Of a stretch of DNA of 64,000 nucleotides, positions 1 through 64,000 are shown piece after piece. The DNA lies in IMG/VR virus record IMGVR_UViG_3300031952_000013, positions 1-64,000 of that record; one strand, 5' to 3'. The notes beneath the pieces were generated by a model, which searched no databases, was not told where the DNA came from, and saw only the letters and a list, made by a program, of their open reading frames with translations. Numbering within the stretch: the stretch's first letter is position 1; each line of letters opens with the position of its first letter. The DNA is from a virus. The position numbers were made by a program, and so were the translations under genes.

Positions 1-2
1 TG

Positions 3-149
3 TCTACTAATGCTGTATCAGAGGTAGTTAAAGAACTTGTTGGAACTTTGGCTGCGGTTTCTTCTGCTTCTGGAATTCTAAAGAGAAAGAGAGAGTTGGC
101 TGGTTCTGTCTCTGCTGTAGTAGAGATAGGAGATTACTGGGATTGGTAG
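3..149 (+). CDS. Partial C-terminus of a tail-associated repeat protein
   Basis: Only the last 48 codons are in the window; the frame is open from base 3 to a TAG at 147-149. The peptide contains a module of the form G-T-x-x-A-V-S-S-x-S-G-x-L-K-R-K-R-E-L, and the same module occurs twice in the middle of the next gene (residues near 600-640). Repeats of this Gly/Thr/Ala/Ser type separated by a basic strand are common in linker or adhesin parts of phage tail proteins. It lies 27 bases upstream of the large tail gene, so it is probably another tail or fibre protein. The function of the missing part cannot be judged. Confidence 0.6.
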   Translation, partial: STNAVSEVVKELVGTLAAVSSASGILKRKRELAGSVSAVVEIGDYWDW

Positions 150-176
150 GAAGGAAGGTATTAACTGAAGGGATAA

Positions 177-3100
177 ATGGCTACCTATTACGTTAGTCAG
201 GTCGATGGTAACGATAGTTATAATGGGTTGTACCCTACTTTTTTGGGGGGGACTGATGGTCCCTGGCTGACTATTAGTAAGGCCGATGACCTAGCTGGGG
301 ACCAGTCTGATAATTATGTTCTTTTACGTTGTGGAGGTTTGTGGCGAGAATCATATATCATTGGTTGCTATGGAACTTCTGGTCATCCATTTACACTAGG
401 TTCGTATGGGACGGGTGATCTGCCTATCATCTGTGGGTCAAATCTATTCACTTCTTGGACGAATGAATCTGGATATCTTTGGTATACTGCCGCTAATGCC
501 TGGGACTCTTATTTTGTTGCATTTAATGGAACTCCCGGCTGGAGAGAGACTGCGAAGAATGACTTAGATGCTAATATGGACTTCTGGTATGACGCAACTA
601 ATGATAGGGTTTATGTTTACTCAACTGGGGGTAATCCTAATACGGTTTGGACAAATCCGGGTGTCGAAATTGCCGTTAGGCCGAGAGCGATTTGGACTGA
701 CGATGTGTATGATAAAGACTATATCAATATAGAAAACATCAATTTATATGGAACAGGATGCTATTATGGATGGGAAGGGGCTGCACTACACGCAAAAAGA
801 TGTGACAACTGGACGGTTATTGGAGTTGAGATTGGCGTAGTTGCGGGTCAAGGAATACAAACTAACGGTTGTAAAAACTGGACGATTTTATACTGTACAC
901 TATTGGGTTGGAGAGACTGTTATCCTCAGTGGGATGCAAGTGGTATTTCTATAAACGATGATGGCGCAGGTTATGAATCAAGTTATGTTTATATTCACCA
1001 TAACACCATAAATTATTGGCAGAACTGCGCTATTATGATTACTTCATGGGACCATGAATCCCCCTCTACTTATTGCGAGGTTTCCTACAACGATTGTAGT
1101 CATACGTCCAGTGGGGTTTATTTAATAAAAGCAGACCATTGTTCGGTTCACCATAACATCTGCAACGATAATCTTCAGGCGAGAATTTACGGGGAAGAAT
1201 ATGGCCTTGCCCTAGAGACTGGGAACTATAATGAGTTTCATCACAATAGTTGCACGAACGGGATGGTTGGGACGGAGTTTTGGGGTTACGTGACGGGTGA
1301 ACCGTGGCCCGCTTCGGGGACGATAAACAATAACCTATACCATCACAATATCGTTTCGGGGAACGTCATGTTCGGATTTTTAATATACGAAGGATGCTCC
1401 AGTAACAGTCAGATTTACGACAACATAATTTTCAATAATGGACAGGGCGGCATAACCATAAGCGAACACGATGCTACTGGGACAGGGAACCTGGTTTATA
1501 ATAATACTCTTTATCATAACGACACCGACGCGAATCAGTGGTATGCTGATATTTACTTTGGTAATACCTGTGCTGGATGGACCGTCCGAAACAACCTTTG
1601 CTTCAACACAAATAGGTTGTGCTTCCGTGGGGGCGTTACCTTTGGCGGAACACACGACCACAACTGTTATTATAGGGCATCTGGGAATGTTATTAAGGAT
1701 GGTGCTACTTACTATACACTCGCTCAGGTTACGAATTTTGAGGCTACGGCGATAGCGGCAGACCCTGAGCTTGCCAATGCCGGAGGAACAAGTGCTGAAG
1801 ATTACAAGATTCTTTCATCTTCACCTTGCAGAGATACTGGTACAGCTTCCGGGTTGACGTTGACCCTAGATTATTTCGAAAACACGATTCCCTATGGTGT
1901 GGGTCCCGACATCGGAGCGCATGAGTATACGGGTGGAGAGGAGAAGACGGTTCCTCTGAGAGTCACAAGGGAAATAGCTGGAACTTCAACTGCTATTTCT
2001 TCTGTATCAGGTATTGTTAAAAGGAAAAAGAGAATTTCAGGGACTTCGGCTGCTGTTTCTTCTGTGTTGGGGGTTGTTGGTAAAATAGGAGGGGCAGGAG
2101 TAAGCGGTGGAGAGACAAGGGGAATTGATACTTGGGCGCAATTGATAAGACTTCCTAATCCTAACATTAAGATTTTGTGTGAGGCTCTTCCTGCGGCCTA
2201 CTATGTTTGTGGAAGTGGTTGGACTTCTGAGGGTAGTGATACTTATTCTCATGCTTGTGTAGAAACCGGGGTTACAAGTGTGGCCTATAATGGGGTTTCA
2301 CTTACTATAAAAGTTAGCGTTGCTGAGGTTAAGGCTGCTGACGGTAGCTGGTATTTCGATTTCTATGGTCAGATGATTTACGTTCATGGACCTAGCGATG
2401 AAAACCTATCTAGTGGAAGTAATACAGATGTTGTTATGGCTTTTTGCCGTAAGGATTTTGCTACAGCGCCTTATTATTATGGGAATAGAGAGTATCGTCC
2501 TCTTATCCGACAGGATAGTTTTCCGGCTATGGATTTGGCTGTTGATGATATTGTCGAGGGGATGTATCGGTTTAACTTTAGTAGTTTTTCATTGAACAAT
2601 GACGGGTGGTTTGATACTGCGGTGGAAGAATATATTTGGACTAATCGGGTTGTGGTTATCAAGATTGGAGGAGAGGCTCTTCCGTATTCTGAGTATCAGA
2701 CATTCTTTGTGGGTAGAATTTCCGACTTCTCTGTTTCAGATGAATTGGTGGTGTTTACTTTGAAGGATATGCGTGTGGGTAGTTTAGCCCAGATTCCCAT
2801 AGACCATTATTGGATTACTGATTACCCTAACATGGACCCCGATGATGAGGATAAGGCAATCCCTCTTTTTTATGGGGTAAAATCTGACATAACTCCGATT
2901 TGTATTGATACTACGGCAGGAACAGGGGGAAAGTGGAAGATTTGCGATAGTCGGCCAATTAAAGAGATTACCGAGGTTAAGAAGAACAAGAAAGTTTTGA
3001 CTCCCACTACGCAATATACGGTAGATTTGACTAAAGGAGAGTTTACCCTTTTGGTTCCTTTTCATAAAGATAAGGGTCATGTTTTGAAGGTCAAGGCAAA

Positions 3101-4589
3101 AGGGTTTGTTGCTGGGTCTAATAATCTTATAGAAAAGGGCGGAGCGATAGCTAAAGATATTTTAAAAACTTATCTGGGTTGGACGGATGATGAACTTGAC
3201 TTAGATTCTTTTACTAACACAGATTCTTTACGGACATACTTATTAGACATCTATCTGGATACTGATGAGGACTCCAGGCAAGTTCTTCAAACGATAGGTA
3301 GGAGTGTTGTTGCTTTCTTCTCTCCCACAGAGAATGGGAAGTTGTCGTTTATGGCTTATGAACCTACAATTGAAGCTGGAACTCTTGAGTTATTTGATGA
3401 AGATTTCTATGCAGATTGGAAGGTTATAAAAGACGATTCATGGATTAGGCATAAGGTTCAAGTAAGTTATGGTCAGAATCCCACGACGGATGAATACTTG
3501 ATTGTTGAAGTAACTAATGATGAGGCTTTATTTAAGTATGGGCTTAGAGAAACTCTGTCTATTGTTACATATCTAAGAAGTGAATCGGATGCGACTAATG
3601 TGGCTGGTGGGGTTTTGGATATGGTGTCCAAACCTATTACTGTTTTTTCTTCTACCTTTGGGTTGAAAGGTTTTACTTTATTCCCGACGCGGAAGGTGGT
3701 GGTTACTCGGTCTAGAGCGGCGGATGCTACGGGGGAATTTGACGCTAAGGTTTTTAGAATTAAACAGGTTGTAAAGAATCCAACGACGGAGACAACTCAG
3801 GTTATTGGACAGGATGATCTTCAGACTCTTGGGGAAATTTTCTGTTACGTCTGCTATAGCTGTCAGACTTGTTATGCTCAGGAGGTATCCTGTTCGGTAT
3901 GCTATGCCTGTCAGATTTGTAATGCTACGCAGGAAGGTTGTTTGACTTGTGATACGTGTGAACTGTGCGTGACTACGGAGGGTGGTTGTCAGACTTGTGA
4001 TGTTTGTGAGGTTTGCAATACTTGTCAGTCATCGGTAGGGGAGTGTGCCACCTGTCAGATTTGTAATGTCTGTGCGGTTTGTAATATCTGTCAGTCAAAT
4101 GTCACAACTTGTGTGACCTGTCAGGTATGTAATGCCTGTGTATACTGTAACGTCTGTCAGATTAATGTGACTTCATGTACTTCGTGTGAACTGTGCAATA
4201 CGTGTGATTCCTGTAATACCTGTCAGGTTTCGGTTAAGACGTGCTTGACTTGTCAGGCGTGTTATGGTTGTCAAACGGTTTATTCACCCTGTCCTGGGGC
4301 TTGTGATATTTGTAATGTTTGTGATTCCTGCGATACCTGTCAGTTGGGGGTTAAGACTTGCACCACTTGTCAGGTATGCGATACTTGTGAGCATTGGTAT
4401 ACTTGTTATTCGTGTCAGACTTGTCAATTATGCTATTCGGCTCAACACCCTTCGGGATGCGCGGTATGCAATACTTGTCAATATTGTGTGGCAGCTCAGG
4501 ATTGTACTTCTTGTGATGTGTGCAACGTCTGTCAGGGGTCTTGTTATATTTGTGAAATATGTGTGAGTTACCAAGGTGGTCCACCGTGA
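177..4589 (+). CDS. Tail spike / tail tip fusion protein with cysteine-repeat C-terminus
   Basis: A 1470-residue virion protein with three parts. Residues 1-580 look like a right-handed parallel beta-helix: the N-terminus has the Y-Y-V-S-x-x-G-N-D and G-T-D-G-P-W patterns of pectate-lyase-like tailspikes, followed by many H-H-N/Y-N-N turns. Residues near 590-640 hold two A-V-S-S-x-S-G modules shared with the upstream gene. Residues near 650-1220 resemble tail-tip or baseplate hub proteins in layout, though I cannot name the family. Residues 1223-1470 contain about 64 cysteines in 248 residues, spaced C-x-x-C-x-x-C, with a recurring block of about 22 residues: six cysteines, then Q-x-x-V-x-x. 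The start is ATG after a purine-rich GAAGGG. It is followed by a second Cys-repeat gene and a radical SAM enzyme, which suggests its tail is modified after translation. Confidence 0.8.
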   Translation: MATYYVSQVDGNDSYNGLYPTFLGGTDGPWLTISKADDLAGDQSDNYVLLRCGGLWRESYIIGCYGTSGHPFTLGSYGTGDLPIICGSNLFTSWTNESGYLWYTAANAWDSYFVAFNGTPGWRETAKNDLDANMDFWYDATNDRVYVYSTGGNPNTVWTNPGVEIAVRPRAIWTDDVYDKDYINIENINLYGTGCYYGWEGAALHAKRCDNWTVIGVEIGVVAGQGIQTNGCKNWTILYCTLLGWRDCYPQWDASGISINDDGAGYESSYVYIHHNTINYWQNCAIMITSWDHESPSTYCEVSYNDCSHTSSGVYLIKADHCSVHHNICNDNLQARIYGEEYGLALETGNYNEFHHNSCTNGMVGTEFWGYVTGEPWPASGTINNNLYHHNIVSGNVMFGFLIYEGCSSNSQIYDNIIFNNGQGGITISEHDATGTGNLVYNNTLYHNDTDANQWYADIYFGNTCAGWTVRNNLCFNTNRLCFRGGVTFGGTHDHNCYYRASGNVIKDGATYYTLAQVTNFEATAIAADPELANAGGTSAEDYKILSSSPCRDTGTASGLTLTLDYFENTIPYGVGPDIGAHEYTGGEEKTVPLRVTREIAGTSTAISSVSGIVKRKKRISGTSAAVSSVLGVVGKIGGAGVSGGETRGIDTWAQLIRLPNPNIKILCEALPAAYYVCGSGWTSEGSDTYSHACVETGVTSVAYNGVSLTIKVSVAEVKAADGSWYFDFYGQMIYVHGPSDENLSSGSNTDVVMAFCRKDFATAPYYYGNREYRPLIRQDSFPAMDLAVDDIVEGMYRFNFSSFSLNNDGWFDTAVEEYIWTNRVVVIKIGGEALPYSEYQTFFVGRISDFSVSDELVVFTLKDMRVGSLAQIPIDHYWITDYPNMDPDDEDKAIPLFYGVKSDITPICIDTTAGTGGKWKICDSRPIKEITEVKKNKKVLTPTTQYTVDLTKGEFTLLVPFHKDKGHVLKVKAKGFVAGSNNLIEKGGAIAKDILKTYLGWTDDELDLDSFTNTDSLRTYLLDIYLDTDEDSRQVLQTIGRSVVAFFSPTENGKLSFMAYEPTIEAGTLELFDEDFYADWKVIKDDSWIRHKVQVSYGQNPTTDEYLIVEVTNDEALFKYGLRETLSIVTYLRSESDATNVAGGVLDMVSKPITVFSSTFGLKGFTLFPTRKVVVTRSRAADATGEFDAKVFRIKQVVKNPTTETTQVIGQDDLQTLGEIFCYVCYSCQTCYAQEVSCSVCYACQICNATQEGCLTCDTCELCVTTEGGCQTCDVCEVCNTCQSSVGECATCQICNVCAVCNICQSNVTTCVTCQVCNACVYCNVCQINVTSCTSCELCNTCDSCNTCQVSVKTCLTCQACYGCQTVYSPCPGACDICNVCDSCDTCQLGVKTCTTCQVCDTCEHWYTCYSCQTCQLCYSAQHPSGCAVCNTCQYCVAAQDCTSCDVCNVCQGSCYICEICVSYQGGPP

Positions 4590-4603
4590 GTTAGGAGAAG
4601 GCT

Positions 4604-5347
4604 GTGGCTTGCGCGACTTGTGAATTTTGTGATACTTGTCAGGCTTGTAATACGTCGCAGTGTGCTGCTTGTCAGGTTTGCGATACCTGCCAGCAAGGTG
4701 TAGGGTCATGTCAGACTTGTCAGGCGTGTAATACTTGTGAGATGAGTGTGGCTAGTTGCCAAACCTGTCAGGTGTGTGTGGGTTGTCAGATATGTGTTTC
4801 AACAGAGTCTGGATGTTATTTGTGCTATGCTTGTGCGACATGTAACACTTGTCAAAGCTGTGACACGGCTCAGAGTGGTTGTGTGGTATGTGACACCTGT
4901 CAGATGTGCGTGGGGTGTCAAAGTTGTGTTACTGCTCAGTCTGGTTGTGTGATATGTAACACCTGTCAGGTATGTGATGTCTGTCAAAATTGCTATGCGT
5001 CGGAGGGAGGTTGTCAGGTTTGCAATACCTGTCAGGCTTGTGTTTCTTCTCAGGTGTGTGGTAGTTGTGAGACTTGTCAGGTATGCGATGTCTGTCAAAG
5101 TTGCTACACATGGCAGGGAGGCTGTCAGGTTTGTGCTACTTGCGACTCCTGCTATACGAAACAGGAGTGCAGTACCTGTAATGTTTGTAATACCTGTCAG
5201 ATTAGGGTTAGCTGTGTATCATGTGACACCTGCCAGAACTGTAACACCTGTCAGGTTGCGGTTACCTGTACGTCTTGTAATACTTGTCAGCATTGTTATG
5301 CTACTTGCTATTCTTGTGTAAATTGTCAGGTTCATTATGTCCCATAA
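4604..5347 (+). CDS. Cysteine-repeat protein, probable radical SAM substrate
   Basis: A 247-residue protein made almost wholly of C-x-x-C repeats: about 66 cysteines, with Gln, Asn, Thr, Asp and Val between them and short spacers such as Q-x-x-V-x-S or T-A-Q-S-G. The start is GTG at 4604, 6 bases after AGGAG; an in-frame TAG at 4592 excludes an earlier start. It is in a different frame from the upstream gene, which ends 14 bases before, so it is a separate protein and not a readthrough. There is no signal peptide or membrane helix. The repeats closely match the C-terminus of the upstream tail protein. Metal or Fe-S binding and crosslinking by the adjacent radical SAM enzyme are both possible; the latter is inferred from context. 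Confidence 0.8.
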   Translation: MACATCEFCDTCQACNTSQCAACQVCDTCQQGVGSCQTCQACNTCEMSVASCQTCQVCVGCQICVSTESGCYLCYACATCNTCQSCDTAQSGCVVCDTCQMCVGCQSCVTAQSGCVICNTCQVCDVCQNCYASEGGCQVCNTCQACVSSQVCGSCETCQVCDVCQSCYTWQGGCQVCATCDSCYTKQECSTCNVCNTCQIRVSCVSCDTCQNCNTCQVAVTCTSCNTCQHCYATCYSCVNCQVHYVP

Positions 5348-5375
5348 CTCGGTATACTTTATATAGGAGGTTTTT

Positions 5376-6908
5376 ATGGATAAAGAGGAGAGGGCTAAAC
5401 TTTGTAGAACGTGTTATTTCTGCCAGCAGGGGGTAGATAAAACACTCTCTGTGGATGATGAGATGTCCCGCTGTCAGAATTGCTACACCTGTGAGCAGGG
5501 GGTGGACAAGTCGGTTACGGCTAGGGATTTGCAGCAGGGGAAGAAGATTGATGGTGTTCTATCATCAGAGGAAGAAGCTAAACGTTGCTGCAATTGCTAT
5601 ACCTGTCAGCAGGATGTATCTGCATCATTTACGGTTAAGACTATTGGTCAGGTATTACAGGAATCAAATGTGGGGATTCCTGATAGGGCTAGTATTTGTC
5701 AGAATTGTTACTCGTGTCAGCAAGGGATAGATAAGTCGGTGAATGTTGATAATATGGGGAAGGGAGCAGCTACAGGTCAGAGCGGAGGATTTACTTGGTT
5801 TGTTTTTCCTACCAATATGTGCAACCTAAAATGCACGTATTGTTATGCGAATAACCAGCCAGGGAAGATGACCAAGGAAACAGCTGAGAAAGTGTTGAAT
5901 TGGTTGTTTGTAAAACAGCCCGATAAGACGATTCTGGTTCATTTCTTCGGTGGAGAACCGACCTATAATTGGGAGATTCTTGAGTTCATTGTGGAGGTGG
6001 GTAATCAAACAGCAAAGAGCAGGGGGGTAGAGGTTTCGTGGTCTATGACTACCAATGGTACGATGCTGGATACTGCTCGCCTTGATTGGATTGAGGCAAA
6101 GTTTAAGAAAGAGGGACCGTTTCTTTTGAGCATTGATGGTAGGCCTGAGACTCACGATAAGTATAGAATTCACGCTAATGGTCTGGGGTCGTATAGAGAT
6201 ATTCCTATTGATGAGATTATAAAGAGATGGCCTAAACTTGAATGTCGTCCGACGATTGAACCGGATACGGCAAAGAATTGGATTTATGATTACCGGTGGT
6301 TGAGGAATAAAGGATTTAAAAATATCGCAATTGAGCCGGATTACGAGACAGAATGGACGGATGTTCAGTTGTGGGATTATGAGAAGATGTTGGTAGCACT
6401 TGGTCATTACTACATCCTGGCTAAGGCTGCTAATCAGCCGATTTACATGAAGTGGATAGACGGGGTGAGGAGCAGCCTTTCTTCTGGGGTTGCTCCTGGG
6501 GGGACAATGTGTGGGACGGCTATCAACTGTGCGGCTATTGACCATCTTGGTTTTATCTATCCTTGTCAGAGGTATGCTAGTTATAGTGACCCTGCGACGT
6601 ATGCGATTGGAGATGTTGAGAAGGGATGGGATGAGTTGAAGTTGTTGGAGACTCAAAGGCTGATGAGGAGTGATGTTTGTGGGGATGTTTTAATGGGCAA
6701 TAATTGTGAGAAGTGCAGTGCGAGGTTGTTCTGCTTTAAGGGATGTAATGCAGCTAACCGAAAGATTATGGGGAGCAGGGAAATTGCTCTTCCTTTTTAT
6801 TGTGAACTGACTCGGATAGATGTTCGTGTGGCGTTGGCTGTTCTGGGTCAGTTAGGAGAATTAGGCTTGCGTCAAGGAGCGGGAAAGATAAGAGGATGCG
6901 AGCGTTAA
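5376..6908 (+). CDS. Radical SAM/SPASM peptide-modifying enzyme with N-terminal Cys repeats
   Basis: 510 residues. The radical SAM core has C-x3-C-x2-C at Cys149, Cys153 and Cys156, which binds the 4Fe-4S cluster that cleaves S-adenosylmethionine, and a G-G-E-P motif at 192-195. The C-terminus is a SPASM domain for auxiliary Fe-S clusters, with Cys379, 385, 397, 435, 444, 447, 453, 457 and 476. This layout is typical of anaerobic sulfatase maturases and RiPP thioether/crosslink enzymes. Residues 10-125 are unusual: four copies of C-x-x-C-Y-x-C-Q-Q-G-V-D-K-S-V (starting near 10, 33, 71 and 108), related to the C-x-x-C repeats of the two genes before it. A clear AGGAGG precedes the ATG. The likely substrates are those two Cys-repeat proteins; the chemistry is unknown. 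Confidence 0.88.
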   Translation: MDKEERAKLCRTCYFCQQGVDKTLSVDDEMSRCQNCYTCEQGVDKSVTARDLQQGKKIDGVLSSEEEAKRCCNCYTCQQDVSASFTVKTIGQVLQESNVGIPDRASICQNCYSCQQGIDKSVNVDNMGKGAATGQSGGFTWFVFPTNMCNLKCTYCYANNQPGKMTKETAEKVLNWLFVKQPDKTILVHFFGGEPTYNWEILEFIVEVGNQTAKSRGVEVSWSMTTNGTMLDTARLDWIEAKFKKEGPFLLSIDGRPETHDKYRIHANGLGSYRDIPIDEIIKRWPKLECRPTIEPDTAKNWIYDYRWLRNKGFKNIAIEPDYETEWTDVQLWDYEKMLVALGHYYILAKAANQPIYMKWIDGVRSSLSSGVAPGGTMCGTAINCAAIDHLGFIYPCQRYASYSDPATYAIGDVEKGWDELKLLETQRLMRSDVCGDVLMGNNCEKCSARLFCFKGCNAANRKIMGSREIALPFYCELTRIDVRVALAVLGQLGELGLRQGAGKIRGCER

Positions 6909-6911
6909 TGA

Positions 6912-7742
6912 ATGGGTAAAGCTAGACAGTTTGGTACGGAATCGGCTTTACAAAAGCACACGGCTCAAATTATCACAATCGCCCACCAGGGTGAGGTCTA
7001 TTTCTATATCAAAGATGAGTATATTGACGTTTCGGTTGGTGTAGCGGATGCAGGTAAGCCTATAGTTTTAGATGCTGCGGGGTTGATTGACCCTTCTATG
7101 TTACCGGCTGCTGACCACGGGGGATTGACTGGACGCGATGATGATGACCACACACAATACCTGAAAGAGGAAGCCTCAGGGGGAGCGGCATCTGAGGTTC
7201 CTGACCATACTCATCAAAGTACAGCTGAGTGTGGTAAACTTGACCACGGTTTATCTATTGATGGGTTAGCTGATGACGATCATCCGCAATACTTTCTTGC
7301 CTCAAAAATGGGGATAATGGGTGTTGTATCGGATGTTACTAACTCTACCCAAACACCAGCGAATGTTACGGGTTTATCTTTTGCTGTGGAAGCCAATAAG
7401 ATTTATCATTTTGAGTTTTCACTTAGAGGATGGAGCACAGCGGCGACTTGTGCGCCCTGGTTCCGGTTTACGGGTCCTGGTAGCCCGACATCATTCTGGT
7501 TTCACCTGGATATGCTAGAAGTTGGTACTGCGTATCCTATTGACCGTGAGGTGACGGCTTTCGATACTAATACTGCTTCGGAGTCATTCCAACGCGCTAC
7601 TCGGAGCTTCATACCGATAGTGGGATTCTTGGTGAATGGGGCGAATGCTGGAACTGTACAGTTGCAGTTTAGATGTGAAGACGCCTCAGAAACGGTGACT
7701 ATATATGCTGGCTCACACGGAATTTGGTATAAATTGAATTAG
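6912..7742 (+). CDS. Tail fibre-like virion protein
   Basis: 276 residues. Three copies of a D-H-x-x-L-x-G-L-x-D-D-D-H-x-Q-Y type motif lie in the first half (near residues 69-85, 98-104 and 112-127); this motif is common in phage tail fibres and often sits at trimer or metal-binding sites. The N-terminus (I-D-P-S-M-L-P) is also typical of fibre proteins. The C-terminal half is rich in aromatic and small residues and looks like a beta-sandwich receptor-binding or decoration domain. It starts 4 bases after the radical SAM gene, so the two are probably translated together. It contains few cysteines and is not an obvious substrate of that enzyme. Confidence 0.72.
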   Translation: MGKARQFGTESALQKHTAQIITIAHQGEVYFYIKDEYIDVSVGVADAGKPIVLDAAGLIDPSMLPAADHGGLTGRDDDDHTQYLKEEASGGAASEVPDHTHQSTAECGKLDHGLSIDGLADDDHPQYFLASKMGIMGVVSDVTNSTQTPANVTGLSFAVEANKIYHFEFSLRGWSTAATCAPWFRFTGPGSPTSFWFHLDMLEVGTAYPIDREVTAFDTNTASESFQRATRSFIPIVGFLVNGANAGTVQLQFRCEDASETVTIYAGSHGIWYKLN

Positions 7743-7757
7743 GAGGATACAGAGATA

Positions 7758-8954
7758 ATGGTTAAATGTGTTGATTGGAGGCTTTCCTATTCGGCAACAG
7801 AGACAAGGGAAGAGGCTCTTATTAGAATATATGAGTCTTCTGAGGTGTGGCTTAAACGTCCAGATGGTCGTCGGGGGTATGTTGACGGGTTTCTTAGTAT
7901 TTTGGCTAAGAAGTTTGGTGTTACACCAATGGCAATTAATAAGAAATTGGGGAGGCTGAGAAAGCAGGGGAGAATAGGGTGGTGTAGGGAAAAAACATGG
8001 GGTGAATTACCGGCTCCAGGTTTTACTCCTCTTGTAACAGATGATAAAAAGATTCCTGATGATGGCTGTACGGAAGAGTTCCTTGATTTGGTGATTTCTG
8101 GGGCTAAGGCGATGCATAAACGGGATGTTCGTCAAGAAGAAGTGTTCCCGAAGTACGAGAACTATGGATGGACTGGTCTTGTGATAGGTGGAGACTGGCA
8201 TTTTGAACACTATAAGACAGATACAAAGACTTTGGTTAGCGACCTAAAGCTGATAGGTCAGGAACCGAATTTGCTGTTTGGATTTAATGGTGATTCGGTG
8301 GATGTTATTGACTTGAGATTTCTTGAATTGGAGAACGAGACTGTTTCTATTCCTACACGAAGGCTTTATGAGATAGTGGAGTATCTGTTTAGTCTAGTTC
8401 CGAACACTCTATTTATGGTTATGGGTTGTCACGACAACTGGGTTCGTACTAGAGCTAGATGGGATATCATGGAAGCGCTACAGAGCAAGATTCCTGGCTA
8501 CTATCTGGGGTTTGGTGGGACTGTTAACTTGAAATTGGGCGATGTGCCATATAGGATTGTGGCGTATCACAAATATGGTAATGAAGCAAAGCATAATATC
8601 TTTCACCCCTGTTCTAATTATTTAAACCAGATGGATTCTACTGCGGATGTGGTAGCTATTGCTCATCGGCATGACCTTGTGGGTGTGGCTCATGTTTATG
8701 TTCAAGGGCAGCCCAGAGTGTTCTTACGTAGTGGGTCTCATCAATATAAGACTGAGTATGCTTGGAAAGAAGGATTCCGTGGAGCTATAGCGAGATGGCC
8801 AATGCTTTTACTCTCAGGTAAGTATAAGCGTATGATTCCGGTCACGAATTTTCGTGAAGGGCTGCCTATTTTGAGGATGCTGAATAAGTATCCTGAGTTT
8901 GAGAAGGAACTTTTGAAAGCTGGAGACGGTGGTAGTGTGAGGATTGAAAGATGA
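7758..8954 (+). CDS. Calcineurin-like metallophosphoesterase with N-terminal HTH
   Basis: 398 residues. The metal-binding motifs of the family are in order: G-G-D-W-H, N-G-D-S-V-D, G-C-H-D-N (in place of G-N-H-D/E), A-Y-H-K and A-H-R-H. Residues near 45-75 (I-L-A-K-K-F-G-V-T-P-M-A-I-N-K-K-L) look like a helix-turn-helix. Phage proteins of this kind are often annotated as DNA-binding phosphoesterases and may cut or repair nucleic acid; the substrate is not known here. It has an AGGAGG site and overlaps the next gene by 4 bases. Confidence 0.82.
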   Translation: MVKCVDWRLSYSATETREEALIRIYESSEVWLKRPDGRRGYVDGFLSILAKKFGVTPMAINKKLGRLRKQGRIGWCREKTWGELPAPGFTPLVTDDKKIPDDGCTEEFLDLVISGAKAMHKRDVRQEEVFPKYENYGWTGLVIGGDWHFEHYKTDTKTLVSDLKLIGQEPNLLFGFNGDSVDVIDLRFLELENETVSIPTRRLYEIVEYLFSLVPNTLFMVMGCHDNWVRTRARWDIMEALQSKIPGYYLGFGGTVNLKLGDVPYRIVAYHKYGNEAKHNIFHPCSNYLNQMDSTADVVAIAHRHDLVGVAHVYVQGQPRVFLRSGSHQYKTEYAWKEGFRGAIARWPMLLLSGKYKRMIPVTNFREGLPILRMLNKYPEFEKELLKAGDGGSVRIER

Positions 8955-9412
8955 ACAGTCTGATAAAAACGTATCTTGCTGGAGGATTTTATGGGGACTG
9001 GCATAAATATGTGATTAATCGTTGTGACGACGAAGTTCCTGGGATATTTACTTTTTTGAATCCTATAGTTCCGTGGATAAAAGATGGAAATGATGAGTTA
9101 ATATCAGAGGAAGAGAAAGAAGAAACAGATAAGAAACTCACACAGTCTCTTTGGTGGCCTCCAGATAAGTTTTGTGTTCGGATGGCTGATATTGTTTTTG
9201 TTTACTTTAGAGATTACCGTCCAAAGTTGTTGGGAGTAGGAGAAGTTTTTGAAATCGGTATGTGTTTTGCTTGGGATAAATTTACGATTGTGGTAAATGA
9301 AGTTGACCATAGATATTACCGTGGTGTCGCTCGGATGTTTCCAAACTTTAAAACGCTTAAAGAGGGAGTAGATTATCTGATTCATTGTGCATGGGTTGGA
9401 GGAGACATGTGA
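8951..9412 (+). CDS. Nucleoside 2-deoxyribosyltransferase-like protein
   Basis: 153 residues. The N-terminal Y-L-A-G-G-F-Y-G-D-W matches the start of the nucleoside 2-deoxyribosyltransferase fold, and A-D-I-V-F-V-Y-F followed by G-V-G-E-V-F-E-I-G-M-C-F-A matches its second half, where the Glu before I-G is the likely nucleophile. Such enzymes swap bases on deoxynucleosides; in phages they may feed nucleotide salvage or base modification. The insert near residues 30-70 is longer than in small family members. It overlaps the phosphoesterase gene upstream (ATGA) and the membrane protein downstream. Confidence 0.65.
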   Translation: MNSLIKTYLAGGFYGDWHKYVINRCDDEVPGIFTFLNPIVPWIKDGNDELISEEEKEETDKKLTQSLWWPPDKFCVRMADIVFVYFRDYRPKLLGVGEVFEIGMCFAWDKFTIVVNEVDHRYYRGVARMFPNFKTLKEGVDYLIHCAWVGGDM

Positions 9413-9693
9413 TGGTAGAAGAAGACATGAAGTTTAAAGGTTTTATAGGGAGGTTGTTGTTTAAACTCTCAGGGATGAAGGTTATTAGTTTCCTTGTTTC
9501 GGGAACTGGTGTTCTTGCACTGGTGGTTATGTCAAAGATGTTTTTCGGAAAGGTTTCTGACCAGATTATTCTAAAGGCTATGGAGGTAATAAAGGACTTG
9601 GCTCTCGGGTTGTTTATTGTACGTGGTACACAGAACGTAGTTACTTCGATTATGACTGGGAAAAAGACTAACAACAATAACGGAGAAGGATGA
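9412..9693 (+). CDS. Small membrane protein, possible holin
   Basis: 93 residues from the ATG at 9412, preceded by GGAGGA; a longer reading from 9385 lacks a good site. One clear membrane segment near residues 22-42 (V-I-S-F-L-V-S-G-T-G-V-L-A-L-V-V-M) and a weaker hydrophobic stretch near 60-80 are followed by a charged, Asn-rich tail. Its place just before the endolysin and a second membrane protein makes a holin role plausible, but no holin family is recognised. Confidence 0.5.
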   Translation: MVEEDMKFKGFIGRLLFKLSGMKVISFLVSGTGVLALVVMSKMFFGKVSDQIILKAMEVIKDLALGLFIVRGTQNVVTSIMTGKKTNNNNGEG

Positions 9694-9983
9694 TGGCGAG
9701 GAGAAAGATTGGTATGAACAACGGTGGTATTTCTGGTAACATCTTAGTGAAGATTTTTGAAAACACAATTGAAACGCAGACTCAGGTTATGAATGAACTA
9801 GGTACTACTTGTAAGGCTGTGGTTGATAATACTAAGGCTACTAGGGAGTTGGTAGAGGCACTAAAGGCAGTTCCTTTAAGGTTGTGTAATATTGAGAAGT
9901 CGCTAAGAATTCTCCGTTGGTCTTTAATTCCGATAGTTTTAATTCTGGCTACGACGCTAATGTCGCTGGCTTTGAAACATTAG
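9690..9983 (+). CDS. Small protein with C-terminal membrane anchor, possible lysis accessory
   Basis: 97 residues. A predicted coiled coil (about 25-70) is followed by one membrane helix at the C-terminus (L-I-P-I-V-L-I-L-A-T-T-L-M-S-L-A-L). It lies between a holin candidate and the amidase. The layout fits a lysis accessory or inner spanin with reversed topology, or a second holin component. Either of two adjacent ATGs (9690 or 9693) could be the start. Confidence 0.5.
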   Translation: MMARRKIGMNNGGISGNILVKIFENTIETQTQVMNELGTTCKAVVDNTKATRELVEALKAVPLRLCNIEKSLRILRWSLIPIVLILATTLMSLALKH

Positions 9984-9991
9984 GAGGCAGT

Positions 9992-10456
9992 GTGTTTACA
10001 ATTAATAAGGTGATATTACATCACAGCTTGACGCGAGATAGTGGGACGGTATCTTGGGGGGATATTCGTAGGTATCATGTGACTCCACCTCCAGATGGAA
10101 TGGGACTTGTTGATATTGGATACCATGCAGGTATTGAATTAATTGAAAGTGGTGGTCATAGTTTGAACTACGAGATTCTTACGGGTAGAATGTGGAATGT
10201 TCAAGGTGCTCACACTAGGGGACAGAACAAAGACTCTCTTGGTATATGTTTTGTAGGGAACTTTGATATTGTTGTGCCGCCGGATGATTTATTGAAGGCA
10301 GGAGCCAAGGTTGTGGCTTTGTGGTTGCATCTTTTTGATATTCCTGTGACGAATATTTTTGGGCATAAAGATTTTGCAGATAAGTCCTGCCCAGGGGTTT
10401 TGTTTGACATAAATAAGTTTAGAACCCTGGTAGAAACGGTATATGATATGGCGTGA
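9992..10456 (+). CDS. N-acetylmuramoyl-L-alanine amidase (endolysin)
   Basis: 154 residues from GTG at 9992, right after AGGAGG. It is an amidase-2 (T7 lysozyme/PGRP) fold: I-L-H-H near the start, Y-H-A-G-I near residue 40, G-A-H-T-R-G and D-S-L-G-I-C-F-V-G-N-F, then F-G-H-K-D-F-x-D-K-S-C-P-G with the zinc His and Cys. It cuts the bond between muramic acid and the stem peptide. There is no signal peptide and no cell-wall-binding domain, so release must depend on a holin, probably one of the two genes before it. Confidence 0.9.
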   Translation: MFTINKVILHHSLTRDSGTVSWGDIRRYHVTPPPDGMGLVDIGYHAGIELIESGGHSLNYEILTGRMWNVQGAHTRGQNKDSLGICFVGNFDIVVPPDDLLKAGAKVVALWLHLFDIPVTNIFGHKDFADKSCPGVLFDINKFRTLVETVYDMA

Positions 10457-11961
10457 ATCTTTCACTAAAAATAAAACAAGCTGCTAGGTCACACCCTAAT
10501 TTTCAGTCCAGCAGTCTGCCGGATATCGGTTTAATCCAACCATTACGTCCCTTCCAGCAACAGGGAATGCTTTATGCTTATGCGGCTAAAAAATGCATTA
10601 TTGCTGACGCGACAGGTCTAGGCAAATCGGCTCAATGTATCGGATTGATTAGTCTGATAACGCATAAGCACAACGAAGATGACCGGTTTCTACTTGTGGC
10701 TCCTCCCCCAACTATTATTCAGTGGTCGGATGAGTTTTCTAAATTTAGTTCTATCGCCCATCCTGTGTTAGGTATCTTTGGTCCTGAGGAGAGGGTATCT
10801 AACTATGTCTCAGGTTTCCACGTTATGATTATCTCCTATCAGGTTCTCATCAGGGATTGGGAGATGATTAACGACTTGGGTATTCGTAACTGGATATTTG
10901 ATGACGCCCATTTCTTTAGGCATCATTGGACAAAAACGGCAGGGGTGGTGAAGCAGTTAACTAGAAACGCCAACCGGATAGTGTTGACTACAGCTACTCC
11001 AATGCAGAAGTCTCCGATGGATTTACATTCTCTGCTTGAGGCTCTGGGTCTGAATCGAGTGTTCGGTACGGCTGTGGGTTTTGAGAATCATTATTGTGTA
11101 ATCCGAAAGACAAGGAGAACACTCAGGGATGGTCGAACATTCTGGAAAAAAGAGTTCGTAAGAGCCAGAAATTTGCCGGAGTTGAAAGATAAAGTTTACC
11201 CCTATGTGATTCAGCGGACCTTTGCAGATGTGGGGGAGGAACTGCCTGGATTAATCGTTAAGCCGATATGGTTGTACCTTTCGGAGCGTCAAAGGCAGCT
11301 TCAGGAGCAAGCCCATAAGAAATTAGTTAAACTCTGGGATGCTGGTGAGTTGGCTACTATACGCAACAAAGGGTTTCATTTTATGCGGCAGTTATGCGCT
11401 GGTACAAGGACGGCAGGTTTCAAAGATGATTCTAGTACGAAACTCGACGCAATTTGTCAGTTTGTAGATGATAAATTAGGTAGTGAGAAGGTTCTGATTT
11501 ATAGCTTTTATAAGGGGACAGTGCGTACACTCGTAGAAAGGTTTAAAAAGAGCGGTAGGACAGACTTTGAAGTGATTACGGGTGACATAACGAGCAAAGT
11601 AGAACGGGAAAGAATACGGAATAGATTTCTTAAAGACCCTGCGCTCAAGATACTAATTGGTACGGATGCGATAAAAGTAGGGTTAAATCTACAGTCAGCT
11701 AGGTATCTATTATGTGTAGACCTTATTCTGAATGCTCAAGAATTGGTGCAACTAATAGGTAGGCTGCGTAGGATGGGGGCTACCTGTAAGAATGTGGTTG
11801 TTTATTTTCTTTTGACCAAAGGTACGATTGAAGAGAGGCTGTGGAATAGATTGAAGTATGAGTCAGCTTTATTTGATGTGATATTTGAACAGAAAAGTGA
11901 TGTTTTTCCTTCTCTGGATTCTATCGAGTTGGCTAGTCTAATGGGGTTGACGCATGAATGA
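10453..11961 (+). CDS. SNF2-type DEAD/H helicase
   Basis: 502 residues, GTG start overlapping the endolysin by 4 bases. Superfamily 2 motifs are in order: L-R-P-F-Q-Q-Q-G near residue 31, Walker A A-T-G-L-G-K-S near 53, D-D-A-H (motif II), T-T-A-T-P (motif III), and the C-terminal lobe with V-G-L-N-L-Q-S-A and Q-L-I-G-R-L-R-R-M-G (motifs V-VI). Single-subunit SNF2-like helicases of this size are common next to phage replication helicases and are thought to remodel DNA during replication or repair. Confidence 0.87.
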   Translation: MNLSLKIKQAARSHPNFQSSSLPDIGLIQPLRPFQQQGMLYAYAAKKCIIADATGLGKSAQCIGLISLITHKHNEDDRFLLVAPPPTIIQWSDEFSKFSSIAHPVLGIFGPEERVSNYVSGFHVMIISYQVLIRDWEMINDLGIRNWIFDDAHFFRHHWTKTAGVVKQLTRNANRIVLTTATPMQKSPMDLHSLLEALGLNRVFGTAVGFENHYCVIRKTRRTLRDGRTFWKKEFVRARNLPELKDKVYPYVIQRTFADVGEELPGLIVKPIWLYLSERQRQLQEQAHKKLVKLWDAGELATIRNKGFHFMRQLCAGTRTAGFKDDSSTKLDAICQFVDDKLGSEKVLIYSFYKGTVRTLVERFKKSGRTDFEVITGDITSKVERERIRNRFLKDPALKILIGTDAIKVGLNLQSARYLLCVDLILNAQELVQLIGRLRRMGATCKNVVVYFLLTKGTIEERLWNRLKYESALFDVIFEQKSDVFPSLDSIELASLMGLTHE

Positions 11962-13354
11962 AGAGTGGCAGGGTTTGCAGCAGTTCATTGTGTGTTATAT
12001 CTTTTTCAAGGGGAAAGAGAAAGCTCTGCATAAAGCTCAAAGTAGGCTGAAGAAGGAGCATTTTAAGGACCACCAAAGAGCTATATGGCTCTCGATGGTT
12101 CGTTACAACACGCAGACTATGGGGATGGTAGACATGGATGGTTTCCGTGGGGTTATGAGAGCGGCCAAAGTCCCTGAGGATTACCTCTTAGTTTGTGAGC
12201 AGATTTTGTTGGAAGGTAAAGAGAAGGCGGAGACTAAAGATGAGTCGTTTTTCACATGGACTCTGGGTAGATTAGAAGAAGTCTATCGAGTGATAAGGTT
12301 TGAAGAAGTTATAGATGAAGGAGGGGCTAAGGTCAAGGCTGAAGGTTACTTCCCTGCTAGGGATTATGTGCTGACTGCGATGAGTGATTTGGAGAGTAGT
12401 TATGTGGACTTAGCTCCAGATGGTCTGTTGCGGTCGGAAATTGACGATTTTATTGAAGAAGTTGCTTCAGCAAAAGACAAAAAGATTTCATCATCTGTTG
12501 ATTTTGGTTTTGAGGTGCTTGATTCTAGTGTATTGGGAATGCGTGGCGGGGATTTAGGTCTTATTGTAGGGTGGACAGGTGTAGGCAAAACTACGTTCTG
12601 TATCAATACTGCTGTTCATGTGGCTTGTGTTCAGAAAAGAAACGTCGTGATGGTGACTACAGAAACCATAAGGCAGCAACTTCGGAGGCGGATTTATTCT
12701 AGGATGACTAAACTGCCTGTATTTGATGGGTATGTTCCTCTATCATCGCAGAAGTTGAAGAGTGGTCAGTTGAATCCGGCAGAGCAGGAGACCTTGATTG
12801 CTCTCAGCAATTTTATGAAGAAGGGTGAGCATGGAGAACTGATGGTAACACAGGCCCCATCTAGGGCAACGATGGATTGGCTCAGAGGCAAATTGCTTCA
12901 GTATGAGTCAATGTTCAAGGTAGATTTGCTCATTCTTGATGACATACGGAATATGGTTCCTTCTATCAGGAGGAAGCAGGAGTACGAGGAGATGGGCCAG
13001 TTGCTTCGTGATCTGAAGCGTATGGCTAGGACGCACGCTAATCGAGGCATACCAATTCTTACTCCTTATCATATCAACAGGGAAACATACAAAAAATTTA
13101 TTGATAAGGAAGGAACGGCGGGTAGTTCGGTCACTCTATCAGGTCTGAGTTCGTCGTCTGAAGCAGAACGTCAGGTTGATATAGGTTTGTTCCTGTGGAA
13201 AGATGACAATACGCCTGGGGTAATTCAAGTGACGGTATTGAAGATGCGGGATGGGGCATCGGGTCAATCTTTTAGACTTCAGGCCGATTTGGATTACCAG
13301 TTCCTCTCACAGAGCATAATTTTTACCAATATTTCTACGGGGGATTTAATTTAG
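11954..13354 (+). CDS. DnaB-like replicative helicase
   Basis: 466 residues. An N-terminal helical region (1-170) is followed by a RecA-type superfamily 4 helicase core with Walker A G-W-T-G-V-G-K-T-T near residue 204, a V-T-T-E-T loop, Walker B L-L-I-L-D-D, and a C-terminal Y-H-I-N-R segment with S-S-E-A-E-R-Q-V-D. It unwinds DNA at the phage fork. It overlaps the SNF2 helicase gene and is followed 3 bases later by the primase-type zinc protein, a typical helicase-primase pairing. Confidence 0.85.
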   Translation: MNEEWQGLQQFIVCYIFFKGKEKALHKAQSRLKKEHFKDHQRAIWLSMVRYNTQTMGMVDMDGFRGVMRAAKVPEDYLLVCEQILLEGKEKAETKDESFFTWTLGRLEEVYRVIRFEEVIDEGGAKVKAEGYFPARDYVLTAMSDLESSYVDLAPDGLLRSEIDDFIEEVASAKDKKISSSVDFGFEVLDSSVLGMRGGDLGLIVGWTGVGKTTFCINTAVHVACVQKRNVVMVTTETIRQQLRRRIYSRMTKLPVFDGYVPLSSQKLKSGQLNPAEQETLIALSNFMKKGEHGELMVTQAPSRATMDWLRGKLLQYESMFKVDLLILDDIRNMVPSIRRKQEYEEMGQLLRDLKRMARTHANRGIPILTPYHINRETYKKFIDKEGTAGSSVTLSGLSSSSEAERQVDIGLFLWKDDNTPGVIQVTVLKMRDGASGQSFRLQADLDYQFLSQSIIFTNISTGDLI

Positions 13355-13357
13355 GCC

Positions 13358-14020
13358 ATGACATCTAGAGGCAAACTCAAAAAATTACTGGGAAGCGATT
13401 TCCGGCTGGTTTACCAATATTATTTTCACGGAAATAGAATTGGGGGAAAAAATAAGGAGATGGTTATTTGCCCGTTTCATCGGGATATAATGCCGTCTCT
13501 TTCAATAGATTTTGAGAAGGGTTTTGCCTACTGTTTTTCTTGCGCTAAATCCTGGGATTCATTGGAGTTTGTTAAGGATGCAGAAAAGGTAGGTATTCGG
13601 GGGGCATTAAGGAAGCTCGCAAAGATTATTAAGTTGGAAATTACAGAGCCGGAAATTGTGGAATGTTGCAAGCTCTTAAAGGTAGGTCATATCGAACCGA
13701 CTGACCAGGAACAGCAAGTCGTAGATCAGGAGCGGCTACACAAACTGGCTTTGAAATTCATTTCTTGGGAGTTTATGTGTAAAGTTGAGGTACTCTCAGG
13801 CTATAAGCGGTTCCATCATTACTATGAGGCTTGCTTGGATGAGTTTGATGACATAATAAAAACAGGAATAACAGTTAGGAAGTTTGATGAGATTAAAGAC
13901 AAGGCACGTCATTACCTTGTGTGGCTTAGCGACTTGTTGCCCGTGCTAGAGGAGGACTATGGTAAATTGCAGCGAGAAGGTTGGCAGGATAGAACCGGTG
14001 AGTTTTTAGGTGTATTGTAG
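13358..14020 (+). CDS. DnaG-type primase zinc-binding domain protein (no catalytic domain)
   Basis: 220 residues. The CHC2-type zinc finger is clear: C-P-F-H-R-D-x-M-P-S-L-S-I-D near residue 37, then Y-C-F-S-C-A-K-S-W-D. The rest (about 90-220) is helical, and no TOPRIM or RNA-polymerase fold is visible, so it is far shorter than full DnaG. It follows the replicative helicase. It may recognise primase start sites and recruit a catalytic partner from the host or from an unrecognised phage gene. Confidence 0.72.
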   Translation: MTSRGKLKKLLGSDFRLVYQYYFHGNRIGGKNKEMVICPFHRDIMPSLSIDFEKGFAYCFSCAKSWDSLEFVKDAEKVGIRGALRKLAKIIKLEITEPEIVECCKLLKVGHIEPTDQEQQVVDQERLHKLALKFISWEFMCKVEVLSGYKRFHHYYEACLDEFDDIIKTGITVRKFDEIKDKARHYLVWLSDLLPVLEEDYGKLQREGWQDRTGEFLGVL

Positions 14021-14147
14021 GCTGAGAATTCTTGGGCTGTTCGGATTTGAGTGGCTCACAAAAATTTCAAACTCGAATTTTCGTGTTTTTGGCTGGACGG
14101 ATGTGGGAAATTTTTTAATTTTTGGGATTTTTTGGACCAGGAATGGT

Positions 14148-14260
14148 AGAAGCTCGGAAATTGGACCGGAGAGGATGGAAATTGGGTTCGGCTGGTTGGG
14201 TTCGGCTGGTTGGCAGGGCTTAGGGCTTCTAGAAGCTCGGAAATTGGACCGGAGAGGATG
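14148..14260 (+). repeat. 30-base direct repeat pair with 14-base tandem between
   Basis: The 30 bases at 14148-14177 recur exactly at 14231-14260. Between them a 14-base unit is repeated twice in tandem (14184-14197 and 14198-14211). Confidence 0.85.
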
Positions 14261-14266
14261 AGGTTG

Positions 14267-14316
14267 GGTTGGGATTGGGATAGGAAGGTTAGGTTGGGAT
14301 TGGGATAGGAAGGTTA
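14267..14316 (+). repeat. 25-base tandem repeat, two copies
   Basis: A 25-base unit beginning G-G-T-T-G-G-G-A-T-T is present at 14267-14291 and again at 14292-14316, with a partial third copy after it. Confidence 0.85.
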
Positions 14317-14648
14317 GGTTGGGGATGGTTTTCTGGACTGTTTGGTTGTCAGGATGTTCCGGTTCTTGGGGGTTTTACAAGGCTATAGATTATATCCTTT
14401 TTAATACCTGTCCTCCAGACCGAGGGTTCTGAGGATGCCCAGGTTCTTCGGGCTATTAGATGAAAATTGCTTAAAAATCCAAAAAGGCCAAGAAGTGTCC
14501 GTGGACCGACCCCATTGTAAATCGGTGGGCGTAGGTTCCATCCACAACTTGTTTATTTTCAACAACTTTGGTGTGAAAATTTCTCTTGCTTTGAAGGTTA
14601 TTTTGACTTATATTAGTATTAGGAGTGAAATATGCGAGTTAAAAACAA

Positions 14649-14978
14649 TTGTCGAAGCGTGAACTAGGTAGGCGTGAGTTAGAGAGAGTTCAGCGAGATA
14701 TGCTTGATTCAGTTAAGCATGGCGAAGGTGAGGTCAGAAAAGAGTATGTTTGCTTCTTGTCGAATCTTGTCGAGTTAGTTTATGAAAGGGAATCTATAGG
14801 TAAGAGTGACGTGCCTAAGACGACTGTAGAGAAATGGGTTAACATTTGGAATCGTTATCTTAAAGCTGATGAGTCTTTGATGCCTGAAGATTGCCAGGTA
14901 GACGTTGAGTTGGCGTTAGGGAGCCGGAATACAAAGGCACTGATTAGTGTAATTAGGCGTGTGATCGAATCCATTTAA
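14649..14978 (+). CDS. Unknown small protein
   Basis: 109 residues from TTG at 14649; an inner ATG at 14700 is the alternative. The protein is charged and helical, with no recognised domain. A tiny open frame of 11 codons (14632-14667) with a better TAGGAG site overlaps the start and could be a leader peptide. It is the first gene after the non-coding repeat region. Confidence 0.5.
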   Translation: MSKRELGRRELERVQRDMLDSVKHGEGEVRKEYVCFLSNLVELVYERESIGKSDVPKTTVEKWVNIWNRYLKADESLMPEDCQVDVELALGSRNTKALISVIRRVIESI

Positions 14979-14994
14979 TATAGGAGGTTACGCT

Positions 14995-15300
14995 ATGTTG
15001 TCGATGGAAAAGAAAGGTAGAGAGAGGAAAGTTTCGCTTGACAGCGAGATGCCTGTGTTGGCCTGGGCTGACAGAGTTGAGAAAGAAGCTGACAGGCTAG
15101 AAAAGCGTGAGTGTCGTGTGGAGTTTCTGAGGGCGAAGAAAAAGCTGGATGATACCAGGATGTACCTGGGTCTGATGTCAACGGATGAAATGATTCTCAT
15201 TCTGAAGATTGAGGATTTCTTGACTCGGCATACTTACATTGGTCGTCACTGGATGCATATGATGAAGAATCTAGTGGCTAAGTATGCCAGGAGAGCGTAG
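14995..15300 (+). CDS. Unknown helical protein
   Basis: 101 residues with AGGAGG 7 bases before the ATG. The first half is strongly charged and probably coiled coil (V-E-K-E-A-D-R-L-E-K-R). No domain is recognised. It belongs to a run of small genes with near-identical AGGAGG-T-T/C-x-C-T-A-T-G start regions. Confidence 0.6.
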   Translation: MLSMEKKGRERKVSLDSEMPVLAWADRVEKEADRLEKRECRVEFLRAKKKLDDTRMYLGLMSTDEMILILKIEDFLTRHTYIGRHWMHMMKNLVAKYARRA

Positions 15301-15311
15301 AGGAGGCTATC

Positions 15312-15425
15312 GTGAAATATGAAACAATCCGTAAGATTAGTTATGTTGGTTTGTATATCCCTGTTGTTGGGATTCTCTTGGGGATTATTTTGTTGTGGAT
15401 TCTTCGGGATTGTGGGGGATGGTGA
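15312..15425 (+). CDS. Small single-helix membrane protein
   Basis: 37 residues from GTG at 15312 with AGAGGAGG before it. A hydrophobic stretch (Y-I-P-V-V-G-I-L-L-G-I-I-L-L-W-I-L) forms one membrane helix, with a basic N-terminus. Function unknown. Confidence 0.55.
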   Translation: MKYETIRKISYVGLYIPVVGILLGIILLWILRDCGGW

Positions 15426-15462
15426 GGTTAGGTTAGCGTAACCTCCCGATATAGGGCTTCTT

Positions 15463-15513
15463 GAGGCTGAGCCTTGGCAGCTGCGGTTGTCTAAATCAGC
15501 CTCATTTTGTTTT
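15463..15513 (+). terminator. Probable Rho-independent terminator
   Basis: An 8-base perfect stem (G-A-G-G-C-T-G-A at 15463-15470 with its complement at 15496-15503) is followed by A-T-T-T-T-G-T-T-T-T. The 25-base loop is long, so it could also be attenuator-like. Confidence 0.55.
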
Positions 15514-15543
15514 GGTTACAATCTTTAAGAAAGGAGATAAAAT

Positions 15544-15810
15544 ATGGAGAACGAAAAAGTTCTGGGTCGTGTGCCGTCGGGAGCAATGATGGAGGTCAGA
15601 ACAACGTCGGTTGAAGACAAAGGGCAGAGGTTCGTTGACATTCGTTTGTTCTACATGGATGTGAAGACGGTGGATGGCAATGCGGATGTCTTCATCGAGC
15701 GTCCTGCGGAAGTTTTCAAGCCGACTAAGAAGGGTTGCTTCTTGAAAGAAGAGGTTTTCAAGGAGTTGATGGAGTCGGTTCTGATTCCTAAGTTCAATTC
15801 GATGAAGTAA
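15544..15810 (+). CDS. PC4-like ssDNA-binding transcription cofactor
   Basis: 88 residues. The central F-V-D-I-R-L-F-Y-M and the later F-K-P-T-K-K-G-C-F-L-K-E-E-V-F-K-E-L match the pattern of the PC4/p15 coactivator fold (V-D-I-R-x-Y-Y ... K-P-T-K-K-G-I-S-L). Bacterial and phage PC4-like proteins bind single-stranded DNA and can act at promoters or replication forks. AAGGAG precedes the ATG and a terminator-like hairpin lies just upstream, so this gene may open a new transcript. Confidence 0.6.
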   Translation: MENEKVLGRVPSGAMMEVRTTSVEDKGQRFVDIRLFYMDVKTVDGNADVFIERPAEVFKPTKKGCFLKEEVFKELMESVLIPKFNSMK

Positions 15811-15822
15811 AGGAGGTTCGCT

Positions 15823-16086
15823 ATGATGTACACAGTTTACCGCAAGCATGATGTGGTTAAAGGGTTGGTGGAACCTGTGCCGCCTCAGGAGTATGAGAAG
15901 GTCTTGACTGAGGATGGGGTGAAATCCCTGAGGATGTTTGTGTTGGGTCATGGTAAGGAGGCTTATAGCGGGGTTGCGTTTAGCGTTTGTGAGTTGACAG
16001 GAGCGCATGGGTTCTGCGAGAAGAAAGAGTGTGAAGGTTGTGAGGGGATGACGACGCTGTGGGTTAAGCGTCATTGGGGGTTCTAG
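15823..16086 (+). CDS. Unknown small protein with C-terminal Cys cluster
   Basis: 87 residues after AGGAGG; the start is ATG-ATG. The C-terminal third has five cysteines (F-S-V-C-E-L-T ... F-C-E-K-K-E-C-E-G-C-E-G), a possible metal site. No family is recognised. Confidence 0.6.
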   Translation: MMYTVYRKHDVVKGLVEPVPPQEYEKVLTEDGVKSLRMFVLGHGKEAYSGVAFSVCELTGAHGFCEKKECEGCEGMTTLWVKRHWGF

Positions 16087-16097
16087 GAGGTTACAAA

Positions 16098-16538
16098 ATG
16101 ATTATGCCATGGAAAGAGTTGGAGGAGAGTTGGAAGAAGCAACTTGCAGACTGGTCTGCTTCGTTGCTTCATGTTATGGAGATGGAGTGGTATCAATGTG
16201 AGGCGGTTGGGAAAGTTTATACAGGAGGAAACATGATAAATCAACAGGAATTGTTAGAGTATTTTCGTTTGGGTCAGAAGTTAAAAGCTGCCGAGGACAA
16301 AATCAGGTTAGCAAAGGCTAAGATGGAAGACCACGAGAAGCAGTTTATTGCTCGGTTGTATACTGATGAGAAAGTTGAGGTCGGTAGCTTGACTGCTTAT
16401 CTCAGGGCAGAGAAAGGGCGAGCTGTGGTGAAGTGGAAAGACATTGTTGAAGAAATAAAAGGGGCTGTTTATGTTGAACAGGTTTTGCAGAACGCACCGA
16501 GGCCGGTAACGGAGAAACTCGTCGTGGAGGTTACATGA
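16098..16538 (+). CDS. Unknown coiled-coil protein with possible internal start
   Basis: 146 residues from the ATG at 16098, 7 bases after AGGAGG. The middle (about 60-90) is a Lys/Glu/Ala-rich coiled coil. A second, in-frame ATG at 16233 follows an equally strong AGGAGGA, so a 101-residue shorter form may also be made. No domain is recognised. Confidence 0.6.
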   Translation: MIMPWKELEESWKKQLADWSASLLHVMEMEWYQCEAVGKVYTGGNMINQQELLEYFRLGQKLKAAEDKIRLAKAKMEDHEKQFIARLYTDEKVEVGSLTAYLRAEKGRAVVKWKDIVEEIKGAVYVEQVLQNAPRPVTEKLVVEVT

Positions 16539-16605
16539 AGGCAGACTAATATGATTGGGTAACAAGAGCGTTTTAGTCGTGGTGTTTTAATCATTAGGAG
16601 GTAAA

Positions 16606-16908
16606 ATGAAGACGGTTAAGAAAACGAAGGCTAGCCTGAAGAAGACTGCTAAGAAGGCCGCAAAGAAAGTTATTAAGAAGATTGCGGCTAAGCCGATGGA
16701 ATTCGGTAAGGTCTCGTCGTATGCGGGAACGGGTGCGAGGTACTGGGAATCTGTAAAGTTTCCTGGGTTCCGTATTCGTAAAGCTGAGGATGGGACTCTT
16801 CGCATCCATATTGCGAGGAAGTTGGAACCGAATCTTCGGTATCGTAAGGACTACATTGCTCTGGATGTGCCGAGGTCGGTTATGAAGGGGATTCTCAGTC
16901 GAGTTTGA
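16606..16908 (+). CDS. Basic protein with histone H1-like N-terminal tail
   Basis: 100 residues. The first 30 are almost all Lys, Ala and Thr, like the tails of bacterial histone H1-like proteins, and suggest DNA binding. The rest (about 35-100) is a compact domain with many Arg and aromatic residues that I do not recognise. AGGAGG lies 5 bases before the ATG. Confidence 0.65.
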   Translation: MKTVKKTKASLKKTAKKAAKKVIKKIAAKPMEFGKVSSYAGTGARYWESVKFPGFRIRKAEDGTLRIHIARKLEPNLRYRKDYIALDVPRSVMKGILSRV

Positions 16909-16918
16909 GGAGGCTGCT

Positions 16919-17749
16919 GTGGTTTCCGTTGGCCTTGGGCGTGAATGGTTGAAAGAAGAGGGGAAGGTCTGTACTTCCCCTCTTACTTTGTCTAAGAAAG
17001 AGAAAGTTTACTCTAGGTATTTATCGGTTCCGTATTGTTGGCTTTGGAAAGCAGTGGCTGAGTTTTACCAGACGGAAGAGTTACAGGCATGTAGGAAGTT
17101 TCAATATTTTGGGTCAAGTCCGTTTGATGATTGGTATTATGATAAAGTAATAGCGGATTGTGCTGAGATAGTTTTGATGTTTGGGTTGTCTGCCGTTGTA
17201 GCAGAGGCTAGGCATTTTAGTCATCGGTCGAGAAGGGAATCGCAGATGAATTGTCGTTCTCCTGAAAACAAGGAGAGGCAAAAAGAGGCTGTAAAAGCGT
17301 ATTCTAGGTTGAAGAAGTTGGTTCAGTTGCCCGAATTTTGGAGTAGTAGGAACGCTGTGTATAGTCTGGCTATACCTTATACTTATTGGCCGTCTATGGT
17401 TGTTCTGTGTAAGAAAATTTTTGGGGGGTTGTGGAGAGGAAGTGGTTATGGTGGACAAAGCTGGCTGAACGTTGTTGTGGCTTTACAGCGTTTGATGTAT
17501 GCGTGGGCAAAGGGTCATTATAAAGAAACTGTGATTGCGATGGACCAATTGATTAACTTATGCCATAATAACGGGTTGATGCTGAATAAGTTTAACTGCG
17601 CTGGGTATGTTGTGGAGAAGGTTCTTGCGGCAAAGCAAATAGGGGATTCTATCTATTTGAGTGCGATTCGTTGGGCTAGAAACGAGTTTTGTACCGTGCC
17701 TATAAATGGATGTAATAGTAAAGTTTGGAAGGTAAAGGAGATGTTATGA
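16919..17749 (+). CDS. Unknown 276-residue protein
   Basis: GTG start after GAGGAGG. The protein is rich in Trp, Tyr and Cys and mostly helical, with two blocks of related layout (Y-C-W-L-W-K and A-L-Q-R-L-M-Y-A-W-A). No motif identifies a family. It overlaps the phosphatase-like gene by 4 bases. Confidence 0.65.
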   Translation: MVSVGLGREWLKEEGKVCTSPLTLSKKEKVYSRYLSVPYCWLWKAVAEFYQTEELQACRKFQYFGSSPFDDWYYDKVIADCAEIVLMFGLSAVVAEARHFSHRSRRESQMNCRSPENKERQKEAVKAYSRLKKLVQLPEFWSSRNAVYSLAIPYTYWPSMVVLCKKIFGGLWRGSGYGGQSWLNVVVALQRLMYAWAKGHYKETVIAMDQLINLCHNNGLMLNKFNCAGYVVEKVLAAKQIGDSIYLSAIRWARNEFCTVPINGCNSKVWKVKEML

Positions 17750-18564
17750 GCAGGAAGAGAAAAAAAGGTAAGGACAAGAGGAGAAAGGCTGTGAAACTGT
17801 TTCATCGGAAGAAGAAAGAAGATAAGGTTGGGACAAAATCTATCTATAAAGCGTGTACGCATCCTTTATGGGTGACGATTGGGAAGCATCGAGTTTTGTT
17901 GTGTAGCAGTTGTGACTATGATGGTGATGTTGCTGAGGTTGTAAAGGGGCTTGATGTTTTTATTGGGTTAGACCAGTATCGGTGGGATGTTGAAGAAGTG
18001 AAGGATACTAGGTTTAAGAATCCTTTGCTTCAGAGGATTTGGGAACGTTACCGGTCGGATAAAGGAAGGCCGGAGAACATTATCGCACTCCATGTGCCGG
18101 ATAGAGGGGTTAATGAGCGTGTGTATGAAATAGTGCTTTGGCTGATGAAATCTGGGTATAGAGCAGGGTTCGGGTGTGTTGGAGGCCACGGGCGCACCGG
18201 CTGGCTTGCTGCGAAGTTGATTAAGCATTTTGAGAATTGTTCCGGTGATGAGGCGGTGCGGAGAATTCGTGATAGGTTCTGTAAAGATTGTGTGGAGAGC
18301 GAGAGGCAGGTGGAAGATTTGGGCTGCAAAAAAACTAAAAGCTCTGATAAGGTTGTTACATCAAGTTCTTGGCTTGCTGGGTATAAGCCTGGAGAGATTA
18401 AGCAGTATCAACCTGGAACAGACAACTTTAATGATTGGTGGGATAAGCATTATGGCGTGGGTGACAAACAATCAATGTTGCTGCCGTCTTATCTGAAAGA
18501 AACCGGATTGGATAAAGTCGATAAGGATGACAAAGACTCACCGTTTATCATTCATGGAGATTGA
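17746..18564 (+). CDS. Protein tyrosine phosphatase-like protein
   Basis: 272 residues from ATG at 17746 after AAGGAG. The signature loop is C-V-G-G-H-G-R-T-G with Cys144 and Arg150, matching C-x5-R-T/S of tyrosine and dual-specificity phosphatases; Gly replaces the usual His just before the Cys. The helix after the loop (W-L-A-A-K-L-I) and the D-E-A-V-R-R-I-R segment also fit. The N-terminus is a 25-residue Lys/Arg tail, and C-S-S-C-D may bind metal. Substrate unknown; it may act on host proteins or on phosphorylated RNA or nucleotides. Confidence 0.62.
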   Translation: MSRKRKKGKDKRRKAVKLFHRKKKEDKVGTKSIYKACTHPLWVTIGKHRVLLCSSCDYDGDVAEVVKGLDVFIGLDQYRWDVEEVKDTRFKNPLLQRIWERYRSDKGRPENIIALHVPDRGVNERVYEIVLWLMKSGYRAGFGCVGGHGRTGWLAAKLIKHFENCSGDEAVRRIRDRFCKDCVESERQVEDLGCKKTKSSDKVVTSSSWLAGYKPGEIKQYQPGTDNFNDWWDKHYGVGDKQSMLLPSYLKETGLDKVDKDDKDSPFIIHGD

Positions 18565-18566
18565 GG

Positions 18567-18947
18567 ATGGCTAAGATGTTTGTTGGTTATGGTCCTATGC
18601 TTTTCCATATGGGGAAGTTTGATTTTAGGACAGAAGAATTTTTTGCGGTTACTGCGGAAAGTAAGGATGAAGCAGATAGTTGGTATAATGGAGGTTATGA
18701 AGAGTTGGACAATTATCGGGAAGGTTTTTATCTTTATGTTGATAATCGTAATTTCTCTGTGGTTGGTGTGAAGCCGTTTGTTTGTGTAAGGGAGGTACGT
18801 AAGCGGAAGGGTTGGTTGCAATCTCGTTTTGCGAGTCCACATTCTGCGAATGTAATGTCTGAATTTAGTCAGGTTCAGTTTTTTAGGATTATTTTTCATA
18901 GGAAGTTCGGAGATGGGTGGGAGATAGAATATGGGATTGTCACCTAG
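18567..18947 (+). CDS. Unknown 126-residue protein
   Basis: ATG at 18567 with GGAG upstream, overlapping nothing essential of the phosphatase gene. Aromatic-rich beta-type sequence (F-Y-L-Y-V-D-N-R-N-F-S-V-V-G-V-K-P-F). No family is recognised. Confidence 0.6.
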   Translation: MAKMFVGYGPMLFHMGKFDFRTEEFFAVTAESKDEADSWYNGGYEELDNYREGFYLYVDNRNFSVVGVKPFVCVREVRKRKGWLQSRFASPHSANVMSEFSQVQFFRIIFHRKFGDGWEIEYGIVT

Positions 18948-19095
18948 AGGTTTGTTTTTTGTGCGTTCCCGTATCAGGAGACGTAGGTTGAATCTCTTGA
19001 ATCGGGATAATGTAGTGGATATCAATGTTCCGCGTCAGGCTAAAAGGTACCGGCGTGGAATGTTTGGTAAATTTAATAAACGGAGGTATGTTTAA
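18931..19095 (+). CDS. Small Arg-rich basic protein
   Basis: 54 residues, overlapping the previous gene by 17 bases; GGGAG lies 9 bases before the ATG. Nearly one third Arg/Lys (R-S-R-I-R-R-R-R), so probably a nucleic-acid binder. Confidence 0.5.
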   Translation: MGLSPRGLFFVRSRIRRRRLNLLNRDNVVDINVPRQAKRYRRGMFGKFNKRRYV

Positions 19096-19096
19096 A

Positions 19097-19468
19097 ATGA
19101 GTTTGGCTGCTTCAAAAAAACAGACGTTTGAAGAGCTTACTGTAGGTCACACATTTAAGTATGGTCAGAAGGATGCTAGATTGTCTGGCATTGACGAGGA
19201 CCACTTTCATTGTGCGCTTTGCGGTGGGAAGGGTCGGCAGGCACATACTGTTGTACGGGATGACGGTGTTGTGTTGAAGGTTGGAACTACTTGCCTTCAG
19301 AGAATCGGATTATTTCCGCCCGATGAGCCTAAGGTGGTTAAGCCTAAGGCTGCTCCAAAGAAGACTGAGCTGAAGCCGGTTGACCCAGAGCCGGTGGTAG
19401 AGGTTAAGCCAGCATCGGAAGAGCCGTCTATTGATGATTTGTTTGATGATGTTGAAGGTAAGAAGTAG
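19097..19468 (+). CDS. Zinc-ribbon protein with Pro/Lys-rich linker and acidic tail
   Basis: 123 residues from the ATG at 19097; the ATG at 19088 is too close to CGGAGG. The N-terminal domain has H-F-H-C-A-L-C-G-G ... V-G-T-T-C and may bind zinc. A Lys/Pro-rich linker leads to an acidic end (D-D-L-F-D-D-V-E). The acidic tail recalls interaction tails of ssDNA-binding proteins, but that is only a resemblance. Confidence 0.6.
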   Translation: MSLAASKKQTFEELTVGHTFKYGQKDARLSGIDEDHFHCALCGGKGRQAHTVVRDDGVVLKVGTTCLQRIGLFPPDEPKVVKPKAAPKKTELKPVDPEPVVEVKPASEEPSIDDLFDDVEGKK

Positions 19469-19476
19469 AGCGATGG

Positions 19477-19626
19477 ATGCGCACCATGTTGGGCTGGGTG
19501 TTATTTTGGACGGGGTTATTTCTAGTTGCTCTGGGTAGATTTACCTTTATCACAGGTGACTCGGTTGTGAAGGTGGGTGGAAGAATCTGGGAGATGGGGT
19601 GCGAAAGGTTAGATATGCGCGGTTAA
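19477..19626 (+). CDS. Small membrane protein
   Basis: 49 residues with one membrane helix (M-L-G-W-V-L-F-W-T-G-L-F-L-V-A-L). The ribosome site is weak, so the start is uncertain. Confidence 0.42.
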   Translation: MRTMLGWVLFWTGLFLVALGRFTFITGDSVVKVGGRIWEMGCERLDMRG

Positions 19627-19652
19627 GGTTAATCTCCTTTCTTATTTGCGGT

Positions 19653-19699
19653 AGGGCCGAAAGCTGAGTCAAGACGGTGAGTAGGCCCTTTTTATTTTA
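19653..19699 (+). terminator. Possible Rho-independent terminator
   Basis: A-G-G-G-C-C at 19653 pairs with G-G-C-C-C-T at 19684-19689, followed by T-T-T-T-A-T-T-T-T. The 25-base loop is long. It lies in the gap between two gene groups. Confidence 0.5.
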
Positions 19700-19711
19700 G
19701 AAGGAGGACAC

Positions 19712-19804
19712 ATGTGGGTTTTGATTGGATTGCTTTGTTTCACCTGCTTTGTGGCGGGTTGTGTGGCTGGCGCGTGGCTCTGGGATGAGTTCGATAAGGA
19801 GTAG
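19712..19804 (+). CDS. Tiny membrane protein
   Basis: 30 residues after AAGGAGG. One hydrophobic helix with three Cys, ending in an acidic tail (D-E-F-D-K-E). Function unknown. Confidence 0.55.
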   Translation: MWVLIGLLCFTCFVAGCVAGAWLWDEFDKE

Positions 19805-19976
19805 GATTCCTTTCGCTGTAATTTTACCGGATGGCGAATGGAGGCAGAAGGGAGAGATGGGTTGGTGGGGATTTTACCAAGAGGAAAAACACGGAATTGA
19901 ATGGGAAGGAATTGTAAGAGGATATTTGGAGGCACACCAAAAGGCTCTTGTAGTTTCGTGCGATGTTCATATCTAG
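19785..19976 (+). CDS. Conserved-type small phage protein of unknown function
   Basis: 63 residues overlapping the previous gene. The arrangement A-V-I-L-P-D-G-E-W-x-x-K-G-x-M-G-W-W-G ... C-D-V-H-I resembles a small protein often seen in phages of many hosts, with no known function. Confidence 0.58.
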   Translation: MSSIRSRIPFAVILPDGEWRQKGEMGWWGFYQEEKHGIEWEGIVRGYLEAHQKALVVSCDVHI

Positions 19977-19984
19977 GAGGGGCT

Positions 19985-20395
19985 ATGAAAACGCTTTTAG
20001 AGAAGGTCAAGGCTACGTCTGATATGACCGAGAAAGACCTAATGGAGTGGATGCAAGCTGTTCAGATTCTTTTAGCGTGGTATAACGAAGGAGTGGGTTC
20101 TGTTAATCCCTGTCCGTTGTGTGTGGTTGCCTGGGAGCGGGGAGGCGATCAAGCGATGTGTGGGACGTGTTTGTGGTGGATGTTTGAGGGAATGACTTGC
20201 GTGACCTACTACTCTAAGTTGTTTTCGGTTGAGTTGGTTAATATTGGTGCGTTTATTCTACGGGCCAAAGATACAAGGTATGAGCCGTTTGTGGAGGCTA
20301 GGCTGCCCATGCTCAAGGAATGGTACAAAGTGCTTCACACGGCTATGAAAAGGAGAGTTAAAAATGTGGGTTCTGCTACTTTGGAAAAGGTATGA
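19985..20395 (+). CDS. Unknown protein with CxxC pair
   Basis: 136 residues from the ATG at 19985 after AGGAGG. N-P-C-P-L-C and M-C-G-T-C could form a zinc ribbon; the rest is helical. Confidence 0.6.
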   Translation: MKTLLEKVKATSDMTEKDLMEWMQAVQILLAWYNEGVGSVNPCPLCVVAWERGGDQAMCGTCLWWMFEGMTCVTYYSKLFSVELVNIGAFILRAKDTRYEPFVEARLPMLKEWYKVLHTAMKRRVKNVGSATLEKV

Positions 20396-20528
20396 TTTAC
20401 GTGATTTGTTCATCTTGAATGGGGATGACCATAAACCCTTGGTTCTCCCCTCTGTGGAGGATGCAGAGAGTTTTTGTAATCTTTGGCTTGATGCGGGTTA
20501 CAAGTCGAGGGTTGTGAGAGTGTACTGA
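20364..20528 (+). CDS. Small unknown protein
   Basis: 54 residues; AGGAG lies 9 bases before the ATG, inside the end of the previous gene. The layout W-V-L-L-x-W ... L-V-L-P-S-V-E-D-A-E ... W-L-D-A-G-Y-K-S-R-V-V-R-V looks like a small beta-alpha domain. Unknown. Confidence 0.5.
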   Translation: MWVLLLWKRYDLRDLFILNGDDHKPLVLPSVEDAESFCNLWLDAGYKSRVVRVY

Positions 20529-20782
20529 TGGGTAAGAACAAGTTGTATGATGTTCATTGGCATAAAACGGCTCAGAGTCAGGTTTACGCAGAAAATGAGG
20601 AAGAGGCAAGGAAGTTAGCGTTAGCAGGGAAAGACGATGGATTTGCGAGTTCGGAAGACTACGATGATCCATTTGACCCCAATGGAGGCTGGTATATTGC
20701 CCAAATTGAGGAGGTTGAGCAGGGTGACGACGACGAGGATGAAGATGATGAAGAGGAGGATGACGAAGATGACGATGTTTAA
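20528..20782 (+). CDS. Small protein with poly-acidic C-terminus
   Basis: 84 residues, ATG overlapping the TGA before it. The last 20 residues are nearly all Asp and Glu. Such tails mimic DNA or bind basic proteins; a role against host DNA-binding proteins is possible but not shown. Confidence 0.6.
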   Translation: MGKNKLYDVHWHKTAQSQVYAENEEEARKLALAGKDDGFASSEDYDDPFDPNGGWYIAQIEEVEQGDDDEDEDDEEEDDEDDDV

Positions 20783-21008
20783 TAGATGGATTGACGGGGT
20801 TGCTATCTCCAAAAAGGTTGAGCAGAGCAAGTTGACGGCTGATTGTTGGTCTGTGCAGGTTTGGGGGTTGCTGGCATGTGTGGGTTGTGAGTTGGAGAAC
20901 AAGCCGGATTGCGGGGGTAAAGTCATACTGATGAGGATTCGCAAAGGTAGATTTCCTGTAACTGGCATCAAGGGGCGAGTTACGGTTGAAGGGAGGTTGA
21001 TGGAATGA
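20769..21008 (+). CDS. Small unknown protein
   Basis: 79 residues from ATG at 20769, 8 bases after GAGGAGG that lies inside the acidic gene. C-V-G-C and C-G-G could bind metal. Confidence 0.52.
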   Translation: MTMFNRWIDGVAISKKVEQSKLTADCWSVQVWGLLACVGCELENKPDCGGKVILMRIRKGRFPVTGIKGRVTVEGRLME

Positions 21009-21154
21009 GTTGGGTAGAGAAACATTCAGTAAACTGTATTTATTGTGGCCGGTTGTTTGATGAGAGAGAGGGCATTCCAGGGCCAGAGTACGAAGGGACA
21101 GTTTGCCCAAAGTGTATTAAGGAAGGAAGAAAAACAATTCAGGAGGAGGAATAA
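21005..21154 (+). CDS. Small zinc-ribbon protein
   Basis: 49 residues overlapping the previous stop. C-I-Y-C-G and C-P-K-C-I form a classic four-Cys ribbon. It ends just before the tRNA-like gene. Confidence 0.55.
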   Translation: MSWVEKHSVNCIYCGRLFDEREGIPGPEYEGTVCPKCIKEGRKTIQEEE

Positions 21155-21156
21155 AT

Positions 21157-21228
21157 GGGTAGGTAGCTTAATTAGTAAAGCACTCGGCTGTGAACCGACA
21201 GAACAAGGTGCAAATCCTTGCCTACCCT
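21157..21228 (+). tRNA. tRNA-His (GTG)-like gene with unusual D- and T-loops
   Basis: A full cloverleaf folds: a 7-base perfect acceptor stem (21157-21163 with 21221-21227), D-stem G-C-T-T/A-A-G-C, an anticodon arm with loop C-T-G-T-G-A-A giving anticodon GTG, and T-stem C-A-A-G-G/C-C-T-T-G. No CCA is encoded. Oddities: the anticodon stem opens with a C-C mismatch, the T-loop is T-G-C-A-A-A-T rather than T-T-C-R-A, the D-loop lacks the G-G pair, and there is no G at position -1, normally needed for tRNA-His. AGGAGGA and an ATG run into it. Confidence 0.8.
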
Positions 21229-21262
21229 GGATAGTTATATTTTGATTGAGAAGGAGGAATAA

Positions 21263-21793
21263 ATGGGTAATCGTGCGTTTGTAATTTTTGCTAACAAGGA
21301 TTGGACGAAGTTCTCTCCGGCTGTTTATCTTCACTGGAATGGTGGGCCAGAGAGCGTGTATGCTTTCCTTGAGGAATTGAATCATCGAGAGGTTAGAGCA
21401 GACCAAGAGTATGAGTGTGCTAGATTCGTTCAGATTGCAGGGGAATTCTTTGATTCTAATGGCCACTACACAGGTTTGTCTCTCGGTGTTCAGAGTGTGC
21501 CTGAGGGGGTTGATTTGGAACACCTGACGCAAAAGTTCGACCCCGGCGACAACGGATTGTATGTTGTCTGCCGAGAAGGAAGTCCTAAAGAGGGTATAGT
21601 AGTTAGAAGATTTGGTTATGGTGGTGCAGAAGTCTCAGAAAAGGTAGTTAAAGGGGAGCGGGAGGCTGTTTTGCTGAACGATACATATTATGAGGGGATT
21701 AGAGGGCAATTCAGGGCGGCTGATAGAGGAAGAATCACTGAGTCTGAATGGATGAAGAAACTACATTTTTCTAAGAAAGGAGAGGTAAAATGA
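21263..21793 (+). CDS. Conserved-type phage protein of unknown function
   Basis: 176 residues after AAGGAGG. It begins G-N-R-A-F-V-I-F and has Y-L-H-W-N-G-G-P-E-S-V, a layout I associate with widespread uncharacterised phage proteins. The rest has no known motif. Confidence 0.65.
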   Translation: MGNRAFVIFANKDWTKFSPAVYLHWNGGPESVYAFLEELNHREVRADQEYECARFVQIAGEFFDSNGHYTGLSLGVQSVPEGVDLEHLTQKFDPGDNGLYVVCREGSPKEGIVVRRFGYGGAEVSEKVVKGEREAVLLNDTYYEGIRGQFRAADRGRITESEWMKKLHFSKKGEVK

Positions 21794-21912
21794 TTCACTG
21801 GTTATGGCTGATTCCTGCAGCTGTTTTGGGAATGTTTGTTATGGCTCTCTGTTGTTCTTCAGGTAAGAGGAGCGACGCGGAAGATTGGATGAGGAGACAC
21901 GGAAAGTTTTAG
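21790..21912 (+). CDS. Tiny membrane protein
   Basis: 40 residues; the ATG overlaps the stop before it and AGGAG lies upstream. One N-terminal membrane helix, then Cys-Cys and a charged tail. Confidence 0.5.
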   Translation: MIHWLWLIPAAVLGMFVMALCCSSGKRSDAEDWMRRHGKF

Positions 21913-21921
21913 GAGGATTAA

Positions 21922-22158
21922 ATGGGAAACGATGTGATTATTATTGAGAAAACAGTTCCTCTGGATGAGTTGGTTCAGATGTCTCCTGATATGGGTGAGC
22001 AGATTCTTGATGCGATTAAGTACCACGTAAACTCGGAGATACTGCCGGAGTATGAATTAACAGAGGATGATGTTGATACAATCTCATCTAGTGTGGTTGT
22101 GATGATTAGTTTGAGAACTACAGTTCCTTGGCCTGGACCTATTGAGAAAAAAGGCTAG
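21922..22158 (+). CDS. Small unknown acidic protein
   Basis: 78 residues after AGGAGG. No recognised domain. Confidence 0.58.
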   Translation: MGNDVIIIEKTVPLDELVQMSPDMGEQILDAIKYHVNSEILPEYELTEDDVDTISSSVVVMISLRTTVPWPGPIEKKG

Positions 22159-22221
22159 AATCCCTTGCCACATATCTGTGTGGTTAAACCTGTGAATATA
22201 TTGAACAGCAGGGCTAGTTTA

Positions 22222-22254
22222 GGGCGGTGAATAGAAGGGGTTTAAAGACCGCCC
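22222..22254 (+). other. Hairpin in a 117-base gap
   Basis: G-G-G-C-G-G-T at 22222-22228 pairs with A-C-C-G-C-C-C at 22248-22254. There is no T-tract, so it is more likely a regulatory or processing structure than a terminator. A shorter hairpin lies near 22169. The gap 22159-22275 holds no gene. Confidence 0.4.
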
Positions 22255-22275
22255 CCTTAATAAAGGAGAGAGAAG

Positions 22276-22566
22276 ATGGGTATGTATGACATTTATGGTG
22301 AAGAGGGGGCTCAGCTTAAAGTTGGGCCTTGTGATCTAAAGCATTATCTGATAGGTGAGGTTGTTTCTATTGAGGATGGAGTGTATGTTGCTCCCTATGA
22401 AGGTATTGTTGTGGTGTACAAGGGTATACTGGTAGCTGTGGTTAAAAAGATGTGGTCTAAGTGGGGACATGTTATTGACTGGACTGCGATTGTAGAGGAG
22501 ATGAACCCTTTGATGGAGTATATAAAACAGTTTAAGGTTAAGGAGTCTGAGGATGAAGATGTCTGA
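22276..22566 (+). CDS. Unknown 96-residue protein
   Basis: Starts M-G-M-Y-D after GGAGAG. Beta-rich with an acidic end; unknown family. Confidence 0.6.
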   Translation: MGMYDIYGEEGAQLKVGPCDLKHYLIGEVVSIEDGVYVAPYEGIVVVYKGILVAVVKKMWSKWGHVIDWTAIVEEMNPLMEYIKQFKVKESEDEDV

Positions 22567-22771
22567 GAAGGTTGAATTAAGCCGAGAACAGTTTATTAAG
22601 AATCAGGAGGCTTACTGTAAGGAGAAAGGTTATCCATTCTTCATGCCTTATAATGGGATGTGCTGGGCGTGTGGGCGTGATGTGGTTAAGTCATTGATTG
22701 AGCGTGGATTGAGAGGCAAAGAAGACTTAGTGACTGGTTGCCCTCTTTGTCATCGGTCGTATTGTGATTAA
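22553..22771 (+). CDS. Zinc-finger protein, paralogue of the gene at 36385
   Basis: 72 residues. C-x2-C pairs (M-C-W-A-C-G-R-D and T-G-C-P-L-C-H-R-S-Y-C) are preceded by K-G-Y-P-F-F-M-P-Y-N-G. The gene at 36385-36582 has the same order and nearly the same spacing, so these are duplicates within one genome. Function unknown. Confidence 0.62.
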   Translation: MKMSEKVELSREQFIKNQEAYCKEKGYPFFMPYNGMCWACGRDVVKSLIERGLRGKEDLVTGCPLCHRSYCD

Positions 22772-22772
22772 G

Positions 22773-22868
22773 ATGATTTTATTGTTTCGTCCTGGTTGGT
22801 TGGTTTGGTTAGATTTCGTGTTTCCTTGGATTCATGTTCGCAGAGGAAAGCGAGTTAAGGAGGTTTAA
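22773..22868 (+). CDS. Possible tiny membrane protein
   Basis: 31 residues: hydrophobic and Trp-rich N-terminus, basic end. No clear ribosome site; it may depend on coupling to the gene before. Confidence 0.33.
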   Translation: MILLFRPGWLVWLDFVFPWIHVRRGKRVKEV

Positions 22869-22869
22869 T

Positions 22870-23058
22870 GTGATTACTTTTTACAGGGATGATTTTAGGC
22901 TCATGTCTGACGGCTCGTCTGGGTTTGATATGCTCTTGACAGCGTTAGGTTATGATTATAAGAAGACGAAGAAAGTGGATTGTGTTCAGTTGCATAATCC
23001 TAAGGAGGGAGGCTGGTGTCTTTGGGATGTAAATGATCGTCCAATAGAGAGAGGCTGA
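22870..23058 (+). CDS. Small unknown protein
   Basis: 62 residues from GTG at 22870; AAGGAGG at 22859 decides this start. No known domain. Confidence 0.5.
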   Translation: MITFYRDDFRLMSDGSSGFDMLLTALGYDYKKTKKVDCVQLHNPKEGGWCLWDVNDRPIERG

Positions 23059-23059
23059 G

Positions 23060-23299
23060 ATGAAATTACCAGGTAAGTGTCCTAGGTGCGGTGAGAAAAC
23101 ACTAAACTACGGCAGTTTCGATGTTGAAGGTGACGCTTGTTATTTTAAATGTGATTGTAATGACTGTGGGTTTGTAGGTAAAGAGTGGTATCATTTACAG
23201 TTCATAGAGTTTACAGACAGTTCGACAGGTGACACTATGGAAGATGAAGAAAGGAGGTTAATTAAAGATGAAAGCACTAATGATAAATCTTCAGGATGA
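23060..23299 (+). CDS. Small zinc-ribbon protein
   Basis: 79 residues. C-P-R-C-G-E and C-N-D-C-G-F form a ribbon typical of small phage proteins; the end is acidic. Confidence 0.6.
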   Translation: MKLPGKCPRCGEKTLNYGSFDVEGDACYFKCDCNDCGFVGKEWYHLQFIEFTDSSTGDTMEDEERRLIKDESTNDKSSG

Positions 23300-23465
23300 A
23301 ATCTTACGTCCTACAGGTAGGGTAATGTTCTGTAGGATTTGTGGAGCAAAGTATTCGGCTCATGCTGGAGATTACTTTATGGCAGGTTCGGAGCATAAGT
23401 TTACTTGTTGTGGGCAGACTATGGACATTGGAATTCCTTTTTCAGGGATTCATTCTATTAAGTAA
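23268..23465 (+). CDS. Small zinc-ribbon protein
   Basis: 65 residues; AGGAGG lies inside the previous gene. F-C-R-I-C-G-A and F-T-C-C-G are the metal ligands. Unknown function. Confidence 0.58.
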   Translation: MKALMINLQDEILRPTGRVMFCRICGAKYSAHAGDYFMAGSEHKFTCCGQTMDIGIPFSGIHSIK

Positions 23466-23476
23466 GGAGGCTAAAC

Positions 23477-23671
23477 ATGGATAGCTTAGGTAGTTGTAGG
23501 CACAATAAGTTTACGGTACTCAATTGTAGGGATGCGTATGGTCCCTATATGTTGGCTGTCTGTTCTGCCTGTAATAGGCCATTGTCTATGACATGGAATC
23601 TACTGCATCCTGTGGTAGGTAGAGTAAAACTAAGTCTAGGAGGTAACTATGGAAAACGTAATCAAGTTTGA
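23477..23671 (+). CDS. Small Cys-containing protein
   Basis: 64 residues after AGGAGG, with C-R-H-N ... C-R-D and V-C-S-A-C-N-R that could bind zinc. Overlaps the next gene. Confidence 0.52.
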   Translation: MDSLGSCRHNKFTVLNCRDAYGPYMLAVCSACNRPLSMTWNLLHPVVGRVKLSLGGNYGKRNQV

Positions 23672-23936
23672 TTCTATGGTTGCTCATAAGCCCCACAAGA
23701 AAGTGAAGGTTGAGCAGTCTATAGGTTATTTTGAGTGTAGAATTCGGATGTCGTTAAGCCCTAAGGATATCTTCTTGTTGGCTGTTTATGTTAGAGATGG
23801 AGAGGGCGGGTCTCAAGAGTATAGGGATGCCCTTCTAAACAGACTGGTAGATATGTGGGTTAGGCGTGGACTGTCTAGGTACTACGCACCTTCTACTGCT
23901 ATCGAGGCTGTATTAAAGCAGCGTAACTTAGGCTAG
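23649..23936 (+). CDS. Unknown 95-residue protein
   Basis: AGGAGG precedes the ATG. Helical C-terminal half (A-L-L-N-R-L-V-D-M-W-V-R-R-G-L). It is the last gene before a sparsely coding stretch. From 23937 to 24208 only a 25-codon frame at 24005 is visible, which I do not call. Confidence 0.57.
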   Translation: MENVIKFDSMVAHKPHKKVKVEQSIGYFECRIRMSLSPKDIFLLAVYVRDGEGGSQEYRDALLNRLVDMWVRRGLSRYYAPSTAIEAVLKQRNLG

Positions 23937-24142
23937 CTTATTCTGTCACTTAAAAGGCTAAATGAGGTTAGTTACCCGTTTATTTTTTAGGGAATGGCAC
24001 GTATATGGTTTTGAAGGACCACTGGCACCAATTCTATTTTGGTGGAGATAGGTGTCTTATTGCAGGTAAGTTTATTCTATAGGATGTGTGGTGAGGTATT
24101 CTACGAAGGTTAAGAGGTAGTGGGTTCACGCAATAAAAGGAA

Positions 24143-24157
24143 TGAGAATCATTCTCA
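24143..24157 (+). promoter_or_regulatory. Fur-box-like 7-1-7 palindrome
   Basis: T-G-A-G-A-A-T, C, A-T-T-C-T-C-A is a perfect 7-1-7 inverted repeat, the layout of binding sites for Fur-family metal regulators (T-G-A-T-A-A-T-n-A-T-T-A-T-C-A). It lies 52 bases before a small membrane-protein gene. No Fur gene is in the window, so a host regulator would have to act here. Confidence 0.4.
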
Positions 24158-24208
24158 ATTAGGTTGATTTTCCAGGGGTAGATTGAGGCTACGAGAGAGG
24201 AGAAATAG

Positions 24209-24391
24209 GTGACAAAGCCCAGGGTAGTGTGGGATGGTTTCACTATATTTTGGGTAGGTGTATTCATGGCATTTATTATATCCTTAGTGGTTGTACTGTG
24301 GGTATTAGCGACTGCCTGGACAGGTATATGGCGCGAAAGTAAGGCTATGTGGCGTGGAGCGAACTCAGGGAGGAGGGGCCGTCGGGGGTGA
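24209..24391 (+). CDS. Small membrane protein
   Basis: 60 residues, GTG start with GAGAGG upstream. One strong membrane helix (about 12-38) and a basic Arg/Gly C-terminus. It sits downstream of the Fur-box-like palindrome. Confidence 0.52.
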   Translation: MTKPRVVWDGFTIFWVGVFMAFIISLVVVLWVLATAWTGIWRESKAMWRGANSGRRGRRG

Positions 24392-25126
24392 GGTTGTGGG
24401 GTTGTGTGGATAGGTTGACATAGGTTAGGTTGGTGGGTTGAACTGTCCTCAAAATAGGCCATTGAATTCTACGGACATTTGAGTGTGGTAGGTTAGGTTA
24501 TAAGTTCCGGTCTGTAGGGGGGTTGGATAGGTAGGGTTGGTCAGGTAGGTTAGGTTATAAGTGTGGGTCTGTGGGTGGGTTGGTAGGATGGGTAGGGGTA
24601 GGTTGGTTTGGTTGGGTTGGTAGGTTAGGTTATAGGTTCCGGTCTGGGAGGGGGATGGTAGGACGGGCAGGGCAGGTTGGTTAAGGTTAGGATGGAATAG
24701 GATGGGCTGGTTGGTTAGGTTGGCGGGCTTGAGGTGTGATAGTTTTATTTTTAGTTGGAATTCTATTTTGGTTGGGTCGGTTTGTTCGTGGGCCTAGGAC
24801 GGGATTGGTCTAGGGGAAATTGGCTAGGTTGGAACCGGAAAGACGCTTGCGATAGGGTAGGGGAGGGGGCGGCTATGTAAAGTTAGTTTACTTAGTTGAC
24901 ATAATATAGAATAAGATGTTTTGGTATAGTTTTGTGCCAAAGTAGAATATAGGTAGAATATATTAAAATATAGGCATAGAATATTTTGTTTGGCATAAAA
25001 ATAGCCCCTTGTGTGGAATAAGGGGCAGTATATACTGAGGGTACAATACAATATAGTATTACAGTATGATTCGCTGAAAGTCCGAGAGTAAGCTCAAAGA
25101 GGAATTGATGATTGATTAACTTTGTT
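24392..25126 (+). other. Non-coding G/T-rich then AT-rich region
   Basis: No gene is visible in 735 bases. 24392-24860 is G/T-rich, with many G-G-T-T-A-G-G-T-T and G-G-T-T-G-G-G variants, like 14160-14340. From 24880 it turns AT-rich with several T-A-G-A-A-T-A words. A 7-base hairpin (25004-25010 with 25020-25026) would act as a terminator only for minus-strand transcripts, because the T-run is on that strand. The region is a candidate for an origin or regulatory zone. Confidence 0.55.
24487..24646 (+). repeat. Three imperfect 28-base direct repeats
   Basis: Copies at 24487-24514, 24544-24571 and 24619-24646 share G-G-T-A-G-G-T-T-A-G-G-T-T-A-T-A and a later G-G-T-C-T-G; spacing is 57 and 75 bases. 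Copies 1 and 3 differ by one base. Confidence 0.75.
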
Positions 25127-25621
25127 GAGTGAGGATATATGCGCAAATAAGATAGGAGCGTATATCTAACATGTTGAATCCCATGAAAAAGGCCGGTTCC
25201 TTTGCGGAGTTTTTATACGATGTAAAAGCTCTCGGCAAGATTGTGCTCGTCGAAGCGTTCAAACATACCTTTATCGCCGATGTAACGGGGCAAGAAGGGG
25301 AGCGAGGATATATTGTCAAGGGAAAAGAGAAAACATGGACGGTAGGCGCGGATTGCTTGACTAAAGCTAGTGTCCTCGACGGTCTCCCTATTGAAGGGGT
25401 GAACGGAAAGGTTAAAGTCAGTGTCAAGGGAAAGGATACTGTCACCATGAGTGAGGAGGCCTTTGAACGTCACCCGCTCTTTGGGGCGATAGTCTCAGCC
25501 CATGCGAGACAGCGAGAGTATAAAAAGACAAAAGAGAGTGAGTAGTTCTACTCTCTGGAGTGATACGGCTATATAGTGTGCTCGCCGTAGAGTAGCACAC
25601 AAACAGCATATATCCTCACTC
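25127..25621 (+). repeat. 16-base inverted repeats flanking one gene
   Basis: The 16 bases at 25127-25142 (starting G-A-G-T-G-A-G-G-A-T-A) recur exactly as the reverse complement at 25606-25621. They enclose the single gene at 25171-25545. No target-site duplication is evident outside them. The unit of about 495 bases could be a small mobile cassette, or a paired RNA/DNA structure controlling that gene. Confidence 0.6.
25171..25545 (+). CDS. Unknown protein in an inverted-repeat island
   Basis: 124 residues, Lys/Glu/Val-rich, no known domain. Codon use differs from the neighbours: many C-ending codons such as C-T-C, G-T-C and G-C-C. The start region is unusual, with only GGAG 13 bases upstream and a partial stem (25132-25165) that may mask it. 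The gene is followed by strong hairpins. Transfer from another source is likely; the function cannot be judged. Confidence 0.62.
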   Translation: MLNPMKKAGSFAEFLYDVKALGKIVLVEAFKHTFIADVTGQEGERGYIVKGKEKTWTVGADCLTKASVLDGLPIEGVNGKVKVSVKGKDTVTMSEEAFERHPLFGAIVSAHARQREYKKTKESE

Positions 25622-25628
25622 TCTTTTT
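25531..25628 (+). terminator. Long-range stem ending in a T-run
   Basis: A-A-A-G-A-G-A-G-T-G-A-G at 25531-25542 pairs with 25615-25626. Inside it a 7-base stem (25576-25582 with 25594-25600) forms a second hairpin. C-T-C-T-T-T-T-T follows. The right arm overlaps the flanking inverted repeat, so the same bases can pair in two ways. Confidence 0.5.
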
Positions 25629-25630
25629 AT

Positions 25631-25686
25631 AACATGCTGATATAGAATAGAGTGTGGTTCTATCCTATATTAGCATGTTTTCTTTT
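25631..25686 (+). terminator. Strong hairpin with T-tract
   Basis: A 15-base stem with one G-T pair (25631-25645 with 25665-25679), extended by A-T-A-G/C-T-A-T inside, is followed by T-T-T-T-C-T-T-T-T. It is a good factor-independent terminator and closes the 25171 gene's transcript. Confidence 0.62.
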
Positions 25687-25830
25687 ATCTCTATATACTA
25701 CTATTTATATAGGATATATAGAATAGATATACTCTATAGAATACATATACACTATAGAATTGATAGAGTATATAGGATTTATAAAATATATAGACTATAT
25801 ACGATGTATAGAGTGAATAAAACCGATAGG
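25687..25830 (+). repeat. AT-rich degenerate TATAGAAT/TATAGGAT repeats
   Basis: About 140 bases dominated by T-A-T-A-G-A-A-T, T-A-T-A-G-G-A-T and related words every 10-20 bases. Similar words occur upstream of the 25171 gene at 24903-24980. A reading frame here gives only a Y-R-I repeat and is unlikely to be coding. From 25831 to 26057 I see nothing I can support. Confidence 0.55.
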
Positions 25831-26057
25831 CAAATCAAGATTTTTATTGGTTGTTCGGATATATTATTTATAGATACCCTATATGAGTGGACACACAAAA
25901 TTGTGGTTTTTAGCACTTCTCGGAAATAAATTTGGGTCCCATCTGGGGTAGCTGTGTATGTTCAGGTCTACAGGTATAAAAACGGGTAACTATCCTCTTT
26001 ATCTCGGTATATGTAGTGAATTAAATGTTAAAAACTATTCTACAGGGGATAACATAA

Positions 26058-26150
26058 ATGGAATTCATCCTCATGTTTATTGTTCTGGGTATTCTAGGAG
26101 GGTGGTCTGGGTTCTTCAGAGGGTTAAGAGGAAGGAAAGATGAAATTTAA
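26058..26150 (+). CDS. Possible tiny membrane protein
   Basis: 30 residues: one hydrophobic helix (F-I-L-M-F-I-V-L-G-I-L-G-G-W), then a basic tail. The ribosome site is weak. It overlaps the next gene. Confidence 0.38.
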   Translation: MEFILMFIVLGILGGWSGFFRGLRGRKDEI

Positions 26151-26391
26151 GGTTTATGGTTGGATTGGAATTAACCGTGATATTCACCCCGCTAAAGGGG
26201 AACGATTTGAGGATTATCGCCTTTCATTGATTCCAGGCGTTGATTTTTCTTTAGAAAAGGACCAATGGTCACCAAACAAAGACGATCCGAATGGATTTAA
26301 AGGTGCTTGGTTTACGATTTGTTTTTCCTGGTTGATTTTTGGTTTCACCCTTGATTTTCGATTTGGGGATCACGCCAAGGAAAACGCATGA
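26140..26391 (+). CDS. Unknown 83-residue protein
   Basis: AGGAAGG precedes the ATG. Aromatic-rich; F-K-G-A-W-F-T-I-C-F-S-W-L-I-F-G-F may form a membrane or core strand. Overlaps the next gene by 4 bases. Confidence 0.55.
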   Translation: MKFKVYGWIGINRDIHPAKGERFEDYRLSLIPGVDFSLEKDQWSPNKDDPNGFKGAWFTICFSWLIFGFTLDFRFGDHAKENA

Positions 26392-26576
26392 TCGAGGAGA
26401 GAGGTGGTTACAAAATCGAAGCTCTTAAAGATGCTATAAGAGAGTTGGTCGGTGCTCTTCATCAAAAAACTATGGGGGCTTATGGAGTTGACTACTACGA
26501 AGGTCAGTATGAAGAAGAGATTGATGGTCTAGCAAGAGTTATTTTAAGTATAATGGAGAGAGGTAGAGGAGAATAA
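26388..26576 (+). CDS. Small unknown helical protein
   Basis: 62 residues, ATG overlapping the previous stop. No recognised domain. Confidence 0.52.
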   Translation: MIEERGGYKIEALKDAIRELVGALHQKTMGAYGVDYYEGQYEEEIDGLARVILSIMERGRGE

Positions 26577-26589
26577 ATGACTTTCCGTG

Positions 26590-26721
26590 ATGAGGTGGGG
26601 TTTATTGAATCTGGTTCCTCAGTATAGGTGGTTGAAGAATGTGGTAGAATCCTGGCGGGACGTTGAAACTGGGGATTATATGTTTAAGGTAATGGAAGAC
26701 AATCTTAGGAGGAACGAATGA
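26590..26721 (+). CDS. Possible small protein
   Basis: 43 residues with a helical C-terminus (V-V-E-S-W-R-D-V-E-T-G-D). The start is uncertain; a GTG lies one codon earlier and the best ribosome site belongs to a 16-codon frame at 26577. Confidence 0.35.
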   Translation: MRWGLLNLVPQYRWLKNVVESWRDVETGDYMFKVMEDNLRRNE

Positions 26722-26813
26722 ATACTTTAGGTATTGTTCTTGGTATTTTAGTCATCGGATGCTTTATTTACTTTTTCGGTCGGTTGCTCTATCAGAAGTA
26801 TTCCAAAAAGTAG
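26718..26813 (+). CDS. Tiny membrane protein
   Basis: 31 residues after AGGAGG. One membrane helix then Y-Q-K-Y-S-K-K. The gap 26814-26899 after it contains a 7-base inverted repeat (26820-26826 with 26879-26885). Confidence 0.52.
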   Translation: MNTLGIVLGILVIGCFIYFFGRLLYQKYSKK

Positions 26814-26899
26814 CCTAAGGCGTTATGAGGGTCTGGGGTGAGAGGGGTTTACAGCCCTTCTAAGGCCTGCCTGATTAACATAACGATAAGAAGCGTGGA

Positions 26900-27109
26900 A
26901 TGGGGCCGATGACGTTCCAGAGAGTGACGCAAGGGTATGGAATCGAGGCCCCCCTTAGGATTAGAGGAAGGAAAGTGAAAAAGTGGACGTCTAAACAGAG
27001 GGCGAGATTGGCGAAGCGAAGGTCTGCTTACGAAGACGCATTGGGTAACCGGATGCTTTCTGAGAAAATTCAGAAGTCGCTGCATAAGCCAGGAAGTCAA
27101 AAGAGGTAG
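26900..27109 (+). CDS. Small basic protein
   Basis: 69 residues, about 30% Lys/Arg, in the manner of nucleic-acid-binding proteins. The ribosome site is weak. Confidence 0.45.
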   Translation: MGPMTFQRVTQGYGIEAPLRIRGRKVKKWTSKQRARLAKRRSAYEDALGNRMLSEKIQKSLHKPGSQKR

Positions 27110-27119
27110 GGGGAGCGGG

Positions 27120-27443
27120 ATGAAAAAGGAACAGCGGTTTTATTTTCCTAAGGACGCTTGGGGTCTTACAGTAGTTAAGGCGGAGAATGGTTTTGTTGTT
27201 TGGGCTTTTCCTGGTTCCGAGGTTTTAGCTCTTGAGAATGACAAGGAGAGTGAGAGGGAATGTGACGACGTGGATGCTGCTAAAAAACTCTTGTGGTATA
27301 TTCTGGAGTATTTCAATATAAATCCCTCTAGGTATGTTAGGCGGAGGTTAGGAGTTATAGAAAAAGTAGGGGAGAAATACACGCTCGCAAAAGATGAGAA
27401 GTTTGAAACGGAAAAGATTTTGCGGGCTGTAAAAGAAAGGTGA
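27120..27443 (+). CDS. Unknown 107-residue protein
   Basis: GGAGCGG precedes the ATG. A mixed beta/alpha protein with no known motif. Confidence 0.58.
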   Translation: MKKEQRFYFPKDAWGLTVVKAENGFVVWAFPGSEVLALENDKESERECDDVDAAKKLLWYILEYFNINPSRYVRRRLGVIEKVGEKYTLAKDEKFETEKILRAVKER

Positions 27444-27473
27444 GAGGAAGAAACTTGATGGATAAAAAACAGA

Positions 27474-27716
27474 GTGAAGAAACTTCTCCAAGCAATCCTG
27501 TATCTGGTCACAGGGGCAGTCTTAGACCTCGCGGTAACAAGATGGTACATTTTGATTTCTGCCCGACAAAGTTTATTGGCGGCGTTGCTCGGAGGGGTAT
27601 ATACATTGGTGACGATATTCGTGTATAGTAGGATAGTGGTCAAATGGGACTGGGTATTGGCAGGGGCGTTCTCAGTAGGTACAGGAGTGGGAGTATATTT
27701 GGCGTTTCTATTTTAG
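27474..27716 (+). CDS. Membrane protein with two or three helices
   Basis: 80 residues from GTG at 27474. Hydrophobic segments near 5-22, 28-50 and 57-78. No ribosome site is visible close to the start; an overlapping frame from ATG 27458 has a better one and may provide coupling. Function unknown. Confidence 0.5.
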   Translation: MKKLLQAILYLVTGAVLDLAVTRWYILISARQSLLAALLGGVYTLVTIFVYSRIVVKWDWVLAGAFSVGTGVGVYLAFLF

Positions 27717-27725
27717 GAGGTTTTT

Positions 27726-28046
27726 ATGCCTATTACCAAAACTAAACAGATTACGTTGACGGTGCTTGTGGAGGAAGGAGATTTCAATATTGTTTGTACG
27801 GACACCTTACAGGTGAAGGCAGGGAGTAATGTTGGATTCAGCCTTGACGTTACGCCGCTTTTGGGGTTCAATAAGCCGGTTACGTTTTCTCTTAGTGGTC
27901 TTCCTGCGGGAGCGGTTATGACGTGGAACGCTAAGGGGAACGTGTGGCAGCCTGGATTGGGCAGTCTTCAGTGTGATATAGCGATTCCTCTGAATAATGG
28001 TCTGGTTGGGACTTACACACTGGTTCTTACTGGTGTTTCTGCTTAA
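27726..28046 (+). CDS. Ig-like beta-sandwich protein
   Basis: 106 residues after AGGAGG. P-V-T-F-S-L-S-G-L-P-A-G-A-V and G-T-Y-T-L-V-L-T-G match the strand pattern of Ig-like or NEW3-type domains common on phage virions. It lies alone among small early-type genes, so it may be a surface decoration protein or a secreted-type binder; there is no signal peptide. Confidence 0.58.
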   Translation: MPITKTKQITLTVLVEEGDFNIVCTDTLQVKAGSNVGFSLDVTPLLGFNKPVTFSLSGLPAGAVMTWNAKGNVWQPGLGSLQCDIAIPLNNGLVGTYTLVLTGVSA

Positions 28047-28153
28047 TGATTCAGAAGAGGCATCTGGTTAGGTTGACGGTGAAAAAGAAAGGTAGAAACA
28101 TCTTTGTGGTTATCTGGAACTTTTTGAGGGGTGTATGGGAAAAGATATTTTGA
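28046..28153 (+). CDS. Possible tiny basic protein
   Basis: 35 residues, basic N-terminus and hydrophobic centre. It overlaps genes on both sides. Confidence 0.35.
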   Translation: MIQKRHLVRLTVKKKGRNIFVVIWNFLRGVWEKIF

Positions 28154-28404
28154 GTGGGTTGGAGGAGAAGAGCAGAGTCTCATTGGGTCTGACTAAGGCT
28201 GAGGCAGGCGTGTTTAGGTTGGTTGGTGCAGGTATGTCGAATGACGCGATTGCCGCAAAGTTATTTGTCAGCCTTGGCACTGTGCGTACTCATCTGAAAA
28301 GTATCTACAAACTGATTGGTTCTTCGGATAGGTATTCGATTGTATCTATCTGGTTCACTTTCCTGGCTGACCAGGGTAAAATAGATGGAGGAGAGAATGG
28401 ATAA
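28135..28404 (+). CDS. LuxR/GerE-type helix-turn-helix regulator
   Basis: 89 residues. L-T-K-A-E-A-G-V-F-R-L-V-G-A-G-M-S-N-D-A followed by I-A-A-K-L-F-V-S-L-G-T-V-R-T-H-L is a full LuxR-type DNA-binding domain. There is no sensor domain, so binding is probably constitutive. It may time expression of the genes after it. Confidence 0.82.
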   Translation: MGKDILSGLEEKSRVSLGLTKAEAGVFRLVGAGMSNDAIAAKLFVSLGTVRTHLKSIYKLIGSSDRYSIVSIWFTFLADQGKIDGGENG

Positions 28405-28636
28405 CTTAAAAAGAATTTGCCGCAAGTGTAACAGCAACTTTCTACTCTGGCTGTTTGGGTGTAAGCAATACACAAAAGAGAGAAAAGTTTGTCTGGAGAG
28501 TGGCCGGTTTGCAAGAAGCACCTGTCCTAATGTGATGTTGGTTAGTCTTCGTATATCGCAACTTCCTTCTGGTTATTGTAACATGAAACACGGGATGGTG
28601 CGGAATGAAGAACCGGCTGGAGAGACGAAAAAATGA
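28397..28636 (+). CDS. Small Cys-containing protein
   Basis: 79 residues from ATG at 28397 after GGAGGAG. C-R-K-C and further single Cys residues; unknown family. Overlaps genes on both sides. Confidence 0.5.
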   Translation: MDNLKRICRKCNSNFLLWLFGCKQYTKERKVCLESGRFARSTCPNVMLVSLRISQLPSGYCNMKHGMVRNEEPAGETKK

Positions 28637-29781
28637 AAGATCAATTTCTTATTTTTCAATCAGGGCTATGCGACTTCTCTACTGCTGAGTGGGGGGTCCT
28701 CAAGTTTAAGGATGGTATCTTTGACCTTGATGAACCGAAGGCCTTTAACAGACAGCGTAGGATGCTCAATGCGGGGGGCAATATGTCCCGAATCCTACGA
28801 AGCTCCCCTTGGGGGGTCCCCGCTGGACAGATGTTTGACTATACTCATCCTCAATACTTCTCTATCTTGAGGAGATACCTGAAGATTCTCAACAACCCCT
28901 GCCAGGCTGCACCAACAGGACAGGGAGCAAGGGTTGTCATCGAACCCTTTGATGGCTCATCAGAGAAGTGGTTTTATACCGATCACAAGAAGGCAGGAGA
29001 TTTGCTGAGGACTTTCCTGGCCAATACAGCCGACTTGGACTTCGTTGATATTGGGTCTGGGAATGAGTGCGAAGATGACCGCTATCCTTTTCTTTTCCGT
29101 GATACCATCATCCCCGCCTTCGATGATTTCAAAAAGATACCGTTCTCCTATGGCTCGACCTACAATTATAAGAACAGCGTAGAAAGTGAGAAGAGAATTC
29201 ACGACTGCAAGGCAGTAGCTTCAAAGAAATGGGGCGATCTGACCTCATTCGCAATTTTCAAGCAGGTGCATGGATGCTGTGACAAGACCAGCGAGAACCT
29301 TATCCAAGCCGCTGAGTGGTGGGCCAAGCATAATATGGGCACTTTCTACTCTGTGGACGGATGCAAGAGAAGCAAGAGTCCATGCGATTTCTACCAGGAT
29401 CAGGTCCGTTCCTCTCCCGAGGAATTTGCGGGGACGGCAAAATACGTTCTTGACTACATCGAGACCATGCTTCATCCCAAGTTCAAGATGACAACCGGTC
29501 AGGTCAAGTGTGCTTTTGAGTTCATTAGTAAGGTCTGGAACAACGACGTTTGTGGTGCGTTGCCTATCATCGCAGTAAGCGAACTCCATAAAGCCGTCTT
29601 TGGTGAGTACCCATTCAACTGGGGCAAGTACCCGGATGATTGGGTCGAGCCTATTCCCCCGATACCGCCTGAACCCCCGACCCCACCGACACCCCCCGTC
29701 CAGATCAAACCCTGCTGCTACTTCTGGAACCGGCACAACTACCTTCATTGGATTAGGTGTATCCTGTTCGGTAAGCATTAG
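28633..29781 (+). CDS. Glycoside hydrolase-like protein with Pro-rich C-terminal linker
   Basis: 382 residues. The first 330 look like a TIM barrel: V-I-E-P-F-D-G ... D-F-V-D-I-G-S-G-N-E-C-E, where N-E recalls the acid/base pair of clan GH-A enzymes. A Pro/Thr linker (residues near 338-358) leads to a Cys/His-rich end. Codon use is more C-ending and GC-richer than in neighbours, which suggests recent transfer. It could be a depolymerase or cell-wall hydrolase; the assignment is by fold-like pattern only. Confidence 0.48.
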   Translation: MKDQFLIFQSGLCDFSTAEWGVLKFKDGIFDLDEPKAFNRQRRMLNAGGNMSRILRSSPWGVPAGQMFDYTHPQYFSILRRYLKILNNPCQAAPTGQGARVVIEPFDGSSEKWFYTDHKKAGDLLRTFLANTADLDFVDIGSGNECEDDRYPFLFRDTIIPAFDDFKKIPFSYGSTYNYKNSVESEKRIHDCKAVASKKWGDLTSFAIFKQVHGCCDKTSENLIQAAEWWAKHNMGTFYSVDGCKRSKSPCDFYQDQVRSSPEEFAGTAKYVLDYIETMLHPKFKMTTGQVKCAFEFISKVWNNDVCGALPIIAVSELHKAVFGEYPFNWGKYPDDWVEPIPPIPPEPPTPPTPPVQIKPCCYFWNRHNYLHWIRCILFGKH

Positions 29782-29794
29782 TTAGGAGAGTTTA

Positions 29795-30232
29795 ATGGCA
29801 ATTCAGAGATTCATCCCCCCGATGATGGGGAGGGGGAAAGGGAGGATTCCCCAGGCCATACCTGCTGTGAATATTACGGTTGGAAAGACGGCTAGGTTTC
29901 ACTTCAATACGGCGGCTATCCTGAGGTATCTTGGTGATAAGACCTGTGTGGAGTATTTCTTTGATTCAGAAAAGGGGTTTATTGGATTTAAGTTCTACAA
30001 AGACAAGATGCCGAATACTTTTACTCTGACCTTGACAAAGGTTGGTACAAGTGCTACTGCTAGAGTAGTTGCTTCAGCGTCTACGTTTATAGACTACTAT
30101 GGTTTGAGAGAGCGGTTGAAAATAGCACACAACAGGACATTTGTGTTGTATGTCTCTGATGAGGATGCTGATTTGATACTGGGTGATATTAGCGAGGTTA
30201 TGCATGAAAAAAGCGACAGTGAAGGTACTTGA
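29795..30232 (+). CDS. Unknown 145-residue protein
   Basis: GGAG precedes the ATG. Beta-rich, with no recognised domain. Overlaps the next small membrane gene. Confidence 0.58.
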   Translation: MAIQRFIPPMMGRGKGRIPQAIPAVNITVGKTARFHFNTAAILRYLGDKTCVEYFFDSEKGFIGFKFYKDKMPNTFTLTLTKVGTSATARVVASASTFIDYYGLRERLKIAHNRTFVLYVSDEDADLILGDISEVMHEKSDSEGT

Positions 30233-30407
30233 TTTCATTATTATGTTTGTGATTTTGGTTCTTATTGCGGTTGGTGTGGTTGGTTTGTTTCCTTTTTATG
30301 TGATTCGTAAGGGATTGACTGGAGAAGACACACCAAAGTTAAAAGTAACTATGAAAGGTGAGGAAGGAGAGGAATCCTTTTCCCCATCGACAGATAAGCC
30401 GATGTAG
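30204..30407 (+). CDS. Small membrane protein
   Basis: 67 residues from ATG at 30204 (GAGG 8 bases before). One membrane helix near 10-33, then a charged cytoplasmic-type tail. Confidence 0.55.
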   Translation: MKKATVKVLDFIIMFVILVLIAVGVVGLFPFYVIRKGLTGEDTPKLKVTMKGEEGEESFSPSTDKPM

Positions 30408-30413
30408 GTCAAT

Positions 30414-30983
30414 GTGAGTGATGGAATTCTTCAGAGAGTTTCTTATGTGGCTGGTAACGACGAACTGACTAAGGTATTTGTTGATTACTACCCCAAGGTA
30501 ACAGCAACTGTAAAGAAACGTCTTGGTGATGATTGTGATTGGGAGGACGTTGTTGGCATCATTTTTCTCGATTTGTGTGAGGAGGTTTTATCAGAGAGAT
30601 TCAAAGGTGATTGCTCCCTGTCCACCTTGCTTTTTGTAATCACTCAAAGGCGAATAGCTGACAGATTTCGTCAGAAGTACAAACAGGACAAGGTGATGTC
30701 AAGGTGTTCATTGGAGACAGCGGAGCGTTATAGGAGCGAGGATATGGATACAGGAAGATTTCAGGCATCTGGGATTGGCGTTTCGGAGTTTTATAAGGCG
30801 TTGATGAGACAACCTATGCGGAATCAAAATCTATTGGAGGATTATTTTGAGCAGGGTTTAACTCGTTATGATTTATCCGAGAGGTATGGTTTGTCCCTGT
30901 CGAGAGTTAATTCGATTATCAGTAGGTTTCTACGTGTCATTTCTTATGGAAGAGAGAGGGTACATGCTAAAGATAATGCTTAA
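30414..30983 (+). CDS. ECF-like sigma-70 family factor
   Basis: 189 residues, GTG start. Region 2 is suggested by D-W-E-D-V-V-G-I-I-F-L-D-L-C and L-S-T-L-L-F-V-I-T-Q-R-R-I-A-D-R-F-R, and region 4 by Y-D-L-S-E-R-Y-G-L-S-L-S-R-V-N-S-I-I. Regions 1 and 3 are absent, as in ECF factors. It probably redirects host RNA polymerase to phage promoters. It lies two genes after a LuxR-type regulator block and shortly before a consensus sigma-70 promoter. Confidence 0.75.
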   Translation: MSDGILQRVSYVAGNDELTKVFVDYYPKVTATVKKRLGDDCDWEDVVGIIFLDLCEEVLSERFKGDCSLSTLLFVITQRRIADRFRQKYKQDKVMSRCSLETAERYRSEDMDTGRFQASGIGVSEFYKALMRQPMRNQNLLEDYFEQGLTRYDLSERYGLSLSRVNSIISRFLRVISYGRERVHAKDNA

Positions 30984-31179
30984 AGAGCCGGTCGGAGGGA
31001 TGATTTCTCAGGGGCAGGCAGCTAGGTCTGCTAATTATCTGGAATCGGAGGGAACAGTGGAGGAGTTTATAAAGAATGTTGGAGCGGCTGGGACTCCGTG
31101 GGTTAAAGGAGTTTCACCTGCGGGTGAGCGTCTTCTGGTTCCTTTAAACAACATAGCTTTTATCATAGAGGTCAAATAG
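30964..31179 (+). CDS. Small unknown protein
   Basis: 71 residues; ATG at 30964 inside the sigma-factor gene, with GAGAGAGG upstream. The C-terminal strand pattern (R-L-L-V-P-L-N-N-I-A-F-I-I-E-V) suggests a small beta barrel. Confidence 0.48.
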   Translation: MLKIMLKEPVGGMISQGQAARSANYLESEGTVEEFIKNVGAAGTPWVKGVSPAGERLLVPLNNIAFIIEVK

Positions 31180-31728
31180 GTGGAAATTAAACACATACTG
31201 GAACTTCGGGACGGTGATTTCAATGTTCCCGTCCATGTCTTGAATCCTCACCAGAAGTATAGAGGTGAGATTTGTTCCACCCTCAGGGAATATGTTTTTA
31301 ATCCACTCACAAAGGTTATTTTACTGGTTGGGATGAAGAAGGGCCCTAAACAGTTTCGCTCGTTGCATATTTCAGAGGCCTCCCTAATTGCGATGGCTAT
31401 GGAGAAGAGGGGTTATGAGACAATGATTATGGAGCAACCTGAATATGAATTCTTCGGTAGGGCGACCTGGGAGCCAGGGAGGGTTGTAGGTTTACCAGGA
31501 AGTCTGACGGTTGACAAAGGTTGTGGGGCTGTGACTCAGACGTTTGCGTTTGTCGAATCTATCCCAGAAGTTCGGTTGCGCAGTATCGCTAGGCTTGTTA
31601 TGGCTGTCCAAGGTTATTTGGACGCACCTGGTATCGAAATAGAATATGTTTGGTCTACGAATTTTGTCGGGGTAAAACAATTAAAATTAATAATTTACGA
31701 CTATAAGTTTTTGTCACATTCTTCTTGA
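31180..31728 (+). CDS. Unknown 182-residue protein
   Basis: GTG start directly after the previous stop. Mixed alpha/beta; no motif recognised. The end overlaps the -35 box of the next promoter. Confidence 0.6.
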   Translation: MEIKHILELRDGDFNVPVHVLNPHQKYRGEICSTLREYVFNPLTKVILLVGMKKGPKQFRSLHISEASLIAMAMEKRGYETMIMEQPEYEFFGRATWEPGRVVGLPGSLTVDKGCGAVTQTFAFVESIPEVRLRSIARLVMAVQGYLDAPGIEIEYVWSTNFVGVKQLKLIIYDYKFLSHSS

Positions 31729-31753
31729 CAAGAGGAACTCAAAATCCTATATT
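31725..31753 (+). promoter_or_regulatory. Sigma-70 type promoter
   Basis: T-T-G-A-C-A at 31725-31730, a 17-base spacer, then T-A-T-A-T-T at 31748-31753, overlapped by T-A-T-A-A-T at 31753-31758. It is close to consensus and lies 25-50 bases before a gene with AAAGGAG. It should be read by the host housekeeping polymerase and drive the clamp-loader-like genes. Confidence 0.68.
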
Positions 31754-31777
31754 ATAATTGTACGAAAGGAGTCAAAC

Positions 31778-32422
31778 GTGGCAGAAAATCTAACTCAGGA
31801 GTCTCTTTATTTTTTCCTGTTTAACAAAGCTGTAGATATTACGGCTAGGTCAATGGATTATCTCCCGCCCACAAGGATAAAGGAGACGGCTCACGACATC
31901 ACGGTGGATTTTTTGTTCTTCAGTCAGAGCTATAGGCTGACTTACGATGTATCTAGGGATATAATGCCGTTTTTCTCTTCCTATGTGAGGAAAAAGTTGC
32001 GGAGAGCCTGGGAGGTCTTTAATGCAGAGTTGGTTGGGAGCGGCTCCAACTGGAATGGGTCGGTGGAGAGGGTCCGGGGTTGTTCTAGGGTTGAAACTTG
32101 GATTGAATTTAAGGATTGTGTTGAACGGATTAGGAGTTTGGTGAGGGGGAAGGTCTATGATGGGGTTTCTGTGGAATCAGTTTTGAAGGCTGGTTTGTAT
32201 CTCCATGCTGACGAAGGGGTGTTGTCGATTGAGACAGTGTGTAATTACCTGGGTACTTCTAAGGTAGAGGGGGTTAGAAGCGGTCTCAAATTGATTCAAA
32301 GGCTTCTGATTTATTGTCTAGGAGCGTGTGATGAACCGTATTTTTATACAGAAAGGCCCAAAAGGGTTGGTAGAAAAGGTAACTCAGCAAGCAAAGGAAA
32401 CGGCAAAGAGTCGGGGGTCTAG
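31778..32422 (+). CDS. Possible divergent sigma-like protein
   Basis: 214 residues, GTG start after AAAGGAG, first gene after the promoter. Residues 15-80 (D-I-T-V-D-F-L-F-F-S-Q ... F-F-S-S-Y-V-R-K-K-L-R-R-A) follow the order of sigma region 2, and L-S-I-E-T-V-C-N-Y-L-G-T-S-K-V-E-G-V near 150-170 could be an HTH. The match is weak; it may simply be an unknown helical protein. Its C-terminal tail is Lys/Gly/Ser-rich. Confidence 0.35.
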   Translation: MAENLTQESLYFFLFNKAVDITARSMDYLPPTRIKETAHDITVDFLFFSQSYRLTYDVSRDIMPFFSSYVRKKLRRAWEVFNAELVGSGSNWNGSVERVRGCSRVETWIEFKDCVERIRSLVRGKVYDGVSVESVLKAGLYLHADEGVLSIETVCNYLGTSKVEGVRSGLKLIQRLLIYCLGACDEPYFYTERPKRVGRKGNSASKGNGKESGV

Positions 32423-33122
32423 GTTTTGCTTTGACGCGTCTGATTTTTCGTGTTGGTTAGGTGAATGGCGAGATAAACTCAAAAGTTACGTTGAGTTCTC
32501 CCATCCAGGGGATATCTTTGTGGTGAATGTTGCTGGATTTGGTGAGGAACACTTTGCTTTGTTGTTAAAGAGTCTTGAAAGCCTTACAGTGGGGGAGTTT
32601 TGGTTGTATGGGCGGCTTCTTGCATCATATCCGTTAACTGTTCGCAGTCGTTGTCAAGTGACTTTAGACCAAGAAGAAGGGGAAGTGGATATGGTGGGAC
32701 TCCAGTTGGTTCTTGATGAAGTGAAAGCCATGAAGAAGTTGGATTCGGCATCCAAAGATGTTCCTAGGGCCGAATTTTTTGTCCCCTACTTATATAATCT
32801 TGGTCATTATGACACGTCGATGGCTGTTGCGATGGTGCTTCTGAAGGCGTCCTTTGTAGATTTTTTGTATATGTTGGATGTGTCGAATTTGTCTTCATTT
32901 TCGGCACTGATGAGTTTTGCTGAAAGACTTAAAGATGAGAACGCGGTACTCAATCTATATGAGGAATGGCTCGCTGAAAATCCTATTTTTAGTGAGAAGG
33001 AATTGCGAATTTGTCCTGCGATTCACGACCCTAAAATCAAGGCGGATTTGGACAATAAATTGGTGCTTGGTAAATTTTTTGTTCCGTATTTAATCTGCGC
33101 CAAAATGGTCAAGTCGAAATGA
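32331..33122 (+). CDS. Clamp-loader delta-prime-like subunit (degenerate)
   Basis: 263 residues from ATG at 32331 after AGGAG. Residues near 50-110 match the second half of a DnaX/HolB AAA domain: F-V-V-N-V-A-G-F ... A-L-L-L-K-S-L-E-S ... F-W-L-Y ... L-T-V-R-S-R-C-Q, that is, the L-L-K-x-L-E-x-P and S-R-C signatures. Walker A is absent, as expected for a delta-prime that does not bind ATP, and the N-terminus is very short. The neighbour downstream is delta-like. Confidence 0.52.
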   Translation: MNRIFIQKGPKGLVEKVTQQAKETAKSRGSRFCFDASDFSCWLGEWRDKLKSYVEFSHPGDIFVVNVAGFGEEHFALLLKSLESLTVGEFWLYGRLLASYPLTVRSRCQVTLDQEEGEVDMVGLQLVLDEVKAMKKLDSASKDVPRAEFFVPYLYNLGHYDTSMAVAMVLLKASFVDFLYMLDVSNLSSFSALMSFAERLKDENAVLNLYEEWLAENPIFSEKELRICPAIHDPKIKADLDNKLVLGKFFVPYLICAKMVKSK

Positions 33123-34078
33123 CGTATAGAAGATTCCTCACCGATTTCGATGTACAGTTACGCACTAAGTCTGTGTGGCTAATTGAAGGGGGGGAAGAAA
33201 TAGTGCGAAGTGACGCTCTTTATATTCTGAAAAAGAAGTTTCAGCACCCACTGGCTAGAATAAAGACGAAGTTGCCTTTGCAGTATCGGGAAGTGACCTA
33301 TCACCTGTCGGATATAGTGAATTTGCCGACTGCTGTATCGACTGAATCGGCTTTTACCCTGACTGTAATACGATGGGAGAAGGGGTTATTGAACGAGAAG
33401 GAGACTAAACTGTTCCTTCGTGGGTGCAGGGATTCAAAATACTGGTTTGCAATTGTTGATGCGACGGGAGAGGTTGGTAAAGTTTTTAAAGAAGTGTTTC
33501 CAAAACTCTCAAAGGGGGTTTCTGTTGACTGTAGGAAGATTTCAGAGGATGAGGAGTCAAAAAAGTCTCTGGTGTCTAGGAGGCTGGGGATTGTTGGCGC
33601 GAGTCCGAATGAGGATGTGATTAAATACCTTGCATCGGGTGATGAGATTTACGGAGGGTGGTTGTTTAACATTTTTTATATCCTAGAGGCTCTTAAAGAA
33701 CCGAAGGTAGATGTTGATATGCTTAGGAAGCACAGTCTGATGGTTCCTAACATCGAATATTATTTGATGAAAACACTTCTTGACAAAGGTAAGTTGGCTT
33801 TTTTGTCACTCCCGACGATTGATTATGACGATGGAAAGCTATTACGGTGTATTATAAGAGAGTTAATTTTAATACTGAATTGCAAGACGGTTCGTGGGAA
33901 TAGCGACCAGAAGAAGTGCGGTATGGTTGGACTTCCCTATATGACGTTTTTGGCGTATAAAGACAAGTTAAAGAAAGTTGACTTGTTGCTTCTTTACCGT
34001 AGGTTGTATCTGACTTTCAAGACGCTTCGTTATGGAGGCCTCAAGGGGTCGGTGCTTTTATTGTTGTCTATGTGGTAG
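33119..34078 (+). CDS. Clamp-loader delta-like subunit
   Basis: 319 residues. The start V-W-L-I-E-G-G-E-E-I-V-R-S-D-A-L follows the V-Y-L-L-x-G-x-E-x-x-L pattern of HolA, and the length and helical C-terminal third fit the delta subunit, which opens the sliding clamp. It overlaps the delta-prime-like gene by 4 bases. The match is by layout only, so this is a moderate call, supported by the DnaN-like and DnaX genes elsewhere in the window. Confidence 0.5.
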   Translation: MTYRRFLTDFDVQLRTKSVWLIEGGEEIVRSDALYILKKKFQHPLARIKTKLPLQYREVTYHLSDIVNLPTAVSTESAFTLTVIRWEKGLLNEKETKLFLRGCRDSKYWFAIVDATGEVGKVFKEVFPKLSKGVSVDCRKISEDEESKKSLVSRRLGIVGASPNEDVIKYLASGDEIYGGWLFNIFYILEALKEPKVDVDMLRKHSLMVPNIEYYLMKTLLDKGKLAFLSLPTIDYDDGKLLRCIIRELILILNCKTVRGNSDQKKCGMVGLPYMTFLAYKDKLKKVDLLLLYRRLYLTFKTLRYGGLKGSVLLLLSMW

Positions 34079-34087
34079 GAGGTAAAT

Positions 34088-34348
34088 ATGATGGGTATGC
34101 ATCCGGTAACTAAGAAATTACTGTGTGATTTGAACTGTCATGTCTGTGGAGGGTGGAAAAAACAGGGTTGTATTATGGTTGGAGGTATGGTCACTATGGC
34201 TTTTGCTTATTTCAGATGTGTCGCCGAAGGGATTACAGTGGATAAGGTTGGGCATCCTATTGAGTTTTGGGCTGACAATCTTGAGTTGAGTAAGGATACC
34301 TGTCCTACTACTGACTATATTTTATACGACAGGGAGGTAATAAATTGA
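34088..34348 (+). CDS. Small Cys-containing protein
   Basis: 86 residues after AGGAGG. C-D-L-N-C-H-V-C-G-G at the start could bind zinc. Unknown function. Confidence 0.52.
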   Translation: MMGMHPVTKKLLCDLNCHVCGGWKKQGCIMVGGMVTMAFAYFRCVAEGITVDKVGHPIEFWADNLELSKDTCPTTDYILYDREVIN

Positions 34349-34431
34349 GTTTTGGGGGTTGTAGGGGGTATATGAATTGTTGTGTCACAAAAGAGTTTAT
34401 AATAGAAGAAGGGGCGTCGGTATGGAAATAA
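34345..34431 (+). CDS. Possible tiny protein
   Basis: 28 residues from TTG at 34345, after GGAGG. It contains C-C. Overlaps genes on both sides. Confidence 0.3.
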   Translation: MSFGGCRGYMNCCVTKEFIIEEGASVWK

Positions 34432-34637
34432 AAGCGTGTCCTTTTTGCGGAGAGAAGATAAAATTCTCAGTTAGGCACTTTGATGCGAGTCTTGTTAGTC
34501 AGGCTGAATTAGTAGAGTGGCCTGATTGGATGGTGGTGATTACGTGCGGAAATTGTGGGGCACAGGGTCCTTTAAAAGTGTGTACTGAGGAGGAGGCAGT
34601 AAAGGTTTGGAATGAAAGAGAAATGTCGGTTTTGTGA
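34422..34637 (+). CDS. Lar-like zinc-ribbon protein
   Basis: 71 residues. K-A-C-P-F-C-G-E ... I-T-C-G-N-C-G-A-Q-G-P ... E-E-A-V-K-V-W-N-E-R is the layout of the Lar restriction-alleviation family. Lar of prophage Rac modulates type I restriction; most phage members are untested. The ATG at 34422 fits the family's N-terminus. Confidence 0.68.
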   Translation: MEIKACPFCGEKIKFSVRHFDASLVSQAELVEWPDWMVVITCGNCGAQGPLKVCTEEEAVKVWNEREMSVL

Positions 34638-34794
34638 CGGAACAGGTACATTTAGTATGACTATGACAGACACCAACGGAGAAAACAAGGACATACACTT
34701 GGCTTGTCCTGCCTGTGGGGGGTCAGGCCAAGTTCCCAAGAGAAGTCAAGATAATCCGTTTCAGTCCAGGGTTGGAAAGTTGACATTGGATTAG
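34612..34794 (+). CDS. Small DnaJ-type zinc-finger protein
   Basis: 60 residues. C-R-F-C-D-G-T-G-T and C-P-A-C-G-G-S-G-Q match the C-x-x-C-x-G-x-G repeats of the DnaJ zinc domain. Such stand-alone domains are frequent in phages; function unknown. A similar gene is at 36633. Confidence 0.6.
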   Translation: MKEKCRFCDGTGTFSMTMTDTNGENKDIHLACPACGGSGQVPKRSQDNPFQSRVGKLTLD

Positions 34795-34832
34795 AATAGG
34801 TGAGAGGATAGAAACTCATCTTGGAGAGCGCG

Positions 34833-35027
34833 ATGTCATCAACCAAAACGTATACTGATTCTTTGATAAAGACGGATTTTCATCATCTTCCTCTTTGCCT
34901 CCTTCCCAAATGGAGGGTGACAGGGGATGAGTTAAAACATTTTCTGGAGGAATTCCCTAAAACCGAGTATTCTGTGGAATTCCTGGTTAAGTTTTTAGAG
35001 GCTCATGGTTGTGAGGTAGACAGGTGA
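34833..35027 (+). CDS. Small unknown protein
   Basis: 64 residues from ATG at 34833 after GGAGAG. No domain recognised. Confidence 0.48.
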   Translation: MSSTKTYTDSLIKTDFHHLPLCLLPKWRVTGDELKHFLEEFPKTEYSVEFLVKFLEAHGCEVDR

Positions 35028-35158
35028 GCCGGAAAAAGTTAAATAGGAAGAAAAAAATATTGAATAAAAAGAAACTGACAAGCCGTAGGGTAGGTAAGCA
35101 AATGGTATGGTGGAAACTAGATTCACTGCCTGAATCTTCACCTTATTTTTGGGTATGA
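35024..35158 (+). CDS. Small Lys/Arg-rich protein
   Basis: 44 residues, GTG start overlapping the stop before it. The first 30 residues are mostly Lys/Arg, so it probably binds nucleic acid. Confidence 0.42.
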   Translation: MSRKKLNRKKKILNKKKLTSRRVGKQMVWWKLDSLPESSPYFWV

Positions 35159-35406
35159 AGATGAGTCCTGATATTACTATGTGTCTAGAGAAGAAGTGTC
35201 CGATAAAGAGAAAATGCTATCGTCATATAGCAAAACCGGATAAGTGGCAGTCGTATTTTGTGGAAGTTCACTTTGAAAAGGGTCTTGGGAAGTCGGGAAA
35301 ATGTGAATATTTTTGGGATGTTACGAAAGAAGGGGACCCGGTGCCGTACTGTACCGACTGCGGAGCGATAGAGCCGGAGGAAATTGAGGAGGAGGAAGAT
35401 GAGTAA
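35155..35406 (+). CDS. Small Cys-rich protein with acidic tail
   Basis: 83 residues. C-L-E-K-K-C-P-I-K-R-K-C-Y-R and Y-C-T-D-C-G are possible metal sites; the end is E-E-I-E-E-E-E-D-E. Unknown family. Confidence 0.55.
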   Translation: MKMSPDITMCLEKKCPIKRKCYRHIAKPDKWQSYFVEVHFEKGLGKSGKCEYFWDVTKEGDPVPYCTDCGAIEPEEIEEEEDE

Positions 35407-35620
35407 AATAATTGGAAGGTTACTTTGGTTTTTAAGTAAACATCATCTTTGGAAACGACCCACCGGTAGCATGGGGATAGGAGGAGAACCCACCTACGGA
35501 TATGGGAAATTGTCTGATAATGGATATTGGCAATTTCCTGTGTATCCCCAAAAACGGGAGTCCCCCGATGACTGTCCCCGCAAACAAGGGGTGAAGGAGG
35601 AGAAAGATGAGCAAGCCTGA
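35399..35620 (+). CDS. Small unknown protein
   Basis: 73 residues from ATG at 35399 after GAGGAGG. Trp- and Tyr-rich. Here base composition begins to shift towards higher GC. Confidence 0.5.
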   Translation: MSKIIGRLLWFLSKHHLWKRPTGSMGIGGEPTYGYGKLSDNGYWQFPVYPQKRESPDDCPRKQGVKEEKDEQA

Positions 35621-35822
35621 ATTTTGGTGGTGTGTGAAATCATTTGACAGATTGGTTCTCGAAAGTGTCCGTCGAACAAGAAAAATAGCCCTTGCAGACC
35701 GTATCGGAGAATGGAAAAAACAGGGGTACGCATGGACCACAAAAATCAAATTACCCGGCAATGAGTCTATCGTCCGCATCCGCGTTGAGGAAGTGGGGAG
35801 GAAGAAAATTCCTAATGAGTAA
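35607..35822 (+). CDS. Small unknown protein (M-S-K-P-E start)
   Basis: 71 residues after GGAGGAG. It is the first of several genes that begin M-S-K-P or M-S-R-P in the GC-richer island. No domain recognised. Confidence 0.5.
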   Translation: MSKPEFWWCVKSFDRLVLESVRRTRKIALADRIGEWKKQGYAWTTKIKLPGNESIVRIRVEEVGRKKIPNE

Positions 35823-35946
35823 ACCATACAGTAATTCTAACTGGCATTGGTTTCTTTGGTTAATGGGTCAGTCCTTTAAATTCGCAAAGGTAGCATTTCA
35901 AATGCTTTTTAATGGTGGAGCGCGCGTGAAAGGAACCCGCCGATGA
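35815..35946 (+). CDS. Small aromatic-rich protein
   Basis: 43 residues starting M-S-K-P-Y; Trp/Phe-rich centre and Arg/Gly end. Overlaps the gene before. Confidence 0.42.
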   Translation: MSKPYSNSNWHWFLWLMGQSFKFAKVAFQMLFNGGARVKGTRR

Positions 35947-35973
35947 CTGACCCGAGCAAGAGGGAGGAGGAGA

Positions 35974-36138
35974 ATGATGATTGAATTATCCTGCAATTGT
36001 GATGAATGTAAAAAGCGGTTGGGTGATGGAGATGCGGTTTATTGTGAAACCTGCGTAGCCGAACTTCGGCGGGAAATCGATGAACTGCAAAATGAGATTA
36101 TCAAACTGAAAGAGGCCACTGATGAGCAGGCCGACTGA
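35974..36138 (+). CDS. Small zinc and coiled-coil protein
   Basis: 54 residues after GAGGAGG. C-N-C-D-E-C and C-E-T-C are followed by a coiled coil (L-R-R-E-I-D-E-L-Q-N-E-I-I-K-L). Unknown. Confidence 0.55.
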   Translation: MMIELSCNCDECKKRLGDGDAVYCETCVAELRREIDELQNEIIKLKEATDEQAD

Positions 36139-36382
36139 CCCGAGCGAGAAGGATTTGCTGGAATTCCTTGATGGGCATAAACCCATAGGGAAACAAAATC
36201 CCGACCATGTTTGCTTCGACGCCATCCGCCGCCTGATCGAGGAGCAGAGGGAGTTGGAAGAGAAAGTGAAAGAGTGGCAAAAAAGGGCGACAAGTATTAT
36301 GGACGACCTGGACACGTCCGATTCGAGCGGCGTTCTTCTTAATGACATCCGCGACTTCGACTTCGGGAAGGGGGGGAAATAA
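36122..36382 (+). CDS. Coiled-coil protein, paralogue of the broken gene at 37512
   Basis: 86 residues starting M-S-R-P-T. I-R-R-L-I-E-E-Q ... K-E-W-Q-K-R ... I-R-D-F-D-F-G-K is repeated in diverged form at 37512-37799. No domain recognised. Confidence 0.55.
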   Translation: MSRPTDPSEKDLLEFLDGHKPIGKQNPDHVCFDAIRRLIEEQRELEEKVKEWQKRATSIMDDLDTSDSSGVLLNDIRDFDFGKGGK

Positions 36383-36384
36383 AC

Positions 36385-36582
36385 ATGCCGATCTCAAGAG
36401 TAGAGTTTCTGGAAAATCAGAAGAATCTATGCAAGGAGAAGATCTATCCGTTTTTCATGCCCGGAAATGGGATTTGTTTCCGGTGCGGACGGGACATCAT
36501 TCCAAGACTGATTGAAAAAGGCGAGAACGGGAAGTCGCTCGTGACCGGATGCCCGTTATGTATGTATTCATATTGCGAATAA
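36385..36582 (+). CDS. Zinc-finger protein, paralogue of the gene at 22553
   Basis: 65 residues. Y-P-F-F-M-P-G-N-G-I-C-F-R-C-G-R-D-I and T-G-C-P-L-C-M-Y-S-Y-C align along the whole length with the gene at 22553-22771. This copy has higher GC, which argues for separate acquisition, not recent duplication. Confidence 0.62.
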   Translation: MPISRVEFLENQKNLCKEKIYPFFMPGNGICFRCGRDIIPRLIEKGENGKSLVTGCPLCMYSYCE

Positions 36583-36632
36583 AAGAGGCCGCCGATGACC
36601 AAGCCTGATTGCATCGGCAATGGGAGGGAAAG

Positions 36633-36818
36633 ATGAAGGCCGTTTTATGTCCGGTTTGTTGTGGACGAGGAACGATTCCATCCCAACCCGTTGGGGTAAG
36701 TTTAACCGAAAATAAATGTCCTGGGTGTGGGGGTTTGGGATGGGTGACCGTTCCCGATGATCTTTGGACTATGCCTTATCCAAAACAAAAGGAAAAAGAT
36801 GATGATCCCAAAATATAA
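36633..36818 (+). CDS. Small DnaJ-type zinc-finger protein
   Basis: 61 residues. C-P-V-C-C-G-R-G-T and C-P-G-C-G-G-L-G-W. Similar in type to the gene at 34612. A 13-codon frame starting M-T-K-P-D at 36595 just upstream may be a remnant. Confidence 0.55.
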   Translation: MKAVLCPVCCGRGTIPSQPVGVSLTENKCPGCGGLGWVTVPDDLWTMPYPKQKEKDDDPKI

Positions 36819-36978
36819 CCGCCTTTCCACCCTCGCCTGGGCCATCATCTTCCTCGCCGCGCTGTGGCTCTGCCTGGTTGCGATTCCGCAATTTACTGAC
36901 AGGATTAGCCGCCATGAGGACACCTGGGCGAGGCAGACGGGGGATATTCCATCGGTGAAATTAAGTGAGGAGGATTGA
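36799..36978 (+). CDS. Small membrane protein
   Basis: 59 residues with one helix (L-A-W-A-I-I-F-L-A-A-L-W-L-C-L-V-A-I) and a charged C-terminus. Overlaps the gene before. Confidence 0.52.
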   Translation: MMIPKYNRLSTLAWAIIFLAALWLCLVAIPQFTDRISRHEDTWARQTGDIPSVKLSEED

Positions 36979-36979
36979 G

Positions 36980-37165
36980 ATGTGGTGCTGCAAATGTCAG
37001 AAGCAATTATCTGAGTGTACGTGTTCCGACCTACAAGAAAGACTCAGATCGGTTGCGGCAATGGGTTCATTCGTATATCGCTACTGCCGGAAGTGCGGCA
37101 AGCATTATGTCAAGTGCAAATGTTCCGAGCCGATTTGGGCGATCAAGAAAAACGCCGATGGGTAA
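36980..37165 (+). CDS. Small Cys-rich zinc-type protein
   Basis: 61 residues from ATG at 36980 after GAGGAGG. C-C-K-C ... C-T-C and C-R-K-C-G-K ... K-C-K-C give two possible metal sites. Confidence 0.55.
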   Translation: MWCCKCQKQLSECTCSDLQERLRSVAAMGSFVYRYCRKCGKHYVKCKCSEPIWAIKKNADG

Positions 37166-37192
37166 TAAGGTGAGCCATGAATGAGGCCGCCG

Positions 37193-37519
37193 ATGAGCAA
37201 GCCTGAAGTGACGAGGAAGGAAATGCTGGATGTACTTGAACGCATAGAAGATGAGACAAGGGACGAAATTCGGGTTATCAAAAAAGGGGAATGGGCAGAA
37301 ACCCGGCTTCCGCTTATGGAAGAGAGAATAAGAGCCGTCGCAAGCCTCCGCCGCCTCATCAAGAATGGGCCGGAGGTGACGACCGAAGAAAGATTTGTCA
37401 GACATATCGAGAGTCACTTGTCAGGCAACCAAATTCCTGTCTGCAAAATATGTGGCAAAACTATCTTGGAAATAGACGGTGAGGCCGGGGTGACGGTGAA
37501 GGAGACCGCCGATGAGTGA
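37193..37519 (+). CDS. Unknown protein with C-terminal CxxC
   Basis: 108 residues starting M-S-K-P-E; GAGG lies 6 bases before the ATG. Helical, with V-C-K-I-C-G near the end. Confidence 0.52.
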   Translation: MSKPEVTRKEMLDVLERIEDETRDEIRVIKKGEWAETRLPLMEERIRAVASLRRLIKNGPEVTTEERFVRHIESHLSGNQIPVCKICGKTILEIDGEAGVTVKETADE

Positions 37520-37682
37520 GCTGGGGGAGAAGAAAATGCTGAAGCCCATTGAGAAAGCGATCCTATATCTCAACCATGTAAAAAATTGGTCAACACATGG
37601 ACCAGCGGATATGAATGTAGGAGTTCTGGCAGTAGAATTAGGACGTTCATATGATACCATCCGCCGCCTCGTTGAGAAGTAG
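37512..37682 (+). CDS. Small HTH-like protein, truncated relative to its paralogue
   Basis: 56 residues. L-A-V-E-L-G-R-S-Y-D-T-I-R-R-L-V-E-K resembles a helix-turn-helix. It ends with TAG at 37680 exactly where the paralogue at 36122 continues; the same frame stays open after the stop. Confidence 0.48.
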   Translation: MSELGEKKMLKPIEKAILYLNHVKNWSTHGPADMNVGVLAVELGRSYDTIRRLVEK

Positions 37683-37799
37683 GGGGAATGGCAAAAGAAA
37701 GCAGGCATGATTCTCTCTGTTCATAGAACCATGACTGAAGAAGAAACCGACGATTTACTTGAGAAAATCCGCGACTTCGACTTAGGCAAGGAAGGATAG
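37683..37799 (+). pseudogene. Downstream half of a gene cut by an in-frame TAG
   Basis: The frame after the TAG encodes E-W-Q-K-K-A-G-M-I-L ... I-R-D-F-D-L-G-K, matching the C-terminal half of the gene at 36122. An ATG at 37707 could start a 30-residue piece, but it has no ribosome site. Confidence 0.5.
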
Positions 37800-38015
37800 A
37801 TGAGCGCCAAGAACCGGCGGCGGGGGAAGGGACCGGAGGTGGATGAGGATTGGATAGAGAAGTGGCTGGACAAGAACGTTTCTTGTGACTGTCACGAAGC
37901 GTATAAATTGAGAAAGATGACTGACCCGAATTGCTTCCGGCACGGTCGAGTCGATGATGTCGATTGGAGGATAATGCTCCGCGAGGCCGGGATAAGGGTA
38001 AAGGAGAAGAAATGA
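37800..38015 (+). CDS. Small unknown protein
   Basis: 71 residues. C-D-C-H and a single later Cys-x5-H could bind metal. It is the last gene of the GC-richer island. Confidence 0.52.
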   Translation: MSAKNRRRGKGPEVDEDWIEKWLDKNVSCDCHEAYKLRKMTDPNCFRHGRVDDVDWRIMLREAGIRVKEKK

Positions 38016-38266
38016 AAATGAACCCTCCTGCTCAGGCTATGATTAAGGTGATTGATGAGCAGATTGAGGCTTGTTCTCCTTACCAACTCAAGGAGAGGAT
38101 TATGTGGGGCAGCATCAAACAGACCGTGAAAGCTGTAGAGGGTTGGAAGATAATTCTAGAAAGGGTGGATTTTAGCATCCTTCCGTGGAAAGAGACGGAT
38201 GCGTTTTTAGCGAGGATACGTAATTTTTTAGAGGGTACGTGTGTGGCTATGGAGGGCAAGAAATGA
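38012..38266 (+). CDS. Unknown 84-residue protein
   Basis: ATG at 38012 after AAGGAG. Helical; unknown. Codon use returns to the phage average. Confidence 0.52.
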   Translation: MKMNPPAQAMIKVIDEQIEACSPYQLKERIMWGSIKQTVKAVEGWKIILERVDFSILPWKETDAFLARIRNFLEGTCVAMEGKK

Positions 38267-38646
38267 ACAGAAGAGGATTTCTTGGTGTCGTGGGAGGCTC
38301 TGTTTCAGCGGCTTTTATAAGGTTAAAGCCGGAGAAACCAGTTTCTGCACCAAAACCGGTTGTCGAGAGTTTTGAATCTCTGGTGAAGATGCAATTGTTC
38401 AACGATAAGGGTAAGATGGTTGCTGAAAGTGTTAACCCTGTGGGTTGTGAGTTCCTCGAAAGGGGCGTAAGATTTTCGGATGCTCATTTTGCTACGGCGA
38501 AATCAAATTGGGGTACTCTGACAAGTTTTGTTATTTTGAATAGAAAGGGGAACAAAATCGTGGCTTGGGGGAATGTTACTGAAAAGAAAAGGGTTCGTAG
38601 AGGGGAGAGTGCTATTATGTCTGGGGTGTTTATTACCTTTAGTTAG
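38263..38646 (+). CDS. Protein with Tat-like signal sequence
   Basis: 127 residues from ATG at 38263. The start N-R-R-G-F-L-G-V-V-G-G-S-V-S-A-A-F matches the twin-arginine pattern followed by a short hydrophobic stretch. The rest is a beta-rich domain of unknown family. If the signal works, this phage protein is exported folded by the host. Confidence 0.5.
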   Translation: MNRRGFLGVVGGSVSAAFIRLKPEKPVSAPKPVVESFESLVKMQLFNDKGKMVAESVNPVGCEFLERGVRFSDAHFATAKSNWGTLTSFVILNRKGNKIVAWGNVTEKKRVRRGESAIMSGVFITFS

Positions 38647-38654
38647 GAGGCAGT

Positions 38655-39344
38655 ATGAAAACACAAACTAAAATTATGGTTGGTCTAGGTCTAATCACTA
38701 TTCTGATTCTGGTTGCCTGGGGTTACGAGTATGGTCGTAGCAATCAGATGAAGAAGACGATTAATCTTATGGCGCAGGAAAGACAAGTAAAGATTGGGGA
38801 GTGGGAGGAGTGCCTGAGGTTGATGCAAGGGGAGATGAACACTCTTCTGGATAAAGCCGTGACAGCGCAGAAGGCTGCTGAGGATTTGCATGTTACTCTG
38901 GTGAAGGAGAGAGAAGCAAATCGTAGGGAGCGTGAAGCACGTTTGGCCGCTATGCCCCCGCAGGGTGTGGTTGAAGAAACACGGCGTATCTTGAATACTC
39001 AGGAAGTGTGGATTGTCACAACTAAAATAGAAATGACAGAGACGGCAGCCAGGATAAATTTGAGCAAGTTGTTGGATGGGGAGAATTTTGTTGAGGTGGA
39101 GAGACCGGCTTACGAGGCCACTATCACTCAACTGAAGATTTCCAATATCGAGTATTCCGAGGCTGTCAAAAAAGCACAGGCGCTGCTGAATATTCAGGAG
39201 TCGATTAAGAAGGTAAAGGATGATATTATCGGTGATGTCAAACTCTATGTCAAAGAGGTTGAATCATCAGCCAGGAAGAAGTTTGTCCTGTACTTCCTTG
39301 GTGGTATTGTTGCGGGTGGGGGTTTAGTTCTGTTAGCGAAGTAA
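38655..39344 (+). CDS. Membrane coiled-coil protein
   Basis: 229 residues after AGGAGG. An N-terminal helix (7-25), a long Glu/Lys/Ala coiled coil, and a C-terminal hydrophobic segment (F-V-L-Y-F-L-G-G-I-V-A-G-G-G-L-V-L-L). The layout recalls spanins or membrane scaffold proteins, but it is not near the endolysin. Confidence 0.58.
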   Translation: MKTQTKIMVGLGLITILILVAWGYEYGRSNQMKKTINLMAQERQVKIGEWEECLRLMQGEMNTLLDKAVTAQKAAEDLHVTLVKEREANRREREARLAAMPPQGVVEETRRILNTQEVWIVTTKIEMTETAARINLSKLLDGENFVEVERPAYEATITQLKISNIEYSEAVKKAQALLNIQESIKKVKDDIIGDVKLYVKEVESSARKKFVLYFLGGIVAGGGLVLLAK

Positions 39345-39387
39345 GGTCTATTGCGGTATATGTTTTGACGCTTCACGATGTAATAAC

Positions 39388-41577
39388 ATGAAGTTTGTAT
39401 CCGTAACTACCAAAGAGCAGTTAAGTAGGTTGTGTCAACGTCTGTCTGATTTTAAAGGGATTGTCGCTCTGGATATTGAAACCGAGTCAACTAATCCGTG
39501 GAGAGACGATATTGTGGGCATTGGACTCTGTTGGGGGGAGGCAGGAAGTGCATACATACCTATAAAACATAGGTATGACCAACCTTTTGAGTCACAATAC
39601 GCTCTGAATATGCTCAAGAAGCCGCTTGAGGCGGTTGATTTGTGTTGTTTTAACGCCCCTTTTGACCTTGAGTTTCTTGATTTGAGAGGCGGAATAAGAC
39701 CAAAATTGCCTGTAGATGTGGCTATTTTGGCTTATATAAACGCAAAATATGAGGCTTTAAACCTTAAACATGTCTGTTCTATCGAACTTCCTGGGGTTAA
39801 AACAAGCTCTTTTAAGGATTTAATGCTTGAATATGACCTGAAACCATCTAAAAACTCGATTTCGGAACTTCCTATCGGGGTTGTAACCGATTATTGCGGT
39901 CGGGATGCCCTAGCTACGTTCCTTTTATACCGAAAATTGTTCGATTCGGTCAAAAATCACCCTATTTACCCTCTGGAAAGCCGACTTTTGCCTGTAACTA
40001 TGTGGTTGAGGCGAAACGGGGTGCTTATTGACCGGAGTTTCTTTGAAGATGAGGAAAAGACGCTTTTGGAGGAGTTGGGAGAGGTAAAAAGCATTATAGG
40101 AGCACAAATTTCAGATGCTTCGGGTCAAAAAGTCGATTTTAACATTGGTTCGTCAAAACAACTGGGTCAAGTCCTTTATAAGACCTTAAAATTGAGGTGT
40201 GACGAGTATACGCCGACTGGACAACCCAGGACTGACAAGGAACAGCTTGCAAAGTACAAATGGAAGCACCCCGTGGTCAAAAATATTGTTACTTTCAAGG
40301 AAATTCAGAAACTCCTCTCGACTTATTACTCAAACTACATGAAATACGTCGAGAAGGATGGTCGAATCCATGCAAGTTATAATCAAACAGGCGTACCCAC
40401 AGGTCGGTATAGTTGTTCTGACCCTAATTTGCAGAACATTCCTGATAAGAATGCGTGGGAAATTGAGACCCCGGCAGGTAAAAAAGCGGTTTGTGCCGGT
40501 ATGCGAAATGGTTTCATAGTGCCTGAAGACTGTTGGTTTGTCGAATTTGATTATAGTCAGATAGAAGCGAGACTAGCAGCAGGGGTGACACAGGAGCCGA
40601 TTCTGCTAAATGCTTTTTCTGAGGGGATTGATTACCACACAAAGACCGCATCTTTGGTGTTCAGCATCCCTGTGGATAGCGTGACGAAAGAACAGAGGAG
40701 GATGGCCAAGAGATTGAACTTTGCTTTGTCCTATGGGATGGGAACAAACAAGTTGTGGCGGGTGCTTAATGAGGATATTCCTATTTCGTACAAGGATTCG
40801 GCGGGGTTCAGAGACACTTATGTGAAGTCTTATCCTACAATGTTTCACATGGCTGAGGTTATCGGAAAGAACGCCGAGAGAACGAGGTATGTTGATACAA
40901 TCTTCGGTAGGCGTATTCCTGTGTTTGAATTCCTTAAAGGGGATGAAAAGTCGTTGCAAGACGGGAGGCGCATGGCTTATAATGGGGTAATCCAAGGTAG
41001 TGCCGCAGATATTTTAAAAAGAGGTCTGATTAAGACTTGGAATTTGATAAACCGCAAATATGGGATGGATAACGTCAAATTGACCATGACGATACACGAT
41101 TCGATGGAATTTGAGGTCAAAAAAGACATTCCGATGGTTGAGTTCGTTAAAGATGTGATTGCAGAGACGAGATTGTGCTTGAAAGGATTTCCTGTGATGT
41201 TTGTAGAACCCTCTGTTGGAAATGTCTGGGGCGGGTTGCAATCTCCTCAAAAAGAGGAGGATTTTAACATGTTTTTCGCCCGATTGTCAGGAAAAACGAC
41301 AGTTGACCTGTCGGTTAAGCCTGTGGTTGTGAATGGCTCAAATGGACGAATTTTTGTGGTTGAATTGCCGGAATTTACCAAAGATGGTAGTTTCCGTACT
41401 ATGACCCAGGTTGTAACTCTGAGGAATTACCTTGTGGGGCATCCTGGGAAGAATAAAGTGGTCTTGAAGATAGGTTCCCGTGAAGAGACACTTCCCTTTG
41501 ACACGGCGATTAATCTAGAAGACAAAGACAGGATTGCTTTGATGATAGGAGCGCGTTTCTATGAGAGGGTAGGATGA
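39388..41577 (+). CDS. polA: Family A DNA polymerase with extra C-terminal domain
   Basis: 729 residues. The 3'-5' exonuclease domain has D-I-E-T at 29-32, F-N-A-P-F-D and Y-C-G-R-D-A. The polymerase domain has T-G-R-Y-S-C-S-D-P-N-L-Q-N-I-P, motif A D-Y-S-Q-I-E-A-R from Asp388, motif B R-R-M-A-K-R-L-N-F-A-L-S-Y-G near 437-450, and motif C H-D-S at 570-572 (usually H-D-E). There is no 5'-3' exonuclease. About 105 residues follow the usual end; L-R-N-Y-L-V-G-H-P-G-K-N-K-V-V-L recalls a strand pattern in the C-terminal part of DnaE. No clear ribosome site precedes the ATG. This is the phage replicase. Confidence 0.93.
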   Translation: MKFVSVTTKEQLSRLCQRLSDFKGIVALDIETESTNPWRDDIVGIGLCWGEAGSAYIPIKHRYDQPFESQYALNMLKKPLEAVDLCCFNAPFDLEFLDLRGGIRPKLPVDVAILAYINAKYEALNLKHVCSIELPGVKTSSFKDLMLEYDLKPSKNSISELPIGVVTDYCGRDALATFLLYRKLFDSVKNHPIYPLESRLLPVTMWLRRNGVLIDRSFFEDEEKTLLEELGEVKSIIGAQISDASGQKVDFNIGSSKQLGQVLYKTLKLRCDEYTPTGQPRTDKEQLAKYKWKHPVVKNIVTFKEIQKLLSTYYSNYMKYVEKDGRIHASYNQTGVPTGRYSCSDPNLQNIPDKNAWEIETPAGKKAVCAGMRNGFIVPEDCWFVEFDYSQIEARLAAGVTQEPILLNAFSEGIDYHTKTASLVFSIPVDSVTKEQRRMAKRLNFALSYGMGTNKLWRVLNEDIPISYKDSAGFRDTYVKSYPTMFHMAEVIGKNAERTRYVDTIFGRRIPVFEFLKGDEKSLQDGRRMAYNGVIQGSAADILKRGLIKTWNLINRKYGMDNVKLTMTIHDSMEFEVKKDIPMVEFVKDVIAETRLCLKGFPVMFVEPSVGNVWGGLQSPQKEEDFNMFFARLSGKTTVDLSVKPVVVNGSNGRIFVVELPEFTKDGSFRTMTQVVTLRNYLVGHPGKNKVVLKIGSREETLPFDTAINLEDKDRIALMIGARFYERVG

Positions 41578-42581
41578 AAGTACAATTCTTGACTGCTAAA
41601 GAGTTGGTAGATAAGATGGGGTACAGCTTGAAGTCTGGAGGGAATGTTTATGGATATGAAGTGGCTTCTGGTATTGCCTTGAATAGTTTAAAGGGAGCCG
41701 GAGTAGAAATTGCCGAGGATGCGAGGTTGTGTTTGCAGTACACCCCCCCACATTGGTTTACTCCTATAGAGGGTAAAATTAATGTGATTTTCTCAATGTG
41801 GGAGGCTGAGAATATTCCACCTGATTTACTTGAATCGTTTGTTAAGGCTGACGCTATTATTGTGCCATCTAAGAATTCAAAGGAGGCTTTGAAGAGAGGC
41901 GGGATATTGAAGCCTATCTATATTTGCCATCAGGCCTGTGATACAGATTTTTACTACTTCAAAGAACACGAAACGGCTGGTTTGGGAGGGACTGTTAGGT
42001 TTTTATGGGTTGGTGCGCCGAATGTTCGTAAGGGGTACGACTTGGCAATTCAGGCCTTCTACGAGGCGTTCCATAACACAGGGGCTAACGTAGAATTGTA
42101 TGTTAAGTCTACTCTGGAGGGGAAAGAAGGGGAAATCACTCCCATGACTAGATTTAATGCTGTTGTTGATACAAGGAATTTGCCGAAAGAGCAGTTGAGG
42201 GAGCTTTACTGGTCGTCTCAGGCGTTTCTATATCCATCTAGAGGAGAAGGGGCAGGGCTGCCCCCTATGGAGGCGATGTCAACGGGGCTGCCGGTTATTG
42301 GGCCTAGATATGGTGGGATGAGAGACTACATGTTTTCTGACTATTCTTATCCTGTGAAGTGGAAAATGGTGGAGTGCGAATATGGTATTAAAACTAGATT
42401 ATGCGAAGTGGATATAGATGATTTGATTACTGTTCTGTGGAAGGTGTATAATAATATTCCTCAGGCTCTTGCTAAGGGAGAGGGCGCATCAAAGTTTGTC
42501 AATTGGGTATTCTCCCCTCAGATGATGGGGAAATCACTGACTGGTGTTTTAGAGACAATTGAGGAGAAATATAATGAGTGA
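41574..42581 (+). CDS. Family 4-type glycosyltransferase
   Basis: 335 residues. The C-terminal half has R-K-G-Y-D-L-A-I, Y-P-S-R-G-E-G-A-G-L-P-P-M-E-A-M-S and T-G-L-P-V-I-G-P, the E-x7-E donor site of GT-B, family 4 enzymes. The acceptor is unknown; in a replication gene cluster it may sugar-modify phage DNA bases, or alternatively act on cell-surface glycans with the next genes. Confidence 0.85.
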   Translation: MKVQFLTAKELVDKMGYSLKSGGNVYGYEVASGIALNSLKGAGVEIAEDARLCLQYTPPHWFTPIEGKINVIFSMWEAENIPPDLLESFVKADAIIVPSKNSKEALKRGGILKPIYICHQACDTDFYYFKEHETAGLGGTVRFLWVGAPNVRKGYDLAIQAFYEAFHNTGANVELYVKSTLEGKEGEITPMTRFNAVVDTRNLPKEQLRELYWSSQAFLYPSRGEGAGLPPMEAMSTGLPVIGPRYGGMRDYMFSDYSYPVKWKMVECEYGIKTRLCEVDIDDLITVLWKVYNNIPQALAKGEGASKFVNWVFSPQMMGKSLTGVLETIEEKYNE

Positions 42582-42966
42582 TAAGTCAGGGGTTCCACCC
42601 TCTGAGGTTGGTCCGAAAGGACCGAGGATGGGGAAGTTAAATCTTGGGGAGATGGTTGAAGCGGTAGTTCTAGCTACGTACATTAAGGTGCTTTGTCAAA
42701 AGCGTAATCTGCAAATGCAAGGGCAGTTCTTTGAGGGGCTGTTGGCTGGTTATGACCATTGGTTTAGAACTCTTAAAATTCCTCAGGATTTGTTTGATGA
42801 GCTTCAGGAGAAAATAGATAAAGATTTGGTTATGAAGAGGGCAGAAGAGTATATGGATAAGGCGATGGGTCAACAGGGTAGAATAATTGTTCCTGGTGTT
42901 CAGGATGTTGCGGCGGCAAAAGCGGCTAAATCCATTTTTGATCGTCAGTTTAAGGTGGCTAAATGA
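42574..42966 (+). CDS. Unknown 130-residue protein
   Basis: ATG at 42574 after GAGGAG. Helical; no domain recognised. Overlaps the glycosyltransferase and the RlpA-like gene. Confidence 0.58.
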   Translation: MSDKSGVPPSEVGPKGPRMGKLNLGEMVEAVVLATYIKVLCQKRNLQMQGQFFEGLLAGYDHWFRTLKIPQDLFDELQEKIDKDLVMKRAEEYMDKAMGQQGRIIVPGVQDVAAAKAAKSIFDRQFKVAK

Positions 42967-43307
42967 GTATGATTGTTTATGTTTTACTGCTTACATTTGT
43001 TATGACGGGAAGTGTTCTGACAGGTGTGGCATCTTGGTATGGACCTGGGTTTCATGGTAGGTTAACAGCTAGTGGAGAAGTTTTTGATATGCACGCTATG
43101 ACTGCTGCACACAGGAAACTCCCATTGGGGACGATGGTTAGTATCAGAAATATGTTGAATGGGAAGACTGTGGTAGTGACAATCAACGACAGAGGACCCT
43201 ATATTGATGGCAGGATGCTTGATGTTTCGTATGGGGTGGCTGTAAAGTTAGATATGGTGGATAGGGGGTTTTGTCCTGTGCAGGTTAAGGTTATGAGGTT
43301 ACAATGA
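42963..43307 (+). CDS. RlpA-like double-psi beta-barrel protein
   Basis: 114 residues. An N-terminal hydrophobic signal (about 1-22) is followed by G-V-A-S-W-Y-G-P-G-F-H-G, T-A-S-G-E-V-F-D, T-A-A-H-R-K-L-P-L-G-T and N-D-R-G-P-Y-x-D-G-R-x-L-D, which is the complete RlpA core. RlpA proteins bind or cut denuded peptidoglycan glycan strands at septa. There is no SPOR domain. A phage copy could weaken or remodel the host wall. Confidence 0.88.
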   Translation: MSMIVYVLLLTFVMTGSVLTGVASWYGPGFHGRLTASGEVFDMHAMTAAHRKLPLGTMVSIRNMLNGKTVVVTINDRGPYIDGRMLDVSYGVAVKLDMVDRGFCPVQVKVMRLQ

Positions 43308-44032
43308 AGGTTAGTGCTGGATGGTTTGTTTCAACACCGTGTGATGTGGAGTTTATAAAGCATTTACATGGTCTGGAGAGGAATATTCAGGTGTCGTTCT
43401 ATGAGAGACAGGATTTGTCGTGGACTTTGGCTCTGTCGCAGTATTCAGATAGAGTCACTTCTGTCCATCTTCCTAAAGGGCTGTCTGTGAGTGATTATCG
43501 AGAAGGGGGAGTGGTTGACAGTCTCATGGATGCTTTTAGTACAGACCTTTTTGTTGTGCATCCTTGGGCTGAGGATTTAGAGATCATAGTTGATGTGGTA
43601 CTGGAAAGAGAGAAGTTTTGTCTTTGTCTGGAGGGGTTTTCATTAGGGAAGGGTAAGGGAGGGGTGATTAATTTAATAGAGCGATTTGGTAAAGTTATGC
43701 GTACCTATCCTCACATTGGTTTGTGTGTGGATTTCTCCCATATCGAGACTGAGGTGATGAGTTGGCAGTTGGTTAAGGCGTTGTTGCCTTACACAAAGAT
43801 GTTACATGTGTCTACGGTGGTTGATGGTAAACCGCATCGGCCTATGTATAGTACATTGTCAACAGTTTTAGTAAGGCCACTTTTGAATCAATTTTTACAG
43901 ACACCGATAACTTCGGTGAAGGAGGTCGTGGTAGAGTACGATAAAGAATTTCAGAAAGACCTGTTAAAAGATACGGCTCGTTTGAGTGAGTGGGTAGAGG
44001 AAAAAAGGAGGAAATTTAAAAATGACAAGTGA
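43304..44032 (+). CDS. Xylose isomerase-like TIM-barrel protein
   Basis: 242 residues. Strand ends fit the sugar isomerase/endonuclease IV barrel: V-T-S-V-H-L-P, L-F-V-V-H-P-W, L-C-L-E, L-C-V-D-F-S-H, M-L-H-V-S, V-V-V-E-Y-D. His, Glu and Asp at these ends would bind metal. It could be an AP endonuclease-type repair enzyme or act on sugars; the glycosyltransferase neighbour does not settle this. Confidence 0.65.
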   Translation: MKVSAGWFVSTPCDVEFIKHLHGLERNIQVSFYERQDLSWTLALSQYSDRVTSVHLPKGLSVSDYREGGVVDSLMDAFSTDLFVVHPWAEDLEIIVDVVLEREKFCLCLEGFSLGKGKGGVINLIERFGKVMRTYPHIGLCVDFSHIETEVMSWQLVKALLPYTKMLHVSTVVDGKPHRPMYSTLSTVLVRPLLNQFLQTPITSVKEVVVEYDKEFQKDLLKDTARLSEWVEEKRRKFKNDK

Positions 44033-44261
44033 CAAGTATGAGTATCGCGTGTTTAGTCCCAATGCTTTTGTTACTCCTGAAGCTATGGAGGAAAGCATGA
44101 ACGCTTTGGGTGAAGAGGGCTTCAGATTTATTTCGGCGTTTAAGTTTGGTACTTCTGACTTTTTGCTGTTCAGCAAGCCGAAATTTATGAAAATGCCTTA
44201 TCGAGTGCAAGGAGATTCTACAGGAAAATTTACTATCAAAGGTGGAAGTTCGAGGGTATAG
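44022..44261 (+). CDS. DUF4177-like small protein
   Basis: 79 residues. Y-E-Y-R-V-F ... M-N-A-L-G-E-E-G-F-R-F-I-S-A follows the pattern of the small DUF4177 family. Function unknown. Confidence 0.5.
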   Translation: MTSDKYEYRVFSPNAFVTPEAMEESMNALGEEGFRFISAFKFGTSDFLLFSKPKFMKMPYRVQGDSTGKFTIKGGSSRV

Positions 44262-44278
44262 TAATAGGAGCGAAAATA

Positions 44279-44578
44279 ATGCGCCTAATGCAAAAGGTCA
44301 GTTTCCCAGGTGGTCGACAGTATGAACAATATACGGCAGAGTTCACGATTGAGGACCAGGATGTTCCAAAAGAACTGCTTGGTGAGTGCAACTTATTGGA
44401 AAGGATGTTTTTGTTCAACACCTTGGTTTCAATTGAGGGACTTTTGTTTCAATACGCCAAGGGTTATATTTCCCTAGAAGAATACAAAGCACAAAAAGAC
44501 AGGCTAATCAGTATTCTCTCGGACAAGTTGAAGAAGGTTCTTGGTGGGCTTTTGAGGGTGGAGAATGGCAAGCGTTGA
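44279..44578 (+). CDS. Unknown 99-residue protein
   Basis: GGAG 7 bases before the ATG. Helical second half; overlaps the next gene. No domain recognised. Confidence 0.55.
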   Translation: MRLMQKVSFPGGRQYEQYTAEFTIEDQDVPKELLGECNLLERMFLFNTLVSIEGLLFQYAKGYISLEEYKAQKDRLISILSDKLKKVLGGLLRVENGKR

Positions 44579-44975
44579 CCTGAGTAATCTTTCCTTGACT
44601 TTTAAATTGCTGACGGACGCAATCTGTGTCAAACAGTTTGAGGATGACCGTGACATTTTAGAAATTAGCAGGTTGCTTCTGAAGGCACTAGTTTTGGCGT
44701 ATGAGGCTAGAGTTTTTTTGCTGCGGGGTAGGAAAGAGGATTCGGCAGAGCAGTATTTAAAGTCTACAGTTAATCTTGTGTTGAAGGGATTAGCGCAGGA
44801 CGAGAGACGGGCCTACCGAAAACTAAGTGTATCTACAGAGGTAAGAGTCTATGAAGATGCTGTGGAGTATGTGGACGTAGTTTTAGAGGCCTGTAAGAGG
44901 TATGAATCAATGTTAAGGCTTGTTGCAGACTCAATGAAGTTAGGAGTAAAATTGGCCTTTGAAGGCCATAATTAG
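44565..44975 (+). CDS. Unknown helical protein
   Basis: 136 residues, nearly all helix. It directly precedes the ssDNA-binding protein and may be a replication accessory. Confidence 0.57.
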   Translation: MASVDLSNLSLTFKLLTDAICVKQFEDDRDILEISRLLLKALVLAYEARVFLLRGRKEDSAEQYLKSTVNLVLKGLAQDERRAYRKLSVSTEVRVYEDAVEYVDVVLEACKRYESMLRLVADSMKLGVKLAFEGHN

Positions 44976-44988
44976 GAGGAATAAAAAT

Positions 44989-45834
44989 ATGAAACTGGAT
45001 TTAGCGAACGCGAAACCAGAGGGCAGGGCTGAATTTCCACGGCTCTCTTTGAAAAAAGATGAGACGGCTAGAATTTGCATCCTCTCGACAAAGGATTGGG
45101 AAGTCTCCCTAAGGCATTTTGTCAACGGTGCTGGTTATGTCCATTGTCATGCTATGAAGGACGCTAAGGATGAGATTGACCTTCTTCGGATTGAGGAGGA
45201 GGGTGGTAATCCTGACAAGTGCATGATGTGTAAAATGGCTCTTCAGCAGGATAATGGACCTGTGGGTCGTCCTTACAGACGGTTTGCTTTGAGGGTACTT
45301 CGCTACGGGACTGACCTTTATGGGAAAGTCACTCTTCCTTTAAAGTTTTGGATGGAAATTTGGATTATCAGTAACGAGAAGTACCGGCAGCTTAGACGGA
45401 TTGTAGATGAATGGGGAAAGTTGGCTGAGCATGACCTTACTCTGACCTGCTCGGATGCTTCTTATCAAAAGATTTCTATTGATGTGAAAAAGGAAGCGGC
45501 CTGGATGAAAGATAAGCAGGGTGTGGTTGGTTATTGGAAAGCTGAACTTGGGAAGTACAAGTTGGATGAGTGTCTGGGTAACTCCTATGACGAAAAGACT
45601 CTGGAGAAGAGGCTTTCTCTAGTTGCTCGCAGGGGTCAAAAAACGACTGCCGTCGAGTTAGAGGAAGACTCAGTTTTCTCCTCTGATGAGGCTAAACCCA
45701 AGCCGATTGGTGATGTATTTGGGGCGGGTGGTTCGGGAACAGCCTCACCGGTAGATAACGGAGAGGGTACTAAGACAGGGTTTAAAGAAGAAGCTGAAAC
45801 CGTTGATTTCCTAAAGGAATTGGATATTTCCTGA
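44989..45834 (+). CDS. Single-stranded DNA-binding protein-like, with zinc site
   Basis: 281 residues from ATG at 44989 after AGGAGGA. V-H-C-H-A ... C-M-M-C-K resembles the zinc site of T4 gp32-type proteins; the core has R-R-F-A-L-R-V-L-R-Y and W-M-E-I-W-I-I-S. The C-terminus is a flexible acidic tail (E-E-A-E-T-V-D-F-L-K-E-L), typical of proteins that recruit replication partners. It lies just before RecA. The family assignment is moderate. Confidence 0.6.
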   Translation: MKLDLANAKPEGRAEFPRLSLKKDETARICILSTKDWEVSLRHFVNGAGYVHCHAMKDAKDEIDLLRIEEEGGNPDKCMMCKMALQQDNGPVGRPYRRFALRVLRYGTDLYGKVTLPLKFWMEIWIISNEKYRQLRRIVDEWGKLAEHDLTLTCSDASYQKISIDVKKEAAWMKDKQGVVGYWKAELGKYKLDECLGNSYDEKTLEKRLSLVARRGQKTTAVELEEDSVFSSDEAKPKPIGDVFGAGGSGTASPVDNGEGTKTGFKEEAETVDFLKELDIS

Positions 45835-46889
45835 TGGAAGATTGGCATAAGAGTATCGAACAGGAGTTTGGTAGTGATGTTTTTTTGTCTGGTTTTAGTG
45901 GCGATGTGGTTCCTACTGGAAGTTGTATTGTGGATGCTCTTACTGGTATTGGGGGTTTCCCTATTGGCGGAATTGTGGAAGTCTGTGGTACAGAGGGTAG
46001 CGGAAAGACAACGTTAGCCCTCACATCTATGGTATCGGCGTTGAGGTCAGGTAAGTCGGTGATGTGGTTAGATTTTGAGCGGAAACTCAGCAGTACCTAT
46101 GCTAAGAAACTTGGAGTTAATTTCGATTTGGTTAGGGATTATGTGTTATCTCCTGAATCTATGGAAGATGGTTGGATGATGATTAATCGGTTTTGTGAGG
46201 CTCCTCAGCACAGAGGGGGTATGATTTTTGTGGATAGTGTGGCTGCTATGCCCCCTATCTCTGACCTAGAGAAAGTGAAACTGATTATCGGTCAGGTGCG
46301 TGTCGCAAGTATGGCACAAGTTATGTCGGTAGCGTTTCGTCAGATGATTAATGTCCTCAAAAAATCCCAGGTAGGGATAGTGTTTTTGAACCAAGAACGC
46401 AGTCTGATAGACACTACGGGAAGAAGCATAGGACAGAAAACAACCCCAGGAGGAGCGGCTCTTAAATTTTACAGTTCGTTGCGGTTGAAAATGGAGATTA
46501 AAGGGGCCATAAAAGAGCCTCAAATTGACCCTATATCGGGGGTTGTAGCCGAAATTGTGACGGGATTAAACATTCAGGTGACTGTGTTGAAGAATACGTT
46601 GGCTCCAAGTTATCGAAAAGCGTGGGTTGTTCTCCGTATGGATGAGGGTATCGACAACCTTACATCGGCGGTGAAAATCGCGGAGAATCTGGGTTGGATA
46701 AAGAAAAAGGGTTCTTATTATGTTCTGGCAGACCGATTTAGTGGCAGTGACACACTAGGTGGTCACAAAGAACATGGTTTTGAGCGTTTGAGGAAGTTTT
46801 TTCTGAACAACTCTGATGTGATGGGTATTCTTATGAAGGACGTGAACGATTATCTAACGTCCAAACCAATAAAATCAATGGAGGAGTAA
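45834..46889 (+). CDS. RecA-like recombinase
   Basis: 351 residues. Walker A G-T-E-G-S-G-K-T-T at 52-60, Walker B F-V-D-S-V-A-A-M, L-N-Q-E, and T-P-G-G-A-A-L-K-F-Y-S-S-L-R-L are in RecA order. It catalyses strand exchange for recombination-dependent replication and repair. It overlaps the SSB-like gene by one base, so the two are likely made together. Confidence 0.9.
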   Translation: MEDWHKSIEQEFGSDVFLSGFSGDVVPTGSCIVDALTGIGGFPIGGIVEVCGTEGSGKTTLALTSMVSALRSGKSVMWLDFERKLSSTYAKKLGVNFDLVRDYVLSPESMEDGWMMINRFCEAPQHRGGMIFVDSVAAMPPISDLEKVKLIIGQVRVASMAQVMSVAFRQMINVLKKSQVGIVFLNQERSLIDTTGRSIGQKTTPGGAALKFYSSLRLKMEIKGAIKEPQIDPISGVVAEIVTGLNIQVTVLKNTLAPSYRKAWVVLRMDEGIDNLTSAVKIAENLGWIKKKGSYYVLADRFSGSDTLGGHKEHGFERLRKFFLNNSDVMGILMKDVNDYLTSKPIKSMEE

Positions 46890-47939
46890 ATGTCAACGGC
46901 TATTGAACGTGTAGAAAAACTCAGGGATGCTTTCCTGACTAAGGACCAGGCTCTAGAGAAGGCTGAGGTCTTTGAAAATTGTCAGGAGCTTCTTGTGAAG
47001 GGGAAAACTAAGTTTGAGTTTCATCCTTCAACGGCTAACACTTTTTTGATGCACTACAACAACGGTGAGTATGTGGTGAGCCAGGAAAGTTTTGTGAAGT
47101 TAGGTCGTCTGGTGGGGATTCCCTCTACCTATGCTGAGAAGATTCCGGCTCAGTATTTGTTCCCCCATCTTAGTTACTGGTTTGCGGATGGTGACGTTGG
47201 CGTTAAGGCATTCATCCGTCCGACGAATGGCGGTGGGGATGTTCGGCCTAAGATTGCTGGTTTTGCCAAGGAAGACGCTTTCTACTATCCTCTGTCTCGC
47301 ATTTTTGAGCAGATTGATAAGGTGCGTCCTGACTATCTTGTAGAGGGTTTGACAGATGTTACATGGAGAGACACCACCTTTGGACTTGTTTTTCCTGAAA
47401 CTGAATTTATAGTTGACGTAGGGAAAGGTGAATTGAAGAGAGGTGACCATCTATTCGGAGGGGTTAAGGTTAGGACTTCTCTACTGGGTGAGTTCCCCTC
47501 TAAGGTTGCGGCTTTCTTTATGACTCTGATTTGTCTGAATGGGATGATTAGCCGAGATGAGATTTATACATTCAATCGTCGTCTGGGGTTTGAGGGACTT
47601 GATGAGTGGTTGATAGACGGAATCACGAGTGCTATTGGTGCGCTTGAGTCTGAAATCGGTAAGGTTCGTAGGCTTACTGATATTGAGATTTCAGATGAGG
47701 CTATTCCCCCTTATGTATCCCATATGTTTGACCAGATGGGTATTAATCAGAAGACGAGGGAAGCAGTTTTAGGTAAGTTAGTTGAACGGCACCCCAGGAA
47801 CCTGTATGACCTGATGAATGCTGTAACTGAGGTTGCTCATAGTATTGAGAACCGCAGGGAAGTGTATACTTTACAGGCTTTGGGTGGGTTTGTGGCGAGT
47901 CACGCTGAGTCCTGTGACCGTTGCCACAGACCATTTTGA
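46890..47939 (+). CDS. DUF932-like phage protein
   Basis: 349 residues. F-S-V-style N-terminal half with Y-V-V-S-Q-E-S-F, L-S-Y-W-F-A-D-G, and a C-terminal helical half; C-D-R-C-H at the end. The layout matches the DUF932 family found in many phages and plasmids, whose role is unknown. It is the last gene before a strong terminator. Confidence 0.65.
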   Translation: MSTAIERVEKLRDAFLTKDQALEKAEVFENCQELLVKGKTKFEFHPSTANTFLMHYNNGEYVVSQESFVKLGRLVGIPSTYAEKIPAQYLFPHLSYWFADGDVGVKAFIRPTNGGGDVRPKIAGFAKEDAFYYPLSRIFEQIDKVRPDYLVEGLTDVTWRDTTFGLVFPETEFIVDVGKGELKRGDHLFGGVKVRTSLLGEFPSKVAAFFMTLICLNGMISRDEIYTFNRRLGFEGLDEWLIDGITSAIGALESEIGKVRRLTDIEISDEAIPPYVSHMFDQMGINQKTREAVLGKLVERHPRNLYDLMNAVTEVAHSIENRREVYTLQALGGFVASHAESCDRCHRPF

Positions 47940-47964
47940 TTCGTTCAGTTTTACCTCCTTGGGT

Positions 47965-48010
47965 GGGGGGAGAGGGCTTTATACTCCTTTCTTCCCTCTC
48001 CCCCCTTTTT
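47965..48010 (+). terminator. Strong Rho-independent terminator
   Basis: A 12-base perfect stem (47965-47976 with 47994-48005) is nearly all G-C, with a 17-base loop, then five T. It ends the 39-48 kb transcript. Confidence 0.9.
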
Positions 48011-48045
48011 ATTAGAGGCTATATTATGAGAATAGGAAGAAGTAG

Positions 48046-48777
48046 ATGCATGATAAAAAAGAATGGAATCCTGAGCATTTTGATGTCAATTATTATGAGA
48101 GGAGTGAGAAAACTCCTTATGGTGGTTTCCAGGTTCCGTATACATGGGAAAACTTTAAGAATCATGCTTACGCCAAAATCGCCTTTATTAGGAAGTATTT
48201 TGGTGGATTTGACATAAAGACAATCTTGTTCGGAGGTTGTGCTAAGGGATTTGAAGTGAGGGCAGCTAAAGAACTAGGTTACGACGCTTATGGGATTGAT
48301 ATATCAGAGTATGCTCTGGTTCATGCAGACCCGTCGGTGCTGTCTCAATGCACTCTTGGGTCTATTACTGATTTATCTAAGTTTTATAAGGATGATTCGT
48401 TTGATTTATTTGCTTCATTTGATGCGTGGCATACGATTCATCCTGATGAAAGGGAACAGGCAGCTAAAGAGATAAGTCGAATCACCAAGAAAGGTATTCT
48501 AATACGGACGGGGTTTTGTTCTGGTAAACAAGTTGGATTTATTTCATACGATGGTGACGTTGAATATATAGACCCTGAATTTAACGGTACGTATGACGGT
48601 AATCCGTCTTATCAGGATTCGATTGGTCTGTTCTTCAGACGGTTTGAAGAATTGGGTAAGTTTGCAGGTTTCTTTTCCCCTGTAGTCTGGGATAGGGATT
48701 ACTTCATTTGGTACAGTCTGTGTCGTTCTGGTAATGACATGTTACGCAAGAATTATGGGGCAGGTGGTGGAGTTTGA
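48046..48777 (+). CDS. Class I SAM-dependent methyltransferase
   Basis: 243 residues. Motif I is I-L-F-G-G-C-A-K-G-F-E with Y-G-I-D-I-S (motif II), then F-D-L-F-A-S-F-D-A-W-H as motif IV region. No nucleic-acid target domain is visible. The substrate could be a nucleotide, a glycan or a small molecule. Confidence 0.72.
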   Translation: MHDKKEWNPEHFDVNYYERSEKTPYGGFQVPYTWENFKNHAYAKIAFIRKYFGGFDIKTILFGGCAKGFEVRAAKELGYDAYGIDISEYALVHADPSVLSQCTLGSITDLSKFYKDDSFDLFASFDAWHTIHPDEREQAAKEISRITKKGILIRTGFCSGKQVGFISYDGDVEYIDPEFNGTYDGNPSYQDSIGLFFRRFEELGKFAGFFSPVVWDRDYFIWYSLCRSGNDMLRKNYGAGGGV

Positions 48778-49718
48778 TTAAGACCATTGTAGTTAAGGGT
48801 TATCAGAGCCTCTATGACATCTCTCTGGAGATGGGGAAGTTCACAGTAATTTATGGTGAGTCAGATGTCGGCAAAAGTAGTTTATACCGGGCGATCAGGG
48901 GTCTGCTGACGACTGAAAGCGGGGATGCATTCATTTCTAGGGGGGAGAAAGGTGCTTTTGTCTCTCTGACGCTAGATTCAGGGGAGAAGGTTACTTGGGT
49001 TAAGAGGCGGGGTCAGAGCAGTGAATATACTCTGGGTAATCAAATTTACAGGCGGTCCAAGCAAATTCCAGACGAGATTGCGAAGGTGTTGAGGATTGCA
49101 CCGATTGTTGTGGATGGTGACAAATTTTATCCCAATCTCAGGGGTCAGTTTGATAGTCTATTTCTGTTGTTTGATTCATCGTTGAAGAGGGCAAGGGTTC
49201 TGGGTTCTTTGATTTCCAATATTCTGTTAACTGGTATCCGTCAAGTTAACTTAGAGAGGAATCGGAACGAAGCCGATATTAGGGCAGCAGGAGATTTGAA
49301 GCAATCTTTAGAGGATAGAGTGAGTCAGAACTGGGATGGTCTACTTAGAGAGACGGATACTTTAAAACAGACTTTGGTTGTGGCTAGAAAGATTCTTGAC
49401 CGGATTGAAGAGATTAGAGTTGTAGTAGAGGAAATGGAGACGCTCAAACCCTATGAGTCTTTGATTTATGCTCTTTTGAACGAGAAAGATTTAGTGAACT
49501 TGGTTGAATTACTTGACAGGTATAGCGAGATTGCTGAGGTAGTTGCGGAAGTTTCTGGTGAAAAGAGTTCACTTGAGAGGAATGAATTTTTGATGGGAAA
49601 GGTAGAAAAGGACAGGGATGGGGCTAAGATTCTGTTGGATGATATGAAAGAAAAACTGACAATTACCTGTCCGAATTGTAAGCGCCCGATTTCGTTGGTG
49701 GAGATGGGAATTGACTGA
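48774..49718 (+). CDS. Rad50/SbcC-like ATPase, N-terminal half
   Basis: 314 residues, TTG start. I-V-V-K-G-Y-Q-S, Walker A G-E-S-D-V-G-K-S-S (28-36), then a coiled coil that ends at C-P-N-C (299-302), the position of the zinc hook. There is no returning coil, signature motif or Walker B, so this is only the first half of an SbcC-type protein. The second half appears to be the gene at 52821. The Mre11-like partner follows at once. Confidence 0.72.
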   Translation: MIKTIVVKGYQSLYDISLEMGKFTVIYGESDVGKSSLYRAIRGLLTTESGDAFISRGEKGAFVSLTLDSGEKVTWVKRRGQSSEYTLGNQIYRRSKQIPDEIAKVLRIAPIVVDGDKFYPNLRGQFDSLFLLFDSSLKRARVLGSLISNILLTGIRQVNLERNRNEADIRAAGDLKQSLEDRVSQNWDGLLRETDTLKQTLVVARKILDRIEEIRVVVEEMETLKPYESLIYALLNEKDLVNLVELLDRYSEIAEVVAEVSGEKSSLERNEFLMGKVEKDRDGAKILLDDMKEKLTITCPNCKRPISLVEMGID

Positions 49719-50652
49719 GATATTGTTCTGGTCGGACCCCCATAATTCTGATACTCCCCCCCGTATGCGTAAGGATTCTTATTGTGAGGATATTCTTGCG
49801 AAGCAGGAGAAGATTGCCGAGTTGTCTAAGGGATATGATTTAGTTATTTGTGGTGGGGACGTTTTTCACCAGAAAAGGGCTGACAGGATATCGTATCGTT
49901 TGGTGAACAGGTTGTGTGAGATTTATCGAGAGATGGGTAATCTGATTATCGTTCCTGGTAATCATGATGTTGAGACAAGGTGGGATTTCAAAGTGCGCCC
50001 TTTGGGAATTCTGTCTCATCTTCCAAATGTAAGGTTGAGCCACGCGGAGTCTATTGAATTTGATGATTTTGTTATGCTGACGTATGGGGGGGCAGAATTC
50101 TTCCCTGAGGTAGAGTTTTTGAGTTGGTTAGAGGGTGAGTCTAGGTTGATTACTGTTAGAGATAAGAGACACAGGGTAGGGGTGTTTCATCAGGGTATTG
50201 GAAATACGGCATGGAATTTGCCTTTTCCTATGATTGATGCAAGGAAAGTTGAAAACTGGGTGGATTTTGGACTTATCGGTCATATTCACAGCCATGTAGG
50301 GTATGTTAGCGCAGGAAAGTTGTACTGTGCGGGGGCAATCAGCCGTGGTTCACTGACCGGTGATGAGGTGGATAGGCCGGTTTGTTATATGCATGTGGAG
50401 ATTGGGAAAGACCAAATTTCCTGTGGTTTGCAGGAATTACCTATTAAAATGGGGGAGGAAGTTTTCAAGATTTCCGAGCGGATGGCTGAAAAAAAGACAG
50501 AGGCGGGGGTCAATCAATTTCTGTCTTACATAGAATCGTTTGACCTGCCCAAATCTATGAGTGCAGAGGAGATTATTTCCTATATCGAGTCCAATACAGA
50601 GATTGACAAGAAGGTTGCTCATAAGGCTGTGAGTGTCCTGAGGGGTTTGTGA
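49711..50652 (+). CDS. Mre11/SbcD-like nuclease
   Basis: 313 residues, TTG start. W-S-D-P-H, C-G-G-D-V-F-H, P-G-N-H-D, V-F-H-Q-G and G-H-I-H-S-H are the five metal-binding motifs. With the Rad50-like protein it should process DNA ends for recombination. It overlaps the neighbours on both sides. Confidence 0.86.
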   Translation: MTEILFWSDPHNSDTPPRMRKDSYCEDILAKQEKIAELSKGYDLVICGGDVFHQKRADRISYRLVNRLCEIYREMGNLIIVPGNHDVETRWDFKVRPLGILSHLPNVRLSHAESIEFDDFVMLTYGGAEFFPEVEFLSWLEGESRLITVRDKRHRVGVFHQGIGNTAWNLPFPMIDARKVENWVDFGLIGHIHSHVGYVSAGKLYCAGAISRGSLTGDEVDRPVCYMHVEIGKDQISCGLQELPIKMGEEVFKISERMAEKKTEAGVNQFLSYIESFDLPKSMSAEEIISYIESNTEIDKKVAHKAVSVLRGL

Positions 50653-51464
50653 TGAAGTTATTTGAAACGACGCTTTCTTATACGTTTCTCTCAACCTACC
50701 AGAAGTGCCATCGTCGGGCTTGGTTGCAGTACGTTAAGAAGGTTGTTCCGCCTGAGAAGGTCAATCAGAGGCCGTTTATCGTGGGAATTTGCGCAGACTG
50801 GTTGTTTAAGAAGTGGGTTGCTGGTGGCTACCACTCCGATTGGATGGAGCAAGAAGCCAGGGGAATCTTTGAATGGTTTTCTACAAAAAGAGTGATTCGT
50901 TACCTAGATGGTTCAGATAAAGAGAAACTCATCCTCAAGTTGACTATGGCGGTGAAAGACCTACAACAGGCTGCTTTAGACGAGAAGTTTCCTGATAGGG
51001 TGCTTAATCTTCAGAAAGAACTTAGGGTAGACTATAATCAATTTGTTATGTCAGGTAAGTTAGACATCTGGTTTCCTGAGGAGAAAGCTATCTGCGATTT
51101 GAAGATAACATCGTCTATGAAGTACCTGGATAGTTTTCAACTGAGGTATTTTGCGTGGCTGATGGAGCGTAAACACACTATTTTTGTTGAGAAACTCACG
51201 TTTCTCTCTCCTATGATGAGGCCGTATCTCAAGGAGGTTTCTTGGTTGCCTAATGATAAGACAGAGTTTGACCTTCTGTTGTTTGACGTTCTGGGGCGGA
51301 TTGCGTCGAATGATTGGTCTATAACAACTAAGGATTGCTGGAGTTGCCCTGTGGCATCCTTCTGCGAAGAGTTTACTGTGGAGGCTGAGAGAACGAAATC
51401 AGCTTCTGGTGGATTTAAGATAAAAATAGGAGTAGAAGATGGAGGTATCGAAGAAGAGTTATAA
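50652..51464 (+). CDS. Cas4/RecB-type Fe-S nuclease
   Basis: 270 residues. S-G-K-L-D-I-W ... A-I-C-D-L-K-I is the PD-(D/E)XK active site. Cys in Y-Q-K-C-H-R-R near residue 18 and C-W-S-C-P-V-A-S-F-C near 240 give the four ligands of an Fe-S cluster, as in Cas4 and AddB. It is probably a DNA-end exonuclease of the recombination module; no CRISPR genes are nearby. Confidence 0.82.
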   Translation: MKLFETTLSYTFLSTYQKCHRRAWLQYVKKVVPPEKVNQRPFIVGICADWLFKKWVAGGYHSDWMEQEARGIFEWFSTKRVIRYLDGSDKEKLILKLTMAVKDLQQAALDEKFPDRVLNLQKELRVDYNQFVMSGKLDIWFPEEKAICDLKITSSMKYLDSFQLRYFAWLMERKHTIFVEKLTFLSPMMRPYLKEVSWLPNDKTEFDLLLFDVLGRIASNDWSITTKDCWSCPVASFCEEFTVEAERTKSASGGFKIKIGVEDGGIEEEL

Positions 51465-51732
51465 CGCGCTCTTGGCTCACTATCGGGAATTAGAGACGAC
51501 GTTAGCCACTCTGTCGGGGAGAAAAGAGGAAGCCACGAAGAGGCTTAACACTTTAGAGGGGCAGTTAGAGAAGTTGACGAAAGGAATGGATGTTGATGAG
51601 GTGTTGGCGAGGTTGGAAAAAGAAGCGGAAGTGAGGATTGACACGCTAAGGGCCAAGGTGGTAGAATTGGAGCGGCTAGTGGCTGATTTTAAGGTTTCTA
51701 AAATTAACAATGATTTTGATGTGGAGGTTTAG
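51439..51732 (+). CDS. Coiled-coil protein
   Basis: 97 residues, almost all coiled coil (L-E-T-T-L-A-T-L-S-G-R-K-E-E-A). It lies between the two Rad50-like halves, overlapping the nuclease. It could be a detached coil segment or an independent partner. Confidence 0.58.
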   Translation: MEVSKKSYNALLAHYRELETTLATLSGRKEEATKRLNTLEGQLEKLTKGMDVDEVLARLEKEAEVRIDTLRAKVVELERLVADFKVSKINNDFDVEV

Positions 51733-52824
51733 ATGAAGTTTATTATTCGCAGACCGTTTTTGTTGGCGTTATTGGAGAAAGCCTGGACTGTGACTATCGG
51801 GGGTACTCTTTCTACAACTAAGGGTTTTTACTTTGTCCAGAAAGACGATACCCTGACGGTTGCTCGTACTGACAGTATCTTGAGTGCGGTGGCTTCTACT
51901 AATGTGGTTAATTGGGTGAATAAAGAAGCTCCCAACGAATTCCTTGTGGATGCCGAAAAGTTCCTCCGGCTGATTAGAGGTCTTGCTTGCGATGAGGTTT
52001 CTCTTTCAGTTGAGGATAATGAAATTGCGATTTCTGGAGACAACTTCAATGCAGAGTGGCTCCTGTTCGATTTAAAAGACTTTCCGAAATTGCCTGTGTA
52101 TCACAGGGAGATGAGCCTAGAAGTGCCTACAATCGAGTTTGTGGGGGCAGTAGACAGGATTCGCTACGCTGCGTCGATTGAATCCCTGACTTCTGCTTAT
52201 AAACAGATTTACTTTGAGAACGGGGCATGTTGGGCGACTGATGGTTATAACTACCAGGCTGTTGAAACTAAAATTACACTCCCAAATCAAGTTGCTCTGC
52301 CTCTTATCGGATTGGATGTTGTAAAGTTTTTGCGTCTCTCAGGTGTCAGTTCGTTCTTTTTGTCGTGGGATGATGACCACTACTATTTTATGATAGGGAA
52401 TGACGCTTTTGTATGTCGGCGATCTCCGGTTCAACCTCCTAATCCTTTATTGGATTTCTACGGTAAGTTGAGTATGGAGTATCATAAACTTCCCTATTTC
52501 ACTTTTGAAGTCAGATTGCTTCGCCGGATTGTTGAGAGAGTGGCTATTACCGGTAGTTTTTCTAACAAACGAATCTGGTTTCATGTGACTCCTACAACTT
52601 TGACTATCAATGGGGTCGATGAGGACGGGAATTCCAGTTCAGAGGTGCTTATTATCACTTTAAATGGAGATAAGACAGATAGAACGCTTGGGATTCACTA
52701 CGAAATGCTACTGTCTGCGTTAGCTTCTGTGAGGAAGGAATCAGCCAATTTTAGATTCAACAAGAATCATTTTCTTATTACGTCGGAGGATAGTACAGCT
52801 ATTCTCCCCTTGTTGAAAAAATGA
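51733..52824 (+). CDS. DnaN-like sliding clamp
   Basis: 363 residues, the full length of a bacterial beta clamp. F-L-V-D-A-E-K-F-L-R-L-I-R, V-S-L-S-V-E-D-N-E-I-A-I-S-G, D-F-P-K-L-P and A-T-D-G-Y-N-Y are typical of the three repeated domains. It would tether the phage polymerase to DNA. It starts right after the coiled-coil gene and overlaps the next. Confidence 0.82.
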   Translation: MKFIIRRPFLLALLEKAWTVTIGGTLSTTKGFYFVQKDDTLTVARTDSILSAVASTNVVNWVNKEAPNEFLVDAEKFLRLIRGLACDEVSLSVEDNEIAISGDNFNAEWLLFDLKDFPKLPVYHREMSLEVPTIEFVGAVDRIRYAASIESLTSAYKQIYFENGACWATDGYNYQAVETKITLPNQVALPLIGLDVVKFLRLSGVSSFFLSWDDDHYYFMIGNDAFVCRRSPVQPPNPLLDFYGKLSMEYHKLPYFTFEVRLLRRIVERVAITGSFSNKRIWFHVTPTTLTINGVDEDGNSSSEVLIITLNGDKTDRTLGIHYEMLLSALASVRKESANFRFNKNHFLITSEDSTAILPLLKK

Positions 52825-53465
52825 GTGAATTAGGCGACTTGGAAAAGAGGCTGGAGTTTATTTCTAGCCTTATTACTAGAAATAAAATTGAGAAGGACGT
52901 TAATGAGAAAACGATGGTTCGTCTTGATCTGACTATGGAGGATAAGAGAGAGTCTAACGAGACTCTTCTCAAGGTAGCTGAGTTGTTTAAGTCTTTGGGT
53001 GGGTCACATGAGAAAGACCTGTTGGATAAACTTAGCAAATTTGTTAACTATGGGTTGGTGGTGGTGTTTGGTGGTCATGGGATTTTCGTTCCTGCCATGT
53101 CTCTTGACGGTAAGGATATCAGAGTAGATTTCTTTATCGAAGTGGAAGGCAGCCTTTGTGGTATTGCAGACGCTAAGGGAGGGGGAGTCGCAGAGGTTGT
53201 GAGCATTCTTCTTCAGCTTTTCTTCATGGTGGTAATGAGAGGTCAGGGGGTTGGTGATGTGCTGATAATGGATACGGCTCTTGTGCATCTTTCTGACCAG
53301 TATCACGAGAGGATGTCGGCTCTGTTGAAGGAGCTTTGCGATAAGTTAAACATTCAAATTATCCTGATGATTCACTCGATGGCTTTCGGTAAATACGCTG
53401 ACAAATTGTATCTGTTTAGACAAGAGGAAGGAAAGACGATAGTGACGGAGGAAATGAGTGGATAA
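52821..53465 (+). CDS. Rad50/SbcC-like ATPase, C-terminal half
   Basis: 214 residues. A coiled coil (1-60) leads to D-A-K-G-G-G-V (ABC signature position), Walker B V-L-I-M-D-T-A-L-V-H-L-S with Asp151, and I-H-S (His185, switch). The catalytic Glu after Asp151 is Thr. There is no Walker A, so it needs a partner such as the gene at 48774. It overlaps the clamp gene by 4 bases. Confidence 0.7.
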   Translation: MSELGDLEKRLEFISSLITRNKIEKDVNEKTMVRLDLTMEDKRESNETLLKVAELFKSLGGSHEKDLLDKLSKFVNYGLVVVFGGHGIFVPAMSLDGKDIRVDFFIEVEGSLCGIADAKGGGVAEVVSILLQLFFMVVMRGQGVGDVLIMDTALVHLSDQYHERMSALLKELCDKLNIQIILMIHSMAFGKYADKLYLFRQEEGKTIVTEEMSG

Positions 53466-53643
53466 TAAAAGGTTTGGTTTTACACCTTGTTTTGTGAAAA
53501 GTTTTAAAGGATTTGATACGGCTGGACAACCTGTATTTGAGATGTCCTGTATCTGTCCCGAGTGTTTGGGGAGAACAACTCCCATCCACCCTTGGGTTGA
53601 GGAGAAGAAAGATGAGCGAAGTGAGCCTGACGGGAAACGCTAA
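53458..53643 (+). CDS. Small Cys-containing protein
   Basis: 61 residues, GTG start. C-I-C-P-E-C in the centre; unknown family. Overlaps genes on both sides. Confidence 0.5.
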   Translation: MDNKRFGFTPCFVKSFKGFDTAGQPVFEMSCICPECLGRTTPIHPWVEEKKDERSEPDGKR

Positions 53644-54124
53644 ACTTATTAGGCTTTCTACTAAACCGTTTAAAATTTTGGCTTTAGATTTAGGGACTCA
53701 TTGTGGATGGGCAGTATCAACTCCTTGTTCTGTGGTTGAAAGTGGGGTGCAGATGTTTGATTTGCGGAGGGGAGAAAGTCCTGGGATGCGGTTTATCAGA
53801 TTTAATAAATGGTTATCTGAGATGTTGATTAATGTGTTTCCAGATATGGTTGTTTATGAGACGATGTTTGCTTGTCGTGGTCCTGCTCTTGAAGTTTTAT
53901 TGGGTATGTATACTAGGATACAGGAACAATGTGCTATGAAGAGTATTCCTTACGCTGGTATGAACGCGATGACACTGAAGAAGCGGGCTGCGGGAAGTGG
54001 TAAAGCATCTAAAGACATGATGATGAAGGCGGCTTCCGAATTTATAGGCCATCTAATTTTAGATGATAATGAAGCAGACGCAATTATGCTTTTAAAAATT
54101 GCTATGGAAGACTATGCTACATGA
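53612..54124 (+). CDS. RuvC-like Holliday junction resolvase
   Basis: 170 residues from ATG at 53612 after GAGGAG. I-L-A-L-D-L-G-T-H-C-G-W-A, M-V-V-Y-E and D-D-N-E-A-D-A-I-M hold the acidic residues of the RNase H-like active site. It cuts branched DNA before packaging or during recombination. Confidence 0.82.
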   Translation: MSEVSLTGNAKLIRLSTKPFKILALDLGTHCGWAVSTPCSVVESGVQMFDLRRGESPGMRFIRFNKWLSEMLINVFPDMVVYETMFACRGPALEVLLGMYTRIQEQCAMKSIPYAGMNAMTLKKRAAGSGKASKDMMMKAASEFIGHLILDDNEADAIMLLKIAMEDYAT

Positions 54125-54689
54125 AGAATGGTATTCAATTTATCAGAAGGCGGTGTGGGGCTGTGAAGCCTGTTCCGCTAGGCATGAGTGTACCCGACCG
54201 GTTCCTGGTGAGGGAGATTTAAATTCGTCTTTTTTGGTTGTTGGTAGGAACCCAGGTAAGAACGAAGATATTCTAGGGCAGCCCTTTGTTGGACCTGCTG
54301 GTGAGGTGCTGGATAAGTTTTTGGAATTGTGTGGCGTGTCACGGAGTAAAGGTTGTTTCATCACAAATATGTGCTTATGTCATACCAGAGAGGATAGGTT
54401 TTTATCTAAGGAAGAGGTGAAGACCTGTGTTAAGGGATTTTTAATACCGACTTTGGTTCAGTTGAAGCCGAAGGTCGTTATGGTATGTGGGACGCAGCCA
54501 AATTATTTTATAAACGGTATCAAGAAACCGTCTCATCATCATGGTGAACTGTTTGAGCATAGGTCAGGATTCCACACTATCTGTAGTCTTCATCCGGCAG
54601 CAGTTTGTTACAATCCCGACTTGTGGGTTAGATTTGAGGTTCTGGCTCCGGTTGTCAAGAGGTTACTAGATGATAATACGGTCTCCTGA
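54114..54689 (+). CDS. Family 4-type uracil-DNA glycosylase
   Basis: 191 residues. W-G-C-E-A-C-S and later Cys residues give the Fe-S ligands; R-P-V-P-G-E-G, V-V-G-R-N-P-G-K-N-E-D, G-Q-P-F-V-G-P-A-G-E-V-L-D-K and S-L-H-P-A-A are the family motifs. It removes uracil from DNA, so the genome is unlikely to be uracil-substituted. Confidence 0.87.
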   Translation: MLHEEWYSIYQKAVWGCEACSARHECTRPVPGEGDLNSSFLVVGRNPGKNEDILGQPFVGPAGEVLDKFLELCGVSRSKGCFITNMCLCHTREDRFLSKEEVKTCVKGFLIPTLVQLKPKVVMVCGTQPNYFINGIKKPSHHHGELFEHRSGFHTICSLHPAAVCYNPDLWVRFEVLAPVVKRLLDDNTVS

Positions 54690-57207
54690 GGAAGTTGAAG
54701 ATTTTTTAACCCGACACAAGTTTGATTTTGGCGATTTGCCGCACGTATATTTAGGCCAAGAAGACGGGAGTTTTCATAAGGATTGGGGTTTAGCCAAATA
54801 TAAGATTCTTTTCTCGATGCTATGGCGGTATCAGGATAGTCGTGGGAATCAAACTGTTCCACTTCTCTATCAGATTATAAATGAGTGGCGACCAGGAGAA
54901 GTTCTGATGGAGAGGGCCAATGTACCTGAGACAGAGGAACACTATAAACTTTTCCGTAAATATCAGATTCCTCTGTTCGGTGTGGAATCAAAGCACAGTG
55001 CAGGGGGCTACGATATGATAATGACCTCCCTTAGTTATGTTCCGGTCTGGTGGAATTTCCCCCTAATGTTGAAACTTAGTGGGATTCCAGTTCTTCAGAA
55101 AGATCGTTCTGATGAAGGGCAGTATCCTTTAATCATGGTTGGTGGTTCGTCTGTCTATGGTAACTTTGGGTTGGTGTTTCCTGTAGTTGACATAATCTAT
55201 TTTGGTGACGCTGAAGATGAAGAAGATGGAGGGGTTTTGCATTTATTGGATTACATTATGGAGTTGAGGGGCCATGGGTTACAAAATTCGGAGGTTCTAG
55301 ATGCTATTCAACCTAACTTCCCTTATATCATGTGCCCCAGGTTCTACACTCCTCACTATGAGAAAGAAAAGTTTACAGGATGGACATCGGCTCCGTCCAA
55401 GTTTCCCAAGAAGTTTGTCGTTAGGAAATGCAAAAATCTGGATGCGGTTCCTAAGTACACGAAGCCAATTCTCTCCTATACTGATAATACGATGGGTCTG
55501 GGTGAAGTGGAGATTTCCAGGGGTTGTCGTGGGATGTGTGCCTTTTGTGGTATCGGATGGAAGTACCGTCCATATCGGGAACGGTCTGTGGAAGTTATGG
55601 TTGAAGCTCTGACTACGAATAAGCGAAACTCTGGGGCGGTTTCGTTATGTCCTATCGCAACGGAATTTGCGTACTACTCACACAAACGCAAGTTAATTAA
55701 CGAACTTGCCAAGCACAGCCGGTATGTTGACCCTCTTTCCATGAGGATAGATGCTTTTGCAAGCGACGAAGAATTTGATATTTTCCTGAGGAAATTGTGT
55801 ATGAATCAAGTGGCTCTGGGAGTGGAAGGAGTTTCTCAAAGACTTAGGAATAGAATGATGAAGGGAATTTCTGAGGAGGAGATTCTGAAGGCTTGTAAGA
55901 TTGCGATTGAGGCTGGTTTTGACAGGGCCAAGTTTTTTATGATTGCAAATACGGACGAGACTTGGGAAGATTTTGAGGAGTTCTTTTCTCTCTTAAAGAA
56001 GGTTGTGGATATGAAGAACAGAGCTAGGTCTCGATTAAAGATTAGGGCTTCGTGGACTCCGCTTTTTGTGGAGGCTTGCACCCCGCTACAATGGAAGAGT
56101 CCTACGATTCTACAAGACAATATTGATTGGAAACAGGTATACAACAGGTTGAAAGAACTCGGTATTGAGATGAAGTACGGGGTGAAACGCAATTATAAAT
56201 TTATGCGGGTTTCTCAGGCTATGCATATTGGAGATACTCGGTTTGCTGAAGCAGTTGCTCTGGCAGCAGAGGAATCTGATAGGCCATTCTATTCGGGGTT
56301 TGATGATAAGTGCATCCCTAGACTTGAAAAATATATGGAGCAGACTGGTTATTCTTGGGATTATATGCTCAGAGAGAAGACCGAAGATGAGGAGTTTATA
56401 TGGGATGTTGTTGACAGGGGGGTCAAGAAAGAGACTTTATTGAAGTTGTGGAAGAAGATTAAATCAGGGGAGATGGATATGAAGAAAGTCAAGATTGTTC
56501 CTACAATGGATAATTGTGAACTGACAAAGACTCTCTATAACGAACAGGAAGCATTCTTTTGGGCTGTAGTGAAGTACAGGGTTTCTAAAGGATTGGATAC
56601 GGTTCCCAATGCTTACTGGACGGCACACATAAGCAGGGCTGGTTTGAGGAGCGGGGTCCCCCTGGCAGTGAATAAGATTCACTTCTTTAGTAATCACGAT
56701 AATGGAAACTGGTATGGAGGATTTGATTATATCGGTATTGGTTTAAGAAGCACACCATCCCCTGATAGTTGGTCTAAATTTTGTTCTGAGTTACAGCCGT
56801 TGGAGTATCAGAATGTATTGTGGTTACTAAATATGAAACCTACGTGGAGCGATCTGGTTAGTTCCTACCGGGTTGAGACTGACATTTCTCCTGCGGAGTG
56901 GGCAAAGTACAGAATCAAATTTGATGAAGCTGATAAGGTTACTGTGCGGAATAAAGAAACAAGATATTTTTCTGGTGCGTGGAGGCAGTTGGTTGATTTG
57001 AAAGAAATCAAGTATATTGATGTTCAGGTTTCTGCCGATGTTGCTCCTACGATTATTCTGAATATCTATATGAGCCATGAGGTAGGGATTAGGTTTGCCC
57101 TAGTTGGTCTCCTTCCTGGGGTTTCATCTCGTCGGATAAAGAAGTTTCTGGTTGAGAAAACGGGTTTACACAGGGTAAAAGATTGGGCGGTGCAGGAGAG
57201 TTTCTGA
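54670..57207 (+). CDS. Large radical SAM protein, YgiQ/TIGR03960-like
   Basis: 845 residues. The N-terminal 250 resemble a B12-binding-like Rossmann region (P-L-F-G-V-E-S-K ... G-Y-D-M-I-M-T-S-L ... G-I-P-V ... P-L-I-M-V-G-G-S ... Y-F-G-D-A-E). The radical SAM site is S-R-G-C-R-G-M-C-A-F-C near residue 285. The order matches the uncharacterised TIGR03960 group. The last 250 residues are unlike it. It lies among DNA repair genes, so nucleotide or tRNA modification is possible. Substrate unknown. Confidence 0.75.
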   Translation: MIIRSPEEVEDFLTRHKFDFGDLPHVYLGQEDGSFHKDWGLAKYKILFSMLWRYQDSRGNQTVPLLYQIINEWRPGEVLMERANVPETEEHYKLFRKYQIPLFGVESKHSAGGYDMIMTSLSYVPVWWNFPLMLKLSGIPVLQKDRSDEGQYPLIMVGGSSVYGNFGLVFPVVDIIYFGDAEDEEDGGVLHLLDYIMELRGHGLQNSEVLDAIQPNFPYIMCPRFYTPHYEKEKFTGWTSAPSKFPKKFVVRKCKNLDAVPKYTKPILSYTDNTMGLGEVEISRGCRGMCAFCGIGWKYRPYRERSVEVMVEALTTNKRNSGAVSLCPIATEFAYYSHKRKLINELAKHSRYVDPLSMRIDAFASDEEFDIFLRKLCMNQVALGVEGVSQRLRNRMMKGISEEEILKACKIAIEAGFDRAKFFMIANTDETWEDFEEFFSLLKKVVDMKNRARSRLKIRASWTPLFVEACTPLQWKSPTILQDNIDWKQVYNRLKELGIEMKYGVKRNYKFMRVSQAMHIGDTRFAEAVALAAEESDRPFYSGFDDKCIPRLEKYMEQTGYSWDYMLREKTEDEEFIWDVVDRGVKKETLLKLWKKIKSGEMDMKKVKIVPTMDNCELTKTLYNEQEAFFWAVVKYRVSKGLDTVPNAYWTAHISRAGLRSGVPLAVNKIHFFSNHDNGNWYGGFDYIGIGLRSTPSPDSWSKFCSELQPLEYQNVLWLLNMKPTWSDLVSSYRVETDISPAEWAKYRIKFDEADKVTVRNKETRYFSGAWRQLVDLKEIKYIDVQVSADVAPTIILNIYMSHEVGIRFALVGLLPGVSSRRIKKFLVEKTGLHRVKDWAVQESF

Positions 57208-57232
57208 TGACTAAAGTTGAAGGAAGGTTGGA

Positions 57233-58366
57233 TTGAGTCAGTGGAATATTTCTTGGCGGCCTCGTGGATTTGGCGGTGTAGTTGGGCAAGAGCATGTGGT
57301 TCTATTCTTTCAAAAAGTTCTGGCTAACTGGTTTGATAAAGGAGAAACTCTGCCTATTGGAGTTTTGTTTGGGGGGCCGAGTGGAGTCGGAAAAACGACA
57401 ATTGCTAGGATAATAGGGGCATCTTTAAACTGTGATTGTCGAGTGGGGGTGGAACCGTGTGGGATGTGTAAATCGTGTAAGGATATTATAACAGGTACGG
57501 GAGGGATTTTAGAAATAGACGCAGCCTTTTTTGGTTTAGTTGATAATATTCGACAATTAAGGCAGCGATTAAGTTCATATGCTTTTAGTTCTTACCAGGT
57601 TGTTTTAATTGATGAGTGCCATGTTATGTCCCGCGAGGCATTTAATGTCTTACTCAAGTTGCTTGAGGAGCCATTGGACAGGGTATTCTTTATTCTGGTG
57701 ACTACAGCGACAGATAAGGTTATAGAGACTGTAAGAAGTAGGTTGATTGAATTCCGCTTCAAGTCGCTAAAATGGGATGTGGTATTTCCTTACATTTCTA
57801 AACTCCTCCAGGCTGAAGGGATTTTGTGTGAGTCGGAGGACATTGTAAAAAAACTTTACATGATAGCTGACCACAATTTTAGGGAGTTGCTGATGATGTT
57901 GGAGCAAGCTGCGGTTGTGGGTAATGGTAATATCTCGTCGGATGTTCTTCGGGGGCTTTATGGGAATCTGATGGTCTTTGATTCTATCATTGATTCTCTG
58001 GTGGAAGGGGATTTTGTTGGAGCGATTTCGTATTACGATGAGTATAGGTCAATGCAGCCGGATTTTTCTATCTTCTTGTCGGGATTTTTAGATGTACTGA
58101 CGGATAGGTTGAAGGTTGGTTTGAGGTCTGGTGATTCACGTTCTCCAATATATTTAGCAATAATTAAGAGTGTGTATGAACTTTTAGGGATGCGTTTGAC
58201 GACTAAAGGGGGTGTACAGGCCAAGTTGCTTTTTGCGAATGTGGTCCAACTGGTTAAAGGAGCAGAGGCTGGTCGTACTGGAACAGGGAAGTCATTAAAT
58301 GAAGAAGATGTATTTAACTTACTGACTGGTAAAGGGAAGTCGGTAGGTGCTGAGTCGAAACACTAA
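57233..58366 (+). CDS. DnaX-like clamp-loader ATPase
   Basis: 377 residues, TTG start after AAGGAAGG. W-R-P-R-G-F-G-G-V-V-G-Q, Walker A G-P-S-G-V-G-K-T-T, the zinc module (C-D-C ... P-C-G-M-C-K-S-C), Walker B L-I-D-E-C-H, L-L-K-L-L-E-E-P and V-R-S-R-L-I. It is the motor subunit that loads the sliding clamp. The length fits gamma, not tau. Confidence 0.9.
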   Translation: MSQWNISWRPRGFGGVVGQEHVVLFFQKVLANWFDKGETLPIGVLFGGPSGVGKTTIARIIGASLNCDCRVGVEPCGMCKSCKDIITGTGGILEIDAAFFGLVDNIRQLRQRLSSYAFSSYQVVLIDECHVMSREAFNVLLKLLEEPLDRVFFILVTTATDKVIETVRSRLIEFRFKSLKWDVVFPYISKLLQAEGILCESEDIVKKLYMIADHNFRELLMMLEQAAVVGNGNISSDVLRGLYGNLMVFDSIIDSLVEGDFVGAISYYDEYRSMQPDFSIFLSGFLDVLTDRLKVGLRSGDSRSPIYLAIIKSVYELLGMRLTTKGGVQAKLLFANVVQLVKGAEAGRTGTGKSLNEEDVFNLLTGKGKSVGAESKH

Positions 58367-58742
58367 AGAAGCCTATGGTCCCTATGAGTCTGCCTATAAA
58401 TCAATAACTCAAGACGCAGAAAAGGAGTTCCTGGCTAAGGTAGGAACCCTCACTGTGTTTCATAAAATCCTCATTGACCGAGTGGCTGATGCCTATGTTG
58501 CAGTCTTGAAGGCTGGTGAGATCACCCAAATTGGGGGGGATAATAAAGAGAAAGCGTCAGAACTCTTGACCAAGTGGTTAAGAGTTTCGTTAGCTGAACT
58601 GCATACGGCAGCCTTGGAAAAACAATCTAGGTTGCTATTTTTTGAGAAGGTTGTAGATATTGCTGAAAAGTCCGTCGCTGATGTATACTCTAGGAAGGAG
58701 TTGCTGACAAAGTTACGGGACTTGGTTGAGGAGAGAGGGTAA
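58347..58742 (+). CDS. Unknown protein before the terminase
   Basis: 131 residues, GTG start overlapping DnaX. Helical. Its position fits a small terminase, but no DNA-binding motif is seen. Confidence 0.5.
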   Translation: MLSRNTKEAYGPYESAYKSITQDAEKEFLAKVGTLTVFHKILIDRVADAYVAVLKAGEITQIGGDNKEKASELLTKWLRVSLAELHTAALEKQSRLLFFEKVVDIAEKSVADVYSRKELLTKLRDLVEERG

Positions 58743-58763
58743 CTGGTATGTGGGAGGAGTCGG

Positions 58764-59792
58764 GTGAAAATTCGGGTAGATGTTTGTATCAATGGAGATA
58801 AGGTTGATATTGATTCGTCGTTTTTGGAGCGCAGGGAGTCGTGGCTGTCCGGTACAGGTGTGTATCTGGAATTTATACTGAAGGGTAGTTACTTGGAGCC
58901 GTTTGATTTTGATGTTGTGGTTGGTGGGGATGGGGCGACGGTGAGCCGCCATTCTTGGAATCGGTTTTTCTTGAATCTCAAGTCCTCTGCTGAGGTTGTG
59001 TTTGTGGTGAAGGAATCTGGTAAGGTAGTGGCTGAAAAGAAACTAAATTTTAATGTTGTTCCTTTGTCTGTGCCTTTGCTCTTTACTGTGCCTTATCTGA
59101 CCTATTATTCTGTCTCGGATATTCGATACTTTGCCAATCGGATTTCGGAGAATATGGTTGGTGGAACGAGATTTATTCTATTCTCGTCACGGACTCTTTC
59201 GTATCTTTCTAAGGTGGACATGAATCCAGAGGATGGTTTTTGGAAATTGCATGAGCTTGTTCTCTCAATTCTGACGGAAAGAGGATTGTCGGTTTATGTT
59301 TCTCCTTTTGACGATAAAACTCTCTATACGACTCATATTCTAAAACAACTGAGGCCGATGCTTTTGTCTTATGCAGAGCGGAATTTGAAGTTCAACTTGG
59401 TATGGGATTTGAGCAGTGGGATTTGGAAAAGCGGAGTTTCAGGGATAGTAGACAGTTTTTGTAATAAGTTTGGTAGGGAAATTAAGATCGCCACCTGTCC
59501 TGAGTTTGCGTCTAAATTGGGAGGGGAGGGGTTTGCTCAGATTGTGGTTCGTGGGCTAATGACTGATGAGGTTGAGCCGAATACTATGGGAACGAAGATT
59601 TTTAGAGTCCATATTGTGACATCGGATTTCTATAAACTGCGGTCCTTTGTGGCTAGCCTGGTAAAGAATGGTTGGGGAGTGGAATGTGTGATGGAGGATG
59701 TTCCATCTTATATACGGAAGGTGCAATTTTCTCTTGGCAACGCTTTGTATAAGGGGTTTTTAGATGCAGGTGGTGGAAAAGCAGCTGATTGA
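58764..59792 (+). CDS. Unknown 342-residue protein
   Basis: GTG start. The N-terminal third is beta-rich (S-G-T-G-V-Y-L-E-F-I-L), the rest alpha/beta. It overlaps the large terminase gene by 29 bases. No motif recognised. Confidence 0.62.
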   Translation: MKIRVDVCINGDKVDIDSSFLERRESWLSGTGVYLEFILKGSYLEPFDFDVVVGGDGATVSRHSWNRFFLNLKSSAEVVFVVKESGKVVAEKKLNFNVVPLSVPLLFTVPYLTYYSVSDIRYFANRISENMVGGTRFILFSSRTLSYLSKVDMNPEDGFWKLHELVLSILTERGLSVYVSPFDDKTLYTTHILKQLRPMLLSYAERNLKFNLVWDLSSGIWKSGVSGIVDSFCNKFGREIKIATCPEFASKLGGEGFAQIVVRGLMTDEVEPNTMGTKIFRVHIVTSDFYKLRSFVASLVKNGWGVECVMEDVPSYIRKVQFSLGNALYKGFLDAGGGKAAD

Positions 59793-61434
59793 GTTAGCTC
59801 ATCCTTTTGATCGAGCCTTGTCTCGGATGAGGAATGAGGTTGATACAGCTAGTTCTGTCTTTGAATTTGAGCCGGTTCCTCTGCAAACATTCGTTACAGA
59901 TAAGGGATATTTGAGTCTTCCTCCTTTATCCTCTCGTCAGGCTGAGGCGGTGACTTACGCTACTCAGATTTATCGGGATGAGGAAATGAGGTTGTTGAAA
60001 TGGAGAAAGCACCGTCAGGTTGATGAGTGTGTTTTTCTCTGGGGTAAAGGGTCTGGGAAGGATTTTGTAGCTCGCATTATTCTTATGAGGATTGCTTATC
60101 TTCTTCTAGCGTTGAAAAATCCTCAGGCCTACTTCTACCATCCTGATATGCCGTGTGGGGTTGAGCGGATTGATATGCTAAATACGGCGACTACGAAAGA
60201 GCAAGCGGCTAATGTATTCTTTGGACCGTTGAAGAAGTACATCTCGACATCTCCATTCTTCAGGAATCGGGCGCAGGCATTCAGGTCGGAGATTAAGTTT
60301 GATAAGGCTATTCATCTTATTAGTGGGCATTCTGAAGCGGAGGCCCAAGAAGGTCTTAATTTGATTGCTGTTGTTCTGGATGAGATTGCGGCATTCAAGA
60401 CAGACGAAGAAGTGGCTGATATTAAGAGGATGAAACTCAGGAAGAATGTGCCGCAGTCAGCGGCTTCTTTGTATGATTTTGCGAAAAGTACAGTTATCAC
60501 TAGGTTTCCACAGGCAGGGAAAGTCATCTTGTTGTCCTTTCCTAGGTTCAATGGTGATTTCATTACGACTAAATATGAGGAAGGTAAAGACAAGCATCAT
60601 GTCTACGTAAGTAAAGGTGCGACGTTTGAAATTAATCCTATACGGAAGAAGTCGGATTTTGTTAGAGAGTTGGAAGAAAACCCAGAGAGGTATAAGGCTA
60701 GAATTCTTTGCGACCCAGGTATTGCTGAGGATGCATTCTTTAAGAATATGGCAGCAGTGAAGAGGAGCTTTAAGACGGAATTTGAATGCCCTGTGGATGA
60801 AACGACTGGTAGATTGAAGTCTTGGTTTGTGTGTAAAGATAATTTCTACCGTTTTGGTCATGTGGATTTAGCTAAGAACCGAGATAGGGCTGCTGTGGCT
60901 TTTTGTCACGCATTCCAGGTGGAGAAGAGACAGGTAGAAGTTAGGGAGGATAAAGAGGGCCAAGCAGAGACTAAAATTATTATTGTTGATTTGCCCCATG
61001 TTCGTCTTGATTGTCTGATGTACTTCAAAGCTCATCCTGGGGGAGAGGTTAATTTTGAGGTGGTTAGGGATAGTATCTTAGACTTTATTGATGCTCGTGG
61101 GTTCAAAGTTGAGTTAATTACTTTTGATGGTTATCAATCGGTCCAGATGAAACAGTCATTGGAGGCAAGGGGTATTGTGGTTGATGACCAATCAGTTGAT
61201 AGGACTAGGGAGGCTTATGAGACATGGCAGGATGCTATGTACGAGGGGAGATTTGTTTCCTATTATATCTCCGATTTGGTGGACGACGAAATTCCTTTTT
61301 TGATTGATTTTAAAGGACGTAAAATTGAGCACAGAAAGGGCGGAGGAAAGGATGGTAGTGATGCAGTTGCTGGTGCTGTCAATAACTGTGTGAAATCTGA
61401 GATGTGGGGATCGGTTGAATTTTGGACTGCATGA
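59764..61434 (+). CDS. terL: Terminase large subunit
   Basis: 556 residues. The ATPase has Walker A G-K-G-S-G-K-D (94-100) and Walker B V-V-L-D-E-I-A-A-F. The nuclease has G-H-V-D-L-A-K-N-R-D, I-T-F-D-G and K-D-G-S-D-A-V-A-G-A with the metal-binding Asp residues. It cuts and pumps DNA into the prohead. Confidence 0.9.
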   Translation: MQVVEKQLIELAHPFDRALSRMRNEVDTASSVFEFEPVPLQTFVTDKGYLSLPPLSSRQAEAVTYATQIYRDEEMRLLKWRKHRQVDECVFLWGKGSGKDFVARIILMRIAYLLLALKNPQAYFYHPDMPCGVERIDMLNTATTKEQAANVFFGPLKKYISTSPFFRNRAQAFRSEIKFDKAIHLISGHSEAEAQEGLNLIAVVLDEIAAFKTDEEVADIKRMKLRKNVPQSAASLYDFAKSTVITRFPQAGKVILLSFPRFNGDFITTKYEEGKDKHHVYVSKGATFEINPIRKKSDFVRELEENPERYKARILCDPGIAEDAFFKNMAAVKRSFKTEFECPVDETTGRLKSWFVCKDNFYRFGHVDLAKNRDRAAVAFCHAFQVEKRQVEVREDKEGQAETKIIIVDLPHVRLDCLMYFKAHPGGEVNFEVVRDSILDFIDARGFKVELITFDGYQSVQMKQSLEARGIVVDDQSVDRTREAYETWQDAMYEGRFVSYYISDLVDDEIPFLIDFKGRKIEHRKGGGKDGSDAVAGAVNNCVKSEMWGSVEFWTA

Positions 61435-61448
61435 TTTAGGAGGATTTT

Positions 61449-62822
61449 ATGAACGCAGAAACGACTGTAAAAATGCCTGAGGATGTAAAACAAGAACCAC
61501 CTAAGAACACTCTGGCTGAGTTTGGTACTGTCGGTATGGTTACCGATATGATGACCTATCTCCAAGATGAGGTCTTGGACAGGAGAGACATTACTTTAGA
61601 CCAACTCATTCAGATGACCAAGTGTGACGGTCAGGCCAGGGGTATCTTGAATGCAATTAAATATCCTATTAAGATGGCCAGACCCACTGTTAAGGAAGCC
61701 GAAGGCGGGACTAAAGAGGCTGAATTTATTAAGAAAAATCTTTTAGGTCCACCCGCTTCTGGTGGTATGGATACAGCTATCCAGACGATTATTAGTAGAA
61801 TGGCTTTGGCTATTCGAGACGGATATAAGATTTTTGAGAAGGTATGGGAGCAGAGGGAGGGCATGATATGGTTGAAGAGACTGGCTTATCGAAGCACTCT
61901 CTGTACGGATTTTATCTATGATGAAAGAGGGGTTATTAAAGGGGCTAGACAACAGACCTCCTTCCAGGGGAAGAGGTATGATGTGGAATGGGATAAAGAG
62001 AAAATTGCCTACTTTATTTATAACCCAGAGGAGAACCCATATAAGGGAGAGAGTGACTTTTATCCGGTATTTTATCATTATGATAAAAAACACAAGTTGT
62101 ATGCGATTGCTCACTTGGCTTATCAGTTGAATGCCTGTCCCATAAGGATTGGTAAGCACCCACAGAACTTGGGGAAGGAAGAACTGGAAAAGTTTAGAGA
62201 CGCTTTAAAGTCTCTAGGGACTACGGTTGTTATGACATTTCCTAACACTTGCGAGATTGATTCTTTTGAAAGTGGTAGGAAATTGACCGAGTTTCTGGGG
62301 TTGATTCAGCATCACGATGGTATGATGTCTAGGGTTTTCTTGACTCAGTTTATGAATCTAGGTCAGGAGGGTAGAGGAGGCAGTTATGCTTTATCTTCAG
62401 ACCAGAGCGACTTATTCCTTATGTCCCTCATGTCGTTACTGTTTGATGTTGCTGATGTGTTCAATACTCAGGTCATTCCTCAGTTGATTGACTGGAATTT
62501 TGGTACGGATAAGTACCCGAAATTGACCTTTACTCCATTCTCTGATACAATTAGAACAGCTATCATGGACACCTTCAAGACCATTCTGGCTGCGAGATTC
62601 CCGCAGGTTAGTGCCGAGATGGTTCTGGAGTTGGAAAAGAAGGTTGCTGAGGAACTGGGGTTGGAGATTGACTATGTAGCAGTACAGGCTAGGATAGAGA
62701 AAGAACGCGCTGCGCTACAGAATATTGAGACAAAAGCCACACCAAACAGTAAAAAAGGAGGTCCGGGTACGACTAAAGGGGCGAATGAGGAAGAATCTGA
62801 CGGTGATTTGGCATCTCAATAG
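61449..62822 (+). CDS. Portal protein, DUF935 (Mu gp29)-like
   Basis: 457 residues after AGGAGG. D-G-Y-K-I-F-E-K-V-W near residue 120 and the helical C-terminal end are typical of DUF935 portals; size and position after TerL agree. It forms the dodecameric DNA entry ring. The last 30 residues are low-complexity. Confidence 0.78.
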   Translation: MNAETTVKMPEDVKQEPPKNTLAEFGTVGMVTDMMTYLQDEVLDRRDITLDQLIQMTKCDGQARGILNAIKYPIKMARPTVKEAEGGTKEAEFIKKNLLGPPASGGMDTAIQTIISRMALAIRDGYKIFEKVWEQREGMIWLKRLAYRSTLCTDFIYDERGVIKGARQQTSFQGKRYDVEWDKEKIAYFIYNPEENPYKGESDFYPVFYHYDKKHKLYAIAHLAYQLNACPIRIGKHPQNLGKEELEKFRDALKSLGTTVVMTFPNTCEIDSFESGRKLTEFLGLIQHHDGMMSRVFLTQFMNLGQEGRGGSYALSSDQSDLFLMSLMSLLFDVADVFNTQVIPQLIDWNFGTDKYPKLTFTPFSDTIRTAIMDTFKTILAARFPQVSAEMVLELEKKVAEELGLEIDYVAVQARIEKERAALQNIETKATPNSKKGGPGTTKGANEEESDGDLASQ

Positions 62823-62832
62823 GAGAGGGTGA

Positions 62833-63546
62833 ATGCCGTTCCGAAATCAGCACTCCTGTATGATTAACGAGAAGGTTACAGGTAATATCCAGTCGAAGAG
62901 AGCGAAGACACCGTTTGGAGAGGTTTGGGTGGTTACTGGTACAGGGCCAAACGGTAAGGAAGTAGTCAGGAGCATTAGATTTCCCGCTACGATGTCGGTT
63001 AGTTCGGCTTCAAGCATTTGCAAGCAACGTGGTGGGAGGTTTGAACCGGCTACACCTTCTGACCCAAAGGCTCAACTTCTTTCAGAGAATTATGGTTTTA
63101 ATGAATTGTCGGCTTATGCGAAGAAAACCATTTTACGGTCTCTGATTGAGAGTTTTGATATGCCTGAAGGTGATGATGTTCAGTTGGCTAAGTGGAAGTC
63201 AGCTTCAGTGAATGATTTGCCCGATTCTGCTTTTCTGATTATTCTTCCTGGGGGAAAGAAGGATAAGGAAGGTAAGACGGTTCCCAGGTCTAAACGGCTA
63301 CTTCCTTACAAGAACGCTAATGGTCAGATTGACAAAGCGCATGTGCGGAATGCGATGGCCCGTGTTAATCAGGTACATGCGCCAGCTTCAGCAAAAAGGG
63401 CTGCTCTTGCTAAACTTATCAGGATTGCAAAAGCTCTTGGGATGGATGTGCAGGAGAGAAAGAAATTCAAACTGAGTGATGTTGATTATTACCTGGGTAT
63501 CTTAGAAGGTCTGGAGAACTTAAATGCCACTTCCAACTCCAAATAA
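62833..63546 (+). CDS. Head-region protein of unknown role
   Basis: 237 residues starting M-P-F-R-N-Q-H-S-C. The C-terminal part (Y-K-N-A-N-G-Q-I-D-K-A-H-V-R-N-A) is of a kind often found between portal and protease genes. It may be a head morphogenesis or scaffold-linked protein. Confidence 0.55.
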   Translation: MPFRNQHSCMINEKVTGNIQSKRAKTPFGEVWVVTGTGPNGKEVVRSIRFPATMSVSSASSICKQRGGRFEPATPSDPKAQLLSENYGFNELSAYAKKTILRSLIESFDMPEGDDVQLAKWKSASVNDLPDSAFLIILPGGKKDKEGKTVPRSKRLLPYKNANGQIDKAHVRNAMARVNQVHAPASAKRAALAKLIRIAKALGMDVQERKKFKLSDVDYYLGILEGLENLNATSNSK

Positions 63547-64000
63547 AGGCGAAAAGCAACAGGATTTTGTTTCTCGCTGTATTTCGTTTGAAACGAAGGC
63601 TTCTCCTGATAGGGAAGCCAACCAGATTCAAGCGATGTGTTACGCCCAGTGGAGAAGGGCCAAGGCGGGAAAACTGTCTGAGGAGGATTTTGGTACTATG
63701 GAGCATTATGCCCTCTTTGCAGACAATCAGGGTTACGCCTCACAATTTGCTAAGAAGAAGGGCGTTAGATTGTGGAGGAAGCAGATTCTCAAATTTGGAA
63801 CTTGGATTCATCCTGAAAATAAAGATATTACTTTTGATATTACTCCTAATGTGGTTAAGCAGATTATTGCTAATTTCAATTCTGGTGTTCCTGATGAAGC
63901 TCCGGTGACACTGACTCATTCGGATAATCCTAAGGATAAGACTGGTAAAATTAAGTCCTTTATTGAGACTTCTGGTGGGTTGGATGCTGTGTTTAGTTGT
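63524..64000 (+). CDS. Mu gpI-like prohead protease, 5' part
   Basis: Partial: 159 codons, cut by the window end. F-G-T-W-I-H-P ... F-D-I-T-P ... P-V-T-L-T-H-S-D-N-P-K-D-K-T-G-K-I matches the start of phage I-like protease/scaffold proteins, with the His as a possible catalytic residue. Overlaps the gene before. Confidence 0.65.
   Translation, partial: MPLPTPNKGEKQQDFVSRCISFETKASPDREANQIQAMCYAQWRRAKAGKLSEEDFGTMEHYALFADNQGYASQFAKKKGVRLWRKQILKFGTWIHPENKDITFDITPNVVKQIIANFNSGVPDEAPVTLTHSDNPKDKTGKIKSFIETSGGLDAVFSC

Follow-up and report, generated by a model that had tools for sequence, protein, structure and literature searches.

The window analysed here is a stretch of 64,000 nucleotides of viral DNA (positions 1 to 64,000 of IMG/VR record IMGVR_UViG_3300031952_000013). 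At one end of it, the genes of a tail protein (the hub protein), a free cysteine-repeat protein and a radical SAM/SPASM enzyme form a single tight operon on the plus strand. The region contains the following features:

177-4589, plus strand: ORF of the 1470-aa tail protein
177..1946, plus strand: right-handed beta-helix-like N-terminal part of the tail protein, aa 1-590 (from NCBIfam)
2127..3842, plus strand: predicted baseplate hub or tail-tip core of the tail protein (from AlphaFold2, Foldseek and gene order)
3843..4586, plus strand: C-terminal Cys-repeat domain of the tail protein, 248 aa with 64 Cys, from residue 1223
4604-5347, plus strand: free Cys-repeat protein, 247 aa with 66 Cys, GTG start
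5376-6908, plus strand: ORF of the radical SAM/SPASM enzyme, 510 aa
5376..5795, plus strand: N-terminal extension of the enzyme with four C-x-x-C-Y-x-C-[QE] units (from sequence)
5796..6908, plus strand: radical SAM core and complete SPASM domain of the enzyme (from Pfam, NCBIfam, PDB and motifs)
6912..7742, plus strand: next gene of the operon, 276 aa with DHGGLxGRDDDDHTQY repeats, tail-fibre-like by sequence

The intergenic gaps from the hub gene onward are 14, 28 and 3 nt, in agreement with the earlier note, which had placed the enzyme in the same tight gene group. Shine-Dalgarno-like sequences are found upstream of the free Cys protein gene (AGGAGAAGG at 4593-4601) and of the enzyme gene (AGGAGG at 5365-5370). 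For the 276-aa protein, family searches (Pfam, NCBIfam, phrog) gave no significant match.

In the N-terminal part of the 1470-aa protein, residues 183-452 match the NosD family (E 4.8e-05) and residues 532-584 match choice-of-anchor Q (E 9.8e-05), both below the curated NCBIfam cut-off. Most homologues lack this beta-helix-like part; the homologue at locus L050 is an exception. The AlphaFold2 model of the core, calculated from a 10-sequence alignment, has a mean pLDDT of 74.5 and a pTM of 0.65. The top match of this model in a Foldseek search of the PDB is the tail tip of phage T5 (E 6e-17), and further matches are Mu gp44 (E 1e-9), prophage 43-kDa tail proteins and the lambda tail tip. The gene order is tape measure, phrog_8610 protein and hub, and the enzyme and Cys genes are flanked by tail genes. 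Both by its modelled fold and by its gene position, the core is a T5 pb3/gp27-like baseplate hub. Since the core is predicted to fold like a baseplate hub, the Cys domain should project from the tail tip. The tail-tip hubs T5 pb3, Mu gp44 and lambda gpJ share the fold and the genomic position of the core. None of them is known to end in Cys repeats or to be linked to a radical SAM gene, and no paper to that effect was found.

The counts of 64 Cys in the last 248 residues of the hub protein and 66 Cys in the 247-aa protein agree with the approximate numbers given earlier. The C-x-x-C register that had also been described is correct insofar as a Cys-Cys interval of 3 dominates (49/63 intervals in the hub domain and 52/65 in the free Cys protein). 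The actual pattern, however, is not a plain C-x-x-C but a period-6 grammar, C-[DNYV]-[TS]-C-[QE]-x. The register C-x-x-C-[QE]-x-C-x-x-C-[QE]-x-C occurs four times in the window and is absent from 100 shuffles. The residue at position +1 after Cys is D/E/N/Q in 68% of cases and the residue at +2 is S/T in 51%. In the free Cys protein the first Cys is already residue 3, and there is no leader segment. This protein has no match in Pfam and NCBIfam, solely a weak match to the unannotated phrog_15341, and its structure prediction yielded no confident fold (pLDDT 40).

Although synonymous codon changes are many, replacements of aligned Cys are very rare. An alignment with one relative shows 66/66 Cys retained across 21 synonymous TGT/TGC changes, against 44% identity at the non-Cys positions. 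In a second alignment 30/30 Cys are kept with 18 synonymous codon changes. The retained Cys, the synonymous changes and the diverged neighbours therefore indicate conservation at the protein level, not of a DNA repeat. Matches that are low-complexity DNA-repeat patterns (CQSCQS..., CQKCQK...) were removed by applying the stricter grammar.

In 17/17 pairs, not all of which are phylogenetically independent, the hub Cys domain is matched in length by the free Cys protein (43-301 aa, r = 0.997). Among the seven long pairs the Cys numbers of the two chains correlate as well (r = 0.90). Recent gene conversion is not seen: the non-Cys identity is 0.36 within a genome and 0.31-0.33 between genomes. 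Matched lengths and register suggest that the hub Cys tail and the free Cys protein assemble paired and in register. The suggested pairing is based on these two features because the free Cys protein gave no confident fold.

The enzyme belongs to the radical SAM superfamily (PF04055 with 50.8 bits against a gathering score of 29.5, E 2.8e-13). Its CX3CX2C motif is CNLKCTYC with Cys149, Cys153 and Cys156. The SPASM domain is complete (C379-X12-G-X4-C397, C444-X2-C447-X5-C453-X3-C457 and C476) and all of these positions are invariant in A1. The top NCBIfam match is NF047865 (PapB) with 216.8 bits (E 4.5e-64; equivalog cut-off 340). It is followed by TIGR03974 (SCIFF maturase, 130.1 bits, cut-off 425), TIGR03906 (QhpD, 118 bits, E 3e-34, cut-off 453), TIGR04115 (CXXX-repeat target system, 104.7 bits, cut-off 350), TIGR03942 (anaerobic sulfatase maturase, 82.9 bits, cut-off 349) and NF038107 (Cys-every-fifth, 61 bits, cut-off 600). 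The enzyme thus scores below every NCBIfam equivalog cut-off. The best family matches are PapB, SCIFF, QhpD and nif11 maturases, and cyclophane and other maturases are also present. With the A1 enzyme profile, PDB entry 5wgg is the closest solved structure (E 1e-61) and anSME the second-best family (4k36 and 4k37, E 8e-34 and 1e-33). The earlier note had referred to the SPASM enzymes of sactipeptides and ranthipeptides; the ranthipeptide enzymes (PapB, SCIFF) and QhpD are indeed nearest, the sactipeptide enzymes are not.

The N-terminal repeats of the enzyme (four C-x-x-C-[YF]-x-C units) look like the start of the substrate domain, and such an extension is found in 12/13 type-A (window-type) enzymes. 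Residues 1-140, which contain these repeats, gave no leader-binding (RRE) match in Pfam or NCBIfam, although a diverged RRE could escape a sequence search.

Homologues of the Cys proteins that never lie beside radical SAM genes had been named beforehand as evidence against the system proposed in the earlier note. This was tested starting from the Cys pattern, and the enzyme is present in 6/6 type-A loci with enough downstream sequence. Two further type-A contigs stop less than 190 nt from the Cys genes. The other two strict-pattern matches belong to different families. One of them, L031, shows no enzyme within only 1.5 kb of downstream sequence. The other, L092, adjoins a 478-aa gene that matches radical SAM and QhpD weakly (E 0.0056 and 1.5e-5); it was dropped as an enzyme-less counter-example and is firm for neither side. 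Starting from the hub, the enzyme is found with all Cys-tailed hubs whose downstream sequence is long enough. The sole Cys-less hub found (two contigs of one phage type) is without it. Starting from the enzyme, the two Cys genes accompany all strong viral relatives, and the cassette was found again in divergent phages. Among cellular relatives of the enzyme, the Cys pair is present in only 2/80 genome_contigs loci, L141 (Ca. Lithacetigena) and L142 (Brockarchaeota), and its neighbours in both look viral.

Cys-rich proteins of Campylobacter phages (CP21_166 and relatives), which appeared as tblastn matches, belong to another family with a WIDSNNNKWD start and charged CxxC triplets. Their genes sit near portal, ligase or helicase genes; a radical SAM gene is not adjacent in two of three phages and lies ~0.8 kb downstream in the third. 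These proteins were left out of the evidence.

A second, independent kind of locus (type B) encodes tail fibres ending in NCNCDCNC, with a SPASM enzyme nearby in 35/36 testable loci. The type-B enzymes form another SPASM clade than those of type A. Type B differs from the window by Cys-x-Cys instead of Cys-x-x-Cys and by a single Cys segment that is followed by a Hint domain. It is present in the cultured Achromobacter phages JWF (gp028/gp030) and 2-1, where the fibre gene lies two genes upstream of the radical SAM/SPASM gene and adjoins the tail hub gene. None of the papers found treats this fibre-enzyme pair as a system.

Taken with the hub fold, the linkage supports the earlier proposal of a phage system that modifies a virion tail appendage after translation. 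Probably, the phage enzyme introduces Cys thioether cross-links into the tail appendages before assembly. The three genes would then be a virion-maturation cassette, with the enzyme acting on both Cys proteins. The hub C-terminus would place the 64-Cys repeat domain distally on the tail tip and the free protein would be its partner of equal length and register. Neither putative substrate has a leader of the classical type, and a leader-binding domain was not recognised; for this reason the enzyme is proposed to contact the repeats directly, probably via its own substrate-like N-terminal repeats. 5'-Deoxyadenosyl radicals would be used to bond Cys sulfur to neighbouring side chains, with Asp/Asn/Glu/Gln at +1 and Thr/Ser at +2 as acceptors. 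Strict PapB chemistry would serve about one quarter of the Cys, because the window Cys proteins contain 14-18 D/E each compared to 64-66 Cys. Full linkage would therefore require Asn/Gln or Thr/Ser acceptors. Stapling would be done in the reducing host cytoplasm ahead of assembly and would yield a tail-tip fibre or plug that is held by thioether staples and withstands reduction. Its role may be to make the tail tip resistant to mechanical stress or proteases, or to contact the receptor there.

PapB forms a bond between Cys and Asp/Glu in Cys-Xn-Asp motifs (n = 0-6), with a loss of 2 Da per bond (PMC9413430). A Cys32-Thr34 bond is known from the SCIFF peptide CteA and a Cys-Asn bond from NxxcA, and QhpD forms Cys-Asp/Glu thioethers in a non-RiPP protein (PMC8326336). 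The PapB/freyrasin system likewise combines a radical SAM and SPASM enzyme with a Cys-rich substrate gene next door. Its substrate, however, is a short leader-core peptide, whereas the putative substrates here are a 248-aa virion hub domain and its 247-aa partner, and the window enzyme has substrate-like N-terminal repeats and no detectable leader-binding domain. CteB (SCIFF, 5wgg) is similar in its Cys-dense substrates and in its thioether, which reaches a Thr two positions away from the Cys (PMC8326336), but the alignment covers the CteB chain only beyond residue ~97 and leaves the N-terminal counterpart unmatched. QhpD, in turn, targets a subunit of a redox enzyme and not a component of a virion. 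The TIGR04115 and NF038107 systems also place a regular Cys-repeat protein beside a radical SAM enzyme; the window differs in its spacing of 3, the period-6 grammar and a tail protein as target. RiPP or ranthipeptide precursors are short, with an N-terminal leader and a core, unlike the 247-aa Cys protein and the 1470-aa hub.

SPASM maturases collectively yield many products. The enzyme may act on the Cys-repeat tail proteins in a different way, for example by epimerisation, by forming C-C or C-O bonds at adjacent residues or by some other radical reaction directed at Cys. The cyclophane and other maturases among the matches would fit such chemistry, and the conserved inter-Cys residues (D/N, then T/S and Q/E) could be the real targets. 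The invariant feature is the Cys, however, not its neighbours, and the top-scoring families are thioether makers. This explanation is unlikely.

It is quite unlikely that the repeats bind metal or Fe-S clusters, as a metallothionein-like protein or a tail-tip metal ladder, with the radical SAM protein as loader or unrelated accessory. A Cys content of 26-30% with dense CxxC spacing is typical of metal-binding proteins, and phage fibres are known to contain His-rich metal sites. With the profile of the repeats, PDB zinc-finger chains are matched weakly, at chance level (E 0.045 and worse), and Pfam and NCBIfam give no match to known metal-binding Cys-rich families. However, the Cys are not surrounded in an ordered way by residues typical of Zn or Fe sites (His and basic residues ~1%). 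Radical SAM/SPASM enzymes are catalysts and not known as cluster donors, the enzyme retains all radical SAM and SPASM Cys, and neither zinc nor ordinary metallothioneins require a maturase.

Very improbable is an anSME-like formylglycine maker, or an enzyme for another phage or host substrate that is merely hitch-hiking in the operon. anSME is the second-best PDB family, and unrelated radical SAM genes do occur in phages, 11 of them in CP220 (PMC2853527). Formylglycine formation was rejected because none of the three proteins contains a CxPxR/CxAxR motif. Against hitch-hiking, the linkage is found repeatedly, in several lineages of phages and with two clades of the enzyme, and hubs with a Cys tail go with the enzyme whereas the hub without one lacks it. 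Simple disulfide-rich or unmodified spacers, or DNA-repeat expansions, are hardly credible: repetitive DNA in this frame can expand and some scan matches were pure low-complexity repeats, but the codons are mixed TGT/TGC, the Cys persist through synonymous change beside diverged neighbours, a reducing anaerobic cytoplasm prevents disulfides and the enzyme is constantly paired with the repeats.

Thioether stapling may extend beyond the window. The evidence is evenly balanced on a broader reading, in which phages of several lineages cross-link Cys-rich tail-tip or fibre segments with their own SPASM enzymes, the hub type being two in-register chains of equal length stapled as a composite thioether fibre, and in which this virion maturation and radical SAM substrate class have not been described before. 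No earlier description was found in the open-licence literature on phage tails and radical SAM enzymes. Should this reading hold, the products of radical SAM chemistry, hitherto known from natural products and a few enzymes, would include parts of virus particles. Phages of anaerobes would have a way to make tail tips covalently rigid that needs no disulfides, and some phage radical SAM genes usually annotated as metabolic or 'other' (phrog_1802) would gain a function. Chains with 60-80 Cys would be a very large new substrate class for thioether-forming enzymes and a stapled-protein scaffold. The cultured phages JWF and 2-1 allow direct testing.

Three genes on one strand, separated by gaps of 14 and 28 nt, form the cassette:

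177-4589, +, tail protein (1470 aa), with 64 Cys in the 248 residues from nt 3843 to the stop
2127-3842, +, hub core of the tail protein (model pLDDT 74.5)
4604-5347, +, free Cys protein (247 aa), with 66 Cys
5376-6908, +, radical SAM protein (510 aa)

This layout and these Cys counts are as the earlier note described them. The CxxC register it reported reflects real Cys repeats, but the repeat unit is a hexad, C-[D/N/Y/V]-[T/S]-C-[Q/E]-x, and not a plain CxxC run. Along ~700 consecutive units only 18 adjacent Q/E-Q/E units are found, versus 306 and 238 alternations. Lys and Arg make up ~1% of the repeats, and the pattern is absent from shuffled sequence. The enzyme itself starts with four C-x-x-C-Y-x-C-[QE] units, which had been missed. 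A second radical SAM protein of the same phage (845 aa; 54670-57207, +; Radical_SAM_N2 and Radical_SAM, E ~1e-21) is encoded 5' of the terminase and portal.

The window covers positions 1-64000 of the source virus record, which comprises 84,860 bases in full. Directly 5' of the tail protein gene, the record end and the overlapping contig L001 show genes for a tape measure protein and for a tail protein of phrog_8610. The hub core model has its best structural match in the T5 tail tip (E 6e-17), followed by Mu gp44, prophage 43-kDa tail proteins and the tail tips of lambda; the Cys domain is therefore a C-terminal extension of the baseplate hub. Baseplate hubs of this kind form trimers at the distal end of the tail, which would place ~190 Cys at its tip.

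When related free Cys proteins are aligned, no aligned Cys is replaced (30/30 and 66/66 retained), with 18 and 21 synonymous codon changes at these positions and a non-Cys identity of only 44–52%. In 17 partly interdependent loci, the tail-protein Cys domain and the free Cys protein differ little in length (43 to 301 aa; Pearson 0.997) or in Cys number (0.995; 0.90, p 0.005, among the seven long pairs). The Cys-spacing strings of paired chains have a similar register. Recent gene conversion does not explain the match, because non-Cys identity within a genome (0.36) is barely above that between genomes (0.31–0.33; 0.15 when shuffled). We read the two proteins as chains that would build a common in-register assembly.

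Window-like cassettes (type A) recur in other phages. In a search from the enzyme, two Cys genes lie directly 5' of it in all strong viral relatives (L123-L134, L093). Starting from the Cys pattern, the enzyme is present in 6/6 window-type loci having downstream sequence (the contigs L022 and L065, ending <190 nt after the Cys genes, were left out); this is the co-occurrence with SPASM enzymes in other phage tail loci that the earlier note had suggested checking. Starting from the hub, 14 of 16 newly fetched loci have the Cys C-terminus, and each of these with sufficient downstream sequence has the enzyme; in the four without it, the contig edge follows soon after the Cys genes. No enzyme was found in up to 18 kb at the Cys-less hub loci L242 and L243 (one phage type). 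In four smaller versions (L041, L068, L141, L142), either a pair of small Cys proteins or a tail protein with a Cys tail adjoins tail-fibre-like genes; another, L030, is truncated. The Cys pair and enzyme at L141 6114-8308 (Ca. Lithacetigena bin, bacterium) and L142 6045-8194 (Brockarchaeota bin, archaeon) adjoin tail-like genes. Both are probable prophage or virus contigs, the latter hinting at an archaeal host range.

The enzyme matches PF04055. Its CX3CX2C motif is intact and its SPASM Cys set complete, and both are kept across 12–13 homologues. The closest families are PapB (E 4.5e-64), nif11, SCIFF and QhpD maturases, each scoring below its equivalog cut-off. The closest solved structure is 5wgg (E 1e-61), the SCIFF maturase CteB. 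No leader-binding domain is matched, because this alignment starts only at residue 98 of the 5wgg chain; 12/13 type-A enzymes carry a Cys-repeat N-terminus in its place. At L050 (7270-9594, +) an intein-like insertion lies exactly within CX3CX2C (CNLRC|HVAGTRVLM...SAN|CDYCYA), and the enzymes at L004 9111-10673 and L127 6950-8476 have CX3CX3C (CNLSCKYPC, CNFRCAYPC) instead of the usual motif.

In the PapB reaction the sulfur of Cys is bonded to an Asp/Glu beta/gamma carbon at a spacing of n = 0–6, and 2 Da are lost (PMC9413430). CteA has a Cys32-Thr34 bond and NxxcA a Cys-Asn bond, and the QhpD substrate is a protein, not a RiPP (PMC8326336). Within the repeats, the residue following Cys is D/E/N/Q in 68% of cases and the one after that is S/T in 51%; thus, if amide or hydroxyl side chains may also serve, an acceptor would lie beside nearly every Cys. 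With 14–18 D/E per 64–66 Cys, linkage to Asp/Glu only could reach about a quarter. Most likely, the system would provide a covalently stapled tail-tip extension; stapling would take place in the reducing cytoplasm, in which disulfides fail. The earlier observation was right and understated: phage-encoded modification of a tail appendage is supported at the genomics level (linkage, hub, recurrence), and the chemistry is putative. No description of radical SAM modification of virion proteins was found in the open-licence literature (bioRxiv and subscription papers lay outside its scope), and novelty is provisional. The 11–12 radical SAM genes of Campylobacter phages were interpreted as metabolic (PMC2853527).

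Two further kinds of cassette occur besides type A. Gut phages including L045, L075 and L294 show the order tape measure, Dit, tail, tail fibre, radical SAM, two Cys proteins and second radical SAM; both Cys proteins have CQxC repeats and the second also a C-terminal NCNCDCNC. A search for NCNCDCNC gave 51 in-frame loci, nearly all tail-fibre-like proteins. A SPASM enzyme is present, typically 0.6–2 kb away, at 35/36 loci with >=3.5 kb downstream; the exception is a 69-aa ORF. The cultured Achromobacter phages JWF and 2-1 are included; in JWF, the gp028 fibre carries NCNCDCNCNCSC and a Hint domain, and gp030 is the radical SAM protein. In JWF, 2-1 and a relative (Achromobacter phages; L244 2670-4121, L307 1682-3124, L301 3200-4657) the Hint (autoprocessing) domain starts with CFPAGT directly after the motif, suggesting that the fibre is cleaved there. 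The NCNCDCNC-linked enzymes separate from type-A enzymes with 99% SH-aLRT in a tree whose cellular relatives were sampled with a bias to type A; it is thus probable that the association originated, or was recruited anew, on more than one occasion.

Other Cys-rich phage proteins were also seen. A Cys-triplet family (WxDxNxNKW start, then DCxNC repeats, many charged residues) occurs in Campylobacter phages and IMG/VR contigs (L225 10958-11812, L226 2902-3462, L227 2911-3633; L007, L031, L046, L084), with no clear link to radical SAM genes in the loci examined. PapB-like or other SPASM genes adjoin Cys-rich proteins of different spacing (CxxxC/CxxC mixes, e.g. CESSC, SGCSGGCSGTC) at L135 4097-6858, which has fibronectin III domains, and L249 4415-7227; at L136 4503-7429 such a gene lies near Cys-rich proteins of this sort, on the opposite strand. 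In a terminase-proximal gut phage operon (L092 3502-8677, -), the genes for a 782-aa and a 376-aa protein, both large and Cys-rich, adjoin that of a very divergent radical SAM-like protein, itself ending GNCNCSNNN.
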